Made by a program: the position numbers and the translations under genes | Notes under the pieces: generated by a model | Database searches by the model: none | Seen by the model: the letters and a program-made list of their open reading frames with translations, nothing else | What the model was told of the DNA's origin: nothing | NCBI RefSeq assembly: GCF_002272135.1 | Contig: NZ_NPBF01000032.1 | Location: 1-64,000, forward strand | Direction of reading: 5' to 3' | DNA: 64,000 nt | Origin: Virgibacillus sp. 7505 | Lineage (GTDB): Bacteria > Bacillota > Bacilli > Bacillales > Amphibacillaceae | Part shown: piece by piece, positions 1-64,000 of the stretch | Layout: every line of letters begins with the position of its first letter | Numbering within the stretch: position 1 is the stretch's first letter

Positions 1-80
1 GAATAGACCCCACCCTGTACCCATATAGCTGAGTTTCAAAACATCTTTTTTTTAAAAAATGTATCTTTTTTATAACAATA

Positions 81-107
81 AAAAACCGCCCCTGAAAAGG
101 CGGTTTT
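81..107 (-). terminator. Terminator of the glycosyltransferase operon
   Basis: A 9-base stem (82-90 with 99-107) runs into a T-tract on the minus strand and overlaps the stop codon of the gene ending at 106. It is nearly symmetric, so it could also act on plus-strand transcripts. The 80 bases to its left are AT-rich and show nothing else. Confidence 0.8.
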
Positions 108-2610
108 ATACTGGCTGGGTATAAGCTGAAATTTTCTCCTGGATAAATTGCCATACTCTTTCAGAAGACTTGCTGTCTTGGTAGTGATGCACTTGGTCTC
201 GAATCTGTTTCCGTTCAGCGCTATACCAAGAAGGGTTCTCTAAGAAGGTCGACAAAGCATCCTGCAGTGCCTCCTGCGTCGTCACCTTTGGTCCAGGTGT
301 CCAGTTCGTATAAGAATCGAGAATGAATCCACGATTCTGCTGATACGATTGAAGATCAACAGGTGAAAAGATAATTGGCTTATCCAATAATAAATAATCA
401 AAATAAATGGAGGAATAATCCGTAATCAGCATATCTGCGAGCGGCATAATTTCATATAAATCCATTCCATAACGAGTCAGCATCTCATCTGTAAGCAAAT
501 GCACACGTGTCTGCATCTCGAAATGATTCAAGAATAGCTTTTCTTCAGCTGGATGCAGCTTTACAATCAGCTCCAAATTTTCTCTCTCTAAGAAATCGTA
601 AAACTGATCATTATCGAAACTTTCCATCCCAAAAAGATTATCTCGATTAAGGTTTGTATCAGCTCGGTCATTGTGCGCCACTTGCCGATACGTCGGCATG
701 AAGAAAATCATCCGGCTTTCACTTGGGTCTATATCGAATTCTTCTCTTAGAAAGTGCATATCAGGCCGTTGCAGCATCAGATCATTACGTGGTGCACCCG
801 TCAGCTGGATATGCTCTGGATTCAATTTAAAACAGCGGATCATTAAGTTACTGAAGAACTCAGAATACGAACACACATAATTGATGCTTCCCCAACGATC
901 CGCCAACACATGCTTGCTCTGTTCATTTTTGTCCTGGAATCCCATTGCTTTAAGCGGAAAGCCATGCCAAGTGTCTATGATCAGCTGATTAGGATTGTAA
1001 AGCTTTTTATTATGCTTTATATTCGCCTCGGTAATAACCAGCACTTCGGCAGCCTTGACTTTCTCCTGAAACTCCTGTGTCTCCTGCTGCTGCAGCAGTT
1101 CAACATCAAATGTATCATGAATGGATTCCGGAATATGCTTCGCTAAAGCATACGTGTTCGAACCACTGCTATTACGCGCTACCATGACTAGCTTTTTACG
1201 ACCAGTTGTAGATACGGATTGTTCCTCTGTACGGAAAGGCGCCTCCCGATGCAGCTGATCAATTTTCCACGTTCCAGCTTTATTTATTAACTCAAGCCGG
1301 CAATAGATTTTCTCGGACCGATTTTGCTCCTTCCACATTTGGATGAGAAGTAAACGTACCGAGGCCCTTTTATAATGATAATCGACAGATTCTACTTTTG
1401 GATATGCAACCTGCCTTGTTACATCTGCATCTACAGGCTTGAACTCCTCGCTTATATATCGCTGGGTAAAAAAGCTGGCTAAGTAGTCAATCTCTTCCTC
1501 TGATTGAACAACCAACTCTGTCCCTTCAATCGCGCAAGCCAGGATATCATTAAGCACTTTATAATAAAGATATTGCGGGTCATGTATCGCCTGCATCGGA
1601 ATTTCTGCAGAGCTCTCCTCTTTCAGGGCAGTTTCCAATTGATCAATTACCGATTCAATGTAGTACGGCTGAACCATAGCCTGACAAGCTTCAGGAGTAG
1701 GCAGTTCATATTTACCTTCTGCAATGGCTGGCACATCTTCAAGTGTAGGCATCGACCCATGAGAACCCAGGTTGATAGGAACAACGCCTCTTGCCAGCGC
1801 TTCTATTTTCATCTGATTCGATTCGGGATAGCTGCCATTTAACATTAAAGCTGTCGCAGATTCTAGGAGTGACCAAAAGTCCGCAGCACTATCTTTCCAA
1901 ACAATTATTTCCTCTACCCCAATCCGCTGAGCCAATTGCTGTATAGCTGCCTTATCCGGTCCATCACCGATTATCGTTAGGGCCACATTGTCCTGTATGC
2001 TCCTGAAAGTGGTAAAAACCTGTTCGAAATAATTATCAAACAAAGTTAACTCTCCGACAAAAAAGAAATGGACTTTATCTTCTGGACGAGGTATCACAGC
2101 AGGCTTCCCCTGTATAATTGGCTCTCCGATCAAATGCAGCCACTGATCCTGAAAAGAATAGCGTTGCACAGCTTCCTCCAGCTGTTCATTCATCACTAAG
2201 TGACGATCACTAAATTTCAGCGCCTCTTCATATCCATATTCCTCTGGTGCTCCCTGCAGCCAAGAATAGATTCTCGGTAACGGACCATACAACTGCGCTA
2301 CTGCTGTTCGGCATACATAATTCATCAGCGGTGCACGTACTGCTACTATCACGTCCGGCTTGCCATGATGCCGCAAGCTATTTGTATACCCTTCGATTAA
2401 AGAATCTGGATTCTCATATTCCAGACCGCTCTTCTCTCCATAGTAGTGGATTTCCGGCAATGATGACTCCCATTCTGTATCCTCTGGTCGATAGGATTGG
2501 AACACACGCACGTGGTGACCACGTTTAGTCAGCAGACTTGCAGTCTTGGTTATAATCTGTTCCAGGTGGCCGTTGCCATCAGCGTATATAAAGGCAAAAT
2601 CAATGATCAT
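106..2610 (-). CDS. Fusion of a degenerate GT4-like module with a TagF-like CDP-glycerol glycerophosphotransferase
   Basis: 834 aa, about twice the size of either single enzyme. Residues 1-375 match along their length the family 4 glycosyltransferase encoded next door (2629-3954). Residues 380-460 match that protein's C-terminal extra domain. Residues 470-830 carry the TagB/TagF poly(glycerol-phosphate) transferase signature: DTWHG near 546-550, GAPRNDLM, PTYR, and a TDYSSIYFDYLLLDKP block. That family moves glycerol phosphate from CDP-glycerol onto an acceptor at the inner membrane face. In the GT4 module the usual Gly-Arg donor motif reads Gly-Glu (187), and the EX7E motif is disturbed (Pro262/Glu263 and Glu270), so this half may only bind substrate. 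The SD AAAGGAG precedes the ATG. It is the last gene of the three-gene unit behind hag. The link to flagellin or surface glycan is inferred from position; teichoic-acid-type work is the alternative. Confidence 0.8.
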   Translation of the reverse strand: MIIDFAFIYADGNGHLEQIITKTASLLTKRGHHVRVFQSYRPEDTEWESSLPEIHYYGEKSGLEYENPDSLIEGYTNSLRHHGKPDVIVAVRAPLMNYVCRTAVAQLYGPLPRIYSWLQGAPEEYGYEEALKFSDRHLVMNEQLEEAVQRYSFQDQWLHLIGEPIIQGKPAVIPRPEDKVHFFFVGELTLFDNYFEQVFTTFRSIQDNVALTIIGDGPDKAAIQQLAQRIGVEEIIVWKDSAADFWSLLESATALMLNGSYPESNQMKIEALARGVVPINLGSHGSMPTLEDVPAIAEGKYELPTPEACQAMVQPYYIESVIDQLETALKEESSAEIPMQAIHDPQYLYYKVLNDILACAIEGTELVVQSEEEIDYLASFFTQRYISEEFKPVDADVTRQVAYPKVESVDYHYKRASVRLLLIQMWKEQNRSEKIYCRLELINKAGTWKIDQLHREAPFRTEEQSVSTTGRKKLVMVARNSSGSNTYALAKHIPESIHDTFDVELLQQQETQEFQEKVKAAEVLVITEANIKHNKKLYNPNQLIIDTWHGFPLKAMGFQDKNEQSKHVLADRWGSINYVCSYSEFFSNLMIRCFKLNPEHIQLTGAPRNDLMLQRPDMHFLREEFDIDPSESRMIFFMPTYRQVAHNDRADTNLNRDNLFGMESFDNDQFYDFLERENLELIVKLHPAEEKLFLNHFEMQTRVHLLTDEMLTRYGMDLYEIMPLADMLITDYSSIYFDYLLLDKPIIFSPVDLQSYQQNRGFILDSYTNWTPGPKVTTQEALQDALSTFLENPSWYSAERKQIRDQVHHYQDSKSSERVWQFIQEKISAYTQPV

Positions 2611-2628
2611 GGTAAATACTCCTTTATA

Positions 2629-3954
2629 TTAAAAGATTCGTTTTACCTGCCAAGTTCCATTATCGTTCACAATTTTCACTCTGATTTCTTCTATATTATC
2701 ATGCCTGTCTTTTTGATAGCTAAAACGAACGATTGCTCTTGTGTAAGAATAATTAATAGCATTGATTTTCAAGTCATACCAATGGATGCCATTCGCTGAT
2801 AAGTGTTCTTCTAGAGCAGGATAAATATCCGCAGTTATGAATTTACAAGTAACTTCATCTTCTACATGACTCTCACTAACAATTTTTTCATTCACAATAA
2901 AATCATTAGTTGTTAGACTTTGGAGAATATCATCCATTCTCTCTACCACTCTCTCAGCTTCGTATTCTATAACTGAATCGATACACACCTGTGGATCAGG
3001 CAGCTTAACTTTTCCAGATTGTATATCGTTAAGAAGGTCTTTTATTCTATTTTTATCCCCTTTGGGAACAATCCATCCGTTAATACCATTCTTAACTATA
3101 TCCATGGGCCCATCACAATCAGTTGAGATAACCGCCACGCCGCGGGAGAGCGCTTCTACCAACACTAATCCAAACCCCTCAAAATCAGATGGCAAAACCA
3201 AAACCGAGGCTTCATCTATCTCGTCCCAGGGAGCATCCTTCCATCCTAACCATGTTATCTTATCATTAATATGCAATTCATCTGCTAAATTATAAAGCAT
3301 ATTCTTATCAGGACCATCTCCAATACAAGTTAGATCCCATTCATCATGAACACCCGCTAGCGCCCCTAATAATAAATCTAGTCTTTTTTCCTTATTACTC
3401 AATCTACCTATGAATATAATCTTCAATTCCTCAGGACGAATTATTTCTTTTTGTTCTATGTCTACAGGGTTGTTCACTAAATAGATCGGCTGTTCCTCAG
3501 TAAAGTCTTTTATTGTGCGTCCAATACTTGAAGAAATTGCAAAATGCGTATCGCTATACTTCAGAAATCTTCCTCCTCCAAAATAAGCCGGGGGTCCATG
3601 AAGCCAAGATACTACAGGAGTATCAGGCTTAAAGCGGGCAATAGCCGACCTGCAAATGTAGCTTAATATGGGAGCATGTGTGGCTATGACTACATCCGGC
3701 AGTTCCGCGCTCTTCAAGAAGTTTGTATAACCAGCTTGCATAGAAGAGACAGTTTCTTCCCCGACCTTTCCACCCTGGCCATAATAATATATTTCGGGTA
3801 TTGTTTCTGCCCAAGCTTTAAATTGCGGGGGATGTGTTTGTAATACACGCACTCTATTCCCTTTTCTCACAAGACCACTTACAACAGTAGTCAATACGTC
3901 CTCTAAACCGCCTTTTCCTTCTGCATATCCTAAAACGATATCAATTAGCATCAT
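2629..3954 (-). CDS. Glycosyltransferase family 4 with C-terminal accessory domain
   Basis: 441 aa, GT-B fold. The Gly-Arg motif (183-184) with nearby lysines 188/190, IGDGPDK (211-217) and the EX7E motif (Glu259, Glu267) of retaining family 4 enzymes are all present, so it should transfer a sugar from a nucleotide donor. Residues 1-320 are the enzyme. About 120 further residues form a separate C-terminal domain ending in DNGTWQVKRIF, and the same domain recurs inside the fusion protein encoded downstream. No signal peptide, so cytosolic. The start has ATGATG after AAAGAGG. A gap of 18 bases separates it from the downstream gene. The DNA is visibly AT-richer than the flagellar genes. Acceptor and donor unknown; position next to hag suggests flagellin glycan assembly. 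Confidence 0.85.
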   Translation of the reverse strand: MMLIDIVLGYAEGKGGLEDVLTTVVSGLVRKGNRVRVLQTHPPQFKAWAETIPEIYYYGQGGKVGEETVSSMQAGYTNFLKSAELPDVVIATHAPILSYICRSAIARFKPDTPVVSWLHGPPAYFGGGRFLKYSDTHFAISSSIGRTIKDFTEEQPIYLVNNPVDIEQKEIIRPEELKIIFIGRLSNKEKRLDLLLGALAGVHDEWDLTCIGDGPDKNMLYNLADELHINDKITWLGWKDAPWDEIDEASVLVLPSDFEGFGLVLVEALSRGVAVISTDCDGPMDIVKNGINGWIVPKGDKNRIKDLLNDIQSGKVKLPDPQVCIDSVIEYEAERVVERMDDILQSLTTNDFIVNEKIVSESHVEDEVTCKFITADIYPALEEHLSANGIHWYDLKINAINYSYTRAIVRFSYQKDRHDNIEEIRVKIVNDNGTWQVKRIF

Positions 3955-3982
3955 ATTCGCCTCTTTCTCTCTTTTAAATCAT

Positions 3983-4015
3983 AAAAAAGACACCTTATAT
4001 AAGGTGCGCTTTTTT
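3983..4015 (-). terminator. Bidirectional terminator between the GT2 and GT4 genes
   Basis: The stem CACCTT/AAGGTG (3991-4006) is flanked by an A-run on one side and a T-run on the other, and it overlaps the stop codon of the GT2 gene. It would make GT4 expression partly independent of, or lower than, the GT2 gene. Confidence 0.65.
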
Positions 4016-5915
4016 AAATTCCTAATAGTTTCTCTTCAAGCCACATACTATCCTTGAATAAATCTAAAGCTTTCATCACATATGGCTCAGGATCCGCGTC
4101 AGTTTCAATTAACTGCTTATAAAACAGGTAATTATCATTATATTTTTTTAACGCTTCTTTAGCTATTCTATTAGCTTCTTCCAAATTATCGTGCGCCTTT
4201 AACCATGTAATTATATTTAGATAGTCTTGTCTTTCTAAAGTATGTTCTTCCGATTTTTCATATAAAATCATAGCGAGATCTTGCTGTGATAATTCGAACA
4301 ATATTCCTCCAAGCTTTGCATATATTGATGGAGAGAATAAAGAAATTTGTTCCAGCAACTCATTAGCAATTTCGTAATTTTCGTACTTGATTAATTTCTT
4401 AATCATATAACTAAATTCTAAAGTATAATCTTCTTTTTTCAGTTCGTCTTTATTAAAATTGTCATCGATCAGGAAACCTAATACTGAATTTAGTATGATA
4501 TTTCTATATACATGTTTTAAGTTTTGGGAAGGTTCTAAGCGATGCAATAAATAGATATCCCCTGCATCGATAAATTTAAGTTGTAAAGCCTTAGCAAGTT
4601 TTGGTTCGTCGTTTTTCAGCCAATCATTTTCAAGTCCAGAAAATCTAATTGCAGATATTTTCACTTCTAAAATGTCTAAAACGTCTTTATCCATTTTTAC
4701 ATTGTTTGCAATTTCCCTGACAAGTTCATATAGACCTTCATTTAGAAGAAAACGTATGACATCATATAGATGGAATTCTAGATAGGGTTTTGTGATCTCA
4801 AATGTTTCTTTTGCAGAAGTATGAATTGCAAGTATCTTCAAAAGGCTTGTGAGTGAGTCAAAGCAGCGGTTATTTATATTCAAGGCTTTGGAATAATAAG
4901 CTACAGCCTTCTCCATATCTTTTTCGAGTTCGTAAATTTTACCTAACCTTAAAGATGGTAGATATTCAATTGCATCTGAACTCTTCACAACAGTTTTAAA
5001 CGTTGATTTTTCACTTAATATTAGCGTGAAAACCTGCTTTGCATCTTCAAGTCTACCTTGGGCTATATAAATAGAACCTTTAATATATAGGAAATCTGCT
5101 GCATCTTGATATATTCTTATCGCATCTTGGAGTACATTAAGCGCATCATTATGTCTATCCAACAAAATCAATGTTTCTGTAATATTAAGCAAACATATAG
5201 GAACCCAATTTATAAAAGGATCTTCTTTTTTCTTGTATGCAGTTACAAAAGCATCAAGTGCTTGTTCGTATTTCTTTTCTATCTTCAACTCGTTACCAAG
5301 ATTATAATAGTCGAAACCACTTTTTTCTCTCTTAAGTTGTAGATTTATTAATTTCTTGTTTCTATTTGTCTTTTGCTTTGTTTTCACTACTTCTTCCATG
5401 TAACCAGAGTGATATGCGATTAGATCAGATAATTTAACAGTGATATTCTTATTTTCTTTATGTGTTATTTGTTCATGTATAGCTCTGGTATATTCATAAG
5501 CACCGGAATTCTTATACAATCTCACATGTTTATTTTCAACAATTCGATTCCCATTGTCACCCACGAAATTAACTATATTTATTGCATACACATCATCTTT
5601 ACTATTTTTCAAATCTTCGATTACAGCGCGAGCATTTGTTGCCTCAAGAAATTCATCTGCGTCTAATACAAGAATCCATTCACCTAGAGCATGACTAGCA
5701 GCAAAATTCCTTGCATCAGCAAAGCTATTATTCCACTCAAAGTAAAATAGACGTACATTTTCATACTCTTTAATTATTTCGATTGTACTGTCAGTAGAGC
5801 CCGTATCGACAATAACAATATCTTCTACTAAATCCACAACTGAATCTAAACAACGTTTTATCACTTTCTCTTCATTCTTTACAATCATACAAAGAGAAAC
5901 AATTGGTTTTTTCAA
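4014..5915 (-). CDS. Glycosyltransferase family 2 fused to TPR repeats
   Basis: 633 aa from the chosen start. Residues 4-230 are a GT-A family 2 domain: SLCMIVKNEE at the start, VDTGSTD (36-42), and the metal-binding DAD at 85-87 in VLDADEF. The remaining 400 residues are helical tetratricopeptide-type repeats, as in the SunS-like and other protein-modifying GT2 enzymes whose TPRs hold the acceptor. I start at TTG 5915 because GAGGTGG lies 8 bases upstream; the longer frame begins on GTG 5927 inside that SD. The gene starts only 18 bases beyond the hag terminator, leaving no room for a separate promoter, so it probably depends on hag read-through. Strongly AT-rich compared with hag, a possible sign of transfer. 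A role in flagellin O-glycosylation is inferred from position and architecture; substrate unknown. Confidence 0.85.
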   Translation of the reverse strand: MKKPIVSLCMIVKNEEKVIKRCLDSVVDLVEDIVIVDTGSTDSTIEIIKEYENVRLFYFEWNNSFADARNFAASHALGEWILVLDADEFLEATNARAVIEDLKNSKDDVYAINIVNFVGDNGNRIVENKHVRLYKNSGAYEYTRAIHEQITHKENKNITVKLSDLIAYHSGYMEEVVKTKQKTNRNKKLINLQLKREKSGFDYYNLGNELKIEKKYEQALDAFVTAYKKKEDPFINWVPICLLNITETLILLDRHNDALNVLQDAIRIYQDAADFLYIKGSIYIAQGRLEDAKQVFTLILSEKSTFKTVVKSSDAIEYLPSLRLGKIYELEKDMEKAVAYYSKALNINNRCFDSLTSLLKILAIHTSAKETFEITKPYLEFHLYDVIRFLLNEGLYELVREIANNVKMDKDVLDILEVKISAIRFSGLENDWLKNDEPKLAKALQLKFIDAGDIYLLHRLEPSQNLKHVYRNIILNSVLGFLIDDNFNKDELKKEDYTLEFSYMIKKLIKYENYEIANELLEQISLFSPSIYAKLGGILFELSQQDLAMILYEKSEEHTLERQDYLNIITWLKAHDNLEEANRIAKEALKKYNDNYLFYKQLIETDADPEPYVMKALDLFKDSMWLEEKLLGI

Positions 5916-5933
5916 AATTAACACCACCTCAAT

Positions 5934-5998
5934 CTATAAAAATACTGGTCCAAAAAATTGGACCAGTATTTTTATAGGCGAAAAAAGATTCGCCTATA
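5934..5998 (-). terminator. Two overlapping hairpins after hag
   Basis: A perfect 20-base inverted repeat (5934-5953 with 5958-5977, loop of 4) has a T-tract in its 3' arm on the hag strand. A second 10-base hairpin (5973-5982 with 5989-5998) shares bases 5973-5977 with it, so both cannot form completely. The larger one is a classical intrinsic terminator placed just before the SD of the next gene. Confidence 0.85.
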
Positions 5999-6004
5999 AT
6001 GAAA

Positions 6005-6841
6005 TTACTGAAGAAGTTGCAATACACCTTGTGGCTGCTGGTTAGCTTGTGCAAGCATAGACTGTGCAGCTTGAGAAAGGATATTGTTTTTAGTGAATTC
6101 CATCATTTCAGAAGCCATGTCAACGTCACGAATACGAGATTCAGAAGCTGTTAGGTTTTCTGAAGATGTTTGCAAGTTGTTGATTGTGTGATCCAAACGG
6201 TTTTGGTAAGCACCAAGTTTAGAGCGCTCAGCAGAAACTGTTTCGATTGCAGCGTTGATTGTAGAAATCGCAGCGTTAGCATCACTTTGAGAAGAGATGT
6301 TGATACCAGCAGTAGCAGAATCACCTTCTACGCCTAGTGCAGAAGCACCCATGTCAGCAATTGTAAGTTCAATGTTTTGATCTTGGTTAGCACCGATATG
6401 GAATGTCATTGCAGTTGCAGCTACATCACCGTTGATTAGTTTCTTCGTGTTGAATTCAGTGTCTGTAGAGATACGAGTGATCTCTTGAGCCAACTGATCC
6501 ACTTCTTTTTGAAGCTCTGCACGGTCTGTATCAGTGTTAGTGTCGTTGGCAGACTGTGTAGCCAATTCACGCATACGCTGTAGGATAGAGTGAGTTTCGT
6601 TCAAAGCACCCTCAGCAGTTTGGATCAAAGAGATACCGTCTTGTGCGTTTTTGGAAGCCATGTCAAGACCACGGATCTGTCCGCGCATTTTTTCGGAGAT
6701 TGCTAGACCTGCAGCATCGTCTCCAGCTTTGTTGATTTTAAGACCTGAAGATAGTTTTTCCAAAGATCCTTGTGTTGCAGCAGAGTTAGCACTTAGTTTG
6801 TTGTAAGTGTTAAGAGCAGCGATATTATGATTGATTCTCAT
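6005..6841 (-). CDS. hag: Flagellin
   Basis: 278 aa filament subunit. It has the conserved flagellin N-terminus (MRINHNIAALNTYNKL, with SSGLKINKAGDDAAGLAISEKMRGQIRGL) and C-terminus (ENLTASESRIRDVDMASEMMEFTKNNIL, ending QGVLQLLQ). The middle part (about 140-200) is short, so the surface-exposed domains D2/D3 are nearly absent; B. subtilis Hag has 304 residues. The start is ATG 6841, with AAGGAGGA 8 bases upstream; a longer frame from 6877 lacks homology. Exported by the flagellar type III system. It has its own sigma-D promoter and a CsrA-controlled leader. FliW and CsrA are encoded just upstream and three glycosyltransferase-type genes just downstream, which makes filament modification likely. 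Confidence 0.98.
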   Translation of the reverse strand: MRINHNIAALNTYNKLSANSAATQGSLEKLSSGLKINKAGDDAAGLAISEKMRGQIRGLDMASKNAQDGISLIQTAEGALNETHSILQRMRELATQSANDTNTDTDRAELQKEVDQLAQEITRISTDTEFNTKKLINGDVAATAMTFHIGANQDQNIELTIADMGASALGVEGDSATAGINISSQSDANAAISTINAAIETVSAERSKLGAYQNRLDHTINNLQTSSENLTASESRIRDVDMASEMMEFTKNNILSQAAQSMLAQANQQPQGVLQLLQ

Positions 6842-6850
6842 TTTAAAAAT

Positions 6851-6887
6851 TCCTCCTTGAGTGTAAGTACAGCCCACATCCTTGTGG
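6851..6887 (-). promoter_or_regulatory. CsrA binding sites in the hag leader
   Basis: On the mRNA strand the hairpin CCACA-AGGA-TGTGG (6874-6887) shows GGA in its loop, the textbook CsrA/RsmA site. A second GGA site is the SD itself (AAGGAGGA, 6851-6858). Two sites of this arrangement mediate CsrA repression of hag in B. subtilis, relieved by FliW. An 8-base complementary pair (6866-6873 with 6929-6936) could close the whole leader around the upstream site. Confidence 0.75.
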
Positions 6888-6940
6888 TTTTATTGGTTCG
6901 CAGCGGTCGGCCGCCCGTGCTTACCTTTGCTGTACTATTT

Positions 6941-6967
6941 ATATCGGAGGATTTCAGCATATGTTTA
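6941..6967 (-). promoter_or_regulatory. Sigma-D promoter of hag
   Basis: Minus strand TAAA (6964-6967), 15 bases, TCCGATAT (6941-6948). The sigma-D consensus is TAAA-N14/16-GCCGATAT, so only one position differs. Transcription should begin near 6934, giving a leader of about 93 bases. Confidence 0.85.
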
Positions 6968-6976
6968 GCTTTTTCT

Positions 6977-7195
6977 TTATTCTTTTTTTAAGAATTTAAG
7001 TAAATCGACAGAAGTGTCTGCAGCAGCACTATTTTCTTGTTCAATCGATAGATAAACTTCTTTACGATGTATAGCTATCTCTCTAGGAGCATCTATACCA
7101 AGCTTGATCTGTTCTCCATCGATGCTCAGGACTTTTATTTCAATATCGTCACCAATCTTAACAGACTCTCCAACTTTTCTTGTCAGAACAAGCAT
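6977..7195 (-). CDS. csrA: Carbon storage regulator, hag translation repressor
   Basis: 72 aa RNA-binding protein with the whole CsrA core: [23 protein letters not shown], then [19 protein letters not shown]. It binds GGA loops in mRNA leaders; in Bacillus its main target is hag, and FliW titrates it. Its ATG shares one base with the TAA of fliW (TAATG), so the two are translationally coupled and made together. The hag leader, with two candidate sites, lies directly downstream. Confidence 0.96.
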
Positions 7196-7632
7196 TATTC
7201 CGCCCTCGCTTTCTCAGATTGCAAAGGTGTACGGGAGGAGAAATCATCCGTAAGAATGATTTGCTGCCCTTTCAATGCATCTACATTGATAATAATCGGT
7301 GCTAATAGATTAATCGTGCTCTTCTCAAAAGGCTTCCGTAATGTGAGTATAGATAAAATCTTTACTTGATCCGGAGTTGTGATTGCCAGCTCGTCTTTCG
7401 TTTGATCTCCTAAGTCAAATGTATATTCCTTACGGAAATGATATGGACTAGCCACTACAAATGCAACATGGGCTGTTTCAGTACTTTGCAGGATCTGAAA
7501 TACAGGGTTGTCAGGAAAATCAATCAACACAAACATCTTTTCATCCTGGAATCCTGGTAACCCTTTCTCGAAGTGAATCACTTTATTTTCATCTACTGAC
7601 ATATTTCCAAAATATTTTGTTTCAATATTCAT
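7195..7632 (-). CDS. fliW: Flagellar assembly factor, CsrA antagonist
   Basis: 145 aa FliW family protein (starts [28 protein letters not shown]). FliW binds either flagellin or CsrA. When flagellin leaves the cell through the hook, freed FliW removes CsrA from the hag mRNA. No signal peptide; cytosolic. Overlaps csrA by one base and follows yviE by 11 bases, the standard Bacillus arrangement. Confidence 0.95.
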
Positions 7633-7643
7633 TTCTAAACTCC

Positions 7644-8237
7644 TTATATGTTTATCTCGAACCCATTAACACCATAGAATTTTAAGTTTTCGAAGTCTAC
7701 TTTAAGCGACTGGTATTGCATGATACCTGTATCCACCTGGCCTCGCTCATAGGCAAACTGCGGTTTATTCGGTGTATTCTTTATTTCCGGAGAGTGGATC
7801 TTCACATCGATATTCAAATCAGAAGGCTGATAATCGATCTTTACAGAAAATCGGGAAGGGATCCACCCAATTGCGAAATCCTTCAGTTTCCGATCATCTA
7901 TCCGTTTTGCTTGGGCCACAATCGGATCTCCGCCTTTTTCAATTTCCATCATTTCCTTACCTTCCTGGACACGGCGCGCGATGCCTTCCAAGTTAGATTT
8001 CTTGCCAAGCTCCGCAAAATCCTCTATCCGTTTAAAGACAGACTTCAAGTCCATATCATTCCACGCTTGTGTCTGATCAATCGTAAGCTTGGATGGTGTT
8101 GTATGCATCGTAATTTCAGCTTGTGGCTGACGAATCGTTTGTTCTGCTTCAGGCTGTTGAATATTCACTGTCGCATCGGTTGTATTAATACTGATCTTAG
8201 CCTGCTGAGATTGTAATCGCACTTGAGGCATTTGCAT
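7644..8237 (-). CDS. yviE: Flagellar operon protein of the YviE family (DUF6470)
   Basis: 197 aa, hydrophilic. The N-terminal half has several QPQ/PEA-type motifs (for example QQPEAEQTIRQPQAEITM) and the C-terminal half ends YGVNGFEINI. It matches B. subtilis YviE by position between flgL and fliW and by sequence character. The biochemical role is unknown. AAAGGAG stands well placed before ATG 8237. It is probably co-transcribed from the flgM promoter with the flagellar genes. Confidence 0.85.
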   Translation of the reverse strand: MQMPQVRLQSQQAKISINTTDATVNIQQPEAEQTIRQPQAEITMHTTPSKLTIDQTQAWNDMDLKSVFKRIEDFAELGKKSNLEGIARRVQEGKEMMEIEKGGDPIVAQAKRIDDRKLKDFAIGWIPSRFSVKIDYQPSDLNIDVKIHSPEIKNTPNKPQFAYERGQVDTGIMQYQSLKVDFENLKFYGVNGFEINI

Positions 8238-8259
8238 AAGTATTACTCCTTTCTATACA

Positions 8260-8286
8260 AAAAGCCCCGCCTACTGGCAGAGCTTT
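8260..8286 (-). terminator. Weak hairpin between flgL and yviE
   Basis: AAGC and GCC pair with GGC and GCTT around an internal mismatch (about 8262-8284). It may lower read-through into yviE-fliW-csrA; the stem is imperfect and there is only a short T-tract. Confidence 0.35.
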
Positions 8287-8294
8287 ATCTATTT

Positions 8295-9179
8295 TTATCG
8301 TAGAAAGTCCATAAGGGTTGGTTGAATAATTCGCGCACCTGCTGACATCGCCGCTCGATGAACTGCTTCCTGGGAAGTAAGATTCATTATAACTTCTTCC
8401 ATTTCGGCATCCTCGTTATTGGACATCAATTCTGTGGCTGACAGCTCCTGATCACCCAAGCGGGATTCTACAAGATCCATCCGATTCATCCGCGCACCTA
8501 TATCTGCTCGTTCGTTGACAAGATTATTGATATTCTCGTCTATTAGTCCAATATACTGATCTAAGTCTTCATCAGAACCATCTGAGCGGAGTGCTGCAGA
8601 GAAATTACTTAAGTCATCGAATAATTTATTCCCGAATACTGCACCTCCATCGACATTGATTTTAACATCAACACCTTTGGATAAAGTCAGATTAACTGCA
8701 TTAGAATTAAAATCTACAGTAGTACTACCATCCTCATTAATCGTAACTGGAGCAGTATTAGTGGCGGATCCATTAAAAATATATTTCTCATTTACTTGTG
8801 TATTTGCAATTGTTGCCAGCTGTTCTTTAAGCTGATCAACTTCCTCTGCAATATTACTTCGCTGTCCCTCTTCATATGTACCATTGCTCGCTTGGACAGC
8901 CAATTCGCGAAGTCGCTGCAGCGCACTTGTAGCGTTGCTCAGAGCAGAATCAGAGTTATCAATCCAAGTCTGGGCCTCTGATAGGTTTCGCTTGTACTGT
9001 GCTACATCACGTACTTCAGTTCGATAACTCATACCCTTTGTCGCAACAACGGGATCATCAGAAGGCCTTGTGATTTTCTTACCTGATGAAAGCTGTTCAG
9101 AATACTTATTCAAGTCGCTGTAACTGTTGCTCAGATTACGCAGCATACTGTTGGACATCATACTTTGTGTTATACGCAT
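8295..9179 (-). CDS. flgL: Hook-filament junction protein FlgL (HAP3)
   Basis: 294 aa. Flagellin-like N-terminus (MRITQSMMSNSMLRNLSNSYSDLNKYSEQLSSGKKI) and C-terminal helix (MNLTSQEAVHRAAMSAGARIIQPTLMDFLR). Together with FlgK it forms the junction between hook and filament, exported with the help of FlgN. Ends and length agree with the family. It follows flgK by 7 bases, so the two are coupled. Confidence 0.96.
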   Translation of the reverse strand: MRITQSMMSNSMLRNLSNSYSDLNKYSEQLSSGKKITRPSDDPVVATKGMSYRTEVRDVAQYKRNLSEAQTWIDNSDSALSNATSALQRLRELAVQASNGTYEEGQRSNIAEEVDQLKEQLATIANTQVNEKYIFNGSATNTAPVTINEDGSTTVDFNSNAVNLTLSKGVDVKINVDGGAVFGNKLFDDLSNFSAALRSDGSDEDLDQYIGLIDENINNLVNERADIGARMNRMDLVESRLGDQELSATELMSNNEDAEMEEVIMNLTSQEAVHRAAMSAGARIIQPTLMDFLR

Positions 9180-9186
9180 GTTTCAC

Positions 9187-10704
9187 TTACCTCCCTACTA
9201 ATCCCATGTTGTTGATGATTGTATCGAGCATTTCGTCTACAGCTGTCATGCTGCGGGCAGCAGCATTATAAGCATGCTGGAACTTGATCATGTTGGTCAT
9301 TTCTTCATCTAGTGACACACTGGAAACAGATTGACGCTGCAAATCAGCTTGATCGACTAACGAAGTAGAGTTAGTTGCTTGTCTCTTTGCTTCTTGTGCG
9401 TTCACGCCCAATGTACCGATCATACCTTCATAGAAACTGCTGACGGAAGTGTTACCTAGTCCTTCTAATGGGGAACGCATCGCTTCGGAGAGCTTCTTCG
9501 CATTTTCGCCATTACCGGAAGTACCGTCTGCACTTACTGCTATTAGATCAGGATTGCCATCTATCTCATCGGACAAGCTGATATTTGCTGCAGCTCCGTA
9601 CTGCGATCCACCTGCGTCAAAGAAATCAATTCCAGAGAGGGTGCCACCTTTTGTATAGCCAGTCTGCTGCACTGCATTGATTGCCTGTGCAAAGTTGAAC
9701 GCCATTTTATCAAGGTTTTGCATCATTTCCGGATATGTACCTTTAATAGAACCATCTTCCAGATATCCGTATGAATCCATCAGGCCCTTAAGCTCCCCTT
9801 TGGAAGTAAAATCCTCTACAGAAATCTCTGTATCTCCAAAAGTAATACTTTCAACAGCCTGCATGCCGTTCTCATCTTGACCATACTGGACTGACAAAGG
9901 CTGATAGGTTTTCGTGTCAGGATCAACCAATACTGCTTGTGCTGCACCCTGTTCATCAACCAATGTGATTTTAGCAATACCTTGAGCTGCTGTTGGAGCT
10001 AAGCCGCCTGATTCCTGGTATTCCACTTTGATGTTGACCATCGAGGAAAGCTCATCTATCAGTACATCTCGTTTATCATACAAATCATTTGTCACCATAC
10101 CGTGCGGTTCCATTTCGGCGATCTGTTTGTTCAATTCATTGATTTGGTTCATATAAGAGTTGATGCTCTTCACGGACACATTATCAATTTGGTCACGTAG
10201 GTCGCCACGAACATTCGTAAGGCTGTCAGAGATATAATTGAACGTCTCTGCTACTGCCTTACCTTTTTCTAAGGCAACAGAACGGGCTCCTGATTCATCT
10301 GGTGTAGCCGAAAGATCCTGTAAGGAGCTCCAAAAATCATCCAAAACAGCAGATAAGCCCGAATCAGACGGCTCGTTAATAATCCCTTCCATCCGGTTCA
10401 ATGCTTCGGATTTCATGCTCCAGTAAGCAGAAGTTCCAGTCTGCGAACGGTATTGCGCATCCAGGTAGCTGTTTCGGATACGTTCGATTGAGCCTGCTTG
10501 GACCCCTGTTCCCTGTTGTCCGGCTATTTGTGGACGATTTAGTCCTGCGGCTGGATATGGGGAGATTTGTTCGAAGTTAACGCGCTGTCTTGTATAGCCT
10601 TCTGTATTTGCATTCGCAATATTATTGCTTGTCGTATATAACGCCGTCTGCTGCGCAAAAAGCGCTGAGCGTGCGATTTCTAATCCTTGGAATGTTGATC
10701 CCAT
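9187..10704 (-). CDS. flgK: Hook-associated protein FlgK (HAP1)
   Basis: 505 aa. The N-terminus has the flagellar rod/hook signature (GLEIARSALFAQQTALYTTSNNIANANTEGYTRQRV) and the C-terminus ends in SVSLDEEMTNMIKFQHAYNAAARSMTAVDEMLDTIINNMGLVGR. It forms the first junction ring between hook and filament. Secreted without a cleaved signal, using the FlgN chaperone encoded upstream. The length is normal for Bacillus. Confidence 0.97.
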   Translation of the reverse strand: MGSTFQGLEIARSALFAQQTALYTTSNNIANANTEGYTRQRVNFEQISPYPAAGLNRPQIAGQQGTGVQAGSIERIRNSYLDAQYRSQTGTSAYWSMKSEALNRMEGIINEPSDSGLSAVLDDFWSSLQDLSATPDESGARSVALEKGKAVAETFNYISDSLTNVRGDLRDQIDNVSVKSINSYMNQINELNKQIAEMEPHGMVTNDLYDKRDVLIDELSSMVNIKVEYQESGGLAPTAAQGIAKITLVDEQGAAQAVLVDPDTKTYQPLSVQYGQDENGMQAVESITFGDTEISVEDFTSKGELKGLMDSYGYLEDGSIKGTYPEMMQNLDKMAFNFAQAINAVQQTGYTKGGTLSGIDFFDAGGSQYGAAANISLSDEIDGNPDLIAVSADGTSGNGENAKKLSEAMRSPLEGLGNTSVSSFYEGMIGTLGVNAQEAKRQATNSTSLVDQADLQRQSVSSVSLDEEMTNMIKFQHAYNAAARSMTAVDEMLDTIINNMGLVGR

Positions 10705-10743
10705 GTATATTCCCCTTTTACCGATAGCTTTTCCGTATCTGTG

Positions 10744-11235
10744 TTATGCTTTGGAGTCAAACAAGGCGCGATTCTGCGGTCGCTGCTGATCCTGGTTAGG
10801 TGTACCATAATTCAATGATTGGATGGAGGGAGCAAGCATATCCAGTGAAATCTGCAAGAATTGCATCGACTGCTCCAGCAGCTGCTGATTGAGCGCTTCC
10901 TGCTTCTTTAGCTCTGTCACCGTCTCCGTAAGGCCGATCAGTTGTTGTTCAAACTGAAGGGCTGACTTCTGATCTGTAATCAGTTCCAAAAGCTCCGAAA
11001 CAGTAGACGGCACCGGAAGTCCAGATGCAACAGCCCATGATTCTGTTTGCTGAATTCGCAATTTCTCAATCTGGGCGACAGCTTGCACATGCTTCTTTTC
11101 TGCAAGCAGCTGCTTCTGCAGGCTTTCCATGTCGTTTGATTTCAGATGATCTGTTTTCAGCCGGCTGATTTCAAGAAGACTCCGATGCAATTTATGCAGT
11201 TTTTCAATCGTTTCTAATAAAGCTTGTAAAGCCAT
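10744..11235 (-). CDS. flgN: Flagellar export chaperone FlgN
   Basis: 163 aa, almost wholly alpha-helical with coiled-coil heptads (MALQALLETIEKLHKLHRSLLEISRLKTDHL). FlgN binds the C-termini of FlgK and FlgL in the cytoplasm and keeps them export-ready. Sequence is weakly conserved in this family, so the call rests on length, helicity and the fixed place between flgM and flgK. Confidence 0.88.
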   Translation of the reverse strand: MALQALLETIEKLHKLHRSLLEISRLKTDHLKSNDMESLQKQLLAEKKHVQAVAQIEKLRIQQTESWAVASGLPVPSTVSELLELITDQKSALQFEQQLIGLTETVTELKKQEALNQQLLEQSMQFLQISLDMLAPSIQSLNYGTPNQDQQRPQNRALFDSKA

Positions 11236-11253
11236 GGTTGCTCCTCCTTGGTC

Positions 11254-11511
11254 TTATGACCAAAAATCCATCATTTTCTTAGCGGTTTTCTCTGCATCGA
11301 CTTTATATTCGCCATTTTGTACTGCGGCTTTTATCTGTTCCACATGGCTCTGGCGGCTAGCCTGGATTTTGTCGCCTTCCTGAAGGCGTTTCGCCTCTGA
11401 GGAGATCTCCAATTTATCCTGGCGCTGACTTGCTTTTTGCAAATCTGCCTGCTGCTTGAGCTGTTTTGTGTACGGATTGAAACCGGATTGGTTCGGACCT
11501 TGAATTTTCAA
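11254..11511 (-). CDS. flgM: Anti-sigma-D factor FlgM
   Basis: 85 aa. Typical FlgM layout: MKIQGPNQSGFNPYTKQ at the start and a C-terminal sigma-binding helix region (HVEQIKAAVQNGEYKVDAEKTAKKMMDFW). It inhibits sigma-D until the hook is complete. The start codon is TTG at 11511 with AAAGGGGTG 8 bases before it. A sigma-D-like and a sigma-A-like promoter overlap just upstream, so its level should rise with its own target sigma factor. Confidence 0.92.
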   Translation of the reverse strand: MKIQGPNQSGFNPYTKQLKQQADLQKASQRQDKLEISSEAKRLQEGDKIQASRQSHVEQIKAAVQNGEYKVDAEKTAKKMMDFWS

Positions 11512-11552
11512 AGATCTACACCCCTTTCCAACTTCTTAACACTCTTACAGAT

Positions 11553-11589
11553 AGTATCGGTCAACATCGGGGAAATGTTAAGCGATTTA
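11553..11589 (-). promoter_or_regulatory. Overlapping sigma-D and sigma-A promoter candidates for flgM
   Basis: Sigma-D-like: TAAA (11586-11589), 14 bases, CCCGATGT (11564-11571). Sigma-A-like: TTAACA (11576-11581), 17 bases, GATACT (11553-11558). The two elements interleave, so only one holoenzyme can sit at a time. In B. subtilis the flgM group is also partly driven by sigma-D. Confidence 0.6.
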
Positions 11590-11594
11590 ATGAA

Positions 11595-12014
11595 TTATTT
11601 CACAGAACGATTTGCATTGTAATAGACACGCTGCTCTTTAACACCTGCAGCAGCTACACGTTTCTCATCCAATTCGCGAGCAACGTCCAGATCTTTGCGC
11701 ATTTGATCTTTGCAATCTGTGCAAATTTCGCCTTCTGTAATTTGATTGGAACAGTTGCGGCAAGAATATGACAGCATCGGGAATTGACTTGGCTGCAATC
11801 GTTTTTCACGGACAAATTTGATGATCAGTGATTCTGGTACGGTTGTGACTTCTGTAATTTGCTGGATGGTTGCTTGGCGATTTTCACGTTTGCGCAGATA
11901 CTGGTAGACCATTTGGAAGGAACGCTCTTCCTCTCGATGGCAATTCGGACAAATATCTCGGTAATCTCGCGCGAATACGCTTCCGCAGCGGACGCAATTT
12001 GCTAGTTCTAACAT
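11595..12014 (-). CDS. yvyF: Flagellar operon zinc-finger protein YvyF
   Basis: 139 aa. It has four CxxC pairs: CVRCGSVF, CPNCHRE, CRNCSNQ and CTDCKDQ, i.e. two zinc ribbons around a winged-helix-like middle (VPESLIIKFVREKRLQP). It belongs to the family found beside flgM in Bacillaceae (TIGR03826); the B. subtilis name is yvyF. Role unproven, probably regulatory. GGAGGAGGG lies 10 bases before the ATG. An extended -10 promoter candidate lies about 60 bases upstream. Confidence 0.88.
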   Translation of the reverse strand: MLELANCVRCGSVFARDYRDICPNCHREEERSFQMVYQYLRKRENRQATIQQITEVTTVPESLIIKFVREKRLQPSQFPMLSYSCRNCSNQITEGEICTDCKDQMRKDLDVARELDEKRVAAAGVKEQRVYYNANRSVK

Positions 12015-12072
12015 AGGCTAACGCCCTCCTCCTAGTATAATAGGTACACTCGTAAGTGACCTGATTAGTATA

Positions 12073-12081
12073 ATTATAGCA
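12073..12081 (-). promoter_or_regulatory. Extended -10 promoter candidate for yvyF
   Basis: Minus strand TGC-TATAAT (12073-12081) without a recognisable -35. It lies in the 117-base gap between comFC and yvyF and would uncouple the flagellar genes from the competence genes. Confidence 0.4.
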
Positions 12082-12131
12082 TGATAATATAATAAACCCG
12101 CGGTTCACACGACATTTGGCATATGGGAAAG

Positions 12132-12809
12132 TTACCCCCTGATTAACGTACAGGCCGCTACAAATTCGGTACCATTTTCCTTCAAAACCTGCGCAGCATG
12201 CCGAAGCGTTGTTCCTGTTGTATAAATATCATCGATCAAAACAGCGAATCGGGGTGGTTCCGATAGTAAATAAAACGGATTATCAGCTGTCACTCTGTGC
12301 AATCGGCTACGCTTGGATTGCTTTTCTCCATGCTTTCTTCCTAGTGCATTCTTCCGCTTGGCCCGTGTAAAAGCTGCCAGCTCTTCCGCTTGATTGAAGC
12401 CTCTCTCCGCCATCCGCTCTGCGCTTAATGGAATAGGAACTACCTCATACTTGGACTCCCTGAAATGCTGAAGATAGAGTTTCCGAAATTCGGCTTCAAA
12501 CACTTTTCCCAGCACATAATCGCCGCGATATTTCCATCTTGCTATATAATCCTGCATAAATGGCTCATAGCAGTACAAAGAAACATTCCTCTCCAGCATA
12601 GTCTGATAGCTCGTTTTCTCCCACTCGAGACAATCTGAACAAGTACTAGAAGTCGTCTGTTTCATGCAACTTGTGCAACCTGGCTCTTCCAGTCTGTGAA
12701 AAGACACTTCACAATCCAAACAAAGGAGTGATATCCGCTCCGGCCAAAAGAAAGTGGACCAGCTGGGACGGGAAGCGTACGATTCTCCGCATCCTACACA
12801 TAGACTCAT
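12132..12809 (-). CDS. comFC: Competence protein ComFC (phosphoribosyltransferase-like)
   Basis: 225 aa ComF family. N-terminal zinc ribbon (CVGCG, CLDCE, CTSC, CSDC) and C-terminal phosphoribosyltransferase fold with VLIDDIYTTGTTLRHA near 190-205, the PRPP-binding signature. Works in transformation at or after DNA uptake, in the cytosol with ComFA. Its ATG overlaps the comFA stop (ATGA), so translation is coupled. B. subtilis has comFB between these two; it is absent here. Confidence 0.95.
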   Translation of the reverse strand: MSLCVGCGESYASRPSWSTFFWPERISLLCLDCEVSFHRLEEPGCTSCMKQTTSSTCSDCLEWEKTSYQTMLERNVSLYCYEPFMQDYIARWKYRGDYVLGKVFEAEFRKLYLQHFRESKYEVVPIPLSAERMAERGFNQAEELAAFTRAKRKNALGRKHGEKQSKRSRLHRVTADNPFYLLSEPPRFAVLIDDIYTTGTTLRHAAQVLKENGTEFVAACTLIRG

Positions 12810-14200
12810 AGCCGCTTTGCCCTTCGATTCATGTCGGTGATGGACCGCACTGCCTTATCCATAGCATCGCTTCTTCCTTCATGAAAGAAGACAACCTCTC
12901 CTGTCGGATCAGCTGGACTTCTGCCGGCACGGCCTGCAATCTGCACCAATGCTGCCTCATCAAAAACATCATGACCAGCATCCAAAATTGCTACATCCAC
13001 AGAAGGAAACGTCACACCTCGTTCAAGAATGGTTGTCGTTAGGATAACGGCTATATCACGATTTCGGAATGCCTGCACTTTTGCCTCTCTGTCTTTATCG
13101 GCAGCATGGACAGTTCTTATTAGTGTTTCTGCATCTCTTTTTGACAGGATTTTTTGTGCGGATGGACGAAGCACTTCCTTTGCCTCTTCTTGCAGTCTAT
13201 CAGCAAGTACGACGGTAGGAAGAAAAATCAGTACCTGCCTTGTCGGATTACTGCGATTGTTGATCCAATGCAGCAGCCCTTTCGGAAAATTCCCTTTTCG
13301 TAATTGTTTCTGCAAACCAAAGCAAAGCTTTGATGCAGGTACTGGAAGAGGCTGCCCATGAAAGCGTACGGGAACGAAAACATGAGGGAGGGTTTGGGCA
13401 GAGATTTGCCGCTTTTCTTTTTGCCGTGGTGTTGCAGTGAGGAAAATGGAGGCACATGTCGATTTCTTGGCTTTTTCCGAGGCGATATGGAGCATCGGGT
13501 CAACATGATATGGAAAAGCATCGATCTCGTCAATGATGAGTACATCAAAAGCCTGATAAAACCGCAGCAGCTGATGCGTGGTCGCCAGGATGAGCTGACC
13601 GTCACCCGTTTTATCCGGACTGCTGCCATATAATGCTTGAACAGTGACAGTTGGGAATGCCTGTTGGAATCGCGGCAGCAATTCCCTGACCACATCCGCT
13701 CGCGGTGTCGCAAGACAAATTCGTTTGCCCTGTTGGAGCGAGATCGTAATCCCTTGGAATAGCATCTCCGTTTTACCCGCACCGCAGACAGCATGTACCA
13801 GCAGCTTCCCATTCTGCTTCATCGCCAAATCAATTGCATCTGCGGCAAGCTGCTGATACCTGGTCAGTTCTCCTTCCCAAGCACAAGGATTATCATGAGA
13901 GGGCCACTCAGGGTCCGGGCCAGTCCATTCATAGAGATGTTCACAGGCACTTACTCTTCCCATTTGAATGCAGTTCCTGCAGTAAAGATGGATACTGCCA
14001 CAGATCTGACAGTTAATACTTTGCAGATGAGGCTGTGTCGCATTGCACCGATTACAATATAAGCTGTTTTTTTCTTTTCGTATTGATGGAATTTGTTTGA
14101 AGTGATGTTGTTGGAGAGCTTCCTGAAGGGCATTAGCTGAGAGTGGAATTTCACGGCTTAATAATCGTTTACCGGCATAGCGTTTTGGATCAAGTTCCAT
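12806..14200 (-). CDS. comFA: DEAD-box ATPase for DNA uptake, ComFA
   Basis: 464 aa, the usual length. N-terminal four-cysteine zinc fingers (CNRCNATQPH, CQICGSIHLYCRNC, CEHLYEW), Walker A GAGKTEM near 142, the DEAD-type box DEIDAF, TATP motif III and the C-terminal helicase lobe with QIAGRAGR. It powers import of single-stranded DNA through ComEC in competent cells. It sits directly behind degV with only a terminator between (14221-14246). I could not find a clear ComK box in this short gap. Confidence 0.96.
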   Translation of the reverse strand: MELDPKRYAGKRLLSREIPLSANALQEALQQHHFKQIPSIRKEKNSLYCNRCNATQPHLQSINCQICGSIHLYCRNCIQMGRVSACEHLYEWTGPDPEWPSHDNPCAWEGELTRYQQLAADAIDLAMKQNGKLLVHAVCGAGKTEMLFQGITISLQQGKRICLATPRADVVRELLPRFQQAFPTVTVQALYGSSPDKTGDGQLILATTHQLLRFYQAFDVLIIDEIDAFPYHVDPMLHIASEKAKKSTCASIFLTATPRQKEKRQISAQTLPHVFVPVRFHGQPLPVPASKLCFGLQKQLRKGNFPKGLLHWINNRSNPTRQVLIFLPTVVLADRLQEEAKEVLRPSAQKILSKRDAETLIRTVHAADKDREAKVQAFRNRDIAVILTTTILERGVTFPSVDVAILDAGHDVFDEAALVQIAGRAGRSPADPTGEVVFFHEGRSDAMDKAVRSITDMNRRAKRL

Positions 14201-14220
14201 TTACTTGCTCCTTTCTATAA

Positions 14221-14246
14221 AAAAAGGGGAGAGAAACTATCCCCCC
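14221..14246 (-). terminator. Terminator of degV
   Basis: Minus-strand GGGGA/TCCCC stem followed by seven T residues, located between degV and comFA. Confidence 0.7.
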
Positions 14247-15089
14247 TTACACTTTGTACCACAAAAATCCAATGGCACCTTCGCCAAGATGGGTGGCGAT
14301 AACCGGGCCGAAATAAGATACTTCTATTTCTGCATTTGGGTATTCGGCCGCCCATTCCTGACGCAGACTTTCTGCTTCCTCAGGTCGATTGCCGTGAATG
14401 ATGCAGGCCTTCATTTTTGCACCACCTGCAGCTTGCTCATCGAATAATGCCTTGATTCGGCTGATTGCTTTCTTCTTCGTCCGGATCTTTTCAAACGGCA
14501 CGATCTTTTTATCCTCAAAATGAAGAACCGGTTTTACCTGGAGCAGACTGCCGATAATGGCTTGCGCTCCATTCAAGCGTCCGCCGCGTTGCAGATTGGA
14601 CAAATCATCAACAATGAAATACGCTATCATCGTTTCTTTCATTTCATCCAAACGCTTAAGAATATCTTCAACGCTTGCGCCTTGTTTCACCATACGTGCT
14701 GCTTCCAATGCATAGTAGCCTTGGGCCATACAGCTCAGTTCGGAATCATACGCATGGACGTCGATTCCTTCTACCATATCGTCGGCTGCCACCATGCTTT
14801 GGTACGTACCGCTGATTCCACTGGAAAGATGCACACTGATAACGGCATCATAGGATTCGCTCAGCTCCTCCAGCTTCTCGATCACTTTACCTACGACTGG
14901 CTGGGATGTCTTAGGCAATGCCTTTTGCTGCTTTATCTTGTCATAGAATTCCTCAGCAGTGATATCCACTTCTTCCTCATACGTTGCATCGTCGAAAACG
15001 ACCTGCAATGGGATCATATGTATGTCAAATGCTTCTCGCTGTTCTGGCGTAAGATATGCTGTACTATCTGTCATTACAGCAATATTCAT
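14247..15089 (-). CDS. degV: DegV family fatty-acid-binding protein
   Basis: 280 aa. The family fold begins MNIAVMTDSTAYLTPEQREAFDIHMIPLQV and includes SSGISGTYQS, which contacts the fatty acid carboxylate; NLQRGGRLNGAQAIIGSLLQVKP is the second hallmark. DegV/FakB proteins bind a fatty acid and present it to the kinase FakA for phosphorylation. Cytosolic. The position between degU and comFA is standard. Two 16-base direct repeats 21 bases apart lie 22 bases upstream of its start. Confidence 0.92.
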   Translation of the reverse strand: MNIAVMTDSTAYLTPEQREAFDIHMIPLQVVFDDATYEEEVDITAEEFYDKIKQQKALPKTSQPVVGKVIEKLEELSESYDAVISVHLSSGISGTYQSMVAADDMVEGIDVHAYDSELSCMAQGYYALEAARMVKQGASVEDILKRLDEMKETMIAYFIVDDLSNLQRGGRLNGAQAIIGSLLQVKPVLHFEDKKIVPFEKIRTKKKAISRIKALFDEQAAGGAKMKACIIHGNRPEEAESLRQEWAAEYPNAEIEVSYFGPVIATHLGEGAIGFLWYKV

Positions 15090-15110
15090 GCTATCGGTCT
15101 CCCTTACGTT

Positions 15111-15147
15111 TTTCTGCCTTCTATCTAACGATTTCTGCCTTCTATCT
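15111..15147 (-). repeat. Two identical 16-base direct repeats before degV
   Basis: TTTCTGCCTTCTATCT occurs at 15111-15126 and again at 15132-15147, a period of 21 bases (two helical turns). In the degV sense each copy carries AGAAGG. It could be a regulator site pair or a recent local duplication. Confidence 0.8.
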
Positions 15148-15207
15148 TACCCTATGCCTGTCCTTTTTGCATCCATCAATTAGGAATTCATCTCATGCCA
15201 TACTAAA

Positions 15208-15237
15208 GTGATTTGCAGATTCCCAGTCTGAAATCAC
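15208..15237. repeat. Bulged inverted repeat between degU and degV
   Basis: GTGATTT (15208-15214) pairs with AAATCAC (15231-15237), and CAGA pairs with TCTG inside, with one bulged G. No T-tract follows, so it looks more like an operator or RNA structure than a terminator. Confidence 0.55.
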
Positions 15238-15272
15238 AGTTTTGTCCTAGCTCTCCATCAGAAAAACAAAAA

Positions 15273-15298
15273 AAGCCCGGGCTTTATCACCCGGACTT
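15273..15298 (-). terminator. Terminator of degU
   Basis: AAGTCCGGG pairs with CCCGGGCTT on the minus strand, followed by a run of seven T residues just after the degU stop. One mismatch in a GC-rich stem. Confidence 0.9.
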
Positions 15299-15303
15299 TC
15301 ACC

Positions 15304-15984
15304 TTACAATACTTCGACCCAGCCGTTGCGGATTGCTGTTACAACTGCTTGTGTACGGTCATTGACATTCATTTTTTGCAAGATATTACTAACGTGGTTC
15401 TTGACTGTTTTTTCACTGATATACAGTGCTTCCGCTACGCCGCGGTTGCTCTTTCCGTCAGCAAGCAGCTGCAGAACTTCACATTCCCGGCGTGTAAGCA
15501 GATGCAATGGACGGCGGTGTTCGCCGATTTTGCTGGAAATGGATGAGTTGCTTTCCTCTGAAAGGCGTCGGTATTCCTTCACAAGATTATGAGTGACTTT
15601 CGGATGCAAATAGGATCCGCCTTCACTGACGACCTTGATGGCATCAATCAGAGAATCTGCATCCATTTCTTTCAGCAAATACCCTTGTGCGCCAGTTTTC
15701 AAAGCATGTGTTACGTAGTTTTCATCATCATGGATCGAAAGTATGATGACGTTGATATCTGGACGGTGTTTGATCAAGTCAGCTGTTGCTTGTACACCGT
15801 TTGTAGTCGGCATATTAATGTCCATCAGTACGACGTCAGGATTGAACTTTTCAACAAGCTCAAGTGCCTCTGACCCGTCGTCTCCTTCTGCTACAACCTG
15901 GAAAGCCGGTTCGAATTCCAGGATGCGTTTGACACCCTCTCGAAATAGCTTATGGTCGTCAATCAATAATATTCCAGTACTCAT
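15304..15984 (-). CDS. degU: Response regulator DegU
   Basis: 226 aa from ATG 15984, chosen because GGAGGAGC lies 6 bases upstream; the longer frame to 16020 adds unlike residues. Receiver domain 1-120 with phospho-acceptor Asp in VLMDINMP, and a LuxR-type helix-turn-helix at the C-terminus ([36 protein letters not shown]). It controls exoenzymes, competence, motility and biofilm together with DegS. 173 bases separate it from degS, enough for its own promoter, but I see no convincing -35/-10 pair there. Confidence 0.97.
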
Positions 15985-16157
15985 GTGTTCGCTCCTCCTA
16001 CAAGTTCTTGTCATTTTCATCTTTTGCTGTGTGCTCTTAGAAATTATGAGTAAGTTGTCAATATAAGTGCGTTAACAAGTCCCGTCTAAGCGGTTGACAT
16101 TACATGCTTCTAATTATAAGCATAATTACCTGATTACCGCCACTTATATCCTTCTTT

Positions 16158-17297
16158 TTATCCTTCTGTAAGTGGTACCTTGATTAGGACTCGGGTCCCT
16201 TTTCCGATTTCGGAATGGAAGGCAATGGAACCATTCAGCATCTCAACACGCTCGCGCATCCCGATAATTCCGAATGAGTTCTCTTTCTTCACTGTAACAT
16301 CGAAGCCCTTTCCATCATCAATAATGCTAATAACTACCAAGTCCTGCATTACTTCCAGGCGGACCTTGATTGTACTTGGTTCTGCATGCTTGACTGCATT
16401 CTGGACTGCTTCCTGGGTAAGACGGAACAATGCCACCTCATACTTCGGATCCAGACGCTTTTCTGCCTTTAATGCTGTGAAATCAATATGGATGTTATTG
16501 AATTCTTCGATATTGGCCAAGTACTTCCTAATCGTAGGCAGCAAACCGAGATCATCCAGCGCCATCGGGCGAAGGTCATAAATGATGCGGCGCACTTCGT
16601 ACAGAGAGCTGCGGACCATCTTACGCATATTCTGGATCTCGAGCAGCGCTTCCTCTGTACTCCTTTCTCGGAAAGTACGGTCAACAAGTTCGGATCTGAG
16701 CAGGATATTCGCAAGCATTTGAGCTGGGCCGTCATGCATTTCCCTGGAGAGCCTGCGACGTTCTTCCTCTTGTGCTTCAATGATTTTCAAACCGAATTCC
16801 TGCTTCTCCTTCGCATCGATAATGAGCTGGGAAACTTGTTTGAAATCGTCATTCAAATAATTGAGGACCACACTGATCTTGCCTACCAGACCTTCTGCAC
16901 GCTTCATCTTCAGTTCCAGCCCCTGCAATCGGCGCTGAATCTCATCACGGCGTTCACGCAGAAGCTTTTCCTTTTCACGGGACATGCGTAGCTCAATCTG
17001 CAGCTTATGGGTCTGCTCGTACACTTCCCGGATCTCTTCTTCCGAATAACGATCAAAATCACGGCTCACATCAGACAAACGCATTTTGGAATAGCGGACT
17101 TTCTGCTCCAGCTGATCTCCTTCCTTGATCATATCACCCACTTTTTCCTTTGTGAGCTGCAGATCAGCAAGAAGCTGCTCATATTCCATGCGTGACTCTT
17201 CCCCTATGTAAAAAATCTCATCCTTGCTGTTCTCGACAGCTTCCACCATCTCATTGATGATCCGGTCGAGCGCTTTGTCTTCGATTTTTTTACCCAT
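16158..17297 (-). CDS. degS: Sensor histidine kinase DegS
   Basis: 379 aa cytosolic kinase without membrane segments. Long coiled-coil N-terminal sensor region (about 1-170), phospho-acceptor His in EERRRLSREMHDGPAQML near 185-192, and a HATPase domain with NAVKHAEPS and DDGKGFDV...GIIGMRERV. It phosphorylates and dephosphorylates DegU. Length is close to the B. subtilis protein. The start follows GGAG by 9 bases. It is divergent from yvyE across about 140 bases. Confidence 0.97.
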   Translation of the reverse strand: MGKKIEDKALDRIINEMVEAVENSKDEIFYIGEESRMEYEQLLADLQLTKEKVGDMIKEGDQLEQKVRYSKMRLSDVSRDFDRYSEEEIREVYEQTHKLQIELRMSREKEKLLRERRDEIQRRLQGLELKMKRAEGLVGKISVVLNYLNDDFKQVSQLIIDAKEKQEFGLKIIEAQEEERRRLSREMHDGPAQMLANILLRSELVDRTFRERSTEEALLEIQNMRKMVRSSLYEVRRIIYDLRPMALDDLGLLPTIRKYLANIEEFNNIHIDFTALKAEKRLDPKYEVALFRLTQEAVQNAVKHAEPSTIKVRLEVMQDLVVISIIDDGKGFDVTVKKENSFGIIGMRERVEMLNGSIAFHSEIGKGTRVLIKVPLTEG

Positions 17298-17435
17298 TTC
17301 ATTTCTCCAATCTTGTATGCTATATCATTCGAATTACCCAACTGCTTTATGGGGTTTGCGGGATACTTTTCTATGTAATTCGTCATGTTTTCTGCTATCT
17401 TTATATAATGAGTGCTCAAGGAGGTAAAATGCAAG

Positions 17436-18068
17436 ATGCTTACAACTTATTTTACCGTAAAATCGGAAGGTTCACACGAAATTGTCATCCAAAAATCCCG
17501 TTTTATCGGTCACGTGAAGCGCGTTGAGACGGAAGAAGAAGCAATCAGCTTCGTTCAGAAAATCAAGAAAGAGCATAAAGACGCCACCCATAACTGCTCA
17601 GCCTATATGATCGGCGAACACGACCTGATTCAAAAGGCAAGTGATGATGGCGAACCGAGCGGAACTGCTGGTGTGCCGATTTTGGAAGTATTGAAAAAGA
17701 AGGGCTTGAAGGATACTGCTGTTGTCGTCACGAGGTATTTTGGCGGCATTAAGCTTGGAGCTGGCGGTCTGATTCGTGCTTATTCCGGATCTGCTGCCCA
17801 ATCGATCGACGAAATCGGTGTCGTAAAACGGCAGCTCATGCAGCTTGCAGAGATTCATATCGACTATACACTTCTCGGGAAAGTCGAAAACGAACTGCGG
17901 CAATCTGCCTATACATTGCGAACCATTGATTATGCTGACCGCGTCGTGCTGCACGTCGCCTTGCGATCTGGACAGGAAGAGGAGTTCCAAGCAAATGTTA
18001 CAGACATGACAAATGCACAGGCAGAAATAACATTTGGCGGTCAAGAATATATAGAAGAAGATGTGTAA
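17436..18068 (+). CDS. yvyE: IMPACT family protein YvyE
   Basis: 210 aa from ATG 17436; AAGGAGGT lies 10 bases upstream, and the frame's earlier GTG is not supported. N-terminal UPF0029/IMPACT domain with KSRFIGHVKRVETEEEA, HNCSAYMIG, DDGEPSGTAG and RYFGGIKLGAGGLIRAY. C-terminal ferredoxin-like domain as in E. coli YigZ. The exact role is uncertain; a link to translation control is only known for the eukaryotic relatives. Divergent from degS as in B. subtilis. Confidence 0.93.
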   Translation: MLTTYFTVKSEGSHEIVIQKSRFIGHVKRVETEEEAISFVQKIKKEHKDATHNCSAYMIGEHDLIQKASDDGEPSGTAGVPILEVLKKKGLKDTAVVVTRYFGGIKLGAGGLIRAYSGSAAQSIDEIGVVKRQLMQLAEIHIDYTLLGKVENELRQSAYTLRTIDYADRVVLHVALRSGQEEEFQANVTDMTNAQAEITFGGQEYIEEDV

Positions 18069-18099
18069 AAGTCAGCGCGACTTCTACACATCTTTTTTT
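18058..18099 (+). terminator. Terminator of yvyE
   Basis: A 10-base perfect outer stem (18058-18067 with 18085-18094), an inner AAGTC/GACTT pair and a T-run. It overlaps the yvyE stop codon. Confidence 0.9.
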
Positions 18100-18121
18100 C
18101 GACAAAATATTACCCGGGAAA

Positions 18122-18877
18122 TCAATCTCCTGTATGATAGTCCGCTGCCTTCAAACCGCTTAGTGCACCCTGATCCGCGATGATGGTGACATTGGGATGC
18201 TCTTTAATGATGGATGCAGGGAATGCTTCGGTTTTATCACCGTATACTAGCCTTTCCAATACAGAAGCTTTTTGTTCGCCTGCCACAAGCAGCAGCAATT
18301 CTTTACTTTCCATTATATTTTGGATACCCATCGTGATGGCATGTGTCGGAACAGCTTCTAAGCTGGGGAAAAAGCGGGCGTTCGCATTTCTGGTCGTCTT
18401 GTCCAGCTCCACCACATGGGTCCGCTGCTCAAACGGTGTATGTGGTTCATTGAAACCGATATGCCCATTCAAACCAATGCCGATCACCTGTAAATCAATA
18501 CCGCCTGCTTTTTCAATCAGCTCCTCATAAGCCTGACACGCTGCATCCATATCATCTGCTCTACCATCCGGGAGATGCGCTTTTTCTGGAGACAGGTCAA
18601 TATGGCGGAACAGATGCTGGTTCATATAATGTGCATAGCTATTCTCGTCATTTGACTGGAGTCCTACATATTCATCCAGATTGAAAGTTTCAGCTTCTGC
18701 AAAAGAGATACGTTTTTGATTATACATCTCGATAAGTGCGTCATACATGCCTTCCGGTGTTGATCCGGTTGCAAGCCCAAGCACAGCATCAGGTTTTTTA
18801 GAAAGCTTCTCAGCAATACGCTCGGCAGCCATTCTGCTAAGCTCGTTATAATCCTTTGCTTTTTCCATTGTCAGCAT
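18122..18877 (-). CDS. nagB: Glucosamine-6-phosphate deaminase
   Basis: 251 aa. It converts glucosamine-6-phosphate to fructose-6-phosphate and ammonia. Conserved segments: LATGSTPEGMYDALI, FNLDEYVGL, GIGLNGHIGFNEP and THAITMGI. The start is ATG 18877, preceded by AAGGAGGA; it overlaps the nagA stop by 7 bases (ATGCTGA), so translation is coupled. The longer frame to 18916 lies wholly inside nagA and is not used. Confidence 0.96.
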   Translation of the reverse strand: MLTMEKAKDYNELSRMAAERIAEKLSKKPDAVLGLATGSTPEGMYDALIEMYNQKRISFAEAETFNLDEYVGLQSNDENSYAHYMNQHLFRHIDLSPEKAHLPDGRADDMDAACQAYEELIEKAGGIDLQVIGIGLNGHIGFNEPHTPFEQRTHVVELDKTTRNANARFFPSLEAVPTHAITMGIQNIMESKELLLLVAGEQKASVLERLVYGDKTEAFPASIIKEHPNVTIIADQGALSGLKAADYHTGD

Positions 18878-20037
18878 GATTCTTCCTCCTTGTGATAAGC
18901 CAAGTTCCCCCTGCAATAGGTTGCTTGCAATGTCAGCTGGTCATCCAGCAGAACGATATCGGCGTCCTTGCCTATTTCGAGTGAACCTTTTCTGTCATAA
19001 ATACCATACTGCTTGGCTGGATTCTCTGCCGTCATCTTGGCAATATCAGCAACAGAGACATTTACATATGCAGCCATATTCCGTATAGCATCCTTCATTT
19101 GCAGCATACTGCCGGCAAGAGTCCCATCAGGAAGCAAAGCTTTACCATCCTTCACGGTAACAGCTTGCCCGCCAAGATCATAAGTACCGTCTTCCAGCCC
19201 TTTTCCGCGTAAGGAATCTGTAATGAGAATCAACCGGTCAGAACCAACATTCTGGTAAATCAATCGAAGCATTTCAGGGGCTACGTGAATACCATCCGCT
19301 ATCAGCTCGGACATAAGCGCTGGCAGTAAAAAACCAGCACCGACAGCTCCTATATCACGGTGGTGGATGCCATTCATCTGATTGCACAAATGAGTCAGCT
19401 GCGTAATGCCCTGTTCAGCTGCTTCCTTTATCTGCTCAAAAGAGGCATCCGTATGTCCTGCTGATACTGTGATCTGCTCCGAAGCAAGCAGCTGCGTCAG
19501 CTTATAGTCTTTGTCGTACTCTGGCGCAAGCGTCACTACCTTGATTTTATTCCCTGATAGCTTCTGCCACTTCTGGAAGAGGTCTGTATCAGGCTTACAA
19601 ATGTGTGCAAGCGGCTGTGCTCCTGCTTTTACCGGATTGACAAACGGACCTTCCAGATGTACACCGATCAGTTCAGCTTCTCCCGCTTGATGTATATACA
19701 AACGCACTTGTTCCAGCGCAGTCTCAATTGCCTCTTTTTCCTGGGTGATGGTAGTAGCCAGGAAGGCAGTTGTTCCTTCATTCGGCAGCCAGGTAGCCAT
19801 CTTGTGCAGACTTTCCTGTGTCGCATCCATCGTGTCTGCTCCTGCAGCCCCATGAATATGCCCATCGATAAAGCCAGGCAGTGCATATTGATATTTCCCA
19901 TCAACTTCCTGATCATACTGCAGAGATGGCTTATCTTCTCCTATTTCTACTATTTCCCCATTCGTTATGCCGATATAACCCGTTACCAGCTTTTCTGGCA
20001 GGCATATTCGGACATTCCGAAGCAAGATGTCACCCAT
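18871..20037 (-). CDS. nagA: N-acetylglucosamine-6-phosphate deacetylase
   Basis: 388 aa amidohydrolase. Metal-site motifs: PGFIDGHIHG near 54-63, GVHLEGPF near 125-132, SAGHTDAS, and the late LITDSLRGKGL. Removes acetate from GlcNAc-6-phosphate so that NagB can act; both feed glycolysis and cell-wall precursor pools. The SD is GAAGGAA. The start lies near the NagR operator and divergent nagR, so expression should rise with amino-sugar phosphates. Confidence 0.96.
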   Translation of the reverse strand: MGDILLRNVRICLPEKLVTGYIGITNGEIVEIGEDKPSLQYDQEVDGKYQYALPGFIDGHIHGAAGADTMDATQESLHKMATWLPNEGTTAFLATTITQEKEAIETALEQVRLYIHQAGEAELIGVHLEGPFVNPVKAGAQPLAHICKPDTDLFQKWQKLSGNKIKVVTLAPEYDKDYKLTQLLASEQITVSAGHTDASFEQIKEAAEQGITQLTHLCNQMNGIHHRDIGAVGAGFLLPALMSELIADGIHVAPEMLRLIYQNVGSDRLILITDSLRGKGLEDGTYDLGGQAVTVKDGKALLPDGTLAGSMLQMKDAIRNMAAYVNVSVADIAKMTAENPAKQYGIYDRKGSLEIGKDADIVLLDDQLTLQATYCRGNLAYHKEEESC

Positions 20038-20083
20038 AGCAAGATTCCTTCTTTCCTTGATAGTATCAATAGCTTAGCACAAG

Positions 20084-20121
20084 GTATACACATTGTCTAA
20101 CCATATAGACAATGTGTATAC
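20084..20121. promoter_or_regulatory. NagR operator, perfect inverted repeat
   Basis: Arms of 16 bases, GTATACACATTGTCTA (20084-20099) and its exact complement (20106-20121), surround six bases. It lies in the nagA/nagR divergent gap, covers promoter space of both genes, and is the obvious binding site for the GntR-type regulator. Confidence 0.85.
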
Positions 20122-20145
20122 AATTAAAAATTGGCATGGTATACT
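20117..20145 (+). promoter_or_regulatory. nagR promoter candidate
   Basis: TATACA (20117-20122), 17 bases, extended -10 TGG-TATACT (20137-20145). The -35 lies inside the right arm of the operator, so bound NagR would shut its own promoter. Confidence 0.5.
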
Positions 20146-20176
20146 AAGCAAAATATAACGACAGAGGAGCACCCAC

Positions 20177-20899
20177 ATGATCGATAAAAATTCACCCATT
20201 CCGCTTTATTTTCAGCTGGAGCAGGCGATCCGTGAGCGCATCGAGTCGGGCAGCTTGCTTCCTGGGGAGATGCTGCCGCCTGAAAGGCATTATACCGAGT
20301 CTTTAGGTATAAGCCGAATGACAGTTAGGCATGCAATGCAAGCCTTGATAGAAGATGGACTGCTGGAAAGAAGGCGAAACAAAGGTCTTTTCGTGAAAGT
20401 TCGTCCTTATCATCAATCTTTATCAAAATTGACAAGTTTCAGTGAAGATATGCAAGCCCGCGGACTCACTGCTTCGAGCAGTATATTGGAATGGAAGGAA
20501 ATAAAATTGAGCAGCCTGGCTGCAGACAAGTTGCAAAAAGAAATTGGTTCCTCAGCGATCAGAATCAAACGTTTACGATCGGCAGATCAGGAACCGATTG
20601 CTGTCGAAACTATAACTTCCCCTCTGGAAATGGCTAAGGATCTGACAGAGAATAAGCTGGAGGAGAGCTTCTACGCTTATTTAGAAAGGGAAATGGGGCT
20701 GACACTTCATCGCGCCGAACAGGAAATTGAAGCTGATTTAGCGGACGAGTATTTGGCCGACTTATTGAAAGTAACACCCGGCGATGCCGTCCTGCGCATC
20801 CATCGCTTGTCCTATCTGGACGATGGCCAGCCCTTCGAGTATGTAACAAGCACGTATCGTGCGGATAAGTACACGTTCACAAGCAGCTTCTACCGTTAA
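20177..20899 (+). CDS. nagR: GntR-family regulator of amino-sugar genes
   Basis: 240 aa, HutC subfamily. N-terminal winged helix (LPPERHYTESLGISRMTVRHAMQALIEDGLLERRRNKGLFV) and C-terminal UTRA ligand domain. Family knowledge: NagR (formerly YvoA) represses nag genes and is released by glucosamine-6-phosphate or GlcNAc-6-phosphate. SD GAGGAGCAC before ATG. It is divergent from nagAB around a perfect palindromic operator, whereas in B. subtilis it is the third gene of the nagAB operon. Confidence 0.92.
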   Translation: MIDKNSPIPLYFQLEQAIRERIESGSLLPGEMLPPERHYTESLGISRMTVRHAMQALIEDGLLERRRNKGLFVKVRPYHQSLSKLTSFSEDMQARGLTASSSILEWKEIKLSSLAADKLQKEIGSSAIRIKRLRSADQEPIAVETITSPLEMAKDLTENKLEESFYAYLEREMGLTLHRAEQEIEADLADEYLADLLKVTPGDAVLRIHRLSYLDDGQPFEYVTSTYRADKYTFTSSFYR

Positions 20900-20907
20900 G
20901 GGCACAC

Positions 20908-20945
20908 AAAAAGAGCAGCGCCGGATTCCGGAACACTGCTCTTTT
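20908..20945. terminator. Bidirectional terminator after nagR
   Basis: Stem AAAGAGCAG/CTGCTCTTT with an inner CCGG/CCGG pair, A-run on the left and T-run on the right. It also directly follows the stop of the small minus-strand gene ending at 20944. Confidence 0.85.
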
Positions 20946-21084
20946 AACTTTGGCTTACTGTTCGATATGATTGTAGTTCTTGAATTAGCTTTGTCATCAT
21001 GTCTTCCATATTGTTGATCTGTTTGTTTTCTGTCTGGGAGATCAGCTTTACTAGGATGCTCTTGTATATTTCCTGCTCTTTCAC
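20944..21084 (-). CDS. Small protein of unknown function, 46 aa
   Basis: I do not recognise the product. From GTG 21084 it encodes MKEQEIYKSILVKLISQTEN..., a charged, probably helical 46-residue peptide. Support as a gene: CGAGGT lies 6 bases before the GTG, a sigma-A-like promoter sits about 60 bases upstream, and a strong terminator follows the stop at once. The same frame runs open to 21282 into vanZ, but no SD supports a longer start. Size and charge resemble small regulators such as DegQ, but no motif proves that. Confidence 0.45.
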   Translation of the reverse strand: MKEQEIYKSILVKLISQTENKQINNMEDMMTKLIQELQSYRTVSQS

Positions 21085-21144
21085 TATGTCACCTCGTTTG
21101 ATAAATCGATACAATACGTTATGTACGTAATCTGAATCGTGTGA

Positions 21145-21174
21145 ATCATAGTGAATATACCACATTTTTTGCAA
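21145..21174 (-). promoter_or_regulatory. Promoter candidate for the 46-aa gene
   Basis: Minus strand TTGCAA (21169-21174), 18 bases, TATGAT (21145-21150). The imperfect inverted repeat TACGT/ACGTA lies close downstream in the leader. Confidence 0.4.
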
Positions 21175-21215
21175 AAGGATGTCTATTTTTGCCATAAATG
21201 AGGATTTTGTAGCAG

Positions 21216-21719
21216 TTATGATCGTTTCCAGTAGATCTGATACAGATTTCTGCTGATAATTACCACAAGCAGTCCCACACATGCACCGATTGTATCGATG
21301 ACCACATCTCCAACATATGGTGTCCTGCCGGGTGTCAGGCTTTGATGAAATTCATCGAAGCAGGCATATAGGATCGAAATCACCAATGCTATTCGCAGTG
21401 ACAAGCGATATTTCAAACCAAATCCCTTATAAAGCGCCGTAAATGCAAGAATTGCAAGGCAGAAATAGACACCAAAATGAGCTGCTTTCCTTATGAAGAA
21501 TTCCACGACAGAGTATACTCCTACCGCCTGGACACTGACTTCCTGTCCATGATAGGTGAATTTGATAGGGGACAGGAATGGTTCAAGCGGACTTAAATCA
21601 ATGTGGGAAGCAAGCATCGGCTTGATGTCCTGCTCCTGGTAAGGGGTGGCGGAAAATAGGAAGATGATGATGATGCAAGCCAGCGGCAGCATACCATAGA
21701 CCCATTTTTTCAAACTCAT
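21216..21719 (-). CDS. VanZ family membrane protein
   Basis: 167 aa. Four predicted membrane segments: 8-24, about 80-97, 107-123 and 139-156. VanZ hallmarks: RKAAHFGVYFCLA, YACFDEFHQSLTPGRTPYVGDVVIDTIGACVG. Members of this family are linked to low-level teicoplanin resistance in enterococci; the molecular function is unknown. Good SD (GGAGGGG) before ATG. Confidence 0.9.
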   Translation of the reverse strand: MSLKKWVYGMLPLACIIIIFLFSATPYQEQDIKPMLASHIDLSPLEPFLSPIKFTYHGQEVSVQAVGVYSVVEFFIRKAAHFGVYFCLAILAFTALYKGFGLKYRLSLRIALVISILYACFDEFHQSLTPGRTPYVGDVVIDTIGACVGLLVVIISRNLYQIYWKRS

Positions 21720-21895
21720 CTTCTCCCCTCCCTTTTTCTGAATAAGATTCGATTATATCATAACAGCACATACAAAGGCAGCTCATCCTCTGCTTCACTT
21801 TACTAAACCTTTACACGAAACAGCTTCCGCGCTGGAAAATATTTATATATAATATAGTTTAGATAATATACAAGCTTGTACATAAAGGAGAACAT

Positions 21896-22492
21896 ATGAA
21901 ACGATTCGCTGTCATACTAGTCGTTGCCGGGCTTTTGTTGGTAGGATATGGAGGATTTGAATGGTATACGACCGCAAAGGCACAGAAAGATTCCCTGTCC
22001 GATGCGAAATCGATGCTTCACGAAGCTCATGCAGCAGAGAAGCTGACACCTGAGCAAGCAGAAGAGGAAGCCAGCAGCTTCGAACCAGGCCAGGGCGATG
22101 TTGTTGGTGTGCTGCATGTACCGAAGCTGGATGCAGATTTGCCGATCGTTGAAGGTACAGATGCAGATGACCTTGACAAAGGTGTAGGCCATTATAAAGG
22201 AACTGCCTACCCGCTCCAAAATGACCAAATTGTCTTATCCGGCCACCGCGATACAGTCTTTCGCAATATGGGGGAAGTGAAAGTAGGCGATACCTTTGTA
22301 GTTGAAATGCCGTACGGCTCTTTCACCTATAAAGTTGAGAATACGAAAATCGTCGATAAAGATGATTTGACTGTTATCGTTCCAACTGCTCCAGAAGAAG
22401 TTTTAACTGTAACTACATGCTACCCGTTTTCTTATGTAGGCGATGCTCCAGAACGCTTTGTCTGGACAGCAGTACCTGTGGAAACAGAATAA
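21896..22492 (+). CDS. Class D sortase
   Basis: 198 aa with an N-terminal membrane anchor (5-22). Catalytic triad visible: His in LSGHRDTVF, Cys in TVTTCYPFSY, Arg in APERFVWTA. Class D sortases (YhcS type) join sorting-signal proteins to the peptidoglycan, outside the membrane. SD AAAGGAG; a 12-base palindrome TACAAGCTTGTA (21869-21880) precedes it and may be an operator. No protein with a recognisable sorting signal is encoded in this window, so the substrate lies elsewhere. Confidence 0.93.
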   Translation: MKRFAVILVVAGLLLVGYGGFEWYTTAKAQKDSLSDAKSMLHEAHAAEKLTPEQAEEEASSFEPGQGDVVGVLHVPKLDADLPIVEGTDADDLDKGVGHYKGTAYPLQNDQIVLSGHRDTVFRNMGEVKVGDTFVVEMPYGSFTYKVENTKIVDKDDLTVIVPTAPEEVLTVTTCYPFSYVGDAPERFVWTAVPVETE

Positions 22493-22519
22493 ACCGAGCA
22501 GCCTGGACTGCTCGGTTTT
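22491..22519. terminator. Bidirectional terminator between sortase and lhgO
   Basis: Stem AAACCGAGCAG/CTGCTCGGTTT with 6-base loop and T-run, serving the two convergent genes. Confidence 0.9.
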
Positions 22520-23701
22520 CTATTTCACTTGTTTCCAAATATATTTACCTATTTCCAGCGAAGCTGTCGCTGCTGGGGACGGCGCATTGCATACATGCAG
22601 TGTACGCTTTCCGCGGACCAGCTGAAAATCATCCACCAACCCTCCATCATGCTGCAACGCCTGTGCACGAACACCAGCCGGGGCAGCTTCCAGATCATCT
22701 GCTTCGATAGCAGGAATAAGCTCCTGAAGACTTTTCACGAACTGACTTTTAAAGAAGGATCGGAAGTACTCCGCCGCTCCCTGCCGGTAATACTTTCCGG
22801 CAAGCTTCCAAAACCCCGGAAAGCGCAGTGTATCAGCCACATCTGCAAAGGAGATATCTGTCTTTCGGTATGCCTCCCGTTTAAAACCGAGCACTGCATT
22901 CGGCCCTGCTTCTACTCCACCGCCGATCATCCGGGTAAAATGGACACCTAGAAATGGGAATGCCGGATCGGGCACAGGATAAATCAAGTGTTTGACATAG
23001 TGCCTAGCTTGCGGTTTAAGCTCATAATATTCTCCGCGGAACGGAACGATTTTCGTGTCAGTCATGTAACCAGCCGCTTTCGCGATTCGGTCACTGTGCA
23101 GACCTGCACAGTTGATGACATAGCTTGCTTGAAGCGAACCTGCTTTTGTGTGTACGACTGCTTGGTACAGCTTTTCCTCAATCTGCACCACTTCACTGCC
23201 AAGCAGGATCGTACCGCCCCTTGACTGAATTCGTTCTGCCAGCACATGACAAACTTGCTTATAATCCACAATACCTGCCTGCGGGACACGAATAGCCGCA
23301 ATGCCATTCGCGTAAGGTTCGATTTGCTGTAACTGATCACTATCTATTTTCTCAATAGAAAGTCCGTTAGCCAGACCTCGGCGATACAGCTGATCCAATT
23401 GTTCCAGCTCTGCTTCTTTGGTCGCAACGATTACCTTACCGCATTGCTCAACTTCAATGTCTGCTTCCTGACAGAAGGCAAGCAGGCTCTCACTTCCCTG
23501 CTTTGCAAAAGCAGCCTTGAAGCTGCCAGGTTTGTAATAGATGCCCGAATGGATCACGCCACTGTTATGGCCGGTTTGATGCATCGCCAGCTCTGTCTCC
23601 TTTTCCAGGATAGCAATTCTCTTATCAGGTGCTTCCTGCAATATCGCATAGGCAGTGGCCAAACCAACGATACCGCCTCCAACAATAGCTATATCATACA
23701 T
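22520..23701 (-). CDS. lhgO: L-2-hydroxyglutarate oxidase
   Basis: 393 aa FAD enzyme. Rossmann motif VGGGIVGLATAYAIL at 7-21, then HQTGHNSGVIHSGIYY and FPFLGVHFTRMIGGGVEAGPNAVLGF, both typical for LhgO. It oxidises L-2-hydroxyglutarate to 2-oxoglutarate and passes electrons to the quinone pool; peripheral on the membrane. It follows the FadR-type regulator gene by 15 bases, so the pair is probably one operon controlled by that regulator. Confidence 0.92.
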   Translation of the reverse strand: MYDIAIVGGGIVGLATAYAILQEAPDKRIAILEKETELAMHQTGHNSGVIHSGIYYKPGSFKAAFAKQGSESLLAFCQEADIEVEQCGKVIVATKEAELEQLDQLYRRGLANGLSIEKIDSDQLQQIEPYANGIAAIRVPQAGIVDYKQVCHVLAERIQSRGGTILLGSEVVQIEEKLYQAVVHTKAGSLQASYVINCAGLHSDRIAKAAGYMTDTKIVPFRGEYYELKPQARHYVKHLIYPVPDPAFPFLGVHFTRMIGGGVEAGPNAVLGFKREAYRKTDISFADVADTLRFPGFWKLAGKYYRQGAAEYFRSFFKSQFVKSLQELIPAIEADDLEAAPAGVRAQALQHDGGLVDDFQLVRGKRTLHVCNAPSPAATASLEIGKYIWKQVK

Positions 23702-23716
23702 CTGTATCGCCCCTTA

Positions 23717-24412
23717 TTAGTCTTCAGGGGTTAGCTTCTTCTCGACATTCCGCAGATGAATCAAGCACTGCAGACGAGCTAGCTCTGCTTCCCCTGCCTG
23801 GATAGCTTCATAGATATTCTCATGTTCCTTGTAAATGATTTGCTTATTTCGTAAAAGATCTTGTTTTTCTTCAAATGACAACGCCAATGCTTTCTTATAG
23901 ACAGTGTCCAGATTGGCAAAGGTCTGAATCATGACCGGGTTATGTGTCGCTTTCATCACAGCAAGGTGGAAAGCAAAATCAGCATTTCTCCCTTTAGTAG
24001 ATCCAACACTGTCAACATCGACTTGCTTCATTAGTTCAAGTGCAGAGCGCATTTCATCCAATTCTTTCTCCGTACGTCGTTCTGCTGCCAGCATGGCTGC
24101 TTCCGGCTCAAGAATCTTCCGCATTTCGAAAAGATAGCGGAAGCTGGCAAGATTCGATTCATCTACCATCACTTGGTGGAAGAATTCACCATGAAATGCT
24201 TGTTCCACGTACGTGCCGCCGCCTTGCTTTGATGTAACGGCACCTTGTGCTTTCAACTCGCTCAATGCTTCCCGTATGGAAGCACGGCTAACGCCATATT
24301 TTTCACAGAGCTTCTTCTCCGTTGGCAGTTTGTGTCCCGGTTTGATATCTCCTTCCACTATTTGTTCCAATATTTCAGCCGCAATACGATGCGCCACCTT
24401 CTCCTTTTTCAT
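23717..24412 (-). CDS. GntR/FadR-family (FCD) regulator
   Basis: 231 aa from ATG 24412. N-terminal winged helix (PTEKKLCEKYGVSRASIREALSELKAQGAV) and C-terminal FCD ligand domain with the metal-site pattern ending in LIHLRNVEKKL. FCD regulators usually sense carboxylates such as lactate or 2-hydroxy acids. I prefer ATG 24412 over TTG 24445, although the SD GGAG is a little far, because the TTG lies in the operator. Operator TTGTCTGACAA lies just upstream. Likely target: lhgO and perhaps the divergent transporter. Confidence 0.85.
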   Translation of the reverse strand: MKKEKVAHRIAAEILEQIVEGDIKPGHKLPTEKKLCEKYGVSRASIREALSELKAQGAVTSKQGGGTYVEQAFHGEFFHQVMVDESNLASFRYLFEMRKILEPEAAMLAAERRTEKELDEMRSALELMKQVDVDSVGSTKGRNADFAFHLAVMKATHNPVMIQTFANLDTVYKKALALSFEEKQDLLRNKQIIYKEHENIYEAIQAGEAELARLQCLIHLRNVEKKLTPED

Positions 24413-24434
24413 GTTGTATACTTCTTCTCCTTTT

Positions 24435-24445
24435 TTGTCTGACAA
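24435..24445. promoter_or_regulatory. FadR-type operator
   Basis: TTGTCTGACAA is a perfect palindrome around one base and fits the TNGTNNNACNA consensus of FadR-subfamily regulators. It lies just before the regulator gene in the divergent gap. Confidence 0.65.
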
Positions 24446-24591
24446 GTACTAACCTATAAAAATCACAAAATCTCTTTTTCCATCCTGTTTGTTGACTCAA
24501 AATTGTTGATATATCTAGGTTTCTCTGACTCAATCATTATTCTATCATTCCTTTTGTAATCATCAAGGATTTTTTGCCTTACAAATTTATC

Positions 24592-24621
24592 TTGCCAACA
24601 CCTGTCTTTTATGTTTACAAT
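24592..24621 (+). promoter_or_regulatory. Promoter candidate for the Nramp-like gene
   Basis: TTGCCA (24592-24597), 18 bases, TACAAT (24616-24621). Each hexamer has one mismatch to the sigma-A consensus. Confidence 0.45.
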
Positions 24622-24645
24622 CACAGTAGCGAAGGGGGTACGTGT

Positions 24646-25923
24646 ATGGAAAACGAAAACAAATCGTTGGCGCCCGCCAGTCCTACTCCTCCGAAAACCT
24701 TCGGCCAGAAGCTCCGCAATGTCGGACCTGGCTTCGTCACCGCAGCAACGGGCGTCGGAACAGGCGATCTTATCGCAGCTCTTGTAGCCGGATCAGGCTT
24801 CGGCATGATGCTCGGCTGGGCAATCATTTTAGGTTCTATCATCAAATATTTCCTCACCGAGGGGGTCGGCAGATGGCATCTCGCAACTGGCAAGACCATC
24901 CTGCAAGGCTGGCACTCCCTTGGTAAATGGGCAACCGGCTATTTCGGTGTCTACGCAATTATCTGGGGCATCCTTTATGGTGCCGCAGCAGGATCCACGA
25001 GTGCATTGATGATGCGTTCGATGTTTCCGATCATGCCGCTTTGGGCATGGGCCATCGTCCATCTTCTCGCAGGATTTGCCTTGATCTGGACAGGTAAATA
25101 CATGCTGTTCGAGAAAGTGATGCTCTTCTTCATCGGTATCATGTTTGTCACAGTAGTAGGAACTGCAGTTATCTTGCTTCCTGATATCGGGAATATCGTT
25201 CAAGGTATTGTCATACCGAAAATGGATGCTGGAAGCTTCTTGCTTGTCATGGGTCTGATAGGCGGCGTCGGAGGAACGATTACGATGGCTTCCTATGGCT
25301 ACTGGCTGCAGGAGAAGAAGTGGCAAGGAAAAGCTTGGGTTTCTATGATGCGCGTCGACAACAGCGTCGCCTACATCGTAACTGCCATCTTCACACTTTC
25401 CTTGATGGTCATCGGGGCAGAGTTCTTGCACAGCTCCAATATCCAGATTAATGGAGAAGAAGGCTTAATCACACTGTCCGGCATGCTTGGAGAGGAATTC
25501 AACGGGGTTGTTTCCTGGATGTTTATGATCGGTGCATGGTCAGCTGCATTCTCCTCGTTAATCGGTGTATGGAATGGCGTTCCATACTTGTTTGCGGATT
25601 TCATCCGTACCATTCGAAAAAAAGGGCAGTCAGAAGACAAACCTGTCTCCGAAAAAGATCCTGCTTATCGTTTTTATCTTGTTTGGCTTACATTTCCGCC
25701 AATGCTGTTGTTATTCTTCGGCGAACCGGTCGGACTTGTATTGATTCAAGGAGCACTGGGAGCATTGCTCATGCCGTTCCTGGCAATTACACTCATATGG
25801 CTGCTCAACTCGAAGCGCGTTGAACCAGATTACAGGAATGGCTGGATCACAAATGGCGTATTGGGGATCAGTATTTTGTTATTCGGTGCATTAATGGTCA
25901 ACGAATTAATCAATTTATTCTGA
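24646..25923 (+). CDS. Nramp-like transporter without the metal-site motifs
   Basis: 425 aa, about 11 membrane segments, Nramp/SLC11 superfamily by overall pattern (NVGPGF at the start of segment 1). Start ATG 24646 with AAGGGGGT upstream; the track's upstream extension has no SD. The DPGN motif of segment 1 reads GVGTGD (36-41), and the metal-binding Met-Pro-His of segment 6 reads MASYGYW (214-220). The residues that coordinate Mn or Fe in true Nramp proteins are therefore missing. It probably carries something other than Mn/Fe, or works differently. Divergent neighbours are lhgO and a carboxylate-type regulator, which suggests an organic acid as a possible, unproven substrate. Confidence 0.75.
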   Translation: MENENKSLAPASPTPPKTFGQKLRNVGPGFVTAATGVGTGDLIAALVAGSGFGMMLGWAIILGSIIKYFLTEGVGRWHLATGKTILQGWHSLGKWATGYFGVYAIIWGILYGAAAGSTSALMMRSMFPIMPLWAWAIVHLLAGFALIWTGKYMLFEKVMLFFIGIMFVTVVGTAVILLPDIGNIVQGIVIPKMDAGSFLLVMGLIGGVGGTITMASYGYWLQEKKWQGKAWVSMMRVDNSVAYIVTAIFTLSLMVIGAEFLHSSNIQINGEEGLITLSGMLGEEFNGVVSWMFMIGAWSAAFSSLIGVWNGVPYLFADFIRTIRKKGQSEDKPVSEKDPAYRFYLVWLTFPPMLLLFFGEPVGLVLIQGALGALLMPFLAITLIWLLNSKRVEPDYRNGWITNGVLGISILLFGALMVNELINLF

Positions 25924-25972
25924 TTCGCCAGGGGAGGGCACATCTGTGTCCTTCCTTTCCTTGTCAGGAAAG

Positions 25973-26003
25973 TTGACATGATTCTAGTAAGCTATGCTAT
26001 TAT
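25973..26003 (+). promoter_or_regulatory. Promoter candidate for the symporter gene
   Basis: Perfect -35 TTGACA (25973-25978), 19 bases, TATTAT (25998-26003). The spacer is long. Just before it (25931-25956) is a weak hairpin that may end the Nramp-like transcript. Confidence 0.5.
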
Positions 26004-26045
26004 TACACTTATGGATTTATTAATCTTACAACGTGGGGGTACAAC

Positions 26046-27323
26046 ATGAAGCGTTTTAAAATTGGACTAGCCTACCAGATTTTAATTGGTTTAGTGCTAG
26101 GTGTTATTGTTGGTTCAATCTTCTACGGCAATGAAACTGCCGTTAGTATTCTACAGCCTCTTGGCGATTTATTCTTACGCGCGATCAAGATGATTGTTAT
26201 ACCAATCGTTATCGCCTCTATCATTGTTGGTGTTGCAGGTACTGGTGATGGTAAATCGGTTGGTAGACTTGGATTTAAAACACTCGTCTACTTCGAAATC
26301 GTTACAATCATTGCATTAGCAATCGGCCTTACTTTTGCGAATGTCTTCCAGCCCGGCGAAGGTATCAACCGTTCCGAGCTAGAAACAACAAGCATTTCTC
26401 AGTATGAAGAGACTGCCGAGACACAAGAAGATCGAACTATCGTGGATACGATTCTTGAAATCATCCCGACGAACGTCTTCCAAGCAATCGGTGAGGGCGA
26501 TATGCTCGCTATCGTATTCTTCTCCGCTCTATTCGGCCTTGGTGTAGCAGCCATCGGTCAAAAAGGACAGCCTGTACTGAACTTCTTCGAAGGCGTCAGT
26601 CAGACCATGTTCTGGGTAACGAACCTTGTTATGAAATTAGCGCCAATCGGTGTATTCGGACTTATCGGTGTTACCGTTTCGAAATTTGGTATTTCGTCTT
26701 TAGTTCCATTAGGTAAACTTGCACTTGTAACATATGGTGCGATGGCATTCTTCATCCTTGTCATTTTCACTATCATTGCTAAGATTGTAGGCATCAACTT
26801 GTTCAAGATGCTGAAAGTATTGAAAGATGAGCTATTGCTTGCATTCTCCACTTCCAGTGGTGAAACAGTATTGCCTCGTGTCATGTATAAAATGGAACGC
26901 ATGGGTGCACCAAAATCCATTGTTTCCTTCGTACTGCCGACTGGTTACACATTCAACTTGGATGGATCAACCATGTACCAGGCACTTGCGTCTCTATTCA
27001 TCGCACAGATGTATGGTATCGATTTGACTATCTGGGAGCAGCTCGGAATCATGGCATTGCTGATCGTTACATCCAAAGGTATCGCAGCGGTACCTGGGAC
27101 AAGCTTTGTCGTATTGCTTGCAACATTGAGCTCTGTAGGATTGCCAGTCGAAGGACTTGCTTTCATCGCTGGTATCGACCGTATCCTTGATATGGGACGT
27201 ACTGTGGTAAACGTTGTGGGTAACAGTCTTGCTGTTATCGTCGTTTCCAAATGGGAAGGCAAATTCAATTTGAATAAAGAGTACTTGAACAATGGCGGTT
27301 CTGAAGAAGTAAAAGTAGGCTGA
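26046..27323 (+). CDS. gltT: Glutamate/aspartate:cation symporter
   Basis: 425 aa DAACS family (GltT/GltP). Eight membrane segments plus hairpins; the substrate-site motifs are present: STSSGETVLPRVM in HP1, NLDGSTMYQALASLF in segment 7, PGTSFVVLLATLSSVGLP in HP2, and DRILDMGRTVVNVVGNSLAV in segment 8. It imports acidic amino acids with H+ or Na+. Single-gene unit with own promoter and terminator. The exact substrate among glutamate, aspartate or C4-dicarboxylates cannot be told from sequence alone. Confidence 0.9.
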   Translation: MKRFKIGLAYQILIGLVLGVIVGSIFYGNETAVSILQPLGDLFLRAIKMIVIPIVIASIIVGVAGTGDGKSVGRLGFKTLVYFEIVTIIALAIGLTFANVFQPGEGINRSELETTSISQYEETAETQEDRTIVDTILEIIPTNVFQAIGEGDMLAIVFFSALFGLGVAAIGQKGQPVLNFFEGVSQTMFWVTNLVMKLAPIGVFGLIGVTVSKFGISSLVPLGKLALVTYGAMAFFILVIFTIIAKIVGINLFKMLKVLKDELLLAFSTSSGETVLPRVMYKMERMGAPKSIVSFVLPTGYTFNLDGSTMYQALASLFIAQMYGIDLTIWEQLGIMALLIVTSKGIAAVPGTSFVVLLATLSSVGLPVEGLAFIAGIDRILDMGRTVVNVVGNSLAVIVVSKWEGKFNLNKEYLNNGGSEEVKVG

Positions 27324-27347
27324 GGATTTTCCTCGCCTACTTTTTTT
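27312..27347. terminator. Terminator of gltT and mupG
   Basis: Stem AGTAGGC-GAGGA with TCCTC-GCCTACT and seven T residues. It overlaps the ends of both convergent genes. Confidence 0.9.
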
Positions 27348-28398
27348 ATACCCATATGATCTTAAAATGCCTGCTGCCTTCAATATAATTCAAAAGCGGC
27401 ACATCCTCTGATACAACCTGTCCGATCACATTGACTTTATCGTCTTGCGGCAAGCTTCTCCTAGTGATTTGGATTTCACCTTTGTAACGCATATACAGAT
27501 CGTTATCGATGGTTATGCTGCCTTCGTTTCGTTCGATACAGTTGAAAGGTGGCACATCTGCATCCTCGAACATCCCGCTCATCCGGGACTCCTCTGATCG
27601 GATTACATCCCGAGCCCGATCCGGACGATTATGTGTCCCTTTTTCCAGTAAATGATGCGCTTCCGTTAATTCCCCATAAGGTTGCGCACGAAGTGTAATC
27701 GTAGTTGATGCATCCTTCAGCTGCATCAAAGCCCCATCTGTCACATCTGGATCTCCAATCAGGATTTTGTCCACATTGTACACTTTCAGTTCGGTGAAGG
27801 CTGCATACGTTCCATACATACGATGCTGTTCCAATGTTGGCAATCCTAAATGAAGCGGTCCTCGAAGATTACGGTCGCCTGGTACGAATGCTTGCACCTT
27901 CAAGCCATATGATTGAAACAGCTGATTCTTCGTCAGAAAATCACCGAGTGCAAGCCCTGTTTCCGGCCGAGGATAAAAATTATGCCAAACTTCTGTGTGG
28001 GTAGTACGCAGCCCCAGTTGAATAAGTCGCTCTAGCTGGCCTTTTGTAAGTGTACTAGCATTCAAAGCGACCTTCATCTTTTGAGATAAGCGGACAATAA
28101 CATCATCCTCAATCCCGTAATCTATCCGTAAACCTGTCAGTCCCCAATCCAATACCGTTTCTGCAGTATCCCAGTCCAAATCGAGCTTTTCCATCGAAGC
28201 CGTTGAAATATCCGCAATCAACTCCATATCCAGGGCAGAAGCAATGGAACCAAGAAGCTGCAGTTTTGTTCGATAAGCGGAGGCATCTTCCTCCGGGATG
28301 TGAAGCGATGTAAACAAACTCCGGAAGCCAGCTGCATGAAATCGCCTGATTTTTTCTTCCTCTATCCGTTCCTGCAAATACACAGATATCCCTAACAC
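27346..28398 (-). CDS. mupG: 6-phospho-N-acetylmuramidase (MupG, DUF871)
   Basis: 350 aa from GTG 28398, with GGAGGG 6 bases upstream. N-terminal TIM-barrel (about 1-230; LGISVYLQERIEEEKIRRFHAAGFRSLFTSLHIPEE at the start) and C-terminal cyclophilin-like domain. Family knowledge from Staphylococcus aureus: MupG cleaves MurNAc-6-phosphate-GlcNAc after import by MurP, in the cytosol. It is the last gene of murR-murQ-murP-mupG, the same gene set as in S. aureus, which supports the name. A terminator-like hairpin lies between it and murP. Confidence 0.85.
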   Translation of the reverse strand: MLGISVYLQERIEEEKIRRFHAAGFRSLFTSLHIPEEDASAYRTKLQLLGSIASALDMELIADISTASMEKLDLDWDTAETVLDWGLTGLRIDYGIEDDVIVRLSQKMKVALNASTLTKGQLERLIQLGLRTTHTEVWHNFYPRPETGLALGDFLTKNQLFQSYGLKVQAFVPGDRNLRGPLHLGLPTLEQHRMYGTYAAFTELKVYNVDKILIGDPDVTDGALMQLKDASTTITLRAQPYGELTEAHHLLEKGTHNRPDRARDVIRSEESRMSGMFEDADVPPFNCIERNEGSITIDNDLYMRYKGEIQITRRSLPQDDKVNVIGQVVSEDVPLLNYIEGSRHFKIIWV

Positions 28399-28419
28399 CC
28401 TTATCCCTCCTATGTACAA

Positions 28420-28445
28420 AAAAGGCGTCCTAAAGACGCCCTTTT
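28420..28445 (-). terminator. Hairpin between murP and mupG
   Basis: GGCGTC/GACGCC stem followed by six T on the minus strand. It should cut mupG transcription to a fraction of murP. Confidence 0.7.
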
Positions 28446-28449
28446 ATAG

Positions 28450-29826
28450 TTATATATCCTTTGCCATGTCTTCCTTAAACCCGAAGAAGTACGTAAACAC
28501 GAAACCGGCAATATAAGCGACAAATATACCAATCAAATACTGCAGGTACTTTCCTTCTGCGATGAGCGGCGTTAAAGAAAGTCCGGAAACACCGATTGAA
28601 GTCGCCCCTGTCGCAAACAATGCCTGCGTAGCTCCACCGACAGCGGCACCAAGACAAGCTGTTAAGAACGGACGTCCGAGCGGCAAGGTTACCCCGTACA
28701 ATAGCGGTTCACCGATACCAAGGAATCCGGCTGGCAAGGCACCTTTGATAATATTCCGCAGACGTTTATTGCGCGTTTTGACGAAGACAGCAATAGAAGC
28801 TCCGACCTGTCCACCGCCAGCCATCGCCAATACTGGAAGCAATGCTGTAAAGGTGAACGTCTGGATCAGCTCCATATGAATCGGTGTCAATCCATGATGC
28901 AAACCAACCATGACGAGCGGGAGGAAGAATCCAGCCAGCAAGGCACCTGCTACGACACCACCAACATCAAGGATAGCGTTGATTCCGGTAGTAATGCCAT
29001 CTGACAGCACACCGGCAACCGGCATAATGACTAGCAAAGATGCAACGCCGACAAACAGAACAGTTAAGATAGGGGTAAAAATAATATCAATACTATTAGG
29101 CATGAATTTTCTTACACGTTTCTCAATGAAACTCATCAGCCAAGCTGCAAAGATGACGCCGAATAATCCGCCTCGGCCCGGAACGAGCGCTTCACCGAAT
29201 AAGGTAATATTCGCCAGCGCTGGGTTGAACAAAATCATACCGGCAATGGCACCTAGTACCGGAGATCCGCCGAATTCCTTCGCTGTATTCCAACCGACTA
29301 GTATCGCTAGGAAACTGAACAAACTGCCGCCAATCAGCTGCAGGATCTGGATGATACTAAGCGTAGGATCCGCACCAGCATTGACAGCGAAGCTGACGCC
29401 TCCATTGATGATACCGGAAGCAATCAACCCAGGGATAAGCGGAATGAATATATTACCGATACGCTTTAATAGGAATTTGATCGGCGTTTTATTCTTTTCC
29501 TTCATGTTCTCCCGTTTGAGTTGGGCCTTTTCCTCGAAAGTTAGATTGTCAATTTCCGCAGCTTCTTCCCCGACACCGAGACCGGTGATTCGGCTGATTT
29601 CATCAGAGACTTTGTTTACAGTACCTGGTCCGACTACGATTTGAATCGTATCATCTGCCACTACGCCCATGACGCCGTCAATTCGTTTCAGAGCATCAAA
29701 ATTCACCTTGTTATCATTCTTAACCCGTAAACGCACTCGTGTCATACAATGTGTCAATGAAACGACGTTCTGCTCTCCGCCAACTTCGCGGAGAATGTCT
29801 TCTGCCAATTGCTTCATCTTCGCCAT
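28450..29826 (-). CDS. murP: PTS N-acetylmuramic acid transporter, EIIBC
   Basis: 458 aa. EIIB domain at 1-90 with the phosphorylated Cys27 in LTHCMTRVRLRV; EIIC membrane domain from about 110 with the GIGEPLLYGVTLPLGRPF motif. It imports and phosphorylates MurNAc or MurNAc-GlcNAc. No EIIA domain is encoded here, so it must borrow EIIA of the glucose type. Its place between murQ and mupG decides the substrate among glucose-family EIIBC proteins. Confidence 0.9.
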   Translation of the reverse strand: MAKMKQLAEDILREVGGEQNVVSLTHCMTRVRLRVKNDNKVNFDALKRIDGVMGVVADDTIQIVVGPGTVNKVSDEISRITGLGVGEEAAEIDNLTFEEKAQLKRENMKEKNKTPIKFLLKRIGNIFIPLIPGLIASGIINGGVSFAVNAGADPTLSIIQILQLIGGSLFSFLAILVGWNTAKEFGGSPVLGAIAGMILFNPALANITLFGEALVPGRGGLFGVIFAAWLMSFIEKRVRKFMPNSIDIIFTPILTVLFVGVASLLVIMPVAGVLSDGITTGINAILDVGGVVAGALLAGFFLPLVMVGLHHGLTPIHMELIQTFTFTALLPVLAMAGGGQVGASIAVFVKTRNKRLRNIIKGALPAGFLGIGEPLLYGVTLPLGRPFLTACLGAAVGGATQALFATGATSIGVSGLSLTPLIAEGKYLQYLIGIFVAYIAGFVFTYFFGFKEDMAKDI

Positions 29827-29840
29827 TCTGATTCTCCCCT

Positions 29841-30731
29841 TTACGCTTTTATCGCTGAACGGACAAATCCCTCTGCATTAAGAAGCTTCGACTCTGCCTC
29901 CTCTTTTGTTACATCAAGCAGCAGCATGACAATCGCTGTCTTCACCTGACCGTCTGCTAGATCAAAAATCTTCTCAGCTGCATCATAGTTCGCACCAGTT
30001 GCTTCCATGATGATACGTTTGGCACGCTCCTGCAGTTTGTCATTCGTCGGCTTCACATCGACCATCAAATTTTTATATACTTTTCCGACACCTACCATAC
30101 TGGCAGTGGAAATCATATTGAGCACCAGCTTTTGCGCTGTTCCAGCCTTCAGTCTTGTCGAGCCTGTCAGTATTTCCGGCCCTGTTTCTACCTCAATGCT
30201 GATTTTCGCATGTTTAGAAATAGCTGCATTTTTATTACAAGCAATGCTGACGGTTGCTGCACCTACGGCGGCAGCATAATCCAGCGCCCCGATCACATAC
30301 GGTGTTCTGCCGCTTGCAGCAATCCCTATTACGGTATCTTTTGCTGTTAATCCAATCTCCTCCAGCTCTCTTGCACCAAGCTCTGGATTATCCTCCGCTC
30401 CCTCTTTTGCCTTTCGAAAAGCGGACATTCCTCCTGCCAGCAGACCTTGCACCATGTCATCGGGTGTACTGAAAGTCGGCGGACACTCTACTGCATCCAA
30501 AATACCAAGCCTGCCGCTTGTACCTGCACCAGTGTAAATGAGCCTGCCGCCAGCCTGAAATGTAGAGATCACTTGTTTCACTGCTGCTTCAATTTCCGGC
30601 AGCGCTGCCTCGACCGCGTCCGGTACTGTTCTATCTTCCTTATTCATCAGCTGCAGTACTTCCTTAGTGGAAAGCTGATCCAGCTTCATCGTACTTTCGT
30701 TGCGCTTTTCTGTCGTCAGTTTATCTAGCAT
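29841..30731 (-). CDS. murQ: N-acetylmuramic acid 6-phosphate etherase
   Basis: 296 aa SIS-domain lyase. Opening MLDKLTTEKRNESTMKLDQLSTKEVLQLMNKED, SIS motif YTGAGTSGRLG near 66-76, then DAVECPPTFSTP with the catalytic Glu, and AAEKIFDLADGQVKTAIVMLLL near the end. It splits the lactyl ether of MurNAc-6-phosphate to give GlcNAc-6-phosphate and D-lactate, which feeds directly into NagA/NagB encoded 10 kb away. Spaced 9-14 bases from its neighbours. Confidence 0.96.
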   Translation of the reverse strand: MLDKLTTEKRNESTMKLDQLSTKEVLQLMNKEDRTVPDAVEAALPEIEAAVKQVISTFQAGGRLIYTGAGTSGRLGILDAVECPPTFSTPDDMVQGLLAGGMSAFRKAKEGAEDNPELGARELEEIGLTAKDTVIGIAASGRTPYVIGALDYAAAVGAATVSIACNKNAAISKHAKISIEVETGPEILTGSTRLKAGTAQKLVLNMISTASMVGVGKVYKNLMVDVKPTNDKLQERAKRIIMEATGANYDAAEKIFDLADGQVKTAIVMLLLDVTKEEAESKLLNAEGFVRSAIKA

Positions 30732-30740
30732 TGTTTCCCC

Positions 30741-31601
30741 TCACTTTTGCTCTGTTTGGAATGCTTGCTGAATTGCCTGCCGTGATTTTTCCAATGCCTC
30801 GATCGTATGATCATAATCTTGTCCCGCCACTGCTGTGTAAATGATATCCATCAAGTACATTTGCACGATCCGAGAGCTAGTAGCCGCACTGCGGATGCGG
30901 GCTTCTTTTGCCACTGTGAACAGCTGAAGGTCAGCCAGCTCCTGCAGACGGTTAGGACCTAACTTTGTCATTACAATTGTCGTAGCTCCTGCTTCCTTCG
31001 CCTGTTTTAAGACAGGTAGCAGCTGTTCTGTTTCTCCGGAGTAACTGATTGCAAAAGCAACATCTCCATACGTCAGATTTGCTGCTGAAGCCAACTGCTG
31101 ATGTGCATCACTGTAAGCCGTGCACCATTTGCCAATCCGGCCAAATTTCTGCTCACCATCCTGTGCGACAAGATAGGAAGCTCCAACTCCATAAAAATCA
31201 ATTTTCCTTGCTCTGGAAATCATAGATACTGCTTGCTCGATTGCTGCTGCTTCATTTACCTGCATCGTCTGGCTAATCGATTGTGTATGCTTCTCGGCAA
31301 TCGCCTCAATTAAGTGTGCAACAGAATCATTCGGCTTGATCTCACCAAACACATTTTTGTTACCGCTTTCATTTTGCAAATCTCCCGCAATCTTCAGCTT
31401 CAGTTCCCGGTATCCTGTCACACCGATTGATTTACAAAGACGGATAACGGCCGCCTCACTGGACCCGCTTTTCCCTGCCAGTTCCTGCACTGAAAGCTTT
31501 ACCACTTCAGATGGATGAGCAAGTATGTAGTTGGCTGCATTCTTTTCAGAGGGCTTGATCGAAGGTAAGCTTTCTCGAAGCAGTGTTAAACCGCCCTTCA
31601 C
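30741..31601 (-). CDS. murR: RpiR-family regulator of MurNAc genes
   Basis: 286 aa. N-terminal HTH_6 domain (SVQELAGKSGSSEAAVIRLCKSIGVTGYRELKLKIAGDL) and C-terminal SIS sugar-phosphate domain (FYGVGASYLVAQDG, AISYSGETEQLLPVL). MurR-type proteins repress mur genes until MurNAc-6-phosphate appears. I start at GTG 31601 because AGGTGA lies 8 bases upstream; the GTG at 31613 is inside this SD. First gene of the operon, so it is probably autoregulated. Confidence 0.88.
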   Translation of the reverse strand: MKGGLTLLRESLPSIKPSEKNAANYILAHPSEVVKLSVQELAGKSGSSEAAVIRLCKSIGVTGYRELKLKIAGDLQNESGNKNVFGEIKPNDSVAHLIEAIAEKHTQSISQTMQVNEAAAIEQAVSMISRARKIDFYGVGASYLVAQDGEQKFGRIGKWCTAYSDAHQQLASAANLTYGDVAFAISYSGETEQLLPVLKQAKEAGATTIVMTKLGPNRLQELADLQLFTVAKEARIRSAATSSRIVQMYLMDIIYTAVAGQDYDHTIEALEKSRQAIQQAFQTEQK

Positions 31602-31648
31602 TGTCAGGATCACCTGCTTTCACATTTAAAATTTTAATTCATATTTAG

Positions 31649-31673
31649 ATTATATTACTAAAATAAAATTTCA
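31649..31673 (-). promoter_or_regulatory. mur operon promoter with RpiR-type operator
   Basis: Minus-strand -10 TATAAT (31649-31654). The -35 zone is occupied by TGAAATTTTATTTTA (31659-31673), close to the TGAAA-N5-TTTCA pattern of RpiR-family sites. An 8-base pair AAATTTTA/TAAAATTT also flanks the -10. Confidence 0.5.
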
Positions 31674-31938
31674 TGAAGTGTTTTGTGAGAATTATTTACA
31701 TATTTTTTCCTGCGCATGGTTAAGGGAATAGATAATGTGGATATTGAAAGTCGCTTACATAATTTAGACTTTTCAATCTTTAGTAACTTTTTCCTGTTTA
31801 TAACAGCGTCCACTATTTGTTACCATCCTTATAGTAATGTTAAATTTCCTCTGTATGGTTCGGTACATCGAATGACAGACTGTTGTAATCTACTAAGTCT
31901 GCAGAAAAGGATCCCTTTAGATCAGGAGCTTTCAAATT
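31674..31938. other. AT-rich intergenic stretch without recognisable gene
   Basis: Between the mur promoter and the small membrane gene. One 78-codon plus-strand frame (31716-31952) has no SD and an unlikely composition. I see no RNA structure or terminator of note. Confidence 0.5.
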
Positions 31939-32190
31939 ATGCCTTTAAATAAGAAAGATTTAAATAAAGCAGTACGCTTTTCATTGCTTTTATACAGCAC
32001 TTTAATAGGATTAGCCAGTACTATCTGTTTCATAACCGCTATCTTCTTCGTGATTCCACAGGAAGATTTACCTTATTTAATTGAACCCCTCGTAATGATG
32101 GCTGTGTATCTTTATGGGACTTGCGCCATTGCATTATTTGTACGTTCAAAATTTTTCAGTATGAAGAAGATAAATAATAAGGAACAATAA
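31939..32190 (+). CDS. Small two-helix membrane protein of unknown function
   Basis: 83 aa. Residues 12-39 and 46-67 are strongly hydrophobic, with lysine-rich ends (MPLNKKDLNK, FFSMKKINNKEQ), as in a small inner-membrane protein with both ends inside. AGGAG stands about 10 bases before ATG. It is preceded by an AT-rich region without a clear promoter and followed by no clear terminator. I do not recognise a family; it could be a spurious frame, but hydrophobicity and SD favour a gene. Confidence 0.5.
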   Translation: MPLNKKDLNKAVRFSLLLYSTLIGLASTICFITAIFFVIPQEDLPYLIEPLVMMAVYLYGTCAIALFVRSKFFSMKKINNKEQ

Positions 32191-32314
32191 TTATCTTCAG
32201 TAGATTGTGTGGTTAGTATATATAAATAGTTACATAATTTATGAAGTATAAATCTACGTGGTCATAAAAGTGAAGTTTAAATCCTATAGTGTAAAAGACA
32301 ATAAATTCATAACA

Positions 32315-32340
32315 AAAGACCCGCCTCCCGGCGAGTCTTT
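32315..32340 (-). terminator. Terminator of the liv operon
   Basis: Stem AAAGAC-GCC/GGC-GTCTTT with a loop of 4 and T-run on the minus strand, just after livF. Confidence 0.8.
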
Positions 32341-32341
32341 C

Positions 32342-33049
32342 CTATGCCAAATACGCTTCCGTAATCGTCGGATCCGCCAGCAGTGTCTGGCCTTTGCCGC
32401 TGCGCCAGATGCTGCCGGTTTGGAGGACGTAGCCGCGGTGGGCGACTTTGAGTGCTTGGAAGGCGTTTTGTTCGACGAGCAGGATGGTCATACCGTCGTC
32501 GTTGAGCTCTTTGATGATGTGGAAAATCTGTTCGACAATGATTGGGGCTAAGCCCATCGATGGTTCGTCGAGCATGAGCAGGTCAGGTTCCATCATCAGC
32601 GCCCGGCCGATGGCTAGCATTTGCTGCTCGCCGCCGCTCATCGTACCGCCGAGCTGATGAAGCCGTTCCTTTACTCGCGGGAAATAGCCGAATACCTTCT
32701 CCATCCTTTGTTCAATCAGCTTTTTATCTTTTATCCCGAATGCGCCAATCTGCAGATTTTCCTTCACCGTCAGCTTCGGGAAGATCCTTCTTCCTTCCGG
32801 TACATGCGCTACACCAAGCTTCGTCGTCTGGTGGGCTTTTCGGGAGGTGATATCTTGGCCCTTATACATGACAGAACCTTCCTTTACTGGCATGAGTCCG
32901 CTGATAGTTTTCAGAGTAGTAGATTTGCCGGCTCCGTTACTGCCGATCAGCGTAACGATTTCCCCTTCCTCTACCGTCAGGTCAATTTGCTTCAGTGCTT
33001 GGATTGCGCCGTAAAAAGCAGTCACTTGTTTCAGCTCCAGATAGCTCAT
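32342..33049 (-). CDS. livF: Branched-chain amino acid ABC transporter ATPase LivF
   Basis: 235 aa. Walker A GSNGAGKSTTLK near 36-47, signature SGGEQQMLAIGRALM, Walker B LLMLDEPSMGLAPIIV. Like other LivF proteins it lacks the long loop of LivG. Pairs with LivG below the LivH-LivM channel. Its ATG overlaps the livG stop by four bases. Confidence 0.94.
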   Translation of the reverse strand: MSYLELKQVTAFYGAIQALKQIDLTVEEGEIVTLIGSNGAGKSTTLKTISGLMPVKEGSVMYKGQDITSRKAHQTTKLGVAHVPEGRRIFPKLTVKENLQIGAFGIKDKKLIEQRMEKVFGYFPRVKERLHQLGGTMSGGEQQMLAIGRALMMEPDLLMLDEPSMGLAPIIVEQIFHIIKELNDDGMTILLVEQNAFQALKVAHRGYVLQTGSIWRSGKGQTLLADPTITEAYLA

Positions 33050-33834
33050 CCTTCCGCCTCCTGTTCCTCGGCCGCTCCCTTACCCAAATACGCCTCGATG
33101 ACCTTTTTATCATGACGTACTTGGGCTGGCAGTCCTTCTGCAATCAATTCTCCATGGTCCAGTACATAAATATAATCCGAGATTTCCATGACGAGCTTCA
33201 TATCATGCTCAATCAAGATGATCGTCATATCCATCTCTTGTTTGATTTTTTGGATAAGACCTGTCAAGTCCGCCGTCTCTTTTGGGTTCATACCGGCAGC
33301 AGGTTCATCGAGCAGCAGGACGGACGGCTTCGTCGCAAGCGCCCTGGCAATTTCCAAACGTCGCTGACTGCCATATGACAAGCTGGCAGCTTCATCATTG
33401 TAATGCTCTTCCAGTCCGACATATTCCAGCAGCCGATATGCTTCCCGTTCGGCTATTCGTTCTTCCTTATCCACTCCTGGCAAATGAAAGATCGTCCCGA
33501 AAATACCTGCCCTTAAATGTGTATGCATACCGACTAGTACATTTTCCAAAACCGTGATTGGGCCGAACAGGCGGATATTCTGGAATGTGCGGGAGATTCC
33601 TTTTTTAGCAACCGCATGTGGTTTTAGACCACCGATTGACTCCCCGCGCAGCTTGATGCTACCGGATGTTGGTTTATAAACACCAGTAATCATATTAAAA
33701 AAAGTTGTCTTGCCAGCGCCGTTCGGACCGATTACAGCTGTTATCTTATTGGCTTCGGCCCGTAGGCTGATTTCCTTATTGGCAGTCAATCCTCCGAATG
33801 TTTTGGTCAGTTTTTCAACTTCCAGTATTGCCAT
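33046..33834 (-). CDS. livG: Branched-chain amino acid ABC transporter ATPase LivG
   Basis: 262 aa. Walker A GPNGAGKTTFFNMITG, signature LSYGSQRRLEIARALA, Walker B VLLLDEPAAGMNPKE, and the LivG-specific long insertion (GISRTFQNIRLFGPITVLENV). I start at ATG 33834, 6 bases after AGGAGG; ATG 33840 touches the SD. The start lies 20 bases inside livM, so both are coupled. Confidence 0.94.
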   Translation of the reverse strand: MAILEVEKLTKTFGGLTANKEISLRAEANKITAVIGPNGAGKTTFFNMITGVYKPTSGSIKLRGESIGGLKPHAVAKKGISRTFQNIRLFGPITVLENVLVGMHTHLRAGIFGTIFHLPGVDKEERIAEREAYRLLEYVGLEEHYNDEAASLSYGSQRRLEIARALATKPSVLLLDEPAAGMNPKETADLTGLIQKIKQEMDMTIILIEHDMKLVMEISDYIYVLDHGELIAEGLPAQVRHDKKVIEAYLGKGAAEEQEAEG

Positions 33835-35116
33835 GTTCATCCTCCTTTGGTGCACCAACGGATTGCAGTCGTTTCTTCATGCCCTTCTCAGATAAAAATT
33901 TGCGTTTATCATATACGACATTCTTTGCCGGTATCAGGCCTTTCGATCGATACAATGCAAACAATATGAGCAATGCGCCAAAGAAGAAGCGCTGCATTTT
34001 CACCGGTGACATGGCATCCGGCAAGGTGATGATGCCTGCGGTGCTTAAGCTGTTGAACCACATCGTCAGTTCATTCAGCACTTGGGCATTCAGGATGGTC
34101 ACGACGGCAGCACCGAGGATGACACCGGGCACACTCCCCATCCCTCCGAGCAGAACCATGACAAGAATATTGATCGATTGCAGCATCGTGAAACTGGTTG
34201 GGTCAATGAATGCTTGCTTGGCAGCAAAAACCACGCCCATCATACCAGAGAATGATGCGCCGATTGCGAAAGCCATCAGCTTCGTTTTTACAAGCGGGAT
34301 GCCCATCGCTTGAGCTGCAATTTCATTTTCACGAACAGCTTTCCAGGAACGGCCCAGCTTAGAATGCTCCAGACTCCGGACTGCGAAAATGACGAAAAGC
34401 AAAATGAACAAAACGACAAAATAAATCTGGTTGGAATAAAGCAGCTCGATACCGAAAATCTTAGGTGGTGCGATCGAAGACAAACCTAGTGCACCATTCG
34501 TAATATTGACTGGCTGGTCCATGTTATTGAAAACGATCCGGATGATTTCCCCGAACCCCAGTGTAACAATGGCCAGATAATCACCTTTCACCCGCAGCAC
34601 CGGGATTCCAAGCAGCACACCGAACAGCGCAGCAACGAAACAGCCGATGATGATGAAGATCCAGAAGCTGTTCCCCGATAACGGATACGTACCGAACGGC
34701 ATGAAGTTGGACGCCTGTGCTGTGGCGAAAATACCGTATGTATAAGCCCCGACGGCAAAGAAGGCCACAAAACCAAGATCCAATAAACCCGCCATTCCGA
34801 CGACGATATTCAAACCAAGTGCCATGCTGACATATATACCGACAAGCGTTGCTACATCCATGTATTCCTGATAAGCAGGTCCCTGCATCGCAGAAAATGG
34901 CAGGATGAAGAACATGATGGCAAGACCGATTGCCCACTTTGACCAGTTCGGCAGCTTGGTATAGTACAAGAGCAAAAACGATAACAGCAGCAGCAAAAAT
35001 GCCGCGACCGAACGCTGTGCCAAGATCAAGCTAAGGGAAGTGAGTGCGATATAGCCGACTAAGAGCCCGAGCTGCAGCCACTTTTTCCCACGAATTTGTT
35101 CCAGGATTTTTTTCAT
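33815..35116 (-). CDS. livM: Branched-chain amino acid ABC transporter permease LivM
   Basis: 433 aa. About ten membrane segments; the BPD_transp_2 domain covers roughly 90-400, with LGYGEIIR-type motif TLGFGEIIRIVFNN and the cytosolic coupling loop SWKAVRENEIAAQAMGIPLVKTKLMAFAIGA. The N-terminal 70 residues form extra hydrophobic helices, common in LivM. Makes the channel with LivH. Confidence 0.93.
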   Translation of the reverse strand: MKKILEQIRGKKWLQLGLLVGYIALTSLSLILAQRSVAAFLLLLLSFLLLYYTKLPNWSKWAIGLAIMFFILPFSAMQGPAYQEYMDVATLVGIYVSMALGLNIVVGMAGLLDLGFVAFFAVGAYTYGIFATAQASNFMPFGTYPLSGNSFWIFIIIGCFVAALFGVLLGIPVLRVKGDYLAIVTLGFGEIIRIVFNNMDQPVNITNGALGLSSIAPPKIFGIELLYSNQIYFVVLFILLFVIFAVRSLEHSKLGRSWKAVRENEIAAQAMGIPLVKTKLMAFAIGASFSGMMGVVFAAKQAFIDPTSFTMLQSINILVMVLLGGMGSVPGVILGAAVVTILNAQVLNELTMWFNSLSTAGIITLPDAMSPVKMQRFFFGALLILFALYRSKGLIPAKNVVYDKRKFLSEKGMKKRLQSVGAPKEDEHGNTGS

Positions 35117-35123
35117 ATGTCAC

Positions 35124-36083
35124 CTACACTTTCTCGATTGCGGCTCTGCCGAACAAGCCTTCTGGCCGGAATATCAATACGAGGATAAGGATGGCGAAAG
35201 CAAACACATCTTTGTACTCGGAGCTAAGGACGCCCGCAGTTATTGCTGAAAGATTTGCAGCTGCGAACATTTCCAATAGTCCAAGCAGCATACCGCCAGC
35301 CATGGCACCGCGGATATTTCCGATTCCGCCCAAAACCGCCGCAGTGAAGGCCTTCAATCCAAGGATAAAGCCGATATACGGGTCGATCGTGCCATAATGA
35401 ATGGCGAACAATACTCCCGTTGCACCGCCTAAAGCTGATCCGACAAAGAAGGTGACGCTGATAACTTTATTTACATTCACACTCATCAGGGAAGCGGTAT
35501 CCTGATCCTGCGCTACAGCACGCATGGCCAGTCCCCACTTTGTCCGATTAACGAAAAACTCCAATGCGATCATCATCAAAATCGCAACGACGATGACGAC
35601 GAGGAAAGAATAGCGAATGTTCAAGCCGCCAAGCGATAAACTGCCTGGGAATAGCGATGGTGTATTGACGATATAGTTATTCTGCTGTGTCTCTGTGATA
35701 AAGCGGACAATGTCCTGCAGCAGAAAGGAAACGCCGATTGCTGTAATCAATGTAATCAGTTTCGATGCTTTTCGGAGCGGGCGGTATGCAAGTCGTTCGA
35801 TACCCATGCCGAGCATACCGGTTAGCCCTCCTGTAATTACTAAAACAAGAAGCAAAACGAATATCGCTGGCATGACAGCAACCCAGCCAAGACCAGTCAA
35901 GCCGATCAGTACGGCTGTTCCGATAAAAGCTCCTGCCATGAAGATTTCTCCGTGAGCAAAGTTGATAAGTTCCAAAATGCCGTAAACCATCGTATACCCG
36001 AGAGCTATGATCGCGTAGATAGCGCCAAGCGTCAGGCCATCAATCAGCACTTGCGGAAGTGTATCCCAAACCTGTGTCATCAT
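35124..36083 (-). CDS. livH: Branched-chain amino acid ABC transporter permease LivH
   Basis: 319 aa from the first ATG of the pair at 36083/36080; AAAGGAG precedes. The longer frame to 36143 runs through the terminator hairpin and is rejected. Signature LTLGAIYAIIALGYTMVYGILELINFAHGEIFMAGAF and the coupling loop TKWGLAMRAVAQDQDTASLMSVNVNKV. Inner-membrane channel half with LivM, 7 bases upstream of livM. Confidence 0.94.
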   Translation of the reverse strand: MMTQVWDTLPQVLIDGLTLGAIYAIIALGYTMVYGILELINFAHGEIFMAGAFIGTAVLIGLTGLGWVAVMPAIFVLLLVLVITGGLTGMLGMGIERLAYRPLRKASKLITLITAIGVSFLLQDIVRFITETQQNNYIVNTPSLFPGSLSLGGLNIRYSFLVVIVVAILMMIALEFFVNRTKWGLAMRAVAQDQDTASLMSVNVNKVISVTFFVGSALGGATGVLFAIHYGTIDPYIGFILGLKAFTAAVLGGIGNIRGAMAGGMLLGLLEMFAAANLSAITAGVLSSEYKDVFAFAILILVLIFRPEGLFGRAAIEKV

Positions 36084-36108
36084 CCCAACTCCTTTCTTTC
36101 TGTAATGA

Positions 36109-36140
36109 AAAAGGATATGGTTCCGTGACCATATCCTTTT
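36109..36140 (-). terminator. Hairpin between livJ and livH
   Basis: 13-base perfect stem (36109-36121 with 36128-36140) and five T on the minus strand. Such hairpins behind binding-protein genes usually keep permease expression below that of the binding protein. Confidence 0.85.
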
Positions 36141-36146
36141 CACTTC

Positions 36147-37319
36147 TTACTGTGAAATTTCGCCTTGGATTTTGGCTGGATAGCTTGCTTCATCGAATTT
36201 GTAAATGAATATTTTTGCGAATTCGTTATCGCCTTTATCGTCAAAGCTGACCTGAGTCATCTCCCCTTCATAATCATCGACTGCACGTACAGCAGCTGCG
36301 ACTTTATCTTTGGCAGGAAGCTTGCCTCCGTTCTCCTCAGCTGCATCCAGTATGCCTTCCATCAGCACCTTGGCTGAATCATAGCCATAGATGGAGAAGG
36401 ATTCCGGTTTGGCTCCATATTCTTCTTCATAGTTTTTAGCAAATTCAGTCGCACTTGAATCGCCGGCTACCGAAGTCAGATAAACATTGCTGACTGTGTC
36501 CCCAGCAATCTCGACAAGTGTGGAAGAATCCATTCCGTCACCACCCATAAAGGCTGCATCGATACCGTTATCACGTGCCTGCTTGATCAGCAATCCACCC
36601 TCTGAGTACAGGCCGCCAAAATAGACAAGATCCGGATCAGCCGCTGATACTTGATTCAGCACACCATTGAAATCTTTCTCTCCGACAGTGATTCCGGCCT
36701 CCCCGACGATTTCGGCACCCTCTTCTGCAGCTGCCTCAGCAAAAGCAGTTGCCAAGCCTTGCCCATAAGCTGTCTTATCATTGATGACAAAGATTTTCTT
36801 TGCACCGATTTCCTGGACTGCATATTCAGCACCAGCTGGTCCTTGGAAATCATCTCGCGCTACAATCCGGTTGACCGATTTCAATCCACGATCGGTTACA
36901 TCCGTTGCTGTTGAAGCCGGCGATACAGAAGGGATATTATAACGTTCATACACTTCGCTTGAAGGTATGAAAACTCCAGAGTTCAAATGAGCCACGACAC
37001 CGTACACATCTTGATCGGAACCGATGATCTGCGCGTTGGAAACCCCTTTCTGCGGATCACCTTGGTCATCGTATTCCACTAGTTCCAGACTGAAACCTGC
37101 TTCCTCGAAAGCAGCTTTTTCCTCTTCCACCGCCATAGCAGCTCCATTTTTGATCGCTTCTCCTAATGTCGCACTGCCGCCGGACATTGGTGCTTGAAGC
37201 GCAATCTTCACCGTCTCGCTGCTTCCTCCGCCCGATGCCGAATCCGTATTACCGCATGCCGCCAAAAAACCAAGTGCCAATGTACTTGTCATAGCTAAAG
37301 CTATTACTTGCTTCCTCAT
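36147..37319 (-). CDS. livJ: Branched-chain amino acid binding lipoprotein LivJ/K
   Basis: 390 aa. Signal peptide with lipobox LAAC (Cys22) and a Ser/Gly-rich linker, then a periplasmic-binding type 1 domain (VKIALQAPMSGGSATLGEAIKNGAAMAVEEE; PSVSPASTATDVTDRG; GVVAHLNSG). Anchored outside the membrane, it delivers leucine, isoleucine or valine to LivHM. First gene of the operon with a good promoter; the exact substrate may differ among related amino acids. Confidence 0.93.
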   Translation of the reverse strand: MRKQVIALAMTSTLALGFLAACGNTDSASGGGSSETVKIALQAPMSGGSATLGEAIKNGAAMAVEEEKAAFEEAGFSLELVEYDDQGDPQKGVSNAQIIGSDQDVYGVVAHLNSGVFIPSSEVYERYNIPSVSPASTATDVTDRGLKSVNRIVARDDFQGPAGAEYAVQEIGAKKIFVINDKTAYGQGLATAFAEAAAEEGAEIVGEAGITVGEKDFNGVLNQVSAADPDLVYFGGLYSEGGLLIKQARDNGIDAAFMGGDGMDSSTLVEIAGDTVSNVYLTSVAGDSSATEFAKNYEEEYGAKPESFSIYGYDSAKVLMEGILDAAEENGGKLPAKDKVAAAVRAVDDYEGEMTQVSFDDKGDNEFAKIFIYKFDEASYPAKIQGEISQ

Positions 37320-37387
37320 CTGTCTTCCCCCTTTGCTTCCTTCAGCGTTTGTAAGATTATGTACGTGCCGCCTCGAAGTTAGGTCTA

Positions 37388-37416
37388 ATAATATACAGGC
37401 TGAAGAAGCAAGTCAA
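37388..37416 (-). promoter_or_regulatory. liv operon promoter
   Basis: TTGACT (37411-37416), 17 bases, TATTAT (37388-37393) on the minus strand. The leader of about 60 bases has no T-box or other riboswitch motif. Confidence 0.7.
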
Positions 37417-37468
37417 GATAGTTTTTAGAAAATTATTAATATTATGTATATTTGTTAGAAACCCTGAC

Positions 37469-37480
37469 AAACCGCGGTTT
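37469..37480. repeat. 12-base palindrome upstream of the liv promoter
   Basis: AAACCGCGGTTT is a perfect palindrome 53 bases above the -35. TTGTTAG/CTAACAA half-sites stand on both sides (37452-37458 and 37498-37504). A regulator site is possible. Confidence 0.4.
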
Positions 37481-37512
37481 TTAGGAGATGTTAGCGTATC
37501 TAACAAAAAAAA

Positions 37513-37541
37513 AGAGCACCTGCCAATATGGCAGGTGCTCT
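37513..37541 (-). terminator. Terminator of the sugar operon
   Basis: 11-base GC-rich perfect stem (37514-37524 with 37530-37540) and nine T on the minus strand, right after the epimerase gene. Confidence 0.93.
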
Positions 37542-37547
37542 CAAATC

Positions 37548-38516
37548 TTACGACCACCACATCGTAGTGGCAGGTTCATTTATCACGACATTTTTCAAAT
37601 TATCGACAGCTCGCTGGAAGCCTTCTTCAATCGACATCAACGAGTCTTCATGCTCAATGCTGATGACATAGTCATAGTCATATGTGCGCAGCGCACTGAT
37701 CATCTTATTCCATTCCTCTTGACCGTGTCCGAGCCCGACTGTGCGGAAGTTCCATGCCCGCTGTTTGATATTGCTGTACGGCTGCATGTCAGTCAGGCCA
37801 TACATGTTCACATTTTCAGGGTCGATATACGTATCTTTGGCATGGAAATGATGGATTGCGCCGGCTTTTCCGAGTATCTTAATGGCAGCGGTTGGGTCGA
37901 TTCCCTGCCACCACATATGACTTGGATCAAAGTTTGCTCCGATAGCATCACTCGTCAGCTCTCGAAGCTTGAGCATTGTATACGGTGTGTGAACGAGGAA
38001 GCCGCCGTGCAATTCCAGCGCAATTTTGACTTGATGCTCCTCTGCAAATGAGCCAAGCTCCTTCCAGTAAGGAACAAGCTTCTGTTCCCATTGCCAGTTC
38101 AGCACATCGCCATATTCAGTCGGCCAAGCGGTGACCGGCCAATTCGGCTTCGTTGCACTCTCTTCAGAACCTGCCACGCCGGAAAAACAGTTTACAACCG
38201 GAACACCCATTTTTGCAGCAAGCTTGATCGTCTTGCGCAGAGTCCAATCTGATTCTTCGGCAAATGTCTTGTCTGGTGATATAGGGTTGCCATGGCAGCT
38301 GAAAGCTCCGATCGTAACGCCGTATTTCTCAAATGCTGCTTGGTATTGCTTCAACGCATCCTCACTCTGCAGCAGCTCATCAATCGGGCAATGCGCATTT
38401 CCCGGATAGCCGCCGGTGCCTATTTCCACTGTATCCAATCCTGCTTGTTTCACGCGCGCAAGCATATCCTCGAGTGAAAGCTCCTGGAACAGAACCGTAA
38501 AAACGCCTAGTTTCAT
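37548..38516 (-). CDS. Sugar phosphate isomerase/epimerase (xylose-isomerase-like TIM barrel)
   Basis: 322 aa from ATG 38516, preceded by AAAGGGGAAC and overlapping the upstream stop (ATGA). Metal ligands expected for this family are visible: Glu in ALELHGGF, Asp in ANFDPSHMWWQG, His in HHFHAKDT, Glu in VISIEHEDS. Close in character to IolE and E. coli YcjR, which epimerises 3-keto sugars. With the oxidoreductase upstream it fits a 3-keto-glycoside route; the actual substrate is unknown. Last gene of the operon. Confidence 0.87.
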   Translation of the reverse strand: MKLGVFTVLFQELSLEDMLARVKQAGLDTVEIGTGGYPGNAHCPIDELLQSEDALKQYQAAFEKYGVTIGAFSCHGNPISPDKTFAEESDWTLRKTIKLAAKMGVPVVNCFSGVAGSEESATKPNWPVTAWPTEYGDVLNWQWEQKLVPYWKELGSFAEEHQVKIALELHGGFLVHTPYTMLKLRELTSDAIGANFDPSHMWWQGIDPTAAIKILGKAGAIHHFHAKDTYIDPENVNMYGLTDMQPYSNIKQRAWNFRTVGLGHGQEEWNKMISALRTYDYDYVISIEHEDSLMSIEEGFQRAVDNLKNVVINEPATTMWWS

Positions 38517-39574
38517 GCTTGTTCCCCTTTCTCTACTGCCTCTGGTGCAAGCGAAATTATTTTTTTCGTGCCATTGGAATCCAAGGCTGCCAAGATGACA
38601 GCTAGCGCGGATCGGCCTTTTTCTGCCGTAATTGGGCATGTGGAATTGTTTTCGAGTACACAGCTGGCAAACGCGTCCACGACGCCAGAATTCGATTGCG
38701 TCTGGGAATCATTCGTTTGAATGGCTCCAAGTGAATGATTACTGCGATTTCCGTTATGATACTCGACAACCAAACTGTATTCAGGGCTTTCCTCGAGTCG
38801 GATGACCCCTTTCTCGCCATAAATAATCGTAGAATTGTCTTCTTCCGCTACATACGACCAGCTGGCCGTAAGTGTCCCGATGATTCCTGACTTTGTACGT
38901 AATACCGCAACTGCATTATCATCCACGTCTGCATAAGGCTTTGCCAACGTATCGACAAATGCCGCTACTTCGTGAATCGGTTCATCGAGAAGGAATTCAA
39001 TCAAATGGGATTTATGCACGCCCAGATCACCAAGCGCTCCGATATAAGCTTTGTCTTTATCAAAGAACCAGCTGTTTTTTCCATCAATACTCCACTGTTC
39101 CGGGCCTCCGTGACCGAATGTCGTCCGGAAGCTGTAGATCTTGCCAAGCTCGCCGTTTTGAATCATCTCCCGCGCCTTTTGATGAGATGGGACAAAGCAC
39201 TGATTATGTGCTATGAGCAGAAGCTTGCCGCTTGCCTTTTGTGCTGCGATCATGTCATCCGCTTCCTCCAATGTCGTTGCCATCGGCTTTTCACAAAGCA
39301 CATGTTTCCCCGCTTGCAGAGCAGCGATCGATACCGGTGCGTGCAAATGGTTGGCAGCACAAACGATAACGGCATCGATTCGCGGATCCTCGATCAGCTC
39401 TTCATATTCGGTATATGCTGTTGCGTTATATTCTTTGGCGATTTCCTCCGACCGGCTCGGCACCACATCACAAACAGCAGTGATTTCAGTATTTGGGTTG
39501 TTTTCAAGCTCCGGCAAATGGCGATTACGTGCAATACTTCCTAGTCCGACTACTCCTACGCGTAAGGTTTTCAT
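38513..39574 (-). CDS. Gfo/Idh/MocA family oxidoreductase
   Basis: 353 aa. N-terminal NAD(P) Rossmann fold (RVGVVGLGSIARNRHLPEL at 5-23), the conserved CEKPMATTLEEAD segment with catalytic Lys, and a C-terminal dimer domain; DLGVHKSHLIEFLL carries the usual Asp-x-x-x-His pair. It would oxidise a sugar hydroxyl to the keto form. ThuB and YcjS are relatives with the same neighbours (ABC importer, epimerase). Substrate not deducible. Confidence 0.88.
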   Translation of the reverse strand: MKTLRVGVVGLGSIARNRHLPELENNPNTEITAVCDVVPSRSEEIAKEYNATAYTEYEELIEDPRIDAVIVCAANHLHAPVSIAALQAGKHVLCEKPMATTLEEADDMIAAQKASGKLLLIAHNQCFVPSHQKAREMIQNGELGKIYSFRTTFGHGGPEQWSIDGKNSWFFDKDKAYIGALGDLGVHKSHLIEFLLDEPIHEVAAFVDTLAKPYADVDDNAVAVLRTKSGIIGTLTASWSYVAEEDNSTIIYGEKGVIRLEESPEYSLVVEYHNGNRSNHSLGAIQTNDSQTQSNSGVVDAFASCVLENNSTCPITAEKGRSALAVILAALDSNGTKKIISLAPEAVEKGEQA

Positions 39575-39598
39575 TATCCAGCAGTACCTCCAAGTTTA

Positions 39599-40420
39599 TT
39601 ATTCTTTGACAGATCCGCTTGTAAGACCAGCGACGATACGACGCTGGAACAAGAGTACGAGAACAACGATCGGGATCGTCACGATAACGGTTGCAGCAGT
39701 GATATCTCCCCACGGAACGGTGTATTGACTTTGATAGAAAGAGATACCGACTGGTATCGTGCGCCAGCGATCATCGGTGTTGATCGTCAAGGCAAATAGA
39801 TATTCATTCCAGGCAGCAATAAAGACAAGAATGGCTGTCGTAAACACGCCTGGTGCTGCCAGCGGGAAGATGATTTTGCGGAATGTCTGGAACGGAGTAG
39901 CTCCATCCAGCTTCGCTGATTCTTCCAATGCAAGCGGAATTTTGATGAAAAATGTCGATAGAATCCAGATTGCCAGTGGCAAACTGATCGTAATGTACGG
40001 GATTACCAGACCAAGATAGCTGTTGCGCAAGCCTGCATCGGTGACAAAGTTGAAGATCGGTGATAGGACTGCGATTTGCGGAAACATGGATGCAGCAAGT
40101 ACCAACCCTAGAATTAATCCTTTGAAGCGGATCGGCAGCCGTGTGACCGCATAGGCTGTGAATGATGCGACAATGATGGAGATGATCGTGGTGAGCGTTG
40201 CCACAACAAAGCTATTCAGCATGTACATAAGCAACGGCCTGGTTTCCAATGCCGATGCATAGTTATCCAATGTCATATTGCTTGAGAACCATTGGAAGGA
40301 GGAAAAAATTTCTCCCTGTGGTTTAATTGATGTCAGGAACACCCAAATAAACGGGAACATGACCAGGAATACAAAGATAATCAAAAAAATGTAGAAGCCG
40401 ACGCCAGCACGTTTTACCAT
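39599..40420 (-). CDS. Sugar ABC transporter permease, MalG type
   Basis: 273 aa, six membrane segments, EAA loop EESAKLDGATPFQTFRKIIFPLAAPG for ATPase contact. Pairs with the MalF-type permease encoded 19 bases upstream. No ATPase gene in the operon, so a shared MsmX-type ATPase is expected. Belongs to the carbohydrate uptake transporter 1 family. Confidence 0.93.
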   Translation of the reverse strand: MVKRAGVGFYIFLIIFVFLVMFPFIWVFLTSIKPQGEIFSSFQWFSSNMTLDNYASALETRPLLMYMLNSFVVATLTTIISIIVASFTAYAVTRLPIRFKGLILGLVLAASMFPQIAVLSPIFNFVTDAGLRNSYLGLVIPYITISLPLAIWILSTFFIKIPLALEESAKLDGATPFQTFRKIIFPLAAPGVFTTAILVFIAAWNEYLFALTINTDDRWRTIPVGISFYQSQYTVPWGDITAATVIVTIPIVVLVLLFQRRIVAGLTSGSVKE

Positions 40421-40439
40421 ACTATTCTCCTCCTCCGTC

Positions 40440-41768
40440 CTATTGTTTTAGCCTTCCGCTGAACAAATCCGAGCCGATCAGCTTGATGAAAATCGTACTG
40501 AGCAATGCGACACTCAAGAATACAATTACACTCAAAGCAGAACCTGCACCGAAATTCTGCTGTTCAAACAGCAGTTTGTAAGCATAGACGCTGATGGATT
40601 CCGTCGAGTTGGCTGGACCTCCGCCAGTAAGGACGTAGATAAGGTCGAACACACGGAAAGCATCCAATGCGCGGAATAAGACTGCAACCAGGATTGCCGA
40701 ACGGATCATCGGCAGAGTAATGGAGATGAACTGCTGGAATTTATTTGCCCCGTCCACTTCCGCTGCTTCATAGAGCGAGCGAGGAATGGTCTGCAAGCCA
40801 GCTAAAAGTAAAAGTGCCATATACGGTGTCGTTTTCCAAATGTCTGCAAACATGATTGAGAACATACCGCCCGCCCCAGTCGAAAGCAGTGCACCTGGGT
40901 CATCAATGAGACCGAACTGAGCCATATAATGAGCCATGATACCGGACTGGCCATCAAACAGGAAGGTCCACATCATTGCCGCTACCGCTGTCGGAATCGC
41001 CCATGGCACGAGTACAGCAGCGCGGACAAGCCCACGCCCAATGAACACACGGTTGATCAGTAAAGCCACAGCTAACCCAATGGCAAGTTCGACACCTACA
41101 GTAACGACGGTGAACAATAACGTGTTAAGCATCGCCGTCCATGTACGTCCATCACCAAGGTAAGTTGTATAATTCTTTAACCCGACAAAGTTCGGCTCAA
41201 GAATCGAACCTTGCGTATTCGAAAGCTGGGATTCCAGGTCCGTCAGCGGCTGGACAGCTTCCTGAGGAGCACCTTCCCGCAAAGCCTGGACAGCGGCTGT
41301 CTGCTCATCCAACATGTTGGCAAAGCCATCCGCCCACTCCTCGGGCACCTCTGTCAGCCGGAGCTCCTCATCGTTTACAGGCTGGAAATTTTCCAGCATA
41401 GTGTTGACTTCTTCATACCGGTCTGCAAGTCCTTCATCGGTATTCAATAATGTTTCATGCTGTTCATCCAATGCTGTTGTGATATCATCCAATACCCCGC
41501 CCGCATCCGGCATCGCTTCTCTGACATCTTCCATGGTGTCGTAAACGAGATATCGGTTATCGGCATAGGTCTCGAGATTGATGCTCAAGGATGAAATCCG
41601 CTCTGCTTTGGCTGGGTCATTCAAGCGGTAATCGAACAAGCTGTTCCATGCTGACAACATAATCGGCCAAATGATGATGACGGCAATAAGGATGATAGAC
41701 GGTGCGACCATCGCGTAACCAAGCTGCCGTTCACTCAGCTGAAACCGTCTTTTTTTCGGTTGCTTCAT
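40440..41768 (-). CDS. Sugar ABC transporter permease, MalF type with enlarged outer loop
   Basis: 442 aa, against about 290-320 for most Gram-positive relatives. Segment 1 is at 20-42; an extra region of about 150 residues (45-200), acidic and helical with coiled-coil character, follows on the outer side before segment 2. The EAA loop is intact (IPRSLYEAAEVDGANKFQQFISITLPM). E. coli MalF also carries an enlarged periplasmic loop that touches the binding protein, and this one could have the same task. Coupled to the MalG-type gene. Confidence 0.9.
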   Translation of the reverse strand: MKQPKKRRFQLSERQLGYAMVAPSIILIAVIIIWPIMLSAWNSLFDYRLNDPAKAERISSLSINLETYADNRYLVYDTMEDVREAMPDAGGVLDDITTALDEQHETLLNTDEGLADRYEEVNTMLENFQPVNDEELRLTEVPEEWADGFANMLDEQTAAVQALREGAPQEAVQPLTDLESQLSNTQGSILEPNFVGLKNYTTYLGDGRTWTAMLNTLLFTVVTVGVELAIGLAVALLINRVFIGRGLVRAAVLVPWAIPTAVAAMMWTFLFDGQSGIMAHYMAQFGLIDDPGALLSTGAGGMFSIMFADIWKTTPYMALLLLAGLQTIPRSLYEAAEVDGANKFQQFISITLPMIRSAILVAVLFRALDAFRVFDLIYVLTGGGPANSTESISVYAYKLLFEQQNFGAGSALSVIVFLSVALLSTIFIKLIGSDLFSGRLKQ

Positions 41769-41781
41769 ACACTCAGCTCCT

Positions 41782-43056
41782 TTAATTGGTTACGGATTCC
41801 AACGCAGCTTGCATTTTCGTCTCCATACGCTCTACCGCTTCCTCAGCAGTAATATCTCCTGCCATCGCACGGGAAAGCTCGATTTGCATGATATCGGAGA
41901 TTTCTGGATAAATTGGCGTAATCGGACGCGGTATCGCATTCTGAAGCGAATCGTAGAAATCCTCGCTTGCAAGGACGGCACTGACATCCGTGATCTCTTT
42001 ATCGTCATACAAAGCTTCCAATGTCGGAGCTTTACCCCCTTCGAGTGCGCTGATCTTCTGCCCTTCTTCTCCGCTCATCCATTTCACGAAAGTCCAAGAC
42101 GCTTCTACTTCATCGGAGTAGCGGTTGATCATCCGCATCCATCCTCCAAGTGATGACGCAGCTCCTTCACTTCCGGCCGGAAGCGTAGCAATGCCGACAT
42201 TCCCTGCCACCTTTGATATCTCCGGATCATTCGCAGTATCATTCAAATATGGCCAGTTCCTTGCATAGACGGCATTTCCTTCATTGAAAGAAGACTCTGT
42301 GTCGATTTCCTGGAAGTTAAGTATATTGTTCGGAACAAAATCACTATTCGTTATGTCGATCATCTTCTGCAAGCCTTCAATTGCTTCAGGGCTGTTAATA
42401 ACAACGTTTCCATTAGCATCCAATACCTGACCGCCGTAGGAGTAAATATACTCAATGGCATTGGTCACGATGCCCTCATACTGAGCTGCTTGCATAAGAT
42501 AGCCGAATTCGGTACCTTCCTTCCCCATATTCTCTTGGGCTAATTGTTCCAGCTCATCCCAGGTTTTAGGCACTTGATCGGTTATGTCCGTCCGATAATA
42601 AAGCAATCCTGCATCTGCATAACCAGGCATAGCATACTGTCTGCCGTTATATCTGCCTGCCTCTACCGTAGCCGGGAAGTAAGCGTCCATATCCACCTGA
42701 TCCCGTTCAATCAATCGGTCGAGCGGCAGCACATAGTTTGCCTGGCCGAACTCTGCAGACCAGACAATGTCTGCATCAAATACATCAATCTCCGGGCTTC
42801 TGCCGCTGAACATTGTCACATACTGGTTATGGGATTCCCCAGTATCAGATGGCATTTCCCTCACCACCACATCAATGTCCGGGTGCTCCTTTTCGAATGC
42901 TTCGACCAGTATATCCGTGGCACCAGTCGTGTCCGTCCCCCTCGCGTATGTAATCTGGACTCTGTCATCACTCGCACCATCTCCGCTCGTCACGGCCGAG
43001 CAGCCTGCCAGCCCAATGCCGGCAAGTAAGGCAACCATCAGAAAGCTTCGCTTCAT
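41782..43056 (-). CDS. Sugar-binding lipoprotein of the ABC importer
   Basis: 424 aa from ATG 43056 with GGAGGAGC before it. Signal peptide with lipobox LAGC, then a family 1 extracellular solute-binding domain (VQITYARGTDTTGATDILVEAFEKEHPDIDVVVREMPSD; GRSPEIDVFDADIVWSAEFGQANYVLPLD). Trehalose/maltose-type binding proteins look like this. First gene of the operon, whose promoter carries a perfect cre. The frame continues open to 43194, but that stretch is leader, not protein. Confidence 0.92.
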   Translation of the reverse strand: MKRSFLMVALLAGIGLAGCSAVTSGDGASDDRVQITYARGTDTTGATDILVEAFEKEHPDIDVVVREMPSDTGESHNQYVTMFSGRSPEIDVFDADIVWSAEFGQANYVLPLDRLIERDQVDMDAYFPATVEAGRYNGRQYAMPGYADAGLLYYRTDITDQVPKTWDELEQLAQENMGKEGTEFGYLMQAAQYEGIVTNAIEYIYSYGGQVLDANGNVVINSPEAIEGLQKMIDITNSDFVPNNILNFQEIDTESSFNEGNAVYARNWPYLNDTANDPEISKVAGNVGIATLPAGSEGAASSLGGWMRMINRYSDEVEASWTFVKWMSGEEGQKISALEGGKAPTLEALYDDKEITDVSAVLASEDFYDSLQNAIPRPITPIYPEISDIMQIELSRAMAGDITAEEAVERMETKMQAALESVTN

Positions 43057-43076
43057 CACAGCTCCTCCTCGCATTT

Positions 43077-43092
43077 TGGTAAACGCTTTCTT
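43077..43092. promoter_or_regulatory. Second cre-like site in the leader
   Basis: TGGTAAACGCTTTCTT keeps the AAACGCTTTC core and deviates from the cre consensus at two positions. It lies inside the transcribed leader as a possible roadblock site for CcpA or a local LacI-type regulator. Confidence 0.5.
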
Positions 43093-43165
43093 TAGTGCGG
43101 TTATCTCATTCCCTCCTTTTTGTAAGATTAAGCCTATCCCCCTAAATTTTGTCTTTTCTGCAGAA

Positions 43166-43204
43166 GTTATAAAAAGTTTATCATAATATTGCAAACGCTT
43201 TCAA
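43166..43204 (-). promoter_or_regulatory. Sugar operon promoter overlapped by a perfect cre
   Basis: -35 TTGCAA (43189-43194), 17 bases, -10 TATAAC (43166-43171). The cre TTGCAAACGCTTTCAA (43189-43204) matches WTGNAANCGNWWWCAW at every position and covers the -35, so CcpA should block initiation when glucose is plentiful. Confidence 0.8.
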
Positions 43205-43235
43205 TAATATTGTATATACAAGTTTCGCCAAAGAA

Positions 43236-43260
43236 AAAACACGCCTGTCTCAGGCGTGTT
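43236..43260 (-). terminator. Terminator of pfkA-like gene
   Basis: 10-base perfect stem AACACGCCTG/CAGGCGTGTT with T-run on the minus strand. Confidence 0.9.
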
Positions 43261-43273
43261 CCGTTTGGCTTAC

Positions 43274-44239
43274 TTATATCGTATGCAATAGCATATCAAG
43301 CAAATCATAATTTGCTTGTTTATCAGTTTTCTCATCGAGCATCGTACGCAAATCCTTCTCGATCAGCTGATTGGCTTTGATTCCGATTGCATAGCCAGAC
43401 TGCCCTTCCATCAGCATATTCACCGCTTTGACACCCATTTTGTTTGCAAGAATCCTGTCAAATGCAGAAGGCTCACCGCCGCGCTGAATGAATCCAAGGA
43501 CTGTTGTACGTACTTCGATATTCATCTGTTCTTCGATGAATTTCTGGAGTTCATCCAAATCATACATCCGTTCCGTGACAACAATGATATTATCATTCCT
43601 GCCCTTGGAAATTTTGTCTTGGAGCTTCTCACAAATCTGTTCGAAGCTAAGTTTATATTCAGGCGTGGAAATGATATCTCCTTCTCCTGCTACAGCAGTG
43701 AACAATGCCAGATCGCCGCAATGTCTGCCCATTACTTCCACGATGGTCGTCTTGTTATGCGATAGACCAGTATCCTTGATTCGTCCGATGGAGCTGAGCA
43801 CTGTATTCAATGTTGTATCGAAACCGATAGAGTAGTCGGTGTAATCCAGATCATTGTCAATCGTTCCCGGAATGCCGATGACTCGGATGCCCAATTCATG
43901 CAGCTTTTGTGCACCTTGAAGTGAACCTTCCCCGCCGATGACGATTACATCAGCAATACCATAGTTGCGAAGCACTTCCACTGCCTGCTTTCTGCCAGAC
44001 TCATCCATGAAAGCAAGCGAGCGTGACGTTTTCAGGATCGTTCCGCCTTTATTGGCGATCGTCTCTACATCAGGTGTGCGGATGATAGATAATTTGTCTT
44101 CAATCAGACCTTGGTAACCGCCTTCCACACCATAAACTTCAATATCATGATAGTTTGCCGCCTTGACGATTGCCCTTATAGCGGCATTCATACCCGGTGA
44201 ATCTCCACCGCTAGTTATAACAGCCACTTTATGTAACAT
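43274..44239 (-). CDS. 6-phosphofructokinase with a Glu in place of the Mg-binding Asp
   Basis: 321 aa, PfkA family. ATP site ITSGGDSPGMNAAIRA, catalytic PGTIDND, VEVMGRHCGDLALF and the C-terminal VLGFIQRGGEPSAFDR are all present. But the IGGDGS motif reads IGGEGS with Glu104, where the classic enzyme has Asp103 for Mg2+ binding, and TARCPEF reads TSRSLAF. It may be a second, specialised phosphofructokinase or act on a different sugar phosphate. Monocistronic with own terminator, next to a sugar importer and ThuA; the usual pfkA-pyk pair is not here, so the housekeeping enzyme is probably elsewhere. Confidence 0.88.
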   Translation of the reverse strand: MLHKVAVITSGGDSPGMNAAIRAIVKAANYHDIEVYGVEGGYQGLIEDKLSIIRTPDVETIANKGGTILKTSRSLAFMDESGRKQAVEVLRNYGIADVIVIGGEGSLQGAQKLHELGIRVIGIPGTIDNDLDYTDYSIGFDTTLNTVLSSIGRIKDTGLSHNKTTIVEVMGRHCGDLALFTAVAGEGDIISTPEYKLSFEQICEKLQDKISKGRNDNIIVVTERMYDLDELQKFIEEQMNIEVRTTVLGFIQRGGEPSAFDRILANKMGVKAVNMLMEGQSGYAIGIKANQLIEKDLRTMLDEKTDKQANYDLLDMLLHTI

Positions 44240-44304
44240 CGGTTCACCTCTCCACCATATATGTCTTAGTAGTATTATACAACAAGTTTGGCAGGAAACA
44301 GAAC

Positions 44305-44332
44305 AAAGACAGGCATGAAGCCTGCCTCTGTC
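44305..44332 (-). terminator. Terminator of the quinone-reductase-like gene
   Basis: Minus-strand hairpin of AGGCAGGC with GCCTGTCT and a short T-rich tail, at the gene's end. Confidence 0.6.
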
Positions 44333-45341
44333 ATACAGAAATGACGAGTTTTCCGATCATACTGCCATCTTCCAATCGTTTATGCGCTTCCTGCAGATTT
44401 TCGACGGTAAGGCCATCGAGCTCTTGTGCCTTCGTTGTACGTATGCGTTCGTCCTCGATCAGTTCTGCCACTTTGGACAATATTTCTCCTTGTTTATATC
44501 TGCTAGGTGTTTGATGGAGCGTGCGTGTGAACATATACTCCCAGACAAGTGTCAGGCTCTTGGACGTAAGATCCGTCAGTTTGATATCCTCAACCGGGCC
44601 TGTGATGGCACAGATGATACCTTCTGGTTTCACGACTTCGATAATATCATCCCATGCCTTGTCCAGCTGATGCATACAAAAAACATAGTCGACACTATCT
44701 ATTCCCAACTTTTCCAGCTGCGGATGGAAGCGTTCATGATGATTGATCACCCGTTCGGTACCATGCTGCTTGGCCCATGTAATCGTCTCTTCCCGTGAAG
44801 CAGTTCCGACTACATTCAATCCATATAATTGTGCGAACTGTGAAGCAATCGACCCAACACCGCCGGCTGCATTGACCAGCAAGATCGTTTTGTCTTTATT
44901 CGCTTCCACGTCCAGCGGGATATGCATCTTCTCAAACATAGCTTCCCACGCTGTCAGTGCTGTCAATGGCAAAGCCGCTGCTTCTGCAAAGCTAAGATTT
45001 GCCGGTTTTTTGGCAATGACTTTATGGTCGACAAGCTGGTACTCACTATTGGATCCTTGACGGGCAACAGATCCAGCATAATAGACTTCATCTCCAGGCT
45101 GGAACCCCTCTACATCCTCTCCGACTTCCTCGATGATTCCTGCTGCATCGAAGCCAAGAATGCGGAATGTACCATCGTCCTCTTTCAGCTTGCGCTGTTT
45201 TGTATCAACTGGATTGACGCTGACAGCCTTCACTTGGACAAGCACATCCCCACCTGATGCAGTGGGCTTATCCACCTGTTCTTCAATAAAGCTGTCAGAC
45301 TGATCCACGGATTTGTTTTTGTATATTCCGATTGCACGCAT
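44331..45341 (-). CDS. Zinc-free medium-chain dehydrogenase / quinone oxidoreductase
   Basis: 336 aa MDR superfamily. GroES-like domain 1-125 and NADPH-binding domain with LLVNAAGGVGSIASQFAQL (AAGGVGS motif). Typical zinc ligands of true alcohol dehydrogenases (GHE motif, four-Cys lobe) are missing, so it is a quinone or enone reductase type (ZTA1/QOR like). Cytosolic, probable detoxification of reactive carbonyls; the substrate cannot be read from the sequence. Separated from thuA by a terminator. Confidence 0.85.
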   Translation of the reverse strand: MRAIGIYKNKSVDQSDSFIEEQVDKPTASGGDVLVQVKAVSVNPVDTKQRKLKEDDGTFRILGFDAAGIIEEVGEDVEGFQPGDEVYYAGSVARQGSNSEYQLVDHKVIAKKPANLSFAEAAALPLTALTAWEAMFEKMHIPLDVEANKDKTILLVNAAGGVGSIASQFAQLYGLNVVGTASREETITWAKQHGTERVINHHERFHPQLEKLGIDSVDYVFCMHQLDKAWDDIIEVVKPEGIICAITGPVEDIKLTDLTSKSLTLVWEYMFTRTLHQTPSRYKQGEILSKVAELIEDERIRTTKAQELDGLTVENLQEAHKRLEDGSMIGKLVISV

Positions 45342-45378
45342 CTATTTCTCCTCCTCTATTTTGTATCTGTTTTATGTA

Positions 45379-45403
45379 AAAGCCGTCGACTTAAGACGGC
45401 TTT
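45379..45403 (-). terminator. Terminator of thuA
   Basis: 9-base perfect stem AAAGCCGTC/GACGGCTTT. The T-tract beyond it is short on the minus strand. Confidence 0.7.
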
Positions 45404-45407
45404 ATAC

Positions 45408-46136
45408 TCACTTCTTCGCTAGGCGCAGTATCGGCTCCAAGGCTTCTGACTTTCCATAGTGCGGGACGACAGCTGATGGTGCTGCTGCCCACTCGCAAGC
45501 ATTTCGGATAACAGTCTGCACATTTTTATCATGGTAAGTCGGGTACGTTTCATGACCGGGTCGGAAATAGAAGATTTTCCCTTTTCCTCGATTATACGTG
45601 CAGCCGCTGCGGAAAACTTCGCCGCCTTCAAACCAGCTGATGAACAGCGTATGGTCTGGTTCTGGTATATCGAAATGCTCGCCGTACATTTCTTCTTCCG
45701 GAAGCTCGAAATACTCCCCAAGTCCCCTCGTGATCGGGTGACTTGGCTGAACCACCCAAATGCGTTCCTTCTCGCCATCCTGTCTCCATTTCAGGTCACA
45801 TGTTGTGCCCATCAGGTTACGGAATATTTTGGAGAAGTGGCCGGAATGAAGGACAATCAGTCCCATACCTGCCAGAACACGCTGCTTCACTCGCTCGATA
45901 GCATCGTCATTTACTTCATCATGCGCCTTATGAGCCCACCAGATAAGGACATCCGTTTTTTCCAGCGTCGCTTGGTCCAATCCTTGCTCCGAATCATCAA
46001 GTGTCCTGGTTTGTACAGCAAAGCCTGCTTCCTCCAGGAATTCGGCAATTGCTCCATGAATGCCTCGGGGATAGATGCTTCTCACCTGGTCGTTTTCCTT
46101 CTCATGACGGTATTCGTTCCAAATGGTAACGCGCAT
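45408..46136 (-). CDS. thuA: ThuA family trehalose-utilisation protein
   Basis: 242 aa, glutamine-amidotransferase-like fold. ThuA hallmarks: [11 protein letters not shown] at the start, [32 protein letters not shown]-type segment [13 protein letters not shown], and [12 protein letters not shown]. In rhizobia thuA and thuB accompany the ThuEFGK importer for trehalose, maltitol and sucrose. Here the importer and a ThuB-like oxidoreductase lie 2-9 kb away on the same strand but not in the same operon. The reaction remains unclear. Confidence 0.87.
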
Positions 46137-46263
46137 AAGATGCTCCTTCTTGTTTTTTTATCCTATTCCCTTGTTAAGTAGCTACCCGGTTCCCTACTAG
46201 ATTATGCAGTGAATTTTATTTTACTAATTACATTAGCCCTTTTCCTTCCATCTCCTGCCCAGA

Positions 46264-46295
46264 GAAAAAGATCCTGCAAAAAATCTGCAGGATCT
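46264..46295 (-). terminator. Terminator of the chromate transporter genes
   Basis: 10-base perfect stem AGATCCTGCA/TGCAGGATCT followed by five T on the minus strand. The 158-base gap to thuA otherwise shows nothing clear. Confidence 0.9.
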
Positions 46296-46825
46296 CATCC
46301 GAGAAGCAGGGCACCATACACCAAAGCGCCAAGGATCACAAAGGCAGGATGCACCTTCCATCTCTCCATGAGCAAATAGCTTAACACAACCAAAATGATT
46401 GTATGTATCCAGCCTGCACTTTCATAGGATGTGCGGAAAAAGCTGATTGCCATCCCTGCCAGCAGCACAGCGATTGTCGGCCGGATATATGCTGTCATTC
46501 GCTTAACACGGGGAGAATCCTTGAACTTCGCTAAAATACTTAACAATCCAATCATTAAGATGAGCGAAGGCGCTACTGTAGCGAATAAGCCAATTGCCGC
46601 ACCCAGGACCCCGGCTTGCTGGAAGCCGATCACCCCTGCCAGCTTCGTGGCAATCGGACCGGGAAGTGCGTTGGCCAGTGCCAGCATCTGGCTGTAATCA
46701 GCTGTTGTCATCCAGCCATATCTGTCCACTACTTCATTTTCGATGAGGGGAATGGTAGCTGGACCGCCGCCATATCCGACGATTCCAGGAATGAAGAAGG
46801 CAAGGAATATTTGCCAATAAATCAT
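46295..46825 (-). CDS. Chromate transporter half, second gene
   Basis: 176 aa, about five membrane segments. ChrA motif YGGGPATIPLIENEVV near 18-33 and LANALPGPIATKLAGVIG. Single-domain (short-chain) ChrA proteins work as pairs with opposite orientation to export chromate; natural substrates may be other anions. It overlaps the first half by four bases (ATGA). Likely equivalent to the B. subtilis ywrA/ywrB pair. Confidence 0.88.
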   Translation of the reverse strand: MIYWQIFLAFFIPGIVGYGGGPATIPLIENEVVDRYGWMTTADYSQMLALANALPGPIATKLAGVIGFQQAGVLGAAIGLFATVAPSLILMIGLLSILAKFKDSPRVKRMTAYIRPTIAVLLAGMAISFFRTSYESAGWIHTIILVVLSYLLMERWKVHPAFVILGALVYGALLLG

Positions 46826-47376
46826 GCTTTATCCTCCTCCTTCCTTTTCTCCGGTTTGACAAGTGCAAACAGGAGAAGCGCCAGGATAAGGAAAGCTGGA
46901 TGGATATGAAGCAGTTCAATCAGCACGACGGATGCAGCTAACAACGCAACGATCTGCCAGCTCTTCAACCCATTACGGGATTTTTTCAGAAAATCCAATG
47001 TCATCACTGCCAGCATGACCCCAACTACAGGGATAACGGCTGTTGTCATTCCGCTGAGCCAAGGCTGGTCGCTCAATGCATCGACAAAATAAAATAAAGC
47101 GATGAGCAGCACGACTGTCGGAATGACGGTTGCGATTAATGCGCTGATCATACCGATCCAGCCGCCCACTCGATAGCCGATGTAGCCTGCAAGCTTCGTT
47201 GCTATCGGACCAGGCAAACTGTTGCCAAGTGCCAGAGTGTTACCGAATTCCTCATCGTCCATCCACTTATACTGTTTGACGACTTCCTTTTCCACAAGCG
47301 GGATCGATGCAGGTCCCCCGCCGTAACCAAGGATGCCGACACGGAAAAATGCCATAAATAATTGCCAGTAGATCAT
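46822..47376 (-). CDS. Chromate transporter half, first gene
   Basis: 184 aa from ATG 47376 (AGAGGT nearby); the upstream TTG at 47385 is less likely because both paralogues begin MIYWQ. Motifs YGGGPASIPLVEKEVVKQY and LGNSLPGPIATKLAGYIG match the partner. About five membrane segments and a charged tail. Follows the gamma-glutamyltransferase gene closely, so the three are one operon. Confidence 0.88.
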   Translation of the reverse strand: MIYWQLFMAFFRVGILGYGGGPASIPLVEKEVVKQYKWMDDEEFGNTLALGNSLPGPIATKLAGYIGYRVGGWIGMISALIATVIPTVVLLIALFYFVDALSDQPWLSGMTTAVIPVVGVMLAVMTLDFLKKSRNGLKSWQIVALLAASVVLIELLHIHPAFLILALLLFALVKPEKRKEEDKA

Positions 47377-47390
47377 GTTGTTCAACCTCT

Positions 47391-49001
47391 CTAATACGAA
47401 GCGATACTGCCATCAGCTCTCGCTTCTGTTCCTCCATATAATGTTCCGTTCTCCGGGTCGCGCCAAATGACTTGTCCGCGTCCGAATGTGGATCTATCCG
47501 CTTTGACCTCGATATCATGCCCTTTTCGTATCAGTGCCTCTGCAATATGCTTCGGGAAATCGGCTTCCACGTGGAATGTTCTGCCTTTGATCCACTGCCA
47601 GCGTGGAGCATCCAGAGCTGTTTGTGGGTTGAGCCCGAAATCAAGCATATTCATGACCACCTGGGCATGCCCCTGCGGCTGCATGAATCCACCCATTACA
47701 CCAAACGGACCGATCGCTTGATCGTCTTTTGTCAAAAAGCCTGGGATGATTGTGTGGAAAGTCTTCTTCCCGCCTTGCAAACTATTGGCGTGCTCAGGAT
47801 CGAGACTGAAATTATGTCCGCGGTTTTGCAGCGCTATACCTGTACCTGGTACAACAAGTCCGGAACCGAAGCCATGGTAGTTGCTTTGAATGAAGGAAAC
47901 CATATTTCCATCGCTGTCTGCCGTTGCCAAATACACTGTTCCGCCTGCTTTCGGTTCGCCCGCCTCTGGTTCTTGTGCTGTCTCTCCGATTTCGGCCCGT
48001 CTTTTGGCCGCATAAGCATCTGACAGCAATTCCTCCACAGTGACAGGCATATGCTGCTCTTCCGTTATGTATGCATGACCATCAGCGAATGCGAGCTTCA
48101 TCGCTTCCATTTGCTTATGATACGTATCAATCGATTCTTTTTCCTGGAAAGAGAATCCTTTCAAAATATTTAAAGCAGAAAGAGCAACCAGCCCTTGGCC
48201 GTTCGGTGGAATTTCCCACACATCGTAACCACGGTAATTCACCGAAATTGGTTCAACCCATTCCGGCTCGTAAGCTGCCAAATCCTCTTTCGTCAGGAAG
48301 CCGCCATTATCAGCAGAAAATTCCGTCATTTTAGCAGCTAGCTCTCCTTCATAAAAAGCAGCAGCATCTGTACGTGCTATTTGGCGCAGTGTTTCAGCAT
48401 GATCAGGAGATCGCCATATGTCACCTATTTTCGGATACTCTCCATTTGGAGCGAATGTATCAAACCAGCCAGTGTACATAGCTTCTGTACATGATGTGCT
48501 GAACTTTTGGTATGCGCGTTCCCATAGCTTCGCAACTGTCGGCGTTACCGCAAATCCGTTTTCAGCATAGTAGATTGCTGGCTGCAGCACTTCGATCAAA
48601 GGGAGCTTCCCGAAGCGCTTGCTGAGGGCAGCCCACCCGCCTGGTGCGCCTGGTACAGTTACTGGGAGGAAGCCATGCAATGGCATTTCTTCGTATCCAA
48701 GTTCTCTCACTTTTTCGATACTAATGGATTGGGGTGCTGGACCGCTGGCATTAAGACCATACAGCTTGTCCTTGATCCAAACGAGTGCAAAAGCATCACC
48801 GCCTATTCCATTTGAAGTCGGCTCCACAACTGTCAGCATGGCTGCTGTTGCAATCGCGGCATCGACTGCATTGCCGCCCTTTTTCAGCATATCCAGTCCT
48901 GCTTGTGCAGCAAGCGGCTGCGATGTGGCTACCATTCCCTGTCTTGCAATAGTCGTCATTCGCTGAGAATGATATGGGTAATACAAATGATCTGTCTTCA
49001 T
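47391..49001 (-). CDS. Gamma-glutamyltransferase-like protein (YwrD type)
   Basis: 536 aa Ntn hydrolase. The autoprocessing site lies in GGTVYLATADSDGNMVSFIQSNYHGFGSG, with Thr before VYLA as catalytic residue, and the substrate loop in GPFGVMGGFMQPQGHAQV. No signal peptide (starts MKTDHLYYPYHSQRM), unlike secreted Ggt, so it is the cytosolic YwrD type. It should transfer or hydrolyse gamma-glutamyl groups, for example of glutathione or bacillithiol conjugates; the true substrate is uncertain. Leading the chromate transporter genes, as in the B. subtilis ywr region. Confidence 0.88.
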   Translation of the reverse strand: MKTDHLYYPYHSQRMTTIARQGMVATSQPLAAQAGLDMLKKGGNAVDAAIATAAMLTVVEPTSNGIGGDAFALVWIKDKLYGLNASGPAPQSISIEKVRELGYEEMPLHGFLPVTVPGAPGGWAALSKRFGKLPLIEVLQPAIYYAENGFAVTPTVAKLWERAYQKFSTSCTEAMYTGWFDTFAPNGEYPKIGDIWRSPDHAETLRQIARTDAAAFYEGELAAKMTEFSADNGGFLTKEDLAAYEPEWVEPISVNYRGYDVWEIPPNGQGLVALSALNILKGFSFQEKESIDTYHKQMEAMKLAFADGHAYITEEQHMPVTVEELLSDAYAAKRRAEIGETAQEPEAGEPKAGGTVYLATADSDGNMVSFIQSNYHGFGSGLVVPGTGIALQNRGHNFSLDPEHANSLQGGKKTFHTIIPGFLTKDDQAIGPFGVMGGFMQPQGHAQVVMNMLDFGLNPQTALDAPRWQWIKGRTFHVEADFPKHIAEALIRKGHDIEVKADRSTFGRGQVIWRDPENGTLYGGTEARADGSIASY

Positions 49002-49023
49002 TCAGAATCCCCCCTTATGTAAG

Positions 49024-49043
49024 AAGCCCGGGATACCGGGCTT
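49024..49043 (-). terminator. Terminator of the Cof-type HAD gene
   Basis: Stem AAGCCCGG/CCGGGCTT, overlapping the stop codon of the HAD gene, 22 bases before the next start. Confidence 0.75.
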
Positions 49044-49797
49044 ATGACCATCCTAGCAGATGATGGATCGCTTTTGCTACCCCATCAGCTTCATTTGTAT
49101 CAGTCTGATAGTTTGCGACTTCCTTGACTGCATCCTGGGCATTGCCCATCGCCACGCCGCAACCAACAGCTTCGATCATCTTAATGTCATTGAGGCTGTC
49201 GCCCATGGCAATTACCTGCTCCATTTTGATACCTAGCCTGTCGCATACCTTTTGCACTGCTTCTGCTTTGTTTATTCCCACTGCATTGACCTCGATATTT
49301 GTCGGACTGGAGTTGGAAAGCTCCAGTTCATTTTTATCCGAAAGTGCTTTGACAATCGCTTCCCGCTTTTCATCATCGAATGTATCAAAGCCGAATTTCA
49401 GCCAATCGTATTCTTCCATATTGGCAGGGAAATTACCGCGGAATACATGCTCTGTGCTGACTGCCCAATAATGCGTGTCATACTCATCAGCCAGGCGTTT
49501 CATTTTTTTGATCAGATCATCCTCGATCAACACACGCTCGAGCAGCTCGCCATCAGCAGTCCAGATTTCACTGCCGTTTACTGTCACCAGAAAGGATTGC
49601 AGCCCAAGATCATCCGCATAAGGCTTACATGTCCGAATGCCTCGGCCTGTGCTCAAGATGACATGGACGCCTTCCTCCTGTGCTCGTTGTATCGCCTGTC
49701 TATTCGCATCCGATACCTCTTCGCTCGGGTTGAGCATTGTACCATCCATATCCAGTGCGATCAGTTTGTAATCCTTTTGTATTACGTTCTCAGCCAT
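49042..49797 (-). CDS. Cof-type HAD phosphatase
   Basis: 251 aa. Motif I LIALDMDGTML with the nucleophile Asp, motif II STGR, Lys motif, and motif IV GDSLNDIKMIEAVGCGVAMGNA. Cof (type IIB) phosphatases act on sugar phosphates, flavin or pyridoxal phosphate with low specificity. Cytosolic. Spaced 24 bases from the upstream HAD gene, probably in one operon. Confidence 0.92.
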   Translation of the reverse strand: MAENVIQKDYKLIALDMDGTMLNPSEEVSDANRQAIQRAQEEGVHVILSTGRGIRTCKPYADDLGLQSFLVTVNGSEIWTADGELLERVLIEDDLIKKMKRLADEYDTHYWAVSTEHVFRGNFPANMEEYDWLKFGFDTFDDEKREAIVKALSDKNELELSNSSPTNIEVNAVGINKAEAVQKVCDRLGIKMEQVIAMGDSLNDIKMIEAVGCGVAMGNAQDAVKEVANYQTDTNEADGVAKAIHHLLGWS

Positions 49798-49821
49798 CCA
49801 ATCTCCCCTTTATGTAAATGC

Positions 49822-50514
49822 TTAGTCCATGTCCATTATAGTATAGTCCCCATTAATTTTCCTTTCAGACCGATTCCAGTTAGCAAGCAGAGCTGGGAGC
49901 ACACGCCAATCTGAAAAACTAGGCACACCTTCCAGCTTCCCGCCAAAGAAAACCGGCTGCAAGCCTGCATTTTTGCTGCCTGCAATATCCACTTCTGCAT
50001 GATCACCAACAAAAACAGCTTCTGATGCTGCTGCCTCAACCTCGAGCAGCGCCATCTCAAAGATTGCCGGATCCGGCTTTCGCAAGCCGACCGCTTCGGA
50101 AATGATCAAGCTTTGGCAATGCCAGTACAGGCCAAGCTGTTCGATCACCTGCTGCTGAAGCAGAGCTGGTCCGTTCGTGACGACACCCAATGTATAAGAC
50201 ATACTCAATTCCTGCAAAGTCTCAAGCGCATCCGGAAATGCGACTGCGAACTGCGCTACCCTATCAAAGTAATCAGCTGTCAATACAGGCTCCATGTTTG
50301 GATTCAAGGAAAAGCGGCTTAACAGCTCTTTATACACAATCGGTTTCTCCACATAACCGTTTTCATCCAATTTCAGAAAAGCTGCTGTAAAATCTGATTC
50401 ACTGACACCATGCAGCTCAGATTGAAAACGCTGGAATTGATCTGTTAAAAACCGCCGTAATGTAGTATGCCTGTCATGAATTGTCCCATCCAAGTCAAAA
50501 AGTATTGCTTTCAT
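49822..50514 (-). CDS. HAD phosphatase, type I cap
   Basis: 230 aa from ATG 50514 with GGAGA upstream; the longer frame is not supported. Motif I ILFDLDGTIHDRH, motif II VVTNGPALL, motif III/IV LRKPDPAIFEMALLEVEA and FVGDHAEVDIAGSKNAG. Helical cap at 15-90. Similar to YfnB-type or phosphoglycolate-like phosphatases; substrate open. Confidence 0.9.
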   Translation of the reverse strand: MKAILFDLDGTIHDRHTTLRRFLTDQFQRFQSELHGVSESDFTAAFLKLDENGYVEKPIVYKELLSRFSLNPNMEPVLTADYFDRVAQFAVAFPDALETLQELSMSYTLGVVTNGPALLQQQVIEQLGLYWHCQSLIISEAVGLRKPDPAIFEMALLEVEAAASEAVFVGDHAEVDIAGSKNAGLQPVFFGGKLEGVPSFSDWRVLPALLANWNRSERKINGDYTIMDMD

Positions 50515-50596
50515 CCTGTCTCTCCGTTTCTCTTTTTTCTCCATCATACGCCTTTCGAGAAAGATTGTCAGTACTGCGCTATGCTTACAATAAGAG

Positions 50597-50866
50597 ATGA
50601 GAAAGATCATGGCTGTTATTAAAATGCTTGAAGAAAATATGCAGTTTTCCATTCCTGAAAATTTCCCTAATATTAAAACCGACATTCTTGTAACAGTAGG
50701 TGAAAAGGAGAAAAAAATCATGAAAAGATCTGCAGCTAAACTAACAAATGAAAATCCCTATTGCACCAGCCTTCTAATCGCCGACATCGGACATGGTTTT
50801 CCAGTGGAGCAGCCTCTGTTATTCAACCATCTGCTGCGTCAAAAACTGGCAGATTATCAACTTTGA
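50597..50866 (+). pseudogene. C-terminal remnant of an alpha/beta hydrolase
   Basis: 89 codons. The segment IKTDILVTVGEKEKKIMKRSAAKL, then LIADIGHGFPVEQPLLFNHLLRQ, resembles the last third of an alpha/beta hydrolase, including the acid strand and catalytic His loop (GHGFP). No SD, no nucleophile elbow, and the upstream frame is closed by a stop at 50591. It overlaps the convergent gene end by ten bases. Most likely a decayed gene, though a small functional protein is possible. Confidence 0.5.
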
Positions 50867-51330
50867 TTTCGATAATCCCATAGAATACGCCATTCTCCCT
50901 TTTCCTTTGTCACGTAGACATACTGCACAAAGGAAAATCGCCCGTACTTTCCTTGATAATTCTGTTGGACTGTATAGGAATAGACATCCTTATAGGTATG
51001 GCCTTTCGGTTCTGCCCGCAATTTCTTCTGCTTTTCCCCCTTTTCTATTTCAAACGAAAAAGTATCTGCACCAAAATGACTCATAAATACATGGGAACGA
51101 TCCGTTACATAATCCTTAAGCGGAAAACGTGCCTGCAAATCCTTATGCAGCAAACCCCATGAGGCAGAAAATTCGCCCTTCTGTTCCAATGTATAAAAGT
51201 CTTCCACAGTCTTTTTCGCCTGATTGGGCGAAGCGTTTTTCAGTAAAAGAGCAAACAGACAAAGCAGCAGCATAATAAGCAGGCATATGGCTATCAGTTG
51301 CTTTCGTTTGATTCTCCGGTAATGATGCAT
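50857..51330 (-). CDS. Membrane-anchored protein of unknown function with NTF2-like outer part
   Basis: 157 aa from ATG 51330 (SD AAGGGGG). Basic N-terminus, one membrane segment (about 11-31), then an outer domain with TVEDFYTLEQKGEFSASWGLLHKDLQARFP and a C-terminal WRILWDYR, reminiscent of the NTF2-like fold. No recognised family name. Its neighbour upstream is another membrane-anchored unknown. Confidence 0.7.
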   Translation of the reverse strand: MHHYRRIKRKQLIAICLLIMLLLCLFALLLKNASPNQAKKTVEDFYTLEQKGEFSASWGLLHKDLQARFPLKDYVTDRSHVFMSHFGADTFSFEIEKGEKQKKLRAEPKGHTYKDVYSYTVQQNYQGKYGRFSFVQYVYVTKEKGEWRILWDYRNQS

Positions 51331-51418
51331 AAACCAAGCCCCCTTCAGGACTAGCTTATTCACGATCGGCAGAAGGTAGTATGAAAGAATGATGGCGATA
51401 AAAGCGTTTACTCAGCAA

Positions 51419-51474
51419 AGAATCCAAACCTGCACAAAATTGTTAAGGAAAGATTTTGCGTGAGTTTGGATTCT
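51419..51474 (-). terminator. Long imperfect hairpin after the 302-aa gene
   Basis: Outer perfect stem of 11 bases (51419-51429 with 51464-51474) and an inner AAAAT/ATTTT pair. The T-tract on the minus strand is poor, so the role may be RNA stability rather than strict termination. Confidence 0.5.
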
Positions 51475-51490
51475 AAATATATGCCCGGGA

Positions 51491-52399
51491 TTATTGCTTT
51501 TGCATCTTACCGAAGGATTCATTCGTAGCATAAAAGCCACTGCCTTTACCGGTATACACCGACAAATCCTCTTCCTCCTCTTCTGTCGTTTCCCCTCTTA
51601 AACTGAGGAAGTAAAGGAAACTCACATCCATCTCCTTGTCCTCTGCTTTGCCTTCTGGCTCCGGCTGATGCTGACGAAGTTCCTCCACATCCGCCTCCAT
51701 CCCCCATTTAATATGGTTATATAAGTTTTCGAATGTCCTTTCTGCATCAGGCGTTATATTTTCCGCCATATACTCTTGTTTTACTTGCTCGAGGGTATGC
51801 GTCCGGATATAATCGATAAACTCCTTCCCATCACCATATTGGAAGAATTCTCCCCAGATGGTTGGCGTCTGCTCCCCCAATTGGAACAGCAGTAAATATT
51901 TGATCTCGAAACGTTCTCTTTCTTCAGCGTGCCGCTCACCTCGTTCAGAAGCATCTTCGGTAATTTCCCCTTCAAAGAAATCCATACAAAACTGTTTGTA
52001 TTCGTCTTCAAACTGGCGCATTACTTCCCATAAACGATGGATTTCCTTACCAAATAATTCTTTGCTGCGAAAAATGGATGCAAGCATAAAGAACCGGAAT
52101 AATCCCCGGAAATGCATATTGATTTTTTTCTGGCTCCAATCGTAATGTTCTTTCCGAAAGGCATCGTTAACTTTTTCTAAATAGTCAAAATCCAATGCTC
52201 GTTTCATCCTGTTGAAATGCTCTTTATCCACTATTTCTGTCGGGCGCACTTTTAATGTGTCATACTGCAGCTTCAGCTGCTCCCGGTGGCGATCTGAATT
52301 CTGCATGGGACGTTTACGTGCCCCCGTATTGTAGAAAATAGCTATTCCAACAAGAATAATCACAACTGCCAGCCCTATAACCGTAACCAATCCATCCAT
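51491..52399 (-). CDS. Membrane-anchored protein of unknown function
   Basis: 302 aa. Residues 4-23 form one hydrophobic anchor, the rest is charged, helical and soluble, with a Glu-rich stretch near 270 (TTEEEEEDLSVYTGKG). Good SD (GGAGGAG) and ATG. I do not recognise a domain. It stands alone between two terminator-like hairpins. Confidence 0.75.
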   Translation of the reverse strand: MDGLVTVIGLAVVIILVGIAIFYNTGARKRPMQNSDRHREQLKLQYDTLKVRPTEIVDKEHFNRMKRALDFDYLEKVNDAFRKEHYDWSQKKINMHFRGLFRFFMLASIFRSKELFGKEIHRLWEVMRQFEDEYKQFCMDFFEGEITEDASERGERHAEERERFEIKYLLLFQLGEQTPTIWGEFFQYGDGKEFIDYIRTHTLEQVKQEYMAENITPDAERTFENLYNHIKWGMEADVEELRQHQPEPEGKAEDKEMDVSFLYFLSLRGETTEEEEEDLSVYTGKGSGFYATNESFGKMQKQ

Positions 52400-52423
52400 T
52401 AGCTTCTCCTCCTGCCCATGACA

Positions 52424-52453
52424 AATAGAGCTGACTCATTCGTCAGCTCTATT
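52424..52453 (-). terminator. Terminator of the alpha/beta hydrolase gene
   Basis: 12-base perfect stem (52424-52435 with 52442-52453). Confidence 0.8.
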
Positions 52454-52462
52454 ATGGTTCCT

Positions 52463-53269
52463 TTAGCTTTGCAATACACGCAGCAGCTCTTGATTGAATT
52501 TTTCTTTCTCATCGAACATCAAGCCATGACCACTGTTTTCAAAAGGAATAATTGTTGAATTAACAATTCCGCCTATTGTTTCATTAGCAAAATCGAATGG
52601 ACAGATTTTATCCCTTTGGCCATGGAAGATATATGTCGGAGTGCTGATATGAACAAGCTCATCGCGCAGATCTTCATCACGAAGCGCCTCCATTGCTTGA
52701 ATCGTACCATGACTGCTAGCTTCCAGACCAAGGTGGAAGAACCATTCCAGGAATGGATCAGAATGTTCCTGTGCGAAGAACATATCACTGAAGTCCTCCA
52801 GCGTTTTCGGGCGATCTGCTTGCAGCTGCGCAATCATGTCATCCGCTTCTTCTTTCTTCATGCCAAACGGATAAGCATCGCGCTGTGTGAACACTGGTAA
52901 TGCAGCCGACAATAGCAGCAATTTGTCCACTTTGGCAAGACCGTATTTATTCATATAACGGACAGCAATCGGACCTCCCATCGAAAAGCCGGCCAAAACA
53001 AAGCGATCCAGTCCAAGATGCTCAATTACTGCGTGCACCGCTTCAGCTTGTGCATCATACGTATAGGTGTTCCATGGTTTGTCTGATTTGCCGAATCCAA
53101 GCAAATCTATACCAATAAACCGATAACCGTGCTTCGGCAGCTCATTCATTTGATACTCGAACATCTTGTGATTTACCGGCCAACCATGAAGAAAGACAAC
53201 TGGGATGCCTGCGCCAATATCTTCTGCGAAAATGTTATATCCTGATTCTGTTTTGATGACATGTCCCAT
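52463..53269 (-). CDS. Alpha/beta hydrolase
   Basis: 268 aa. Oxyanion region VVFLHGWPVNHKMF, nucleophile elbow GFSMGGP (Ser near 96), acid in IFHGQRDKICPF, and His in ENSGHGLMF. The fold and size match esterases and cofactor-free chloroperoxidase-like enzymes. No signal peptide. The substrate is unknown. The small membrane gene upstream ends just before its start, so both may be co-transcribed. Confidence 0.9.
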   Translation of the reverse strand: MGHVIKTESGYNIFAEDIGAGIPVVFLHGWPVNHKMFEYQMNELPKHGYRFIGIDLLGFGKSDKPWNTYTYDAQAEAVHAVIEHLGLDRFVLAGFSMGGPIAVRYMNKYGLAKVDKLLLLSAALPVFTQRDAYPFGMKKEEADDMIAQLQADRPKTLEDFSDMFFAQEHSDPFLEWFFHLGLEASSHGTIQAMEALRDEDLRDELVHISTPTYIFHGQRDKICPFDFANETIGGIVNSTIIPFENSGHGLMFDEKEKFNQELLRVLQS

Positions 53270-53271
53270 TG

Positions 53272-53469
53272 TTATCTCCCCTTGCGGTTATAGTCTCGTT
53301 CTCTTGGTTCTTTCTTTTCTCTTGTTCTCAATTCACGGAATAAGAAAAATGCCCCAACTACACCTGAAAGAATAGTGAGCAGAAGAAATAGCGTATTGGT
53401 TGTAAATGCAAAGATTAGTAGGAAGACAAGCGCCAGGATGAAAAATCCAAAATAGCCTGCTATCTTCAT
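53272..53469 (-). CDS. Small two-helix membrane protein
   Basis: 65 aa from ATG 53469 (GAAGGAG 8 bases before). Two hydrophobic helices (about 3-23 and 26-43) and a very basic/acidic tail (RTREKKEPRERDYNRKGR). Unknown function. Only two bases separate its stop from the hydrolase start, which points to one transcript. Confidence 0.7.
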   Translation of the reverse strand: MKIAGYFGFFILALVFLLIFAFTTNTLFLLLTILSGVVGAFFLFRELRTREKKEPRERDYNRKGR

Positions 53470-53544
53470 ACATCTCACTCCTTCCAACTTATGTTTTATG
53501 TTCTTGCTTTTATATACCCATTAGCTGCCAGTTTTAAGCAAAAG

Positions 53545-53572
53545 AAAAAAGCATGCCTCCCGTGCATGCTTA
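53545..53572 (-). terminator. Terminator of the 136-aa gene
   Basis: 8-base stem AAGCATGC/GCATGCTT with six T on the minus strand. Confidence 0.85.
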
Positions 53573-53980
53573 ATGTGTGTGCAAAACAGTGCCTTCCGGT
53601 CCTATCAAGCTGATCTCCAATTCAATTTCCCGGTTGATATCATCCTCTAAGTCATGAGCCTCCACGACCTCCGCAGCTTCTCCCTTCACATCTTCCCAAA
53701 CAGAATGCATTCCGTGATCAACTTCCTCTCCCTCGTTCTGGATGCGCAAGGTGATAATGCCTTCCGGCTGAAAACCAACTCCAAGCACTTCGTACGTATC
53801 ATAAACAGCCAGCTCCTCAACTGCTGTATCGTTCACTTCCTCCAATGCATGACGAATCATCTCTTCGTGGACATCATTATAGGGGACAGGGTGGGTGGAT
53901 CGGTCAGTGAAGAAAAAGAGCAGGCCAGCTATCACCATTGTCCCCGCCAGAGCGAGACGCAATCCAAGGCTTCGTTTCAT
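53570..53980 (-). CDS. Membrane-anchored protein of unknown function
   Basis: 136 aa from the second ATG (53980), 6 bases after GGAGGT; the first ATG touches the SD. One membrane segment (7-24), then a strongly acidic outer part (HEEMIRHALEEVNDTAVEELAVYDTYEVLGVGFQPEG). No known motif. Lone gene with its own terminator. Confidence 0.7.
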   Translation of the reverse strand: MKRSLGLRLALAGTMVIAGLLFFFTDRSTHPVPYNDVHEEMIRHALEEVNDTAVEELAVYDTYEVLGVGFQPEGIITLRIQNEGEEVDHGMHSVWEDVKGEAAEVVEAHDLEDDINREIELEISLIGPEGTVLHTH

Positions 53981-54037
53981 CAGCATACCTCCATTCCTTG
54001 CTACTATATGCAGCAGGCTATGGAAACTTGTCCATAG

Positions 54038-54069
54038 AAAAAGGAGTACGCCTCCAAGCGCACTCCTTT
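54038..54069 (-). terminator. Terminator of the MMPL gene
   Basis: AAAGGAGT-CGC pairs with GCG-ACTCCTTT, one mismatch, T-run on the minus strand. Confidence 0.85.
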
Positions 54070-54075
54070 CATTAA

Positions 54076-56733
54076 TTATTTATCTTCTTCTCTGCGTCTC
54101 CGTTTGAACGGCCACCAGTTCAGCTCACCAAGTGTCGTAGCTACTGCCGGGATAAGCAGCGGCAGTATCACAAGTCCATACAATAACAGACCGATGATTA
54201 TGACTGTCGCAACTTCCAGAAGCGTCAAGACACCAGATGGCATCATGGCAGCGAATGTACCCGCCAGGATTATAGCTGCGGTAATGATAACTCCACCCAT
54301 TTTCTTCATCGAGTGAATCATGCCTGCCTGCAAATCACCACGCGCTTCTTCTGTGAAGCGGTCGAGCAGGAAGATCGAGTAATCCACTCCAAGCGATATC
54401 AAGATAACGAAGCTGAAGAATGGGACAGCCCAACTCACACCCGCATAATCCAAACCGTTGACAAAGATCAATTCAGTAATAGAGATAGCTGTATAATAGG
54501 TTAGCAGCAAGGATCCAATCATGTAAGCCGGAATGACCATAGAACGGAACAGTATAGTCAGGATGATGAATAATCCGATCATCATGATGACCATTGTCCG
54601 TGAAAGGTCGGAGGTAGATAGACCCTCCAGGTCGGCGTTGGTGCTTGTCACTCCTCCATAAACGATCTCTGCATTTTCATAAGGTGTGTCCTTCACTTCT
54701 GCATCGACACGGTCCTTGATTGTTTGCAATGTTTGAATCGCTTCCTCGGAATATGGATCTGCATCCAATACAACATCAAGTGTTACACCTTCTCCATCAC
54801 GGAAGGCATACGTATCGATACTTTCCTGGAAGTCACCCTCCAAGGCATCCTCCGGAATATACATACCAGTCTCGCGGACTGTCTCGCTGTCGCTGATATC
54901 ACGCAATGTATCAGATGCAGTTGTCAGTCCATCTGATACTTGTGTCAGCCCTTCGTTTGCAGAGCCGACGCCATCTGCAAGCTGCTGCAGCGTTTCAGTC
55001 AATGTACCAACCTGCTCCTGCTGACCTTGCAGCTGCGTATCAGCTTGTTCCAGACCTGATTGTATCTGTGCGAGCTGCTCGCTGATACCTGCGAGCTGAG
55101 CAGATGCTTGCTGGATATTGCCTGTTTGCTGTAATTGGCCAGTTACTTGCTGCAATGCAGTATTGATTTGGCCAAGACCTTCTGTTGCATCAGATAGGCC
55201 GCCACCGCTGGATGAACCAGCACCGCCTGCCTGCCCAGAAATTTGGTTCAGTCCATCCTGTACCTGCGTCAGGCCATCCTGCACTTCTCCGATTCCATCA
55301 ACAGCATCATTGATGCCATCCGCAATTTGACCAGTTTGGGAATCTACATACAAATCATCGATCTTCTCACCCGTTGGCTGTGTTGCTGTGCGGACCTTTT
55401 CCACACCATCAATCTTGCTGATTGCATCACTCAAATTATCAAGGTATGGCAGCGTGTTTGCTGTTGTCAGGTTTTCATCATCATTGATGACAACCTGTAT
55501 CGGCATAGCTTCTCCTTTTCCGATAGCGTCTCCGATAGCATTAAGCCCTTTGATGGAACTATAATCACTGCTGATTTCTTCCGTTGAGTTAAAGGAAACT
55601 TGTTCATCATACGTGAGCACGAACGGCACTGTGATTGCTGCTGTGATTGCCAGGAACAGCACCGGTCTTGCAACAGAGTGGCGTCCAAGGAAATGCCATA
55701 GTTTGTTGTCTCCGTGAGAGGCAGCTTTTTTGGAAGGCCAAAATAATTTCTCACCAAGCGTTACCATGAACAGCGGCAGTACTGTCACAAGGACGATCAA
55801 TAAAACCGCGACCCCTACAGCAACTCCCACTGCAGATTGGAAGATAGCAAACTTCGCAAAGAAGATAGATGCAAATCCTACAAACACTGCAATAGCACTG
55901 ATGAATAGTGTACGTCCAGCTGTCCGATATGCCGTAATGGTAGCTTCGACTTTATCATGCCCATTAGCAAGCTCCTCCCGGAAACGGCTGAGCAGCAGAA
56001 TGCAATAGTCAGTACCGATACCGAATAAAATCGCAACCAGGAACGTCTGGGTGAACGTTGAAATCGGGAAGTCCAACGTGTCCACTAAAATAGCCAGAAT
56101 TCCCTGGCTGATCAAGTATGTAATACCTACTGTGATCAATGGAACGAATGGAGTCACGATCGAACGGAACACGATCAAGAGCAAAGCTACGATAATGAAA
56201 ACTGTAATCAGCTCTGTCTTCTTCAAACCTTCTTCAGATGTATTGGCAAAATCTTGGTTGATCAGTGATGCACCCGTTACATATGCCGTAGCATCTTCAG
56301 GTACCGCCTCATAAATCTCATCTGCTATCCTTTCCACTTCTTCATCCGATCCTTCGACCGTTACCGGCATCATGACCGTCTTTTTGTCTTCGGATGTCAT
56401 TTGATCCTGTATCTCTTGATTATCTGTCAGCGGTGTAGTAATCTCCCTGACACCGTCGATTTGTTCGACTTTGTCGATGACTCCCTGAATCATGTCCTCG
56501 CTATCTTGATCCAAGGCCTCGTCAAGCTCGAACACGACACTTATGGAATTACTATTTTCCCCGGCATCTTCTAATATATCGCTAGCGCGTATGGAAACCG
56601 CATCTTCCGGAAGCTGTGTCTGCCCTTTATCTGATGCCAGCTGGGTCAGATTCGGCGAAAAAATCGTCAATCCAACCGCGAGCAGGATAACTGCAATCGC
56701 GATGACCCATTTGAAACGAATGATTGTCCTCAA
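54076..56733 (-). CDS. MMPL/RND-type membrane exporter
   Basis: 885 aa. Two MMPL repeats, each with an outer domain followed by a bundle of membrane helices; FGIGTDYCILLLSRFREEL and SLGVDYSIFLLDRFTEEAR are the paired Asp-Tyr motifs in helix 4 and 10. Between about 470 and 620 lies a Gln/Gly-rich helical repeat zone (DGLTQVQDGLNQI, TEGLGQINTALQQV, TLTETLQQLADGV), as in YhgE/Pip proteins. Start is TTG 56733, overlapping the MarR stop (TTGA), with GGAGAAGG upstream. Probably exports a lipid or drug under the MarR regulator. Confidence 0.9.
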   Translation of the reverse strand: MRTIIRFKWVIAIAVILLAVGLTIFSPNLTQLASDKGQTQLPEDAVSIRASDILEDAGENSNSISVVFELDEALDQDSEDMIQGVIDKVEQIDGVREITTPLTDNQEIQDQMTSEDKKTVMMPVTVEGSDEEVERIADEIYEAVPEDATAYVTGASLINQDFANTSEEGLKKTELITVFIIVALLLIVFRSIVTPFVPLITVGITYLISQGILAILVDTLDFPISTFTQTFLVAILFGIGTDYCILLLSRFREELANGHDKVEATITAYRTAGRTLFISAIAVFVGFASIFFAKFAIFQSAVGVAVGVAVLLIVLVTVLPLFMVTLGEKLFWPSKKAASHGDNKLWHFLGRHSVARPVLFLAITAAITVPFVLTYDEQVSFNSTEEISSDYSSIKGLNAIGDAIGKGEAMPIQVVINDDENLTTANTLPYLDNLSDAISKIDGVEKVRTATQPTGEKIDDLYVDSQTGQIADGINDAVDGIGEVQDGLTQVQDGLNQISGQAGGAGSSSGGGLSDATEGLGQINTALQQVTGQLQQTGNIQQASAQLAGISEQLAQIQSGLEQADTQLQGQQEQVGTLTETLQQLADGVGSANEGLTQVSDGLTTASDTLRDISDSETVRETGMYIPEDALEGDFQESIDTYAFRDGEGVTLDVVLDADPYSEEAIQTLQTIKDRVDAEVKDTPYENAEIVYGGVTSTNADLEGLSTSDLSRTMVIMMIGLFIILTILFRSMVIPAYMIGSLLLTYYTAISITELIFVNGLDYAGVSWAVPFFSFVILISLGVDYSIFLLDRFTEEARGDLQAGMIHSMKKMGGVIITAAIILAGTFAAMMPSGVLTLLEVATVIIIGLLLYGLVILPLLIPAVATTLGELNWWPFKRRRREEDK

Positions 56734-57179
56734 TTTTCCTTCTCCCCTTTTTTAAGCTGTTCTTTTACATCTGTAAAAATCCGGATGAATGCTTCTACAT
56801 CTTCATCCTTAATATGCTCGAAAAGCCCGCAGAACCTATCATAGATGGCTTCCTCCGCTTGTTTCAGGATCTCTTCCCCATTCTCTGTAATTTGCACAAG
56901 CTTCGTCCGCTTATCCCCTTCTGAATCGACCCATTCTACCCAGCCCTTCTCATGCAGTTTTTTCAGACGATTGGAAATCGCACTCTTATGTACTTGCTGC
57001 ACGATAGCCAAGTGACCAGGCGAAGAAGCTCCATACAAGCTCAAGATTTTTATCAAACCAACCTGCTGTGGCGATACCTCCTTGAACACGTCATATGCAG
57101 AGCCTTTCTTATGGAACAATTCGGTTGCCATGAATGACACCTCATTGAAGAGATCAATTGCTTCTTTCAATTTATCCAA
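56730..57179 (-). CDS. MarR-family regulator
   Basis: 149 aa winged-helix protein: VSPQQVGLIKILSLYGASSPGHLAIVQQVHKSAISNRLKKLHEKGWVEWVDSEGDKRTKLVQITENG covers helix-turn-helix and wing. TTG start at 57179 with AGGGGGT 9 bases before. Translationally coupled to the MMPL gene, which is its likely target; inducer unknown. A palindrome on the -10 suggests self-repression. Confidence 0.9.
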   Translation of the reverse strand: MDKLKEAIDLFNEVSFMATELFHKKGSAYDVFKEVSPQQVGLIKILSLYGASSPGHLAIVQQVHKSAISNRLKKLHEKGWVEWVDSEGDKRTKLVQITENGEEILKQAEEAIYDRFCGLFEHIKDEDVEAFIRIFTDVKEQLKKGEKEN

Positions 57180-57204
57180 AATGGTTTACCCCCTATACCA
57201 ATTC

Positions 57205-57233
57205 AGTTTATACCCTAAACTATATGTAGTCAA
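57205..57233 (-). promoter_or_regulatory. Promoter and operator of the MarR-MMPL operon
   Basis: -35 TTGACT (57228-57233), 15 bases, -10 TATAAA (57207-57212). The inverted repeat AGTTTA-N5-TAAACT (57205-57221) covers the -10 and is a probable MarR site. Confidence 0.55.
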
Positions 57234-57568
57234 ACCTTAATGTCTGCTAATGAAATAAAAATATTATCTAAAATGACGATATAAATGGGTACATATAGGC
57301 AGACAGTGTATCAACGCCAGAATTACCCAAAATGTAGGCTTAGGAACCCGAAAGAATATATTCCCATTACGGCACGATTACAAATGCCCGTTTTTAGCAC
57401 TGTACTTTTCCTAGTTATACCCTTTTGTTAGGGTATTAGGCTGGAAAACCCCTGCATAAGAAACAAACAGTTTCGTCTATTCCCTTCCCTCTGCTGTTTC
57501 CGTAGCATTAGAAAAGGAACAACAGACGCCGCCACGTCTGACAGTTTTAAAAGAGGAGTGGAATACTA
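57222..57568 (+). promoter_or_regulatory. Long leader of the GH3 gene
   Basis: 347 bases without a gene. It holds a 7-base inverted repeat ATACCCT-N6-AGGGTAT (57417-57436), an imperfect larger stem around 57491-57525, and CAGACG-N6-CGTCTG (57523-57540) just above the SD. The TTATACCCT word also occurs in the MarR operator (57208-57216). I found no clear -35/-10 pair, no T-box and no known riboswitch. Confidence 0.4.
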
Positions 57569-60217
57569 TTGGCTAAGCTTACACGCTTTCCGGTGATCGG
57601 ATTTATTACCGTTTTACTTATTGGACTTATCGCATCTCCATTCCAAGCTTTTGCAGAAGAAACAGATAAGCCTTGGATGAATGTGGATCTGTCTGCGAAA
57701 AAGAGGACAAACCTGCTGCTTGATGCTATGTCCCTTGAGGACAAGGTTAATCTCATCACAGGAAATTTAAACAACTATTATGGATACTACAATGAAGGAA
57801 TGGAGAAATACGGAATTCCTGAATTGAAAATGGCAGATGGCCCTGCTGGGGTCAGAATTGCTAACCCTGACATACAGAACAAACAGTCAACTGCAATGCC
57901 AGCTCCAATTGCCCTTGCAGCTTCATGGGATACAGATGCAGCAGCTGCATACGGAGATGTGCTCGGTAACGAAGCTTTCAATACGACACATAATGTGCTG
58001 CTCGGACCTGGCCTTGATATTGCGCGGAACGCATTCGGTTCCCGTAACTTCGAATCTTTAGGAGAAGATCCAGTGCTGCAATCCCGCATGGCTGCTTCTT
58101 ACATAAATGGAGTTCAAGAAAATCACGTCATGACGACAGCAAAGCACTATCTGCTGAATAACCAAGAAACATTGCGTTTCACGAATGATTCACAGGCAAG
58201 CGAACGTGCAATCAATGAAATTTACGCTCGCCCATTCCAAGCAGCGATTGAAGATGCTGATCTTAGCAGTATCATGTGTTCCTTTAATAAGGTGAATACA
58301 GAATACGCTTGTGATAGCAAAACATTATTAACTGATTTGCTTCGCGATCAGCTAGACTTTGAAGGTTTTGTTATGAGTGATTATGGTGCCAACATCAGTA
58401 CGGCGAACTCTATCAATTCCGGTCTTGATCTGGAAACTCCAGGAGAACCAGATGGTAAATGGGGCGATAATCTGCTCCAAGCTGTGAAAGACGGTCAAGT
58501 GAGCGAAGAAACAATCAATCAAAGCACCTACCGCCTGCTTTACCAAATGTTCGATAAAGGTTTGATTGATAATCCGACACAGAATAAGCAGATCGATACA
58601 GCAGCCCACGGACAAACAGCACGCGAAATAGCTGCCGAAAGCATGGTATTGCTGAAAAACAAAAAAGATGTTCTGCCAATCAAGGACAACACAGATTCCA
58701 TTGCTGTAATCGGACCTGATGCTGATAATGCATCAGCAGCTGGCGGCGGCAGCTCGCTCGTGAATCCGACGTATACTGTAAGTCCGCTGGAAGGCATCAA
58801 AAACCAAGCTGGGGAAAATACCAAAGTCAGCTATACAGCTGGAACCGATCCAATCAGTGCTGGCGATGTTATGCCTGGACCTGACGCTGTCCCTTCTTCC
58901 CTGCTGCACACTGCAAAAGATGCATCTGAGAATGGATTAAAAGCGGAATACTGGACGAATAAGAACTTTGAAGGAAACCCGTCACACGAACGTACAGACA
59001 GACAAGTTAACATGAACCTTGGATTCTATAACTATGAAGGCTTTAACTCTCAGTCACCAAAACTGGACAAGCTGCCGACAGACTTGAACGGCATGATGTC
59101 CGCTCGCTGGACGGGTGTCATTGAAGCTCCTAAGGATGGAACATATAACCTATCCACTACCAGCTTTGGAACAAGTAAACTTTATTTGGATGGCGAGCTG
59201 ATTGTAGAGAATGAAGGAAAAGAGCTTGGTACCAAATCCGTCGAAGTAGAATTGAAAAAAGGCGAGCAGCATGATATTAGAATCGAATATCAAACAGATT
59301 ATGAAACTGGAGATGGCCGTGATTATGGCGGTCAGGTAAGATTCGGCTGGGAACCTGCAAAAGGTGCTGTCGATGAACAGATCAAAGAAGCTGTAAAAGC
59401 TGCCAAGAAAGCAGATAAAGCTGTCATTGTAACACGCACATATGATAGCGAAGGCTACACAGAGCGTTCCGACATGGAGCTGCCAAACAACCAGCAGCAG
59501 CTGATTGAAGAAGTTTCAAAAGTTAATAAAAACACGATTGTCGTGAATGAGAGCGGAATCGCAATTGAAATGGGAGACTGGCAGGACAATGTCAAAGGTA
59601 TCGTTCAGGCTTGGTATCCTGGTCAAGAACAAGGTAATGCCATTGCGGATGTCCTATTCGGGGATGTCAACCCATCTGGTAAGCTGCCAGTTACATTCCC
59701 TGTCGATGAAGACAAGACACCAACAAGCAACGAAGACCAATTCCCTGGTACGAATGGCGTAAACAACTACTCAGAAGGTGTATTCGTCGGTTATCGCGGC
59801 TATGACAAACAAAACCTGGAAGTAGCTTATCCATTCGGATACGGTCTTTCTTATACTGACTTCAAGTATAGCAATCTGCATACGAAAGTGAAACAGAAGC
59901 AAGATGATACTAGCATTGAAGTGAAGCTTAACCTTGCCAACACTGGAGATACAAAAGGTGCTGAAGTTGTCCAAGTGTACGCAGGCGAATTACCGACAAC
60001 AGACGTTGAAACACCTGCTAAGCAGTTAGCCGGCTTCGAGAAAGTCGAGCTTAAACCTGGCAAACAGAAGTCCGTCAAGATTGAGCTCGATCCGAAAGCA
60101 TTCTCATATTATGATGAAACGAAAAATGAATGGGTTATGCCTTCTGGCGAAGTGCCTGTCTATGTGGGCAGCTCTTCCGAGGATATTAGATTAGAAGGTA
60201 CTGTAACCTTGCCATAA
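57569..60217 (+). CDS. Secreted GH3 beta-glucosidase with PA14 domain
   Basis: 882 aa from TTG 57569 (GAGGAG upstream). Signal peptide with cleavage after AFA near 28. GH3 N-domain with GPGLDIARNAFGSRNFESLGEDP, TAKHYLLNNQET and the nucleophile Asp in GFVMSDYGAN; C-domain with VLLKNKKDVLPI and the FPGTNG/GYRGYD region; inserted PA14 domain (about 450-600: LKAEYWTNKNFEGNP, GTYNLSTTSFGTSKLYLDGELIV), and a C-terminal FnIII-like domain. No sorting signal, so probably released. The NagZ-specific His-Asp loop is absent. It cleaves terminal beta-glucosyl units, maybe of beta-1,6 or beta-1,3 oligomers. Confidence 0.92.
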   Translation: MAKLTRFPVIGFITVLLIGLIASPFQAFAEETDKPWMNVDLSAKKRTNLLLDAMSLEDKVNLITGNLNNYYGYYNEGMEKYGIPELKMADGPAGVRIANPDIQNKQSTAMPAPIALAASWDTDAAAAYGDVLGNEAFNTTHNVLLGPGLDIARNAFGSRNFESLGEDPVLQSRMAASYINGVQENHVMTTAKHYLLNNQETLRFTNDSQASERAINEIYARPFQAAIEDADLSSIMCSFNKVNTEYACDSKTLLTDLLRDQLDFEGFVMSDYGANISTANSINSGLDLETPGEPDGKWGDNLLQAVKDGQVSEETINQSTYRLLYQMFDKGLIDNPTQNKQIDTAAHGQTAREIAAESMVLLKNKKDVLPIKDNTDSIAVIGPDADNASAAGGGSSLVNPTYTVSPLEGIKNQAGENTKVSYTAGTDPISAGDVMPGPDAVPSSLLHTAKDASENGLKAEYWTNKNFEGNPSHERTDRQVNMNLGFYNYEGFNSQSPKLDKLPTDLNGMMSARWTGVIEAPKDGTYNLSTTSFGTSKLYLDGELIVENEGKELGTKSVEVELKKGEQHDIRIEYQTDYETGDGRDYGGQVRFGWEPAKGAVDEQIKEAVKAAKKADKAVIVTRTYDSEGYTERSDMELPNNQQQLIEEVSKVNKNTIVVNESGIAIEMGDWQDNVKGIVQAWYPGQEQGNAIADVLFGDVNPSGKLPVTFPVDEDKTPTSNEDQFPGTNGVNNYSEGVFVGYRGYDKQNLEVAYPFGYGLSYTDFKYSNLHTKVKQKQDDTSIEVKLNLANTGDTKGAEVVQVYAGELPTTDVETPAKQLAGFEKVELKPGKQKSVKIELDPKAFSYYDETKNEWVMPSGEVPVYVGSSSEDIRLEGTVTLP

Positions 60218-60226
60218 CAAAATGAA

Positions 60227-60258
60227 AACATCCTGCAGAAACTCTGCAGGATGTTTTT
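60227..60258 (+). terminator. Hairpin between the GH3 and GH30 genes
   Basis: 13-base perfect stem (60227-60239 with 60243-60255) and a T-run; the GH30 SD follows at once. Attenuation of GH30 is likely. Confidence 0.85.
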
Positions 60259-60273
60259 GTAAGGAGGAATAAG

Positions 60274-61710
60274 ATGAAAAGACTCACATCCCTTCTCTTA
60301 CTCATGCTTTGCTTTTTCCTGCTGAGTGACAGGTTTAAAGAACCTCCTCCCCTAGCTGACAGCTGGCTGACAACCGGAGATGAGCAGCATCTTCTCGAGA
60401 ACCAGCCTGCCAAACTATTTCAGGATGACAAGCAGGATCTTCCGACCATTTTTGTCGATAAGCATAAAACATATCAGCAAATGGATGGTTTCGGAGCGGC
60501 AATGACTGGATCAAGCGCCTATCTGCTGGAACATAAATTGACTGCTAAACAACGCGATGCGCTATTCCAGGATTTGTTCAGCGAATCCGGTATTCATTTA
60601 TCATACCTTCGACACACAATTGGAGCTTCAGATTATAGCGTGGATGATAGAGGAAACCCATCTTCCTATACGTATGCAGATCAGCAAGGTACACTTGAAG
60701 ATCCGCTGCAGCATTTCTCCACTGCACCAGATCGTACCGTCATGAACATGCTGAAACTAGCAAAGATAAGCAACCCCGAACTGCAATTGATGGGTACGCC
60801 ATGGACTGCACCACCATGGCTGAAATATGGAGAGCACACATATAATGGCTCCTATCTGAATTATGCAGATCAACGAACTTATGAGATTTACGCGGATTAT
60901 TTTATAAAGTATTTGCTGGATTACAAGGAGGAAGGATTGGATATTGATTTGCTATCTGTGCAAAACGAGCCGCAGTTTGAAACAGCAGCTTATCCGAGCA
61001 TGGCAATGGGTGCAGCGGAGCAGCAATACTTTATCCAGAACTTTTTAGGACCAGCAATCCTGGACGCTGGTTTAAGAACAGCTATTGTCGCGTATGACCA
61101 TAACTGGGAAAACAGCAAAGATTACGCAGAGACAGTGCTCAATGGAGCTTCAGAGTATACAGCAGGAACTGCTTATCATTGCTACGCAGGCAATCCAGAG
61201 AATACTGCAGAAATACAGGAGCTTCATCCCGAGAAAGGCATCTACTTCACTGAGTGCAGCGGAGGAGCATGGGGTGAGGATTTCGGAGATAACTTGAGTT
61301 GGCTGATGGATCAAGTTATCATCGGCACAACCCGGAATTGGTCCAAAACGGTGTTTTTATGGAACTTGGCTCTGGATGAGACAGGCGGACCGACAAATGG
61401 CGGCTGCACGGATTGCCGGGGCGTCGTCACAGTTGACAGCCAATCAGGTAATAGTAAGAAGAACGTTGAATATTATGCACTTGGTCATATAAGCAAGTTC
61501 GTCCAGCCTGGGGCAGTTCGTATCTCGAGTACAGAGCTGCCGCATCTTTCAACTGCCGCTTTCTGGGATCAAAAAGAAGATAAAATCATCCTGCTTGCAG
61601 CAAATACGAGCAATACGACACAAACCTTCCAACTCGAAGAGGAGAACAAGCATCTTCCATATACAATCGCACCACAATCAGCCATCACCTTCGTTTGGGA
61701 AGGACGATGA
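60274..61710 (+). CDS. Secreted GH30 glycosidase
   Basis: 478 aa. Membrane-type signal (4-21). GH30 (beta/alpha)8 barrel with MDGFGAAMTGSSAYLL, YLRHTIGASDYS, GTPWTAPPWLK, acid/base Glu in SVQNEPQFETAAYPSM, nucleophile Glu in YFTECSGGAWG, then the C-terminal beta-sandwich. Family members include endo-beta-1,6-glucanase and glucosylceramidase. With the GH3 partner a beta-1,6-glucan or sphingolipid-like glucoside is the likely target. Same transcript as GH3, weakened by the hairpin. Confidence 0.92.
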   Translation: MKRLTSLLLLMLCFFLLSDRFKEPPPLADSWLTTGDEQHLLENQPAKLFQDDKQDLPTIFVDKHKTYQQMDGFGAAMTGSSAYLLEHKLTAKQRDALFQDLFSESGIHLSYLRHTIGASDYSVDDRGNPSSYTYADQQGTLEDPLQHFSTAPDRTVMNMLKLAKISNPELQLMGTPWTAPPWLKYGEHTYNGSYLNYADQRTYEIYADYFIKYLLDYKEEGLDIDLLSVQNEPQFETAAYPSMAMGAAEQQYFIQNFLGPAILDAGLRTAIVAYDHNWENSKDYAETVLNGASEYTAGTAYHCYAGNPENTAEIQELHPEKGIYFTECSGGAWGEDFGDNLSWLMDQVIIGTTRNWSKTVFLWNLALDETGGPTNGGCTDCRGVVTVDSQSGNSKKNVEYYALGHISKFVQPGAVRISSTELPHLSTAAFWDQKEDKIILLAANTSNTTQTFQLEEENKHLPYTIAPQSAITFVWEGR

Positions 61711-61721
61711 GAATGTTCAGC

Positions 61722-61756
61722 AAAAAAGGCGGCCTGCTTCATGCAGCCGCCTTTTT
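61722..61756. terminator. Bidirectional terminator after GH30
   Basis: Stem AAAAAGGCGGC-TGC/GCA-GCCGCCTTTTT with one mismatch, serving GH30 and the convergent small gene. Confidence 0.92.
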
Positions 61757-62112
61757 CATTTTTCTGCTGGAGTTCCTTGATGGAATAACATCCGCCAGCC
61801 GCCCGGCTGATAACGCCAAATGGAGCTTCGCAGCTGCTCTCTTCCCGATCCTGCGTCACAGGTACGAAATGTAGCCAGAACTGTGTCTTCAGACAATATC
61901 CGTACATCGAAATCCCTGATATCCAAATCAACTGAATCCAATCCATTTGTGACAATATCCTTTTTACGGAATGATTGACCGGATGATCCGTGTTCCAAAA
62001 AGTCTTCTGTCAGTAAATTGCCGACAGCGTCTGTCGATAGTCTCGTGTCATCTTCCAGCAGGGATCTTTCTAATTGCAAAATTGTCTCTTTCACTTGCAG
62101 CTGTTCATCCAT
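61756..62112 (-). CDS. NTF2-like protein (DUF4440 type)
   Basis: 118 aa. Helix LQVKETILQLERSLLEDD, LLTEDFLEHGSSGQSFRKKDIV, and the strand pair TVLATFRTCDAG...SSIWRYQPGGWRMLFHQGTP form the small cone-shaped SnoaL/NTF2 fold. Cytosolic; function of such proteins varies and cannot be deduced. SD is weak (GAGGCGAG). Confidence 0.8.
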   Translation of the reverse strand: MDEQLQVKETILQLERSLLEDDTRLSTDAVGNLLTEDFLEHGSSGQSFRKKDIVTNGLDSVDLDIRDFDVRILSEDTVLATFRTCDAGSGREQLRSSIWRYQPGGWRMLFHQGTPAEK

Positions 62113-62206
62113 CTCGACTCGCCTCGCTTTTTATCTTAATTATATCTTTACGTCCATTCTATGAAAAGGGTTTCAAAATACAATAAAAAAGACTTGCTGA
62201 CCATAT

Positions 62207-62235
62207 TTGTATACATTTATGAAAACTGGTACAGT
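62207..62235 (+). promoter_or_regulatory. Promoter candidate of the 88-aa gene
   Basis: TTGTAT (62207-62212), 17 bases, extended -10 TGG-TACAGT (62230-62235). Confidence 0.45.
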
Positions 62236-62257
62236 ATTTAAAAGATGGGGTGACAAG

Positions 62258-62524
62258 ATGGAATTGAAAAGAAGACCGCTCGTTGCGGCACTATTGAGCT
62301 TTCTATTCGCTGGCTTGGGTCAGTTTTATAACCAACAGAGTTTGAAAGGGACTATCTTCATCCTGATCAATCTGATCAACTTGTTCCTGATGTGGTTTGT
62401 TGTTGGTCTGTTCACGTTTTTCATTTTCTCGATCTATAATATCTATGACGCCTATAAAATGGCAAAACGCGCGAATATGAAGCTCGCCCGTCAGAGCGGA
62501 AAAGTCGAGCCTTCGCCTAACTAA
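62258..62524 (+). CDS. Small membrane protein, TM2-like
   Basis: 88 aa from ATG 62258 (GGGGTGA upstream). Two hydrophobic helices (8-20 and 29-57) with LLSFLFAGLGQFYNQQSLKG and IYDAYKMAKRANM, a pattern common in small TM2-related proteins of Bacillaceae. Function unknown. Single gene with own promoter and terminator. Confidence 0.75.
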   Translation: MELKRRPLVAALLSFLFAGLGQFYNQQSLKGTIFILINLINLFLMWFVVGLFTFFIFSIYNIYDAYKMAKRANMKLARQSGKVEPSPN

Positions 62525-62554
62525 AACAGCTGCCCTACTTAGGCAGCTGCTTTC
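62523..62554. terminator. Bidirectional terminator
   Basis: Stem CAGCTGCC/GGCAGCTG (62527-62534 with 62542-62549), between convergent genes. Confidence 0.75.
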
Positions 62555-64000
62555 ATATAGATACAAGCGCCTTATAAAACTCCTCATACGTCTGGGCTTC
62601 CAACAGTTTCTGAACATGCTCCGGCTCCTCGATGATTCGCACCAGCTGCTGATACATACCGGTAAAATCCTCATCGCTTTCCTTTTCGATACATAACAGA
62701 CACACAAACCGCACTTGCTTACCAGACCAGTCGATTGGTTTTTTTAAGGTGCAGATCACCCACAAGGTCTCTTCCACTCTGGCTTCGATCGGATGCGGTA
62801 CTGCTACAAAATTTCCAAAGCTGGTCGGCGCCATAGACTCTCTCTCATATACAGCAGCAAGAAAATCCTCGCCAACCTTTCCATCCGTTTGCAGTACCTC
62901 AGTCAAATAAGCCAGAACTTCCTCCTTGCTCTCTAGATCCTGCTGCAGGTATACATAAGCAGGATTAATATAGCGGATCTGCTGACCGAAATGCAGGTAA
63001 GCTTCCAGCTTTGAAATTGCTTCTTTATCCAGAATGACGGGTACGAGAATAACCGGTAATGGTGTGACAGCCGATTCAATTGGAATTGTACTGATTATCA
63101 AGTCAGCTTCCCATTCTTTTTCACGAAGCAAGCGATAATATTCGATTGTATCAATGATATCCAACTTGTCCGGAAAAAGTGATTGCAGCTTATATCGAAG
63201 CAGCTGCGCACTGCCTGCGCCAGATGCACAGACCAACAAACATCTGATTTTCCGCCCTGTTTGCTTGCTTCGTTCTAAAGCGGCACCGATATGCAGCGCC
63301 AAGTAACCGATTTCCTCCTCTGCCAGCTGAATGCCGACCTCTTTTTCTACCGCACAAGAACCGATGACAGCAGCCTCAAATGCAAGCGGATAATGCCGTT
63401 TAATATCCTCAAGCAGCGGGTTGTGTACATTCATGCCATACAGGTGTCGATGCACGGCAGGCTTAAGATGCAAACTCAAGCCACGCAGAAGCTCCTGGTC
63501 AAGCCTCAGATCTAATCCCGTCTTATCATATATCCTCGCTACAATTGCTGCTGCCAAGTCCGGCATACCCATGTGACCATCCAATTTACTTTTGGATACA
63601 TAATCTGTTCCCATCAGATGTATCGTCATATAAGCTACTTCAACCTGCGGGAAAAACAGATGAAGCTCTGCCTCCAGCATAGCGGTAAGCTGGGCTGCTT
63701 CCCGGAATGCCGGCTGCTGGATGATATCCTGCATGGCATCAGGGGCAAGCTCCACATATTGTTCATCCTTGATCCGCCGGCAGGCAATCGCAATATGCGT
63801 AACCAAGTTCTGCACTGCTACATCCGACAGTATCAATTGATTTTCCGTCACAAACTTATGCACAATATCATGTACGTAACGAATCTCCGCTTCAGAGATA
63901 ATGCTATCCGGTAAACTGTACGCTTTATGCCAACCGACCTGCTTCGAAAAAAATGCAGACAGGAAATACCGTCTCTCTGTCTCTGTTCCAGCGATACGAA
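62553..64000 (-). CDS. PRD-containing transcription regulator with PTS EIIB and EIIA domains, 5' part missing
   Basis: At least 482 codons; the frame is open to the window end, so start and N-terminal DNA-binding domains lie outside. Visible: PRD segments (VTHIAIACRRI; AYMTIHLMGTDYV; HLKPAVHRHLYGMNVHNPLLEDIKRHYPLAFEAA; GYLALHIGAALER), EIIB-like domain with Cys in CLLVCASGAGSAQLL, and EIIA domain with the phospho-His in FGNFVAVPHPIEAR. This matches BglG-family activators of the LicR/MtlR type, switched by PTS phosphorylation. The governed PTS genes are probably just beyond the right edge. Confidence 0.9.
   Translation of the reverse strand, partial: RIAGTETERRYFLSAFFSKQVGWHKAYSLPDSIISEAEIRYVHDIVHKFVTENQLILSDVAVQNLVTHIAIACRRIKDEQYVELAPDAMQDIIQQPAFREAAQLTAMLEAELHLFFPQVEVAYMTIHLMGTDYVSKSKLDGHMGMPDLAAAIVARIYDKTGLDLRLDQELLRGLSLHLKPAVHRHLYGMNVHNPLLEDIKRHYPLAFEAAVIGSCAVEKEVGIQLAEEEIGYLALHIGAALERSKQTGRKIRCLLVCASGAGSAQLLRYKLQSLFPDKLDIIDTIEYYRLLREKEWEADLIISTIPIESAVTPLPVILVPVILDKEAISKLEAYLHFGQQIRYINPAYVYLQQDLESKEEVLAYLTEVLQTDGKVGEDFLAAVYERESMAPTSFGNFVAVPHPIEARVEETLWVICTLKKPIDWSGKQVRFVCLLCIEKESDEDFTGMYQQLVRIIEEPEHVQKLLEAQTYEEFYKALVSI

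Follow-up and report, generated by a model that had tools for sequence, protein, structure and literature searches.

Three genes behind the flagellin gene hag in a Terribacillus genome probably build a short O-glycan on flagellin that is capped with glycerol phosphate. We analysed them in a window of 64,000 nucleotides (the whole stretch of DNA under study), which starts at the first base of its contig. According to the original prediction, hag is followed on its own strand by three genes (GT2-TPR, GT4 and a fusion of GT4 with TagF), and this arrangement was borne out: all are open on the minus strand and match the expected profiles. The features of the region, in the direction of transcription, are these:

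6941..6967, minus strand: SigD-type promoter of hag (TAAA, 15 nt, TCCGATAT), read from sequence
6005..6877, minus strand: hag, flagellin, the proposed acceptor; open frame, NCBIfam flagellin Hag 387 bits (cut-off 352)
5939..5998, minus strand: two stable hairpins in the gap between hag and the GT2-TPR gene (folding energy -37.3 kcal/mol, z -10.7)
4014..5927, minus strand: GT2-TPR, GmaR-like glycosyltransferase; open frame, Pfam GT2 94.5 bits plus TPRs
2629..3954, minus strand: GT4, WaaB-like glycosyltransferase; open frame, PF00534 117 bits
106..2610, minus strand: GT4-TagF fusion; open frame, PF04464 211.6 bits at residues 517-823
82..107, minus strand: terminator-like site at the island end, behind the fusion (11-pair stem and T-rich tail)

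The putative promoter follows the SigD consensus, and the true start of hag, read from the sequence together with its ribosome site, is the ATG at 6841, which gives a flagellin of 278 aa. The longest frame of the GT2-TPR gene spans 637 aa; its likelier start is the TTG at 5915, behind a GAGGTG box. The hairpins between hag and the island, whose stability was equalled in none of 200 shuffles, are probably a terminator or attenuator that would hold island transcripts below the level of hag. Together with the terminator-like site after the fusion (such sites are no commoner in the region than chance, 5 found vs. 4.9 expected), they fit a unit transcribed by low-level read-through behind a strongly expressed hag. 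The window's own contig stops just past the fusion; in a conspecific genome assembled as one contig, the island is followed by a STAS-domain gene, flaG, fliD and fliS, and therefore lies between hag and fliD.

The scheme that follows is inferred from the sequences as regards its substrates, the sequence of its steps, the part played by the GT4 half in binding the acceptor, and its product. In the cytoplasm, the GmaR-like GT2-TPR enzyme would add a first sugar (GlcNAc by analogy) to flagellin Ser/Thr residues, the GT4 enzyme would attach a second sugar, and the TagF half of the fusion would then move glycerol phosphate to the glycan from CDP-glycerol, for which the source would be the TagD that the cell uses anyway in its wall teichoic acid (WTA) pathway. 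The GT4 half of the fusion is kin of the neighbouring GT4; its sugar-nucleotide site is gone, and its remaining role is probably to bind the acceptor. The predicted flagellin glycan, possibly carrying glycerol phosphate, is strengthened as a candidate by the kinship to GmaR, by GT2-TPR-TagF fusions and island-borne tagD genes in relatives, and by the presence of separate WTA-type genes; counting against it, three Terribacillus genomes keep the fusion while lacking both glycosyltransferases.

The three enzymes of the island

Among the structures of the PDB, GmaR comes closest to the GT2-TPR enzyme, through chains of its GT2 domain and its TPR part (E 5.8e-48 and 2.5e-40), and SunS comes next. 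It combines a GT2 domain bearing a DxD (DADE) motif, a long TPR region and homology to GmaR, as a GmaR-type enzyme should, and it resembles GmaR of Listeria, which transfers GlcNAc to flagellin (PMC9638930), in the pairing of a GT2 domain with a TPR region (637 aa) and in homology along most of its length. The anti-repressor role of GmaR is not expected in this host; a search for MogR matched none of the 10 Terribacillus genomes, but control genomes likewise gave no match. The gene is much richer in A+T than those around it, with a G+C content of 0.31, vs. 0.44 for the fusion, and this A+T richness, which recurs in the two orthologues measured (0.31 and 0.33), suggests that the GT2-TPR is an acquired part, added later. 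A paralogue of ~358 aa is present in 9/10 Terribacillus genomes, with a shorter frame in the tenth, and the window genome's own copy is flagged with stops.

In the free GT4 the donor-site motifs GR..K and E(x7)E are present, and the C terminus is extended by ~95 aa; the end of this extension is homologous to part of fusion residues 370-465 (hhalign probability 92.8, E 4e-7, 45 columns). The fusion itself consists of a decayed GT4 domain (residues 1-335), a middle domain (336-470) and a TagF-type glycerophosphotransferase (470-834). Its GT4 half scores 25.6 bits, slightly under the cut-off of 26.4; all seven fusions compared have lost GR..K and have exchanged the LHG histidine for glutamine, and in the window's fusion the first E of E(x7)E, retained in the other six, is gone as well; ~17 residues are also missing. 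With its donor-binding residues lost, the GT4 half is probably a catalytically dead pseudo-glycosyltransferase, which corrects the original prediction on this point; such a half would be a glycosyltransferase reused as a binding module.

The TagF half, by contrast with the GT4 half, scores far above its profile cut-off (211.6 bits vs. 22.1 for PF04464), and in a structure comparison it is most like TagF structures, CDP-glycerol-bound ones among them, placing it within the TagF fold. Counted on the alignment, H549 and H686 of the fusion correspond to TagF H444 (of the WHG motif) and H584, the catalytic histidines whose roles are described in PMC11666461 and PMC5974469. WHG is the form found in TagF and TagF-like glycerol-3-phosphate polymerases (PMC11666461), and it is present in 20 of the 21 rows of the window's TagF clade, the remaining row being a gap. 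Among the CDP-glycerol contacts listed in PMC11666461, all but F391 of which were mapped, H549, G550, P552, R608, H686, S733, S734 and D738 agree with TagF, and three differ: 551 (T to F), 638 (A to M) and 684 (R to K). The NCBIfam TarF equivalog model gave the fusion 83.7 bits, below its cut-off of 550; this cut-off is strict, since the genome's own WTA-type TagF, at 457.5, also falls under it. That CDP-glycerol is the donor of the TagF half is suggested by the linkage of tagD in relatives, described below.

A further PF04464 protein, with QHG in place of WHG, adjoins a DUF6270 protein on contig C32 of the host (~131 kb; L021:11275-13314), and is perhaps a hexose-phosphate or capsule enzyme.

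Conservation of the fusion and supply of CDP-glycerol

The original prediction had asked for a survey of other genomes for the fusion next to hag, and had set the sugar genes in the kind of hag/fliD neighbourhood known for such islands; both points found an answer in a set of 10 Terribacillus genomes that includes T. saccharophilus, T. aidingensis and T. halophilus. The fusion is full-length in 8/10, lies behind hag on the same strand in 8/8 of these, and is followed by the STAS gene, flaG, fliD and fliS in 7/8, the exception being the window genome, whose contig ends there. The genes between hag and the fusion differ from genome to genome. Four genomes, the window's included, have the GT2-TPR and GT4 genes there; one (locus L028) has a distant GT2-TPR and another GT2; and three, T. 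halophilus (L027/L081), DSM 21619 (L026/L080) and 7517-1 (L025/L077), have nothing. The two genomes without the fusion carry a GT2-TPR with a GT2 (L075) or Maf (L074). The fusion is thus the more constant element, around which glycosyltransferases appear to have been exchanged.

Beyond the genus, we fetched the best 80 of 442 TagF relatives in the genome collection, 79 of which entered the tree (27 from flagellar and 52 from other loci). Among these best 80, a supported clade (21 rows, bootstrap 99, SH-aLRT 98) contains the window's TagF, and 18 of its rows come from flagellar loci. Two of the three rows without that label sit at the end of a contig; the third is C. mangenotii, in which one of two genomes has hag close to TagF, on the other strand. 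Across the TagF tree (83 rows) the flagellar label requires 9 changes, against a shuffle mean of 24, and none of 500 shuffles came that low. The clade spans Bacillaceae, Sporolactobacillaceae, Anoxybacillaceae, Defluviitaleaceae, Syntrophomonadaceae, Peptostreptococcaceae and Peptococcaceae. In other genera, GT2-TPR and TagF are joined in one polypeptide of 1004 to 1210 residues, whose gene immediately follows hag: in Sporolactobacillus (L085, and L086 by BLAST only), in Oceanobacillus caeni (L030/L091) and in a further genus (L031). A single protein of this kind ties TagF to a flagellin-modifying step more strongly than neighbourhood does.

Among the best 80 of 442 relatives, a tagD gene is found no more than 1.5 kb from TagF in 12/27 flagellar loci vs. 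17/52 non-flagellar loci, so that the linkage marks a wider family; no Terribacillus locus examined has tagD beside TagF, and the single TIGR01518 match in the host genome is the TagD of the WTA region. All five island tagD genes scanned score above the curated equivalog cut-off for glycerol-3-phosphate cytidylyltransferase. Of 16 genomes with a flagellar-clade TagF, 14 have a tagD above the cut-off, one has a match below it, in pieces, and one has none; sub-cut-off matches count for little here, because 12/14 control genomes also matched, two of them above the cut-off. In the draft genomes of Anoxybacillus tengchongensis and Thermosyntropha lipolytica, the only tagD found is inside the hag-TagF island, on one strand with it; in these, CDP-glycerol seems to be made in the island for flagellin. 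In C. mangenotii, too, the only tagD found adjoins the flagellar-clade TagF (again in drafts), with a weak link to hag. Taken together, the GT2-TPR-TagF fusions and the island-only tagD genes point to CDP-glycerol acting on flagellin.

The original prediction had named, as an outcome that would overturn it, that the three genes serve wall teichoic acid instead. A separate set speaks against this: on host contig C4, TagF-, TagB-, TagD- and TagO/MraY-type genes lie together, with a TagA-type gene ~12 kb off. The C4 genes were assigned by best match, and because the WTA-type TagF and TagB of the host score below the curated WTA cut-offs, its WTA pathway is assigned by kinship. With WTA-type genes elsewhere in the genome, the island should not be needed for wall teichoic acid.

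Alternative readings and known systems

The same architecture could also serve a TagF half that transfers another CDP-activated group, such as a phospho-amino acid or ribitol phosphate, and we regard this as unlikely. It finds a model in C. difficile, where the TagF-like CD0244 is proposed to transfer phosphothreonine from CDP-threonine to flagellin GlcNAc (PMC10714395), and three contact positions of the fusion are unlike TagF. It also draws on Psychrobacillus sp. OK032, which has a flagellar TagF; a genome scan there gave no tagD match at all, and beside the TagF gene lies a nucleotidyltransferase-HAD fusion (L088:9297-10808) that recalls CD0242 plus CD0241 and may make another CDP-alcohol for flagellin, so that the donor may differ between members of the clade. 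However, none of the three island genes of the window codes for a nucleotidyltransferase, a kinase or a methyltransferase; a search with the Psychrobacillus protein matched only separate HAD and nucleotidyltransferase proteins in all 10 Terribacillus genomes, and nothing full-length; and in two genomes tagD occurs only inside the same-strand hag-TagF island. A different departure, in which the fusion and the GT4 build an alternating sugar/glycerol-phosphate polymer on flagellin in the manner of glycosyltransferase-TagF capsule polymerases, strikes us as quite improbable: lacking donor residues in its GT4 half, the fusion alone should not polymerise, a free-standing GT4 of its type was missing from the matches in three genomes, and a long polyanion would presumably have to pass through the flagellar export channel.

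That the island neighbours hag by chance and serves to make wall teichoic acid or some other polymer of the envelope is very improbable in our judgement. PF04464 enzymes mostly serve teichoic acid and capsule synthesis, and 52/79 tree relatives have no flagellar gene within the stretch examined; set against this are the WTA-type genes elsewhere, the linkage to hag across families and the fusion to a GmaR-like enzyme. We give just as little credence to a TagF that places glycerol phosphate straight on flagellin side chains, with no sugar, at least in the three fusion-only genomes, although T. halophilus, DSM 21619 and 7517-1 do offer it some footing with their hag and fusion alone. Searched genome-wide, these three gave no close match to the GT2-TPR or the free GT4, a PF01973 (Maf) search in them was likewise negative, and their TagF half is conserved (dN 0.020, dS 0.85 between two of them). 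Weaker GT4 matches do exist in these genomes, however, and the ~358-aa GT2-TPR paralogue could supply a first sugar.

For the glycan capped with glycerol phosphate, which we continue to prefer, the closest known system is the type A flagellin modification of C. difficile (CD0240-CD0244), in which a glycosyltransferase adds GlcNAc to flagellin and the TagF-like CD0244 is proposed to add a CDP-activated phospho-group. The two are alike in pairing a flagellin glycosyltransferase with TagF-like phospho-transfer onto the sugar, and unlike in that the C. difficile group is N-methylphosphothreonine and needs CD0241-CD0243 (PMC10714395, PMC4441256), of which CD0242 and CD0241 are proposed to serve CD0244 (PMC10714395); the window's three genes lack activities of the CD0241-CD0243 type, and relatives have tagD instead. 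FgtA (PA1091) of P. aeruginosa, as described in PMC10714395, likewise unites a putative glycosyltransferase and a putative phosphotransferase in one flagellin-acting protein, and on that ground is a precedent for the GT2-TPR-TagF fusions; it differs in being linked to homologues of CD0241-CD0243. TagF-like capsule polymerases and CpsA-type transition transferases share a glycosyltransferase-TagF fusion, the WHG motif and CDP-glycerol as donor, but serve Gram-negative capsules, have an active glycosyltransferase part where that of our fusion is decayed, and have no link to flagellin in the accounts cited (PMC5974469, PMC11666461). In Geobacillus, flagellin glycosylation islands lie between flagellin and flaG, and that of one strain contains tagD and a gene named pgs; the authors read these two genes as a sign of lipid modification, and the relevant portions of their paper discuss no glycerophosphotransferase (PMC5109656).

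We found no report of glycerol phosphate on flagellin in the open-licence literature. The prediction that this group is unknown from flagella therefore holds there for glycerol, but TagF-like phospho-capping as such is not new, given the CD0244 and FgtA precedents. As far as our searches show, glycerol phosphate on flagella would be new chemistry within that literature and a variant of the C. difficile principle. If it is real, the filament of a range of Bacillota carries teichoic-acid chemistry that would alter the charge of the filament and might also affect phage receptors and the way hosts recognise it, motility would be linked to the CDP-glycerol pool, and PF04464 genes of the flagellar clade that lie beside hag and are annotated as WTA enzymes would probably be misassigned. 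A broader proposal we hold tentatively, as something not quite probable: that there is a widespread, so far unrecognised class of Gram-positive flagella with filaments coated in teichoic-acid units, in which a GmaR-like transferase and a TagF domain, in some cases fused, decorate flagellin with glycerol phosphate, some members keeping CDP-glycerol synthesis for this purpose only and some Terribacillus perhaps adding the group with no dedicated sugar transferase.

The hag genes of these loci had features of their own. The flagellins of T. halophilus, DSM 21619 and 7517-1 carry an insert in the variable region that is absent from four other aligned flagellins. Flagellin introns have been reported from thermophilic Bacillus (PMC3984707); the T. 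halophilus hag (L027:8468-8826) contains such an element, of group I (RF00028, 90.9 bits, gathering threshold 50), and in Oceanobacillus caeni (L030:6116-6366) another group I intron, inserted elsewhere in the gene, splits hag into two frames (RF00028, 58.5 bits).
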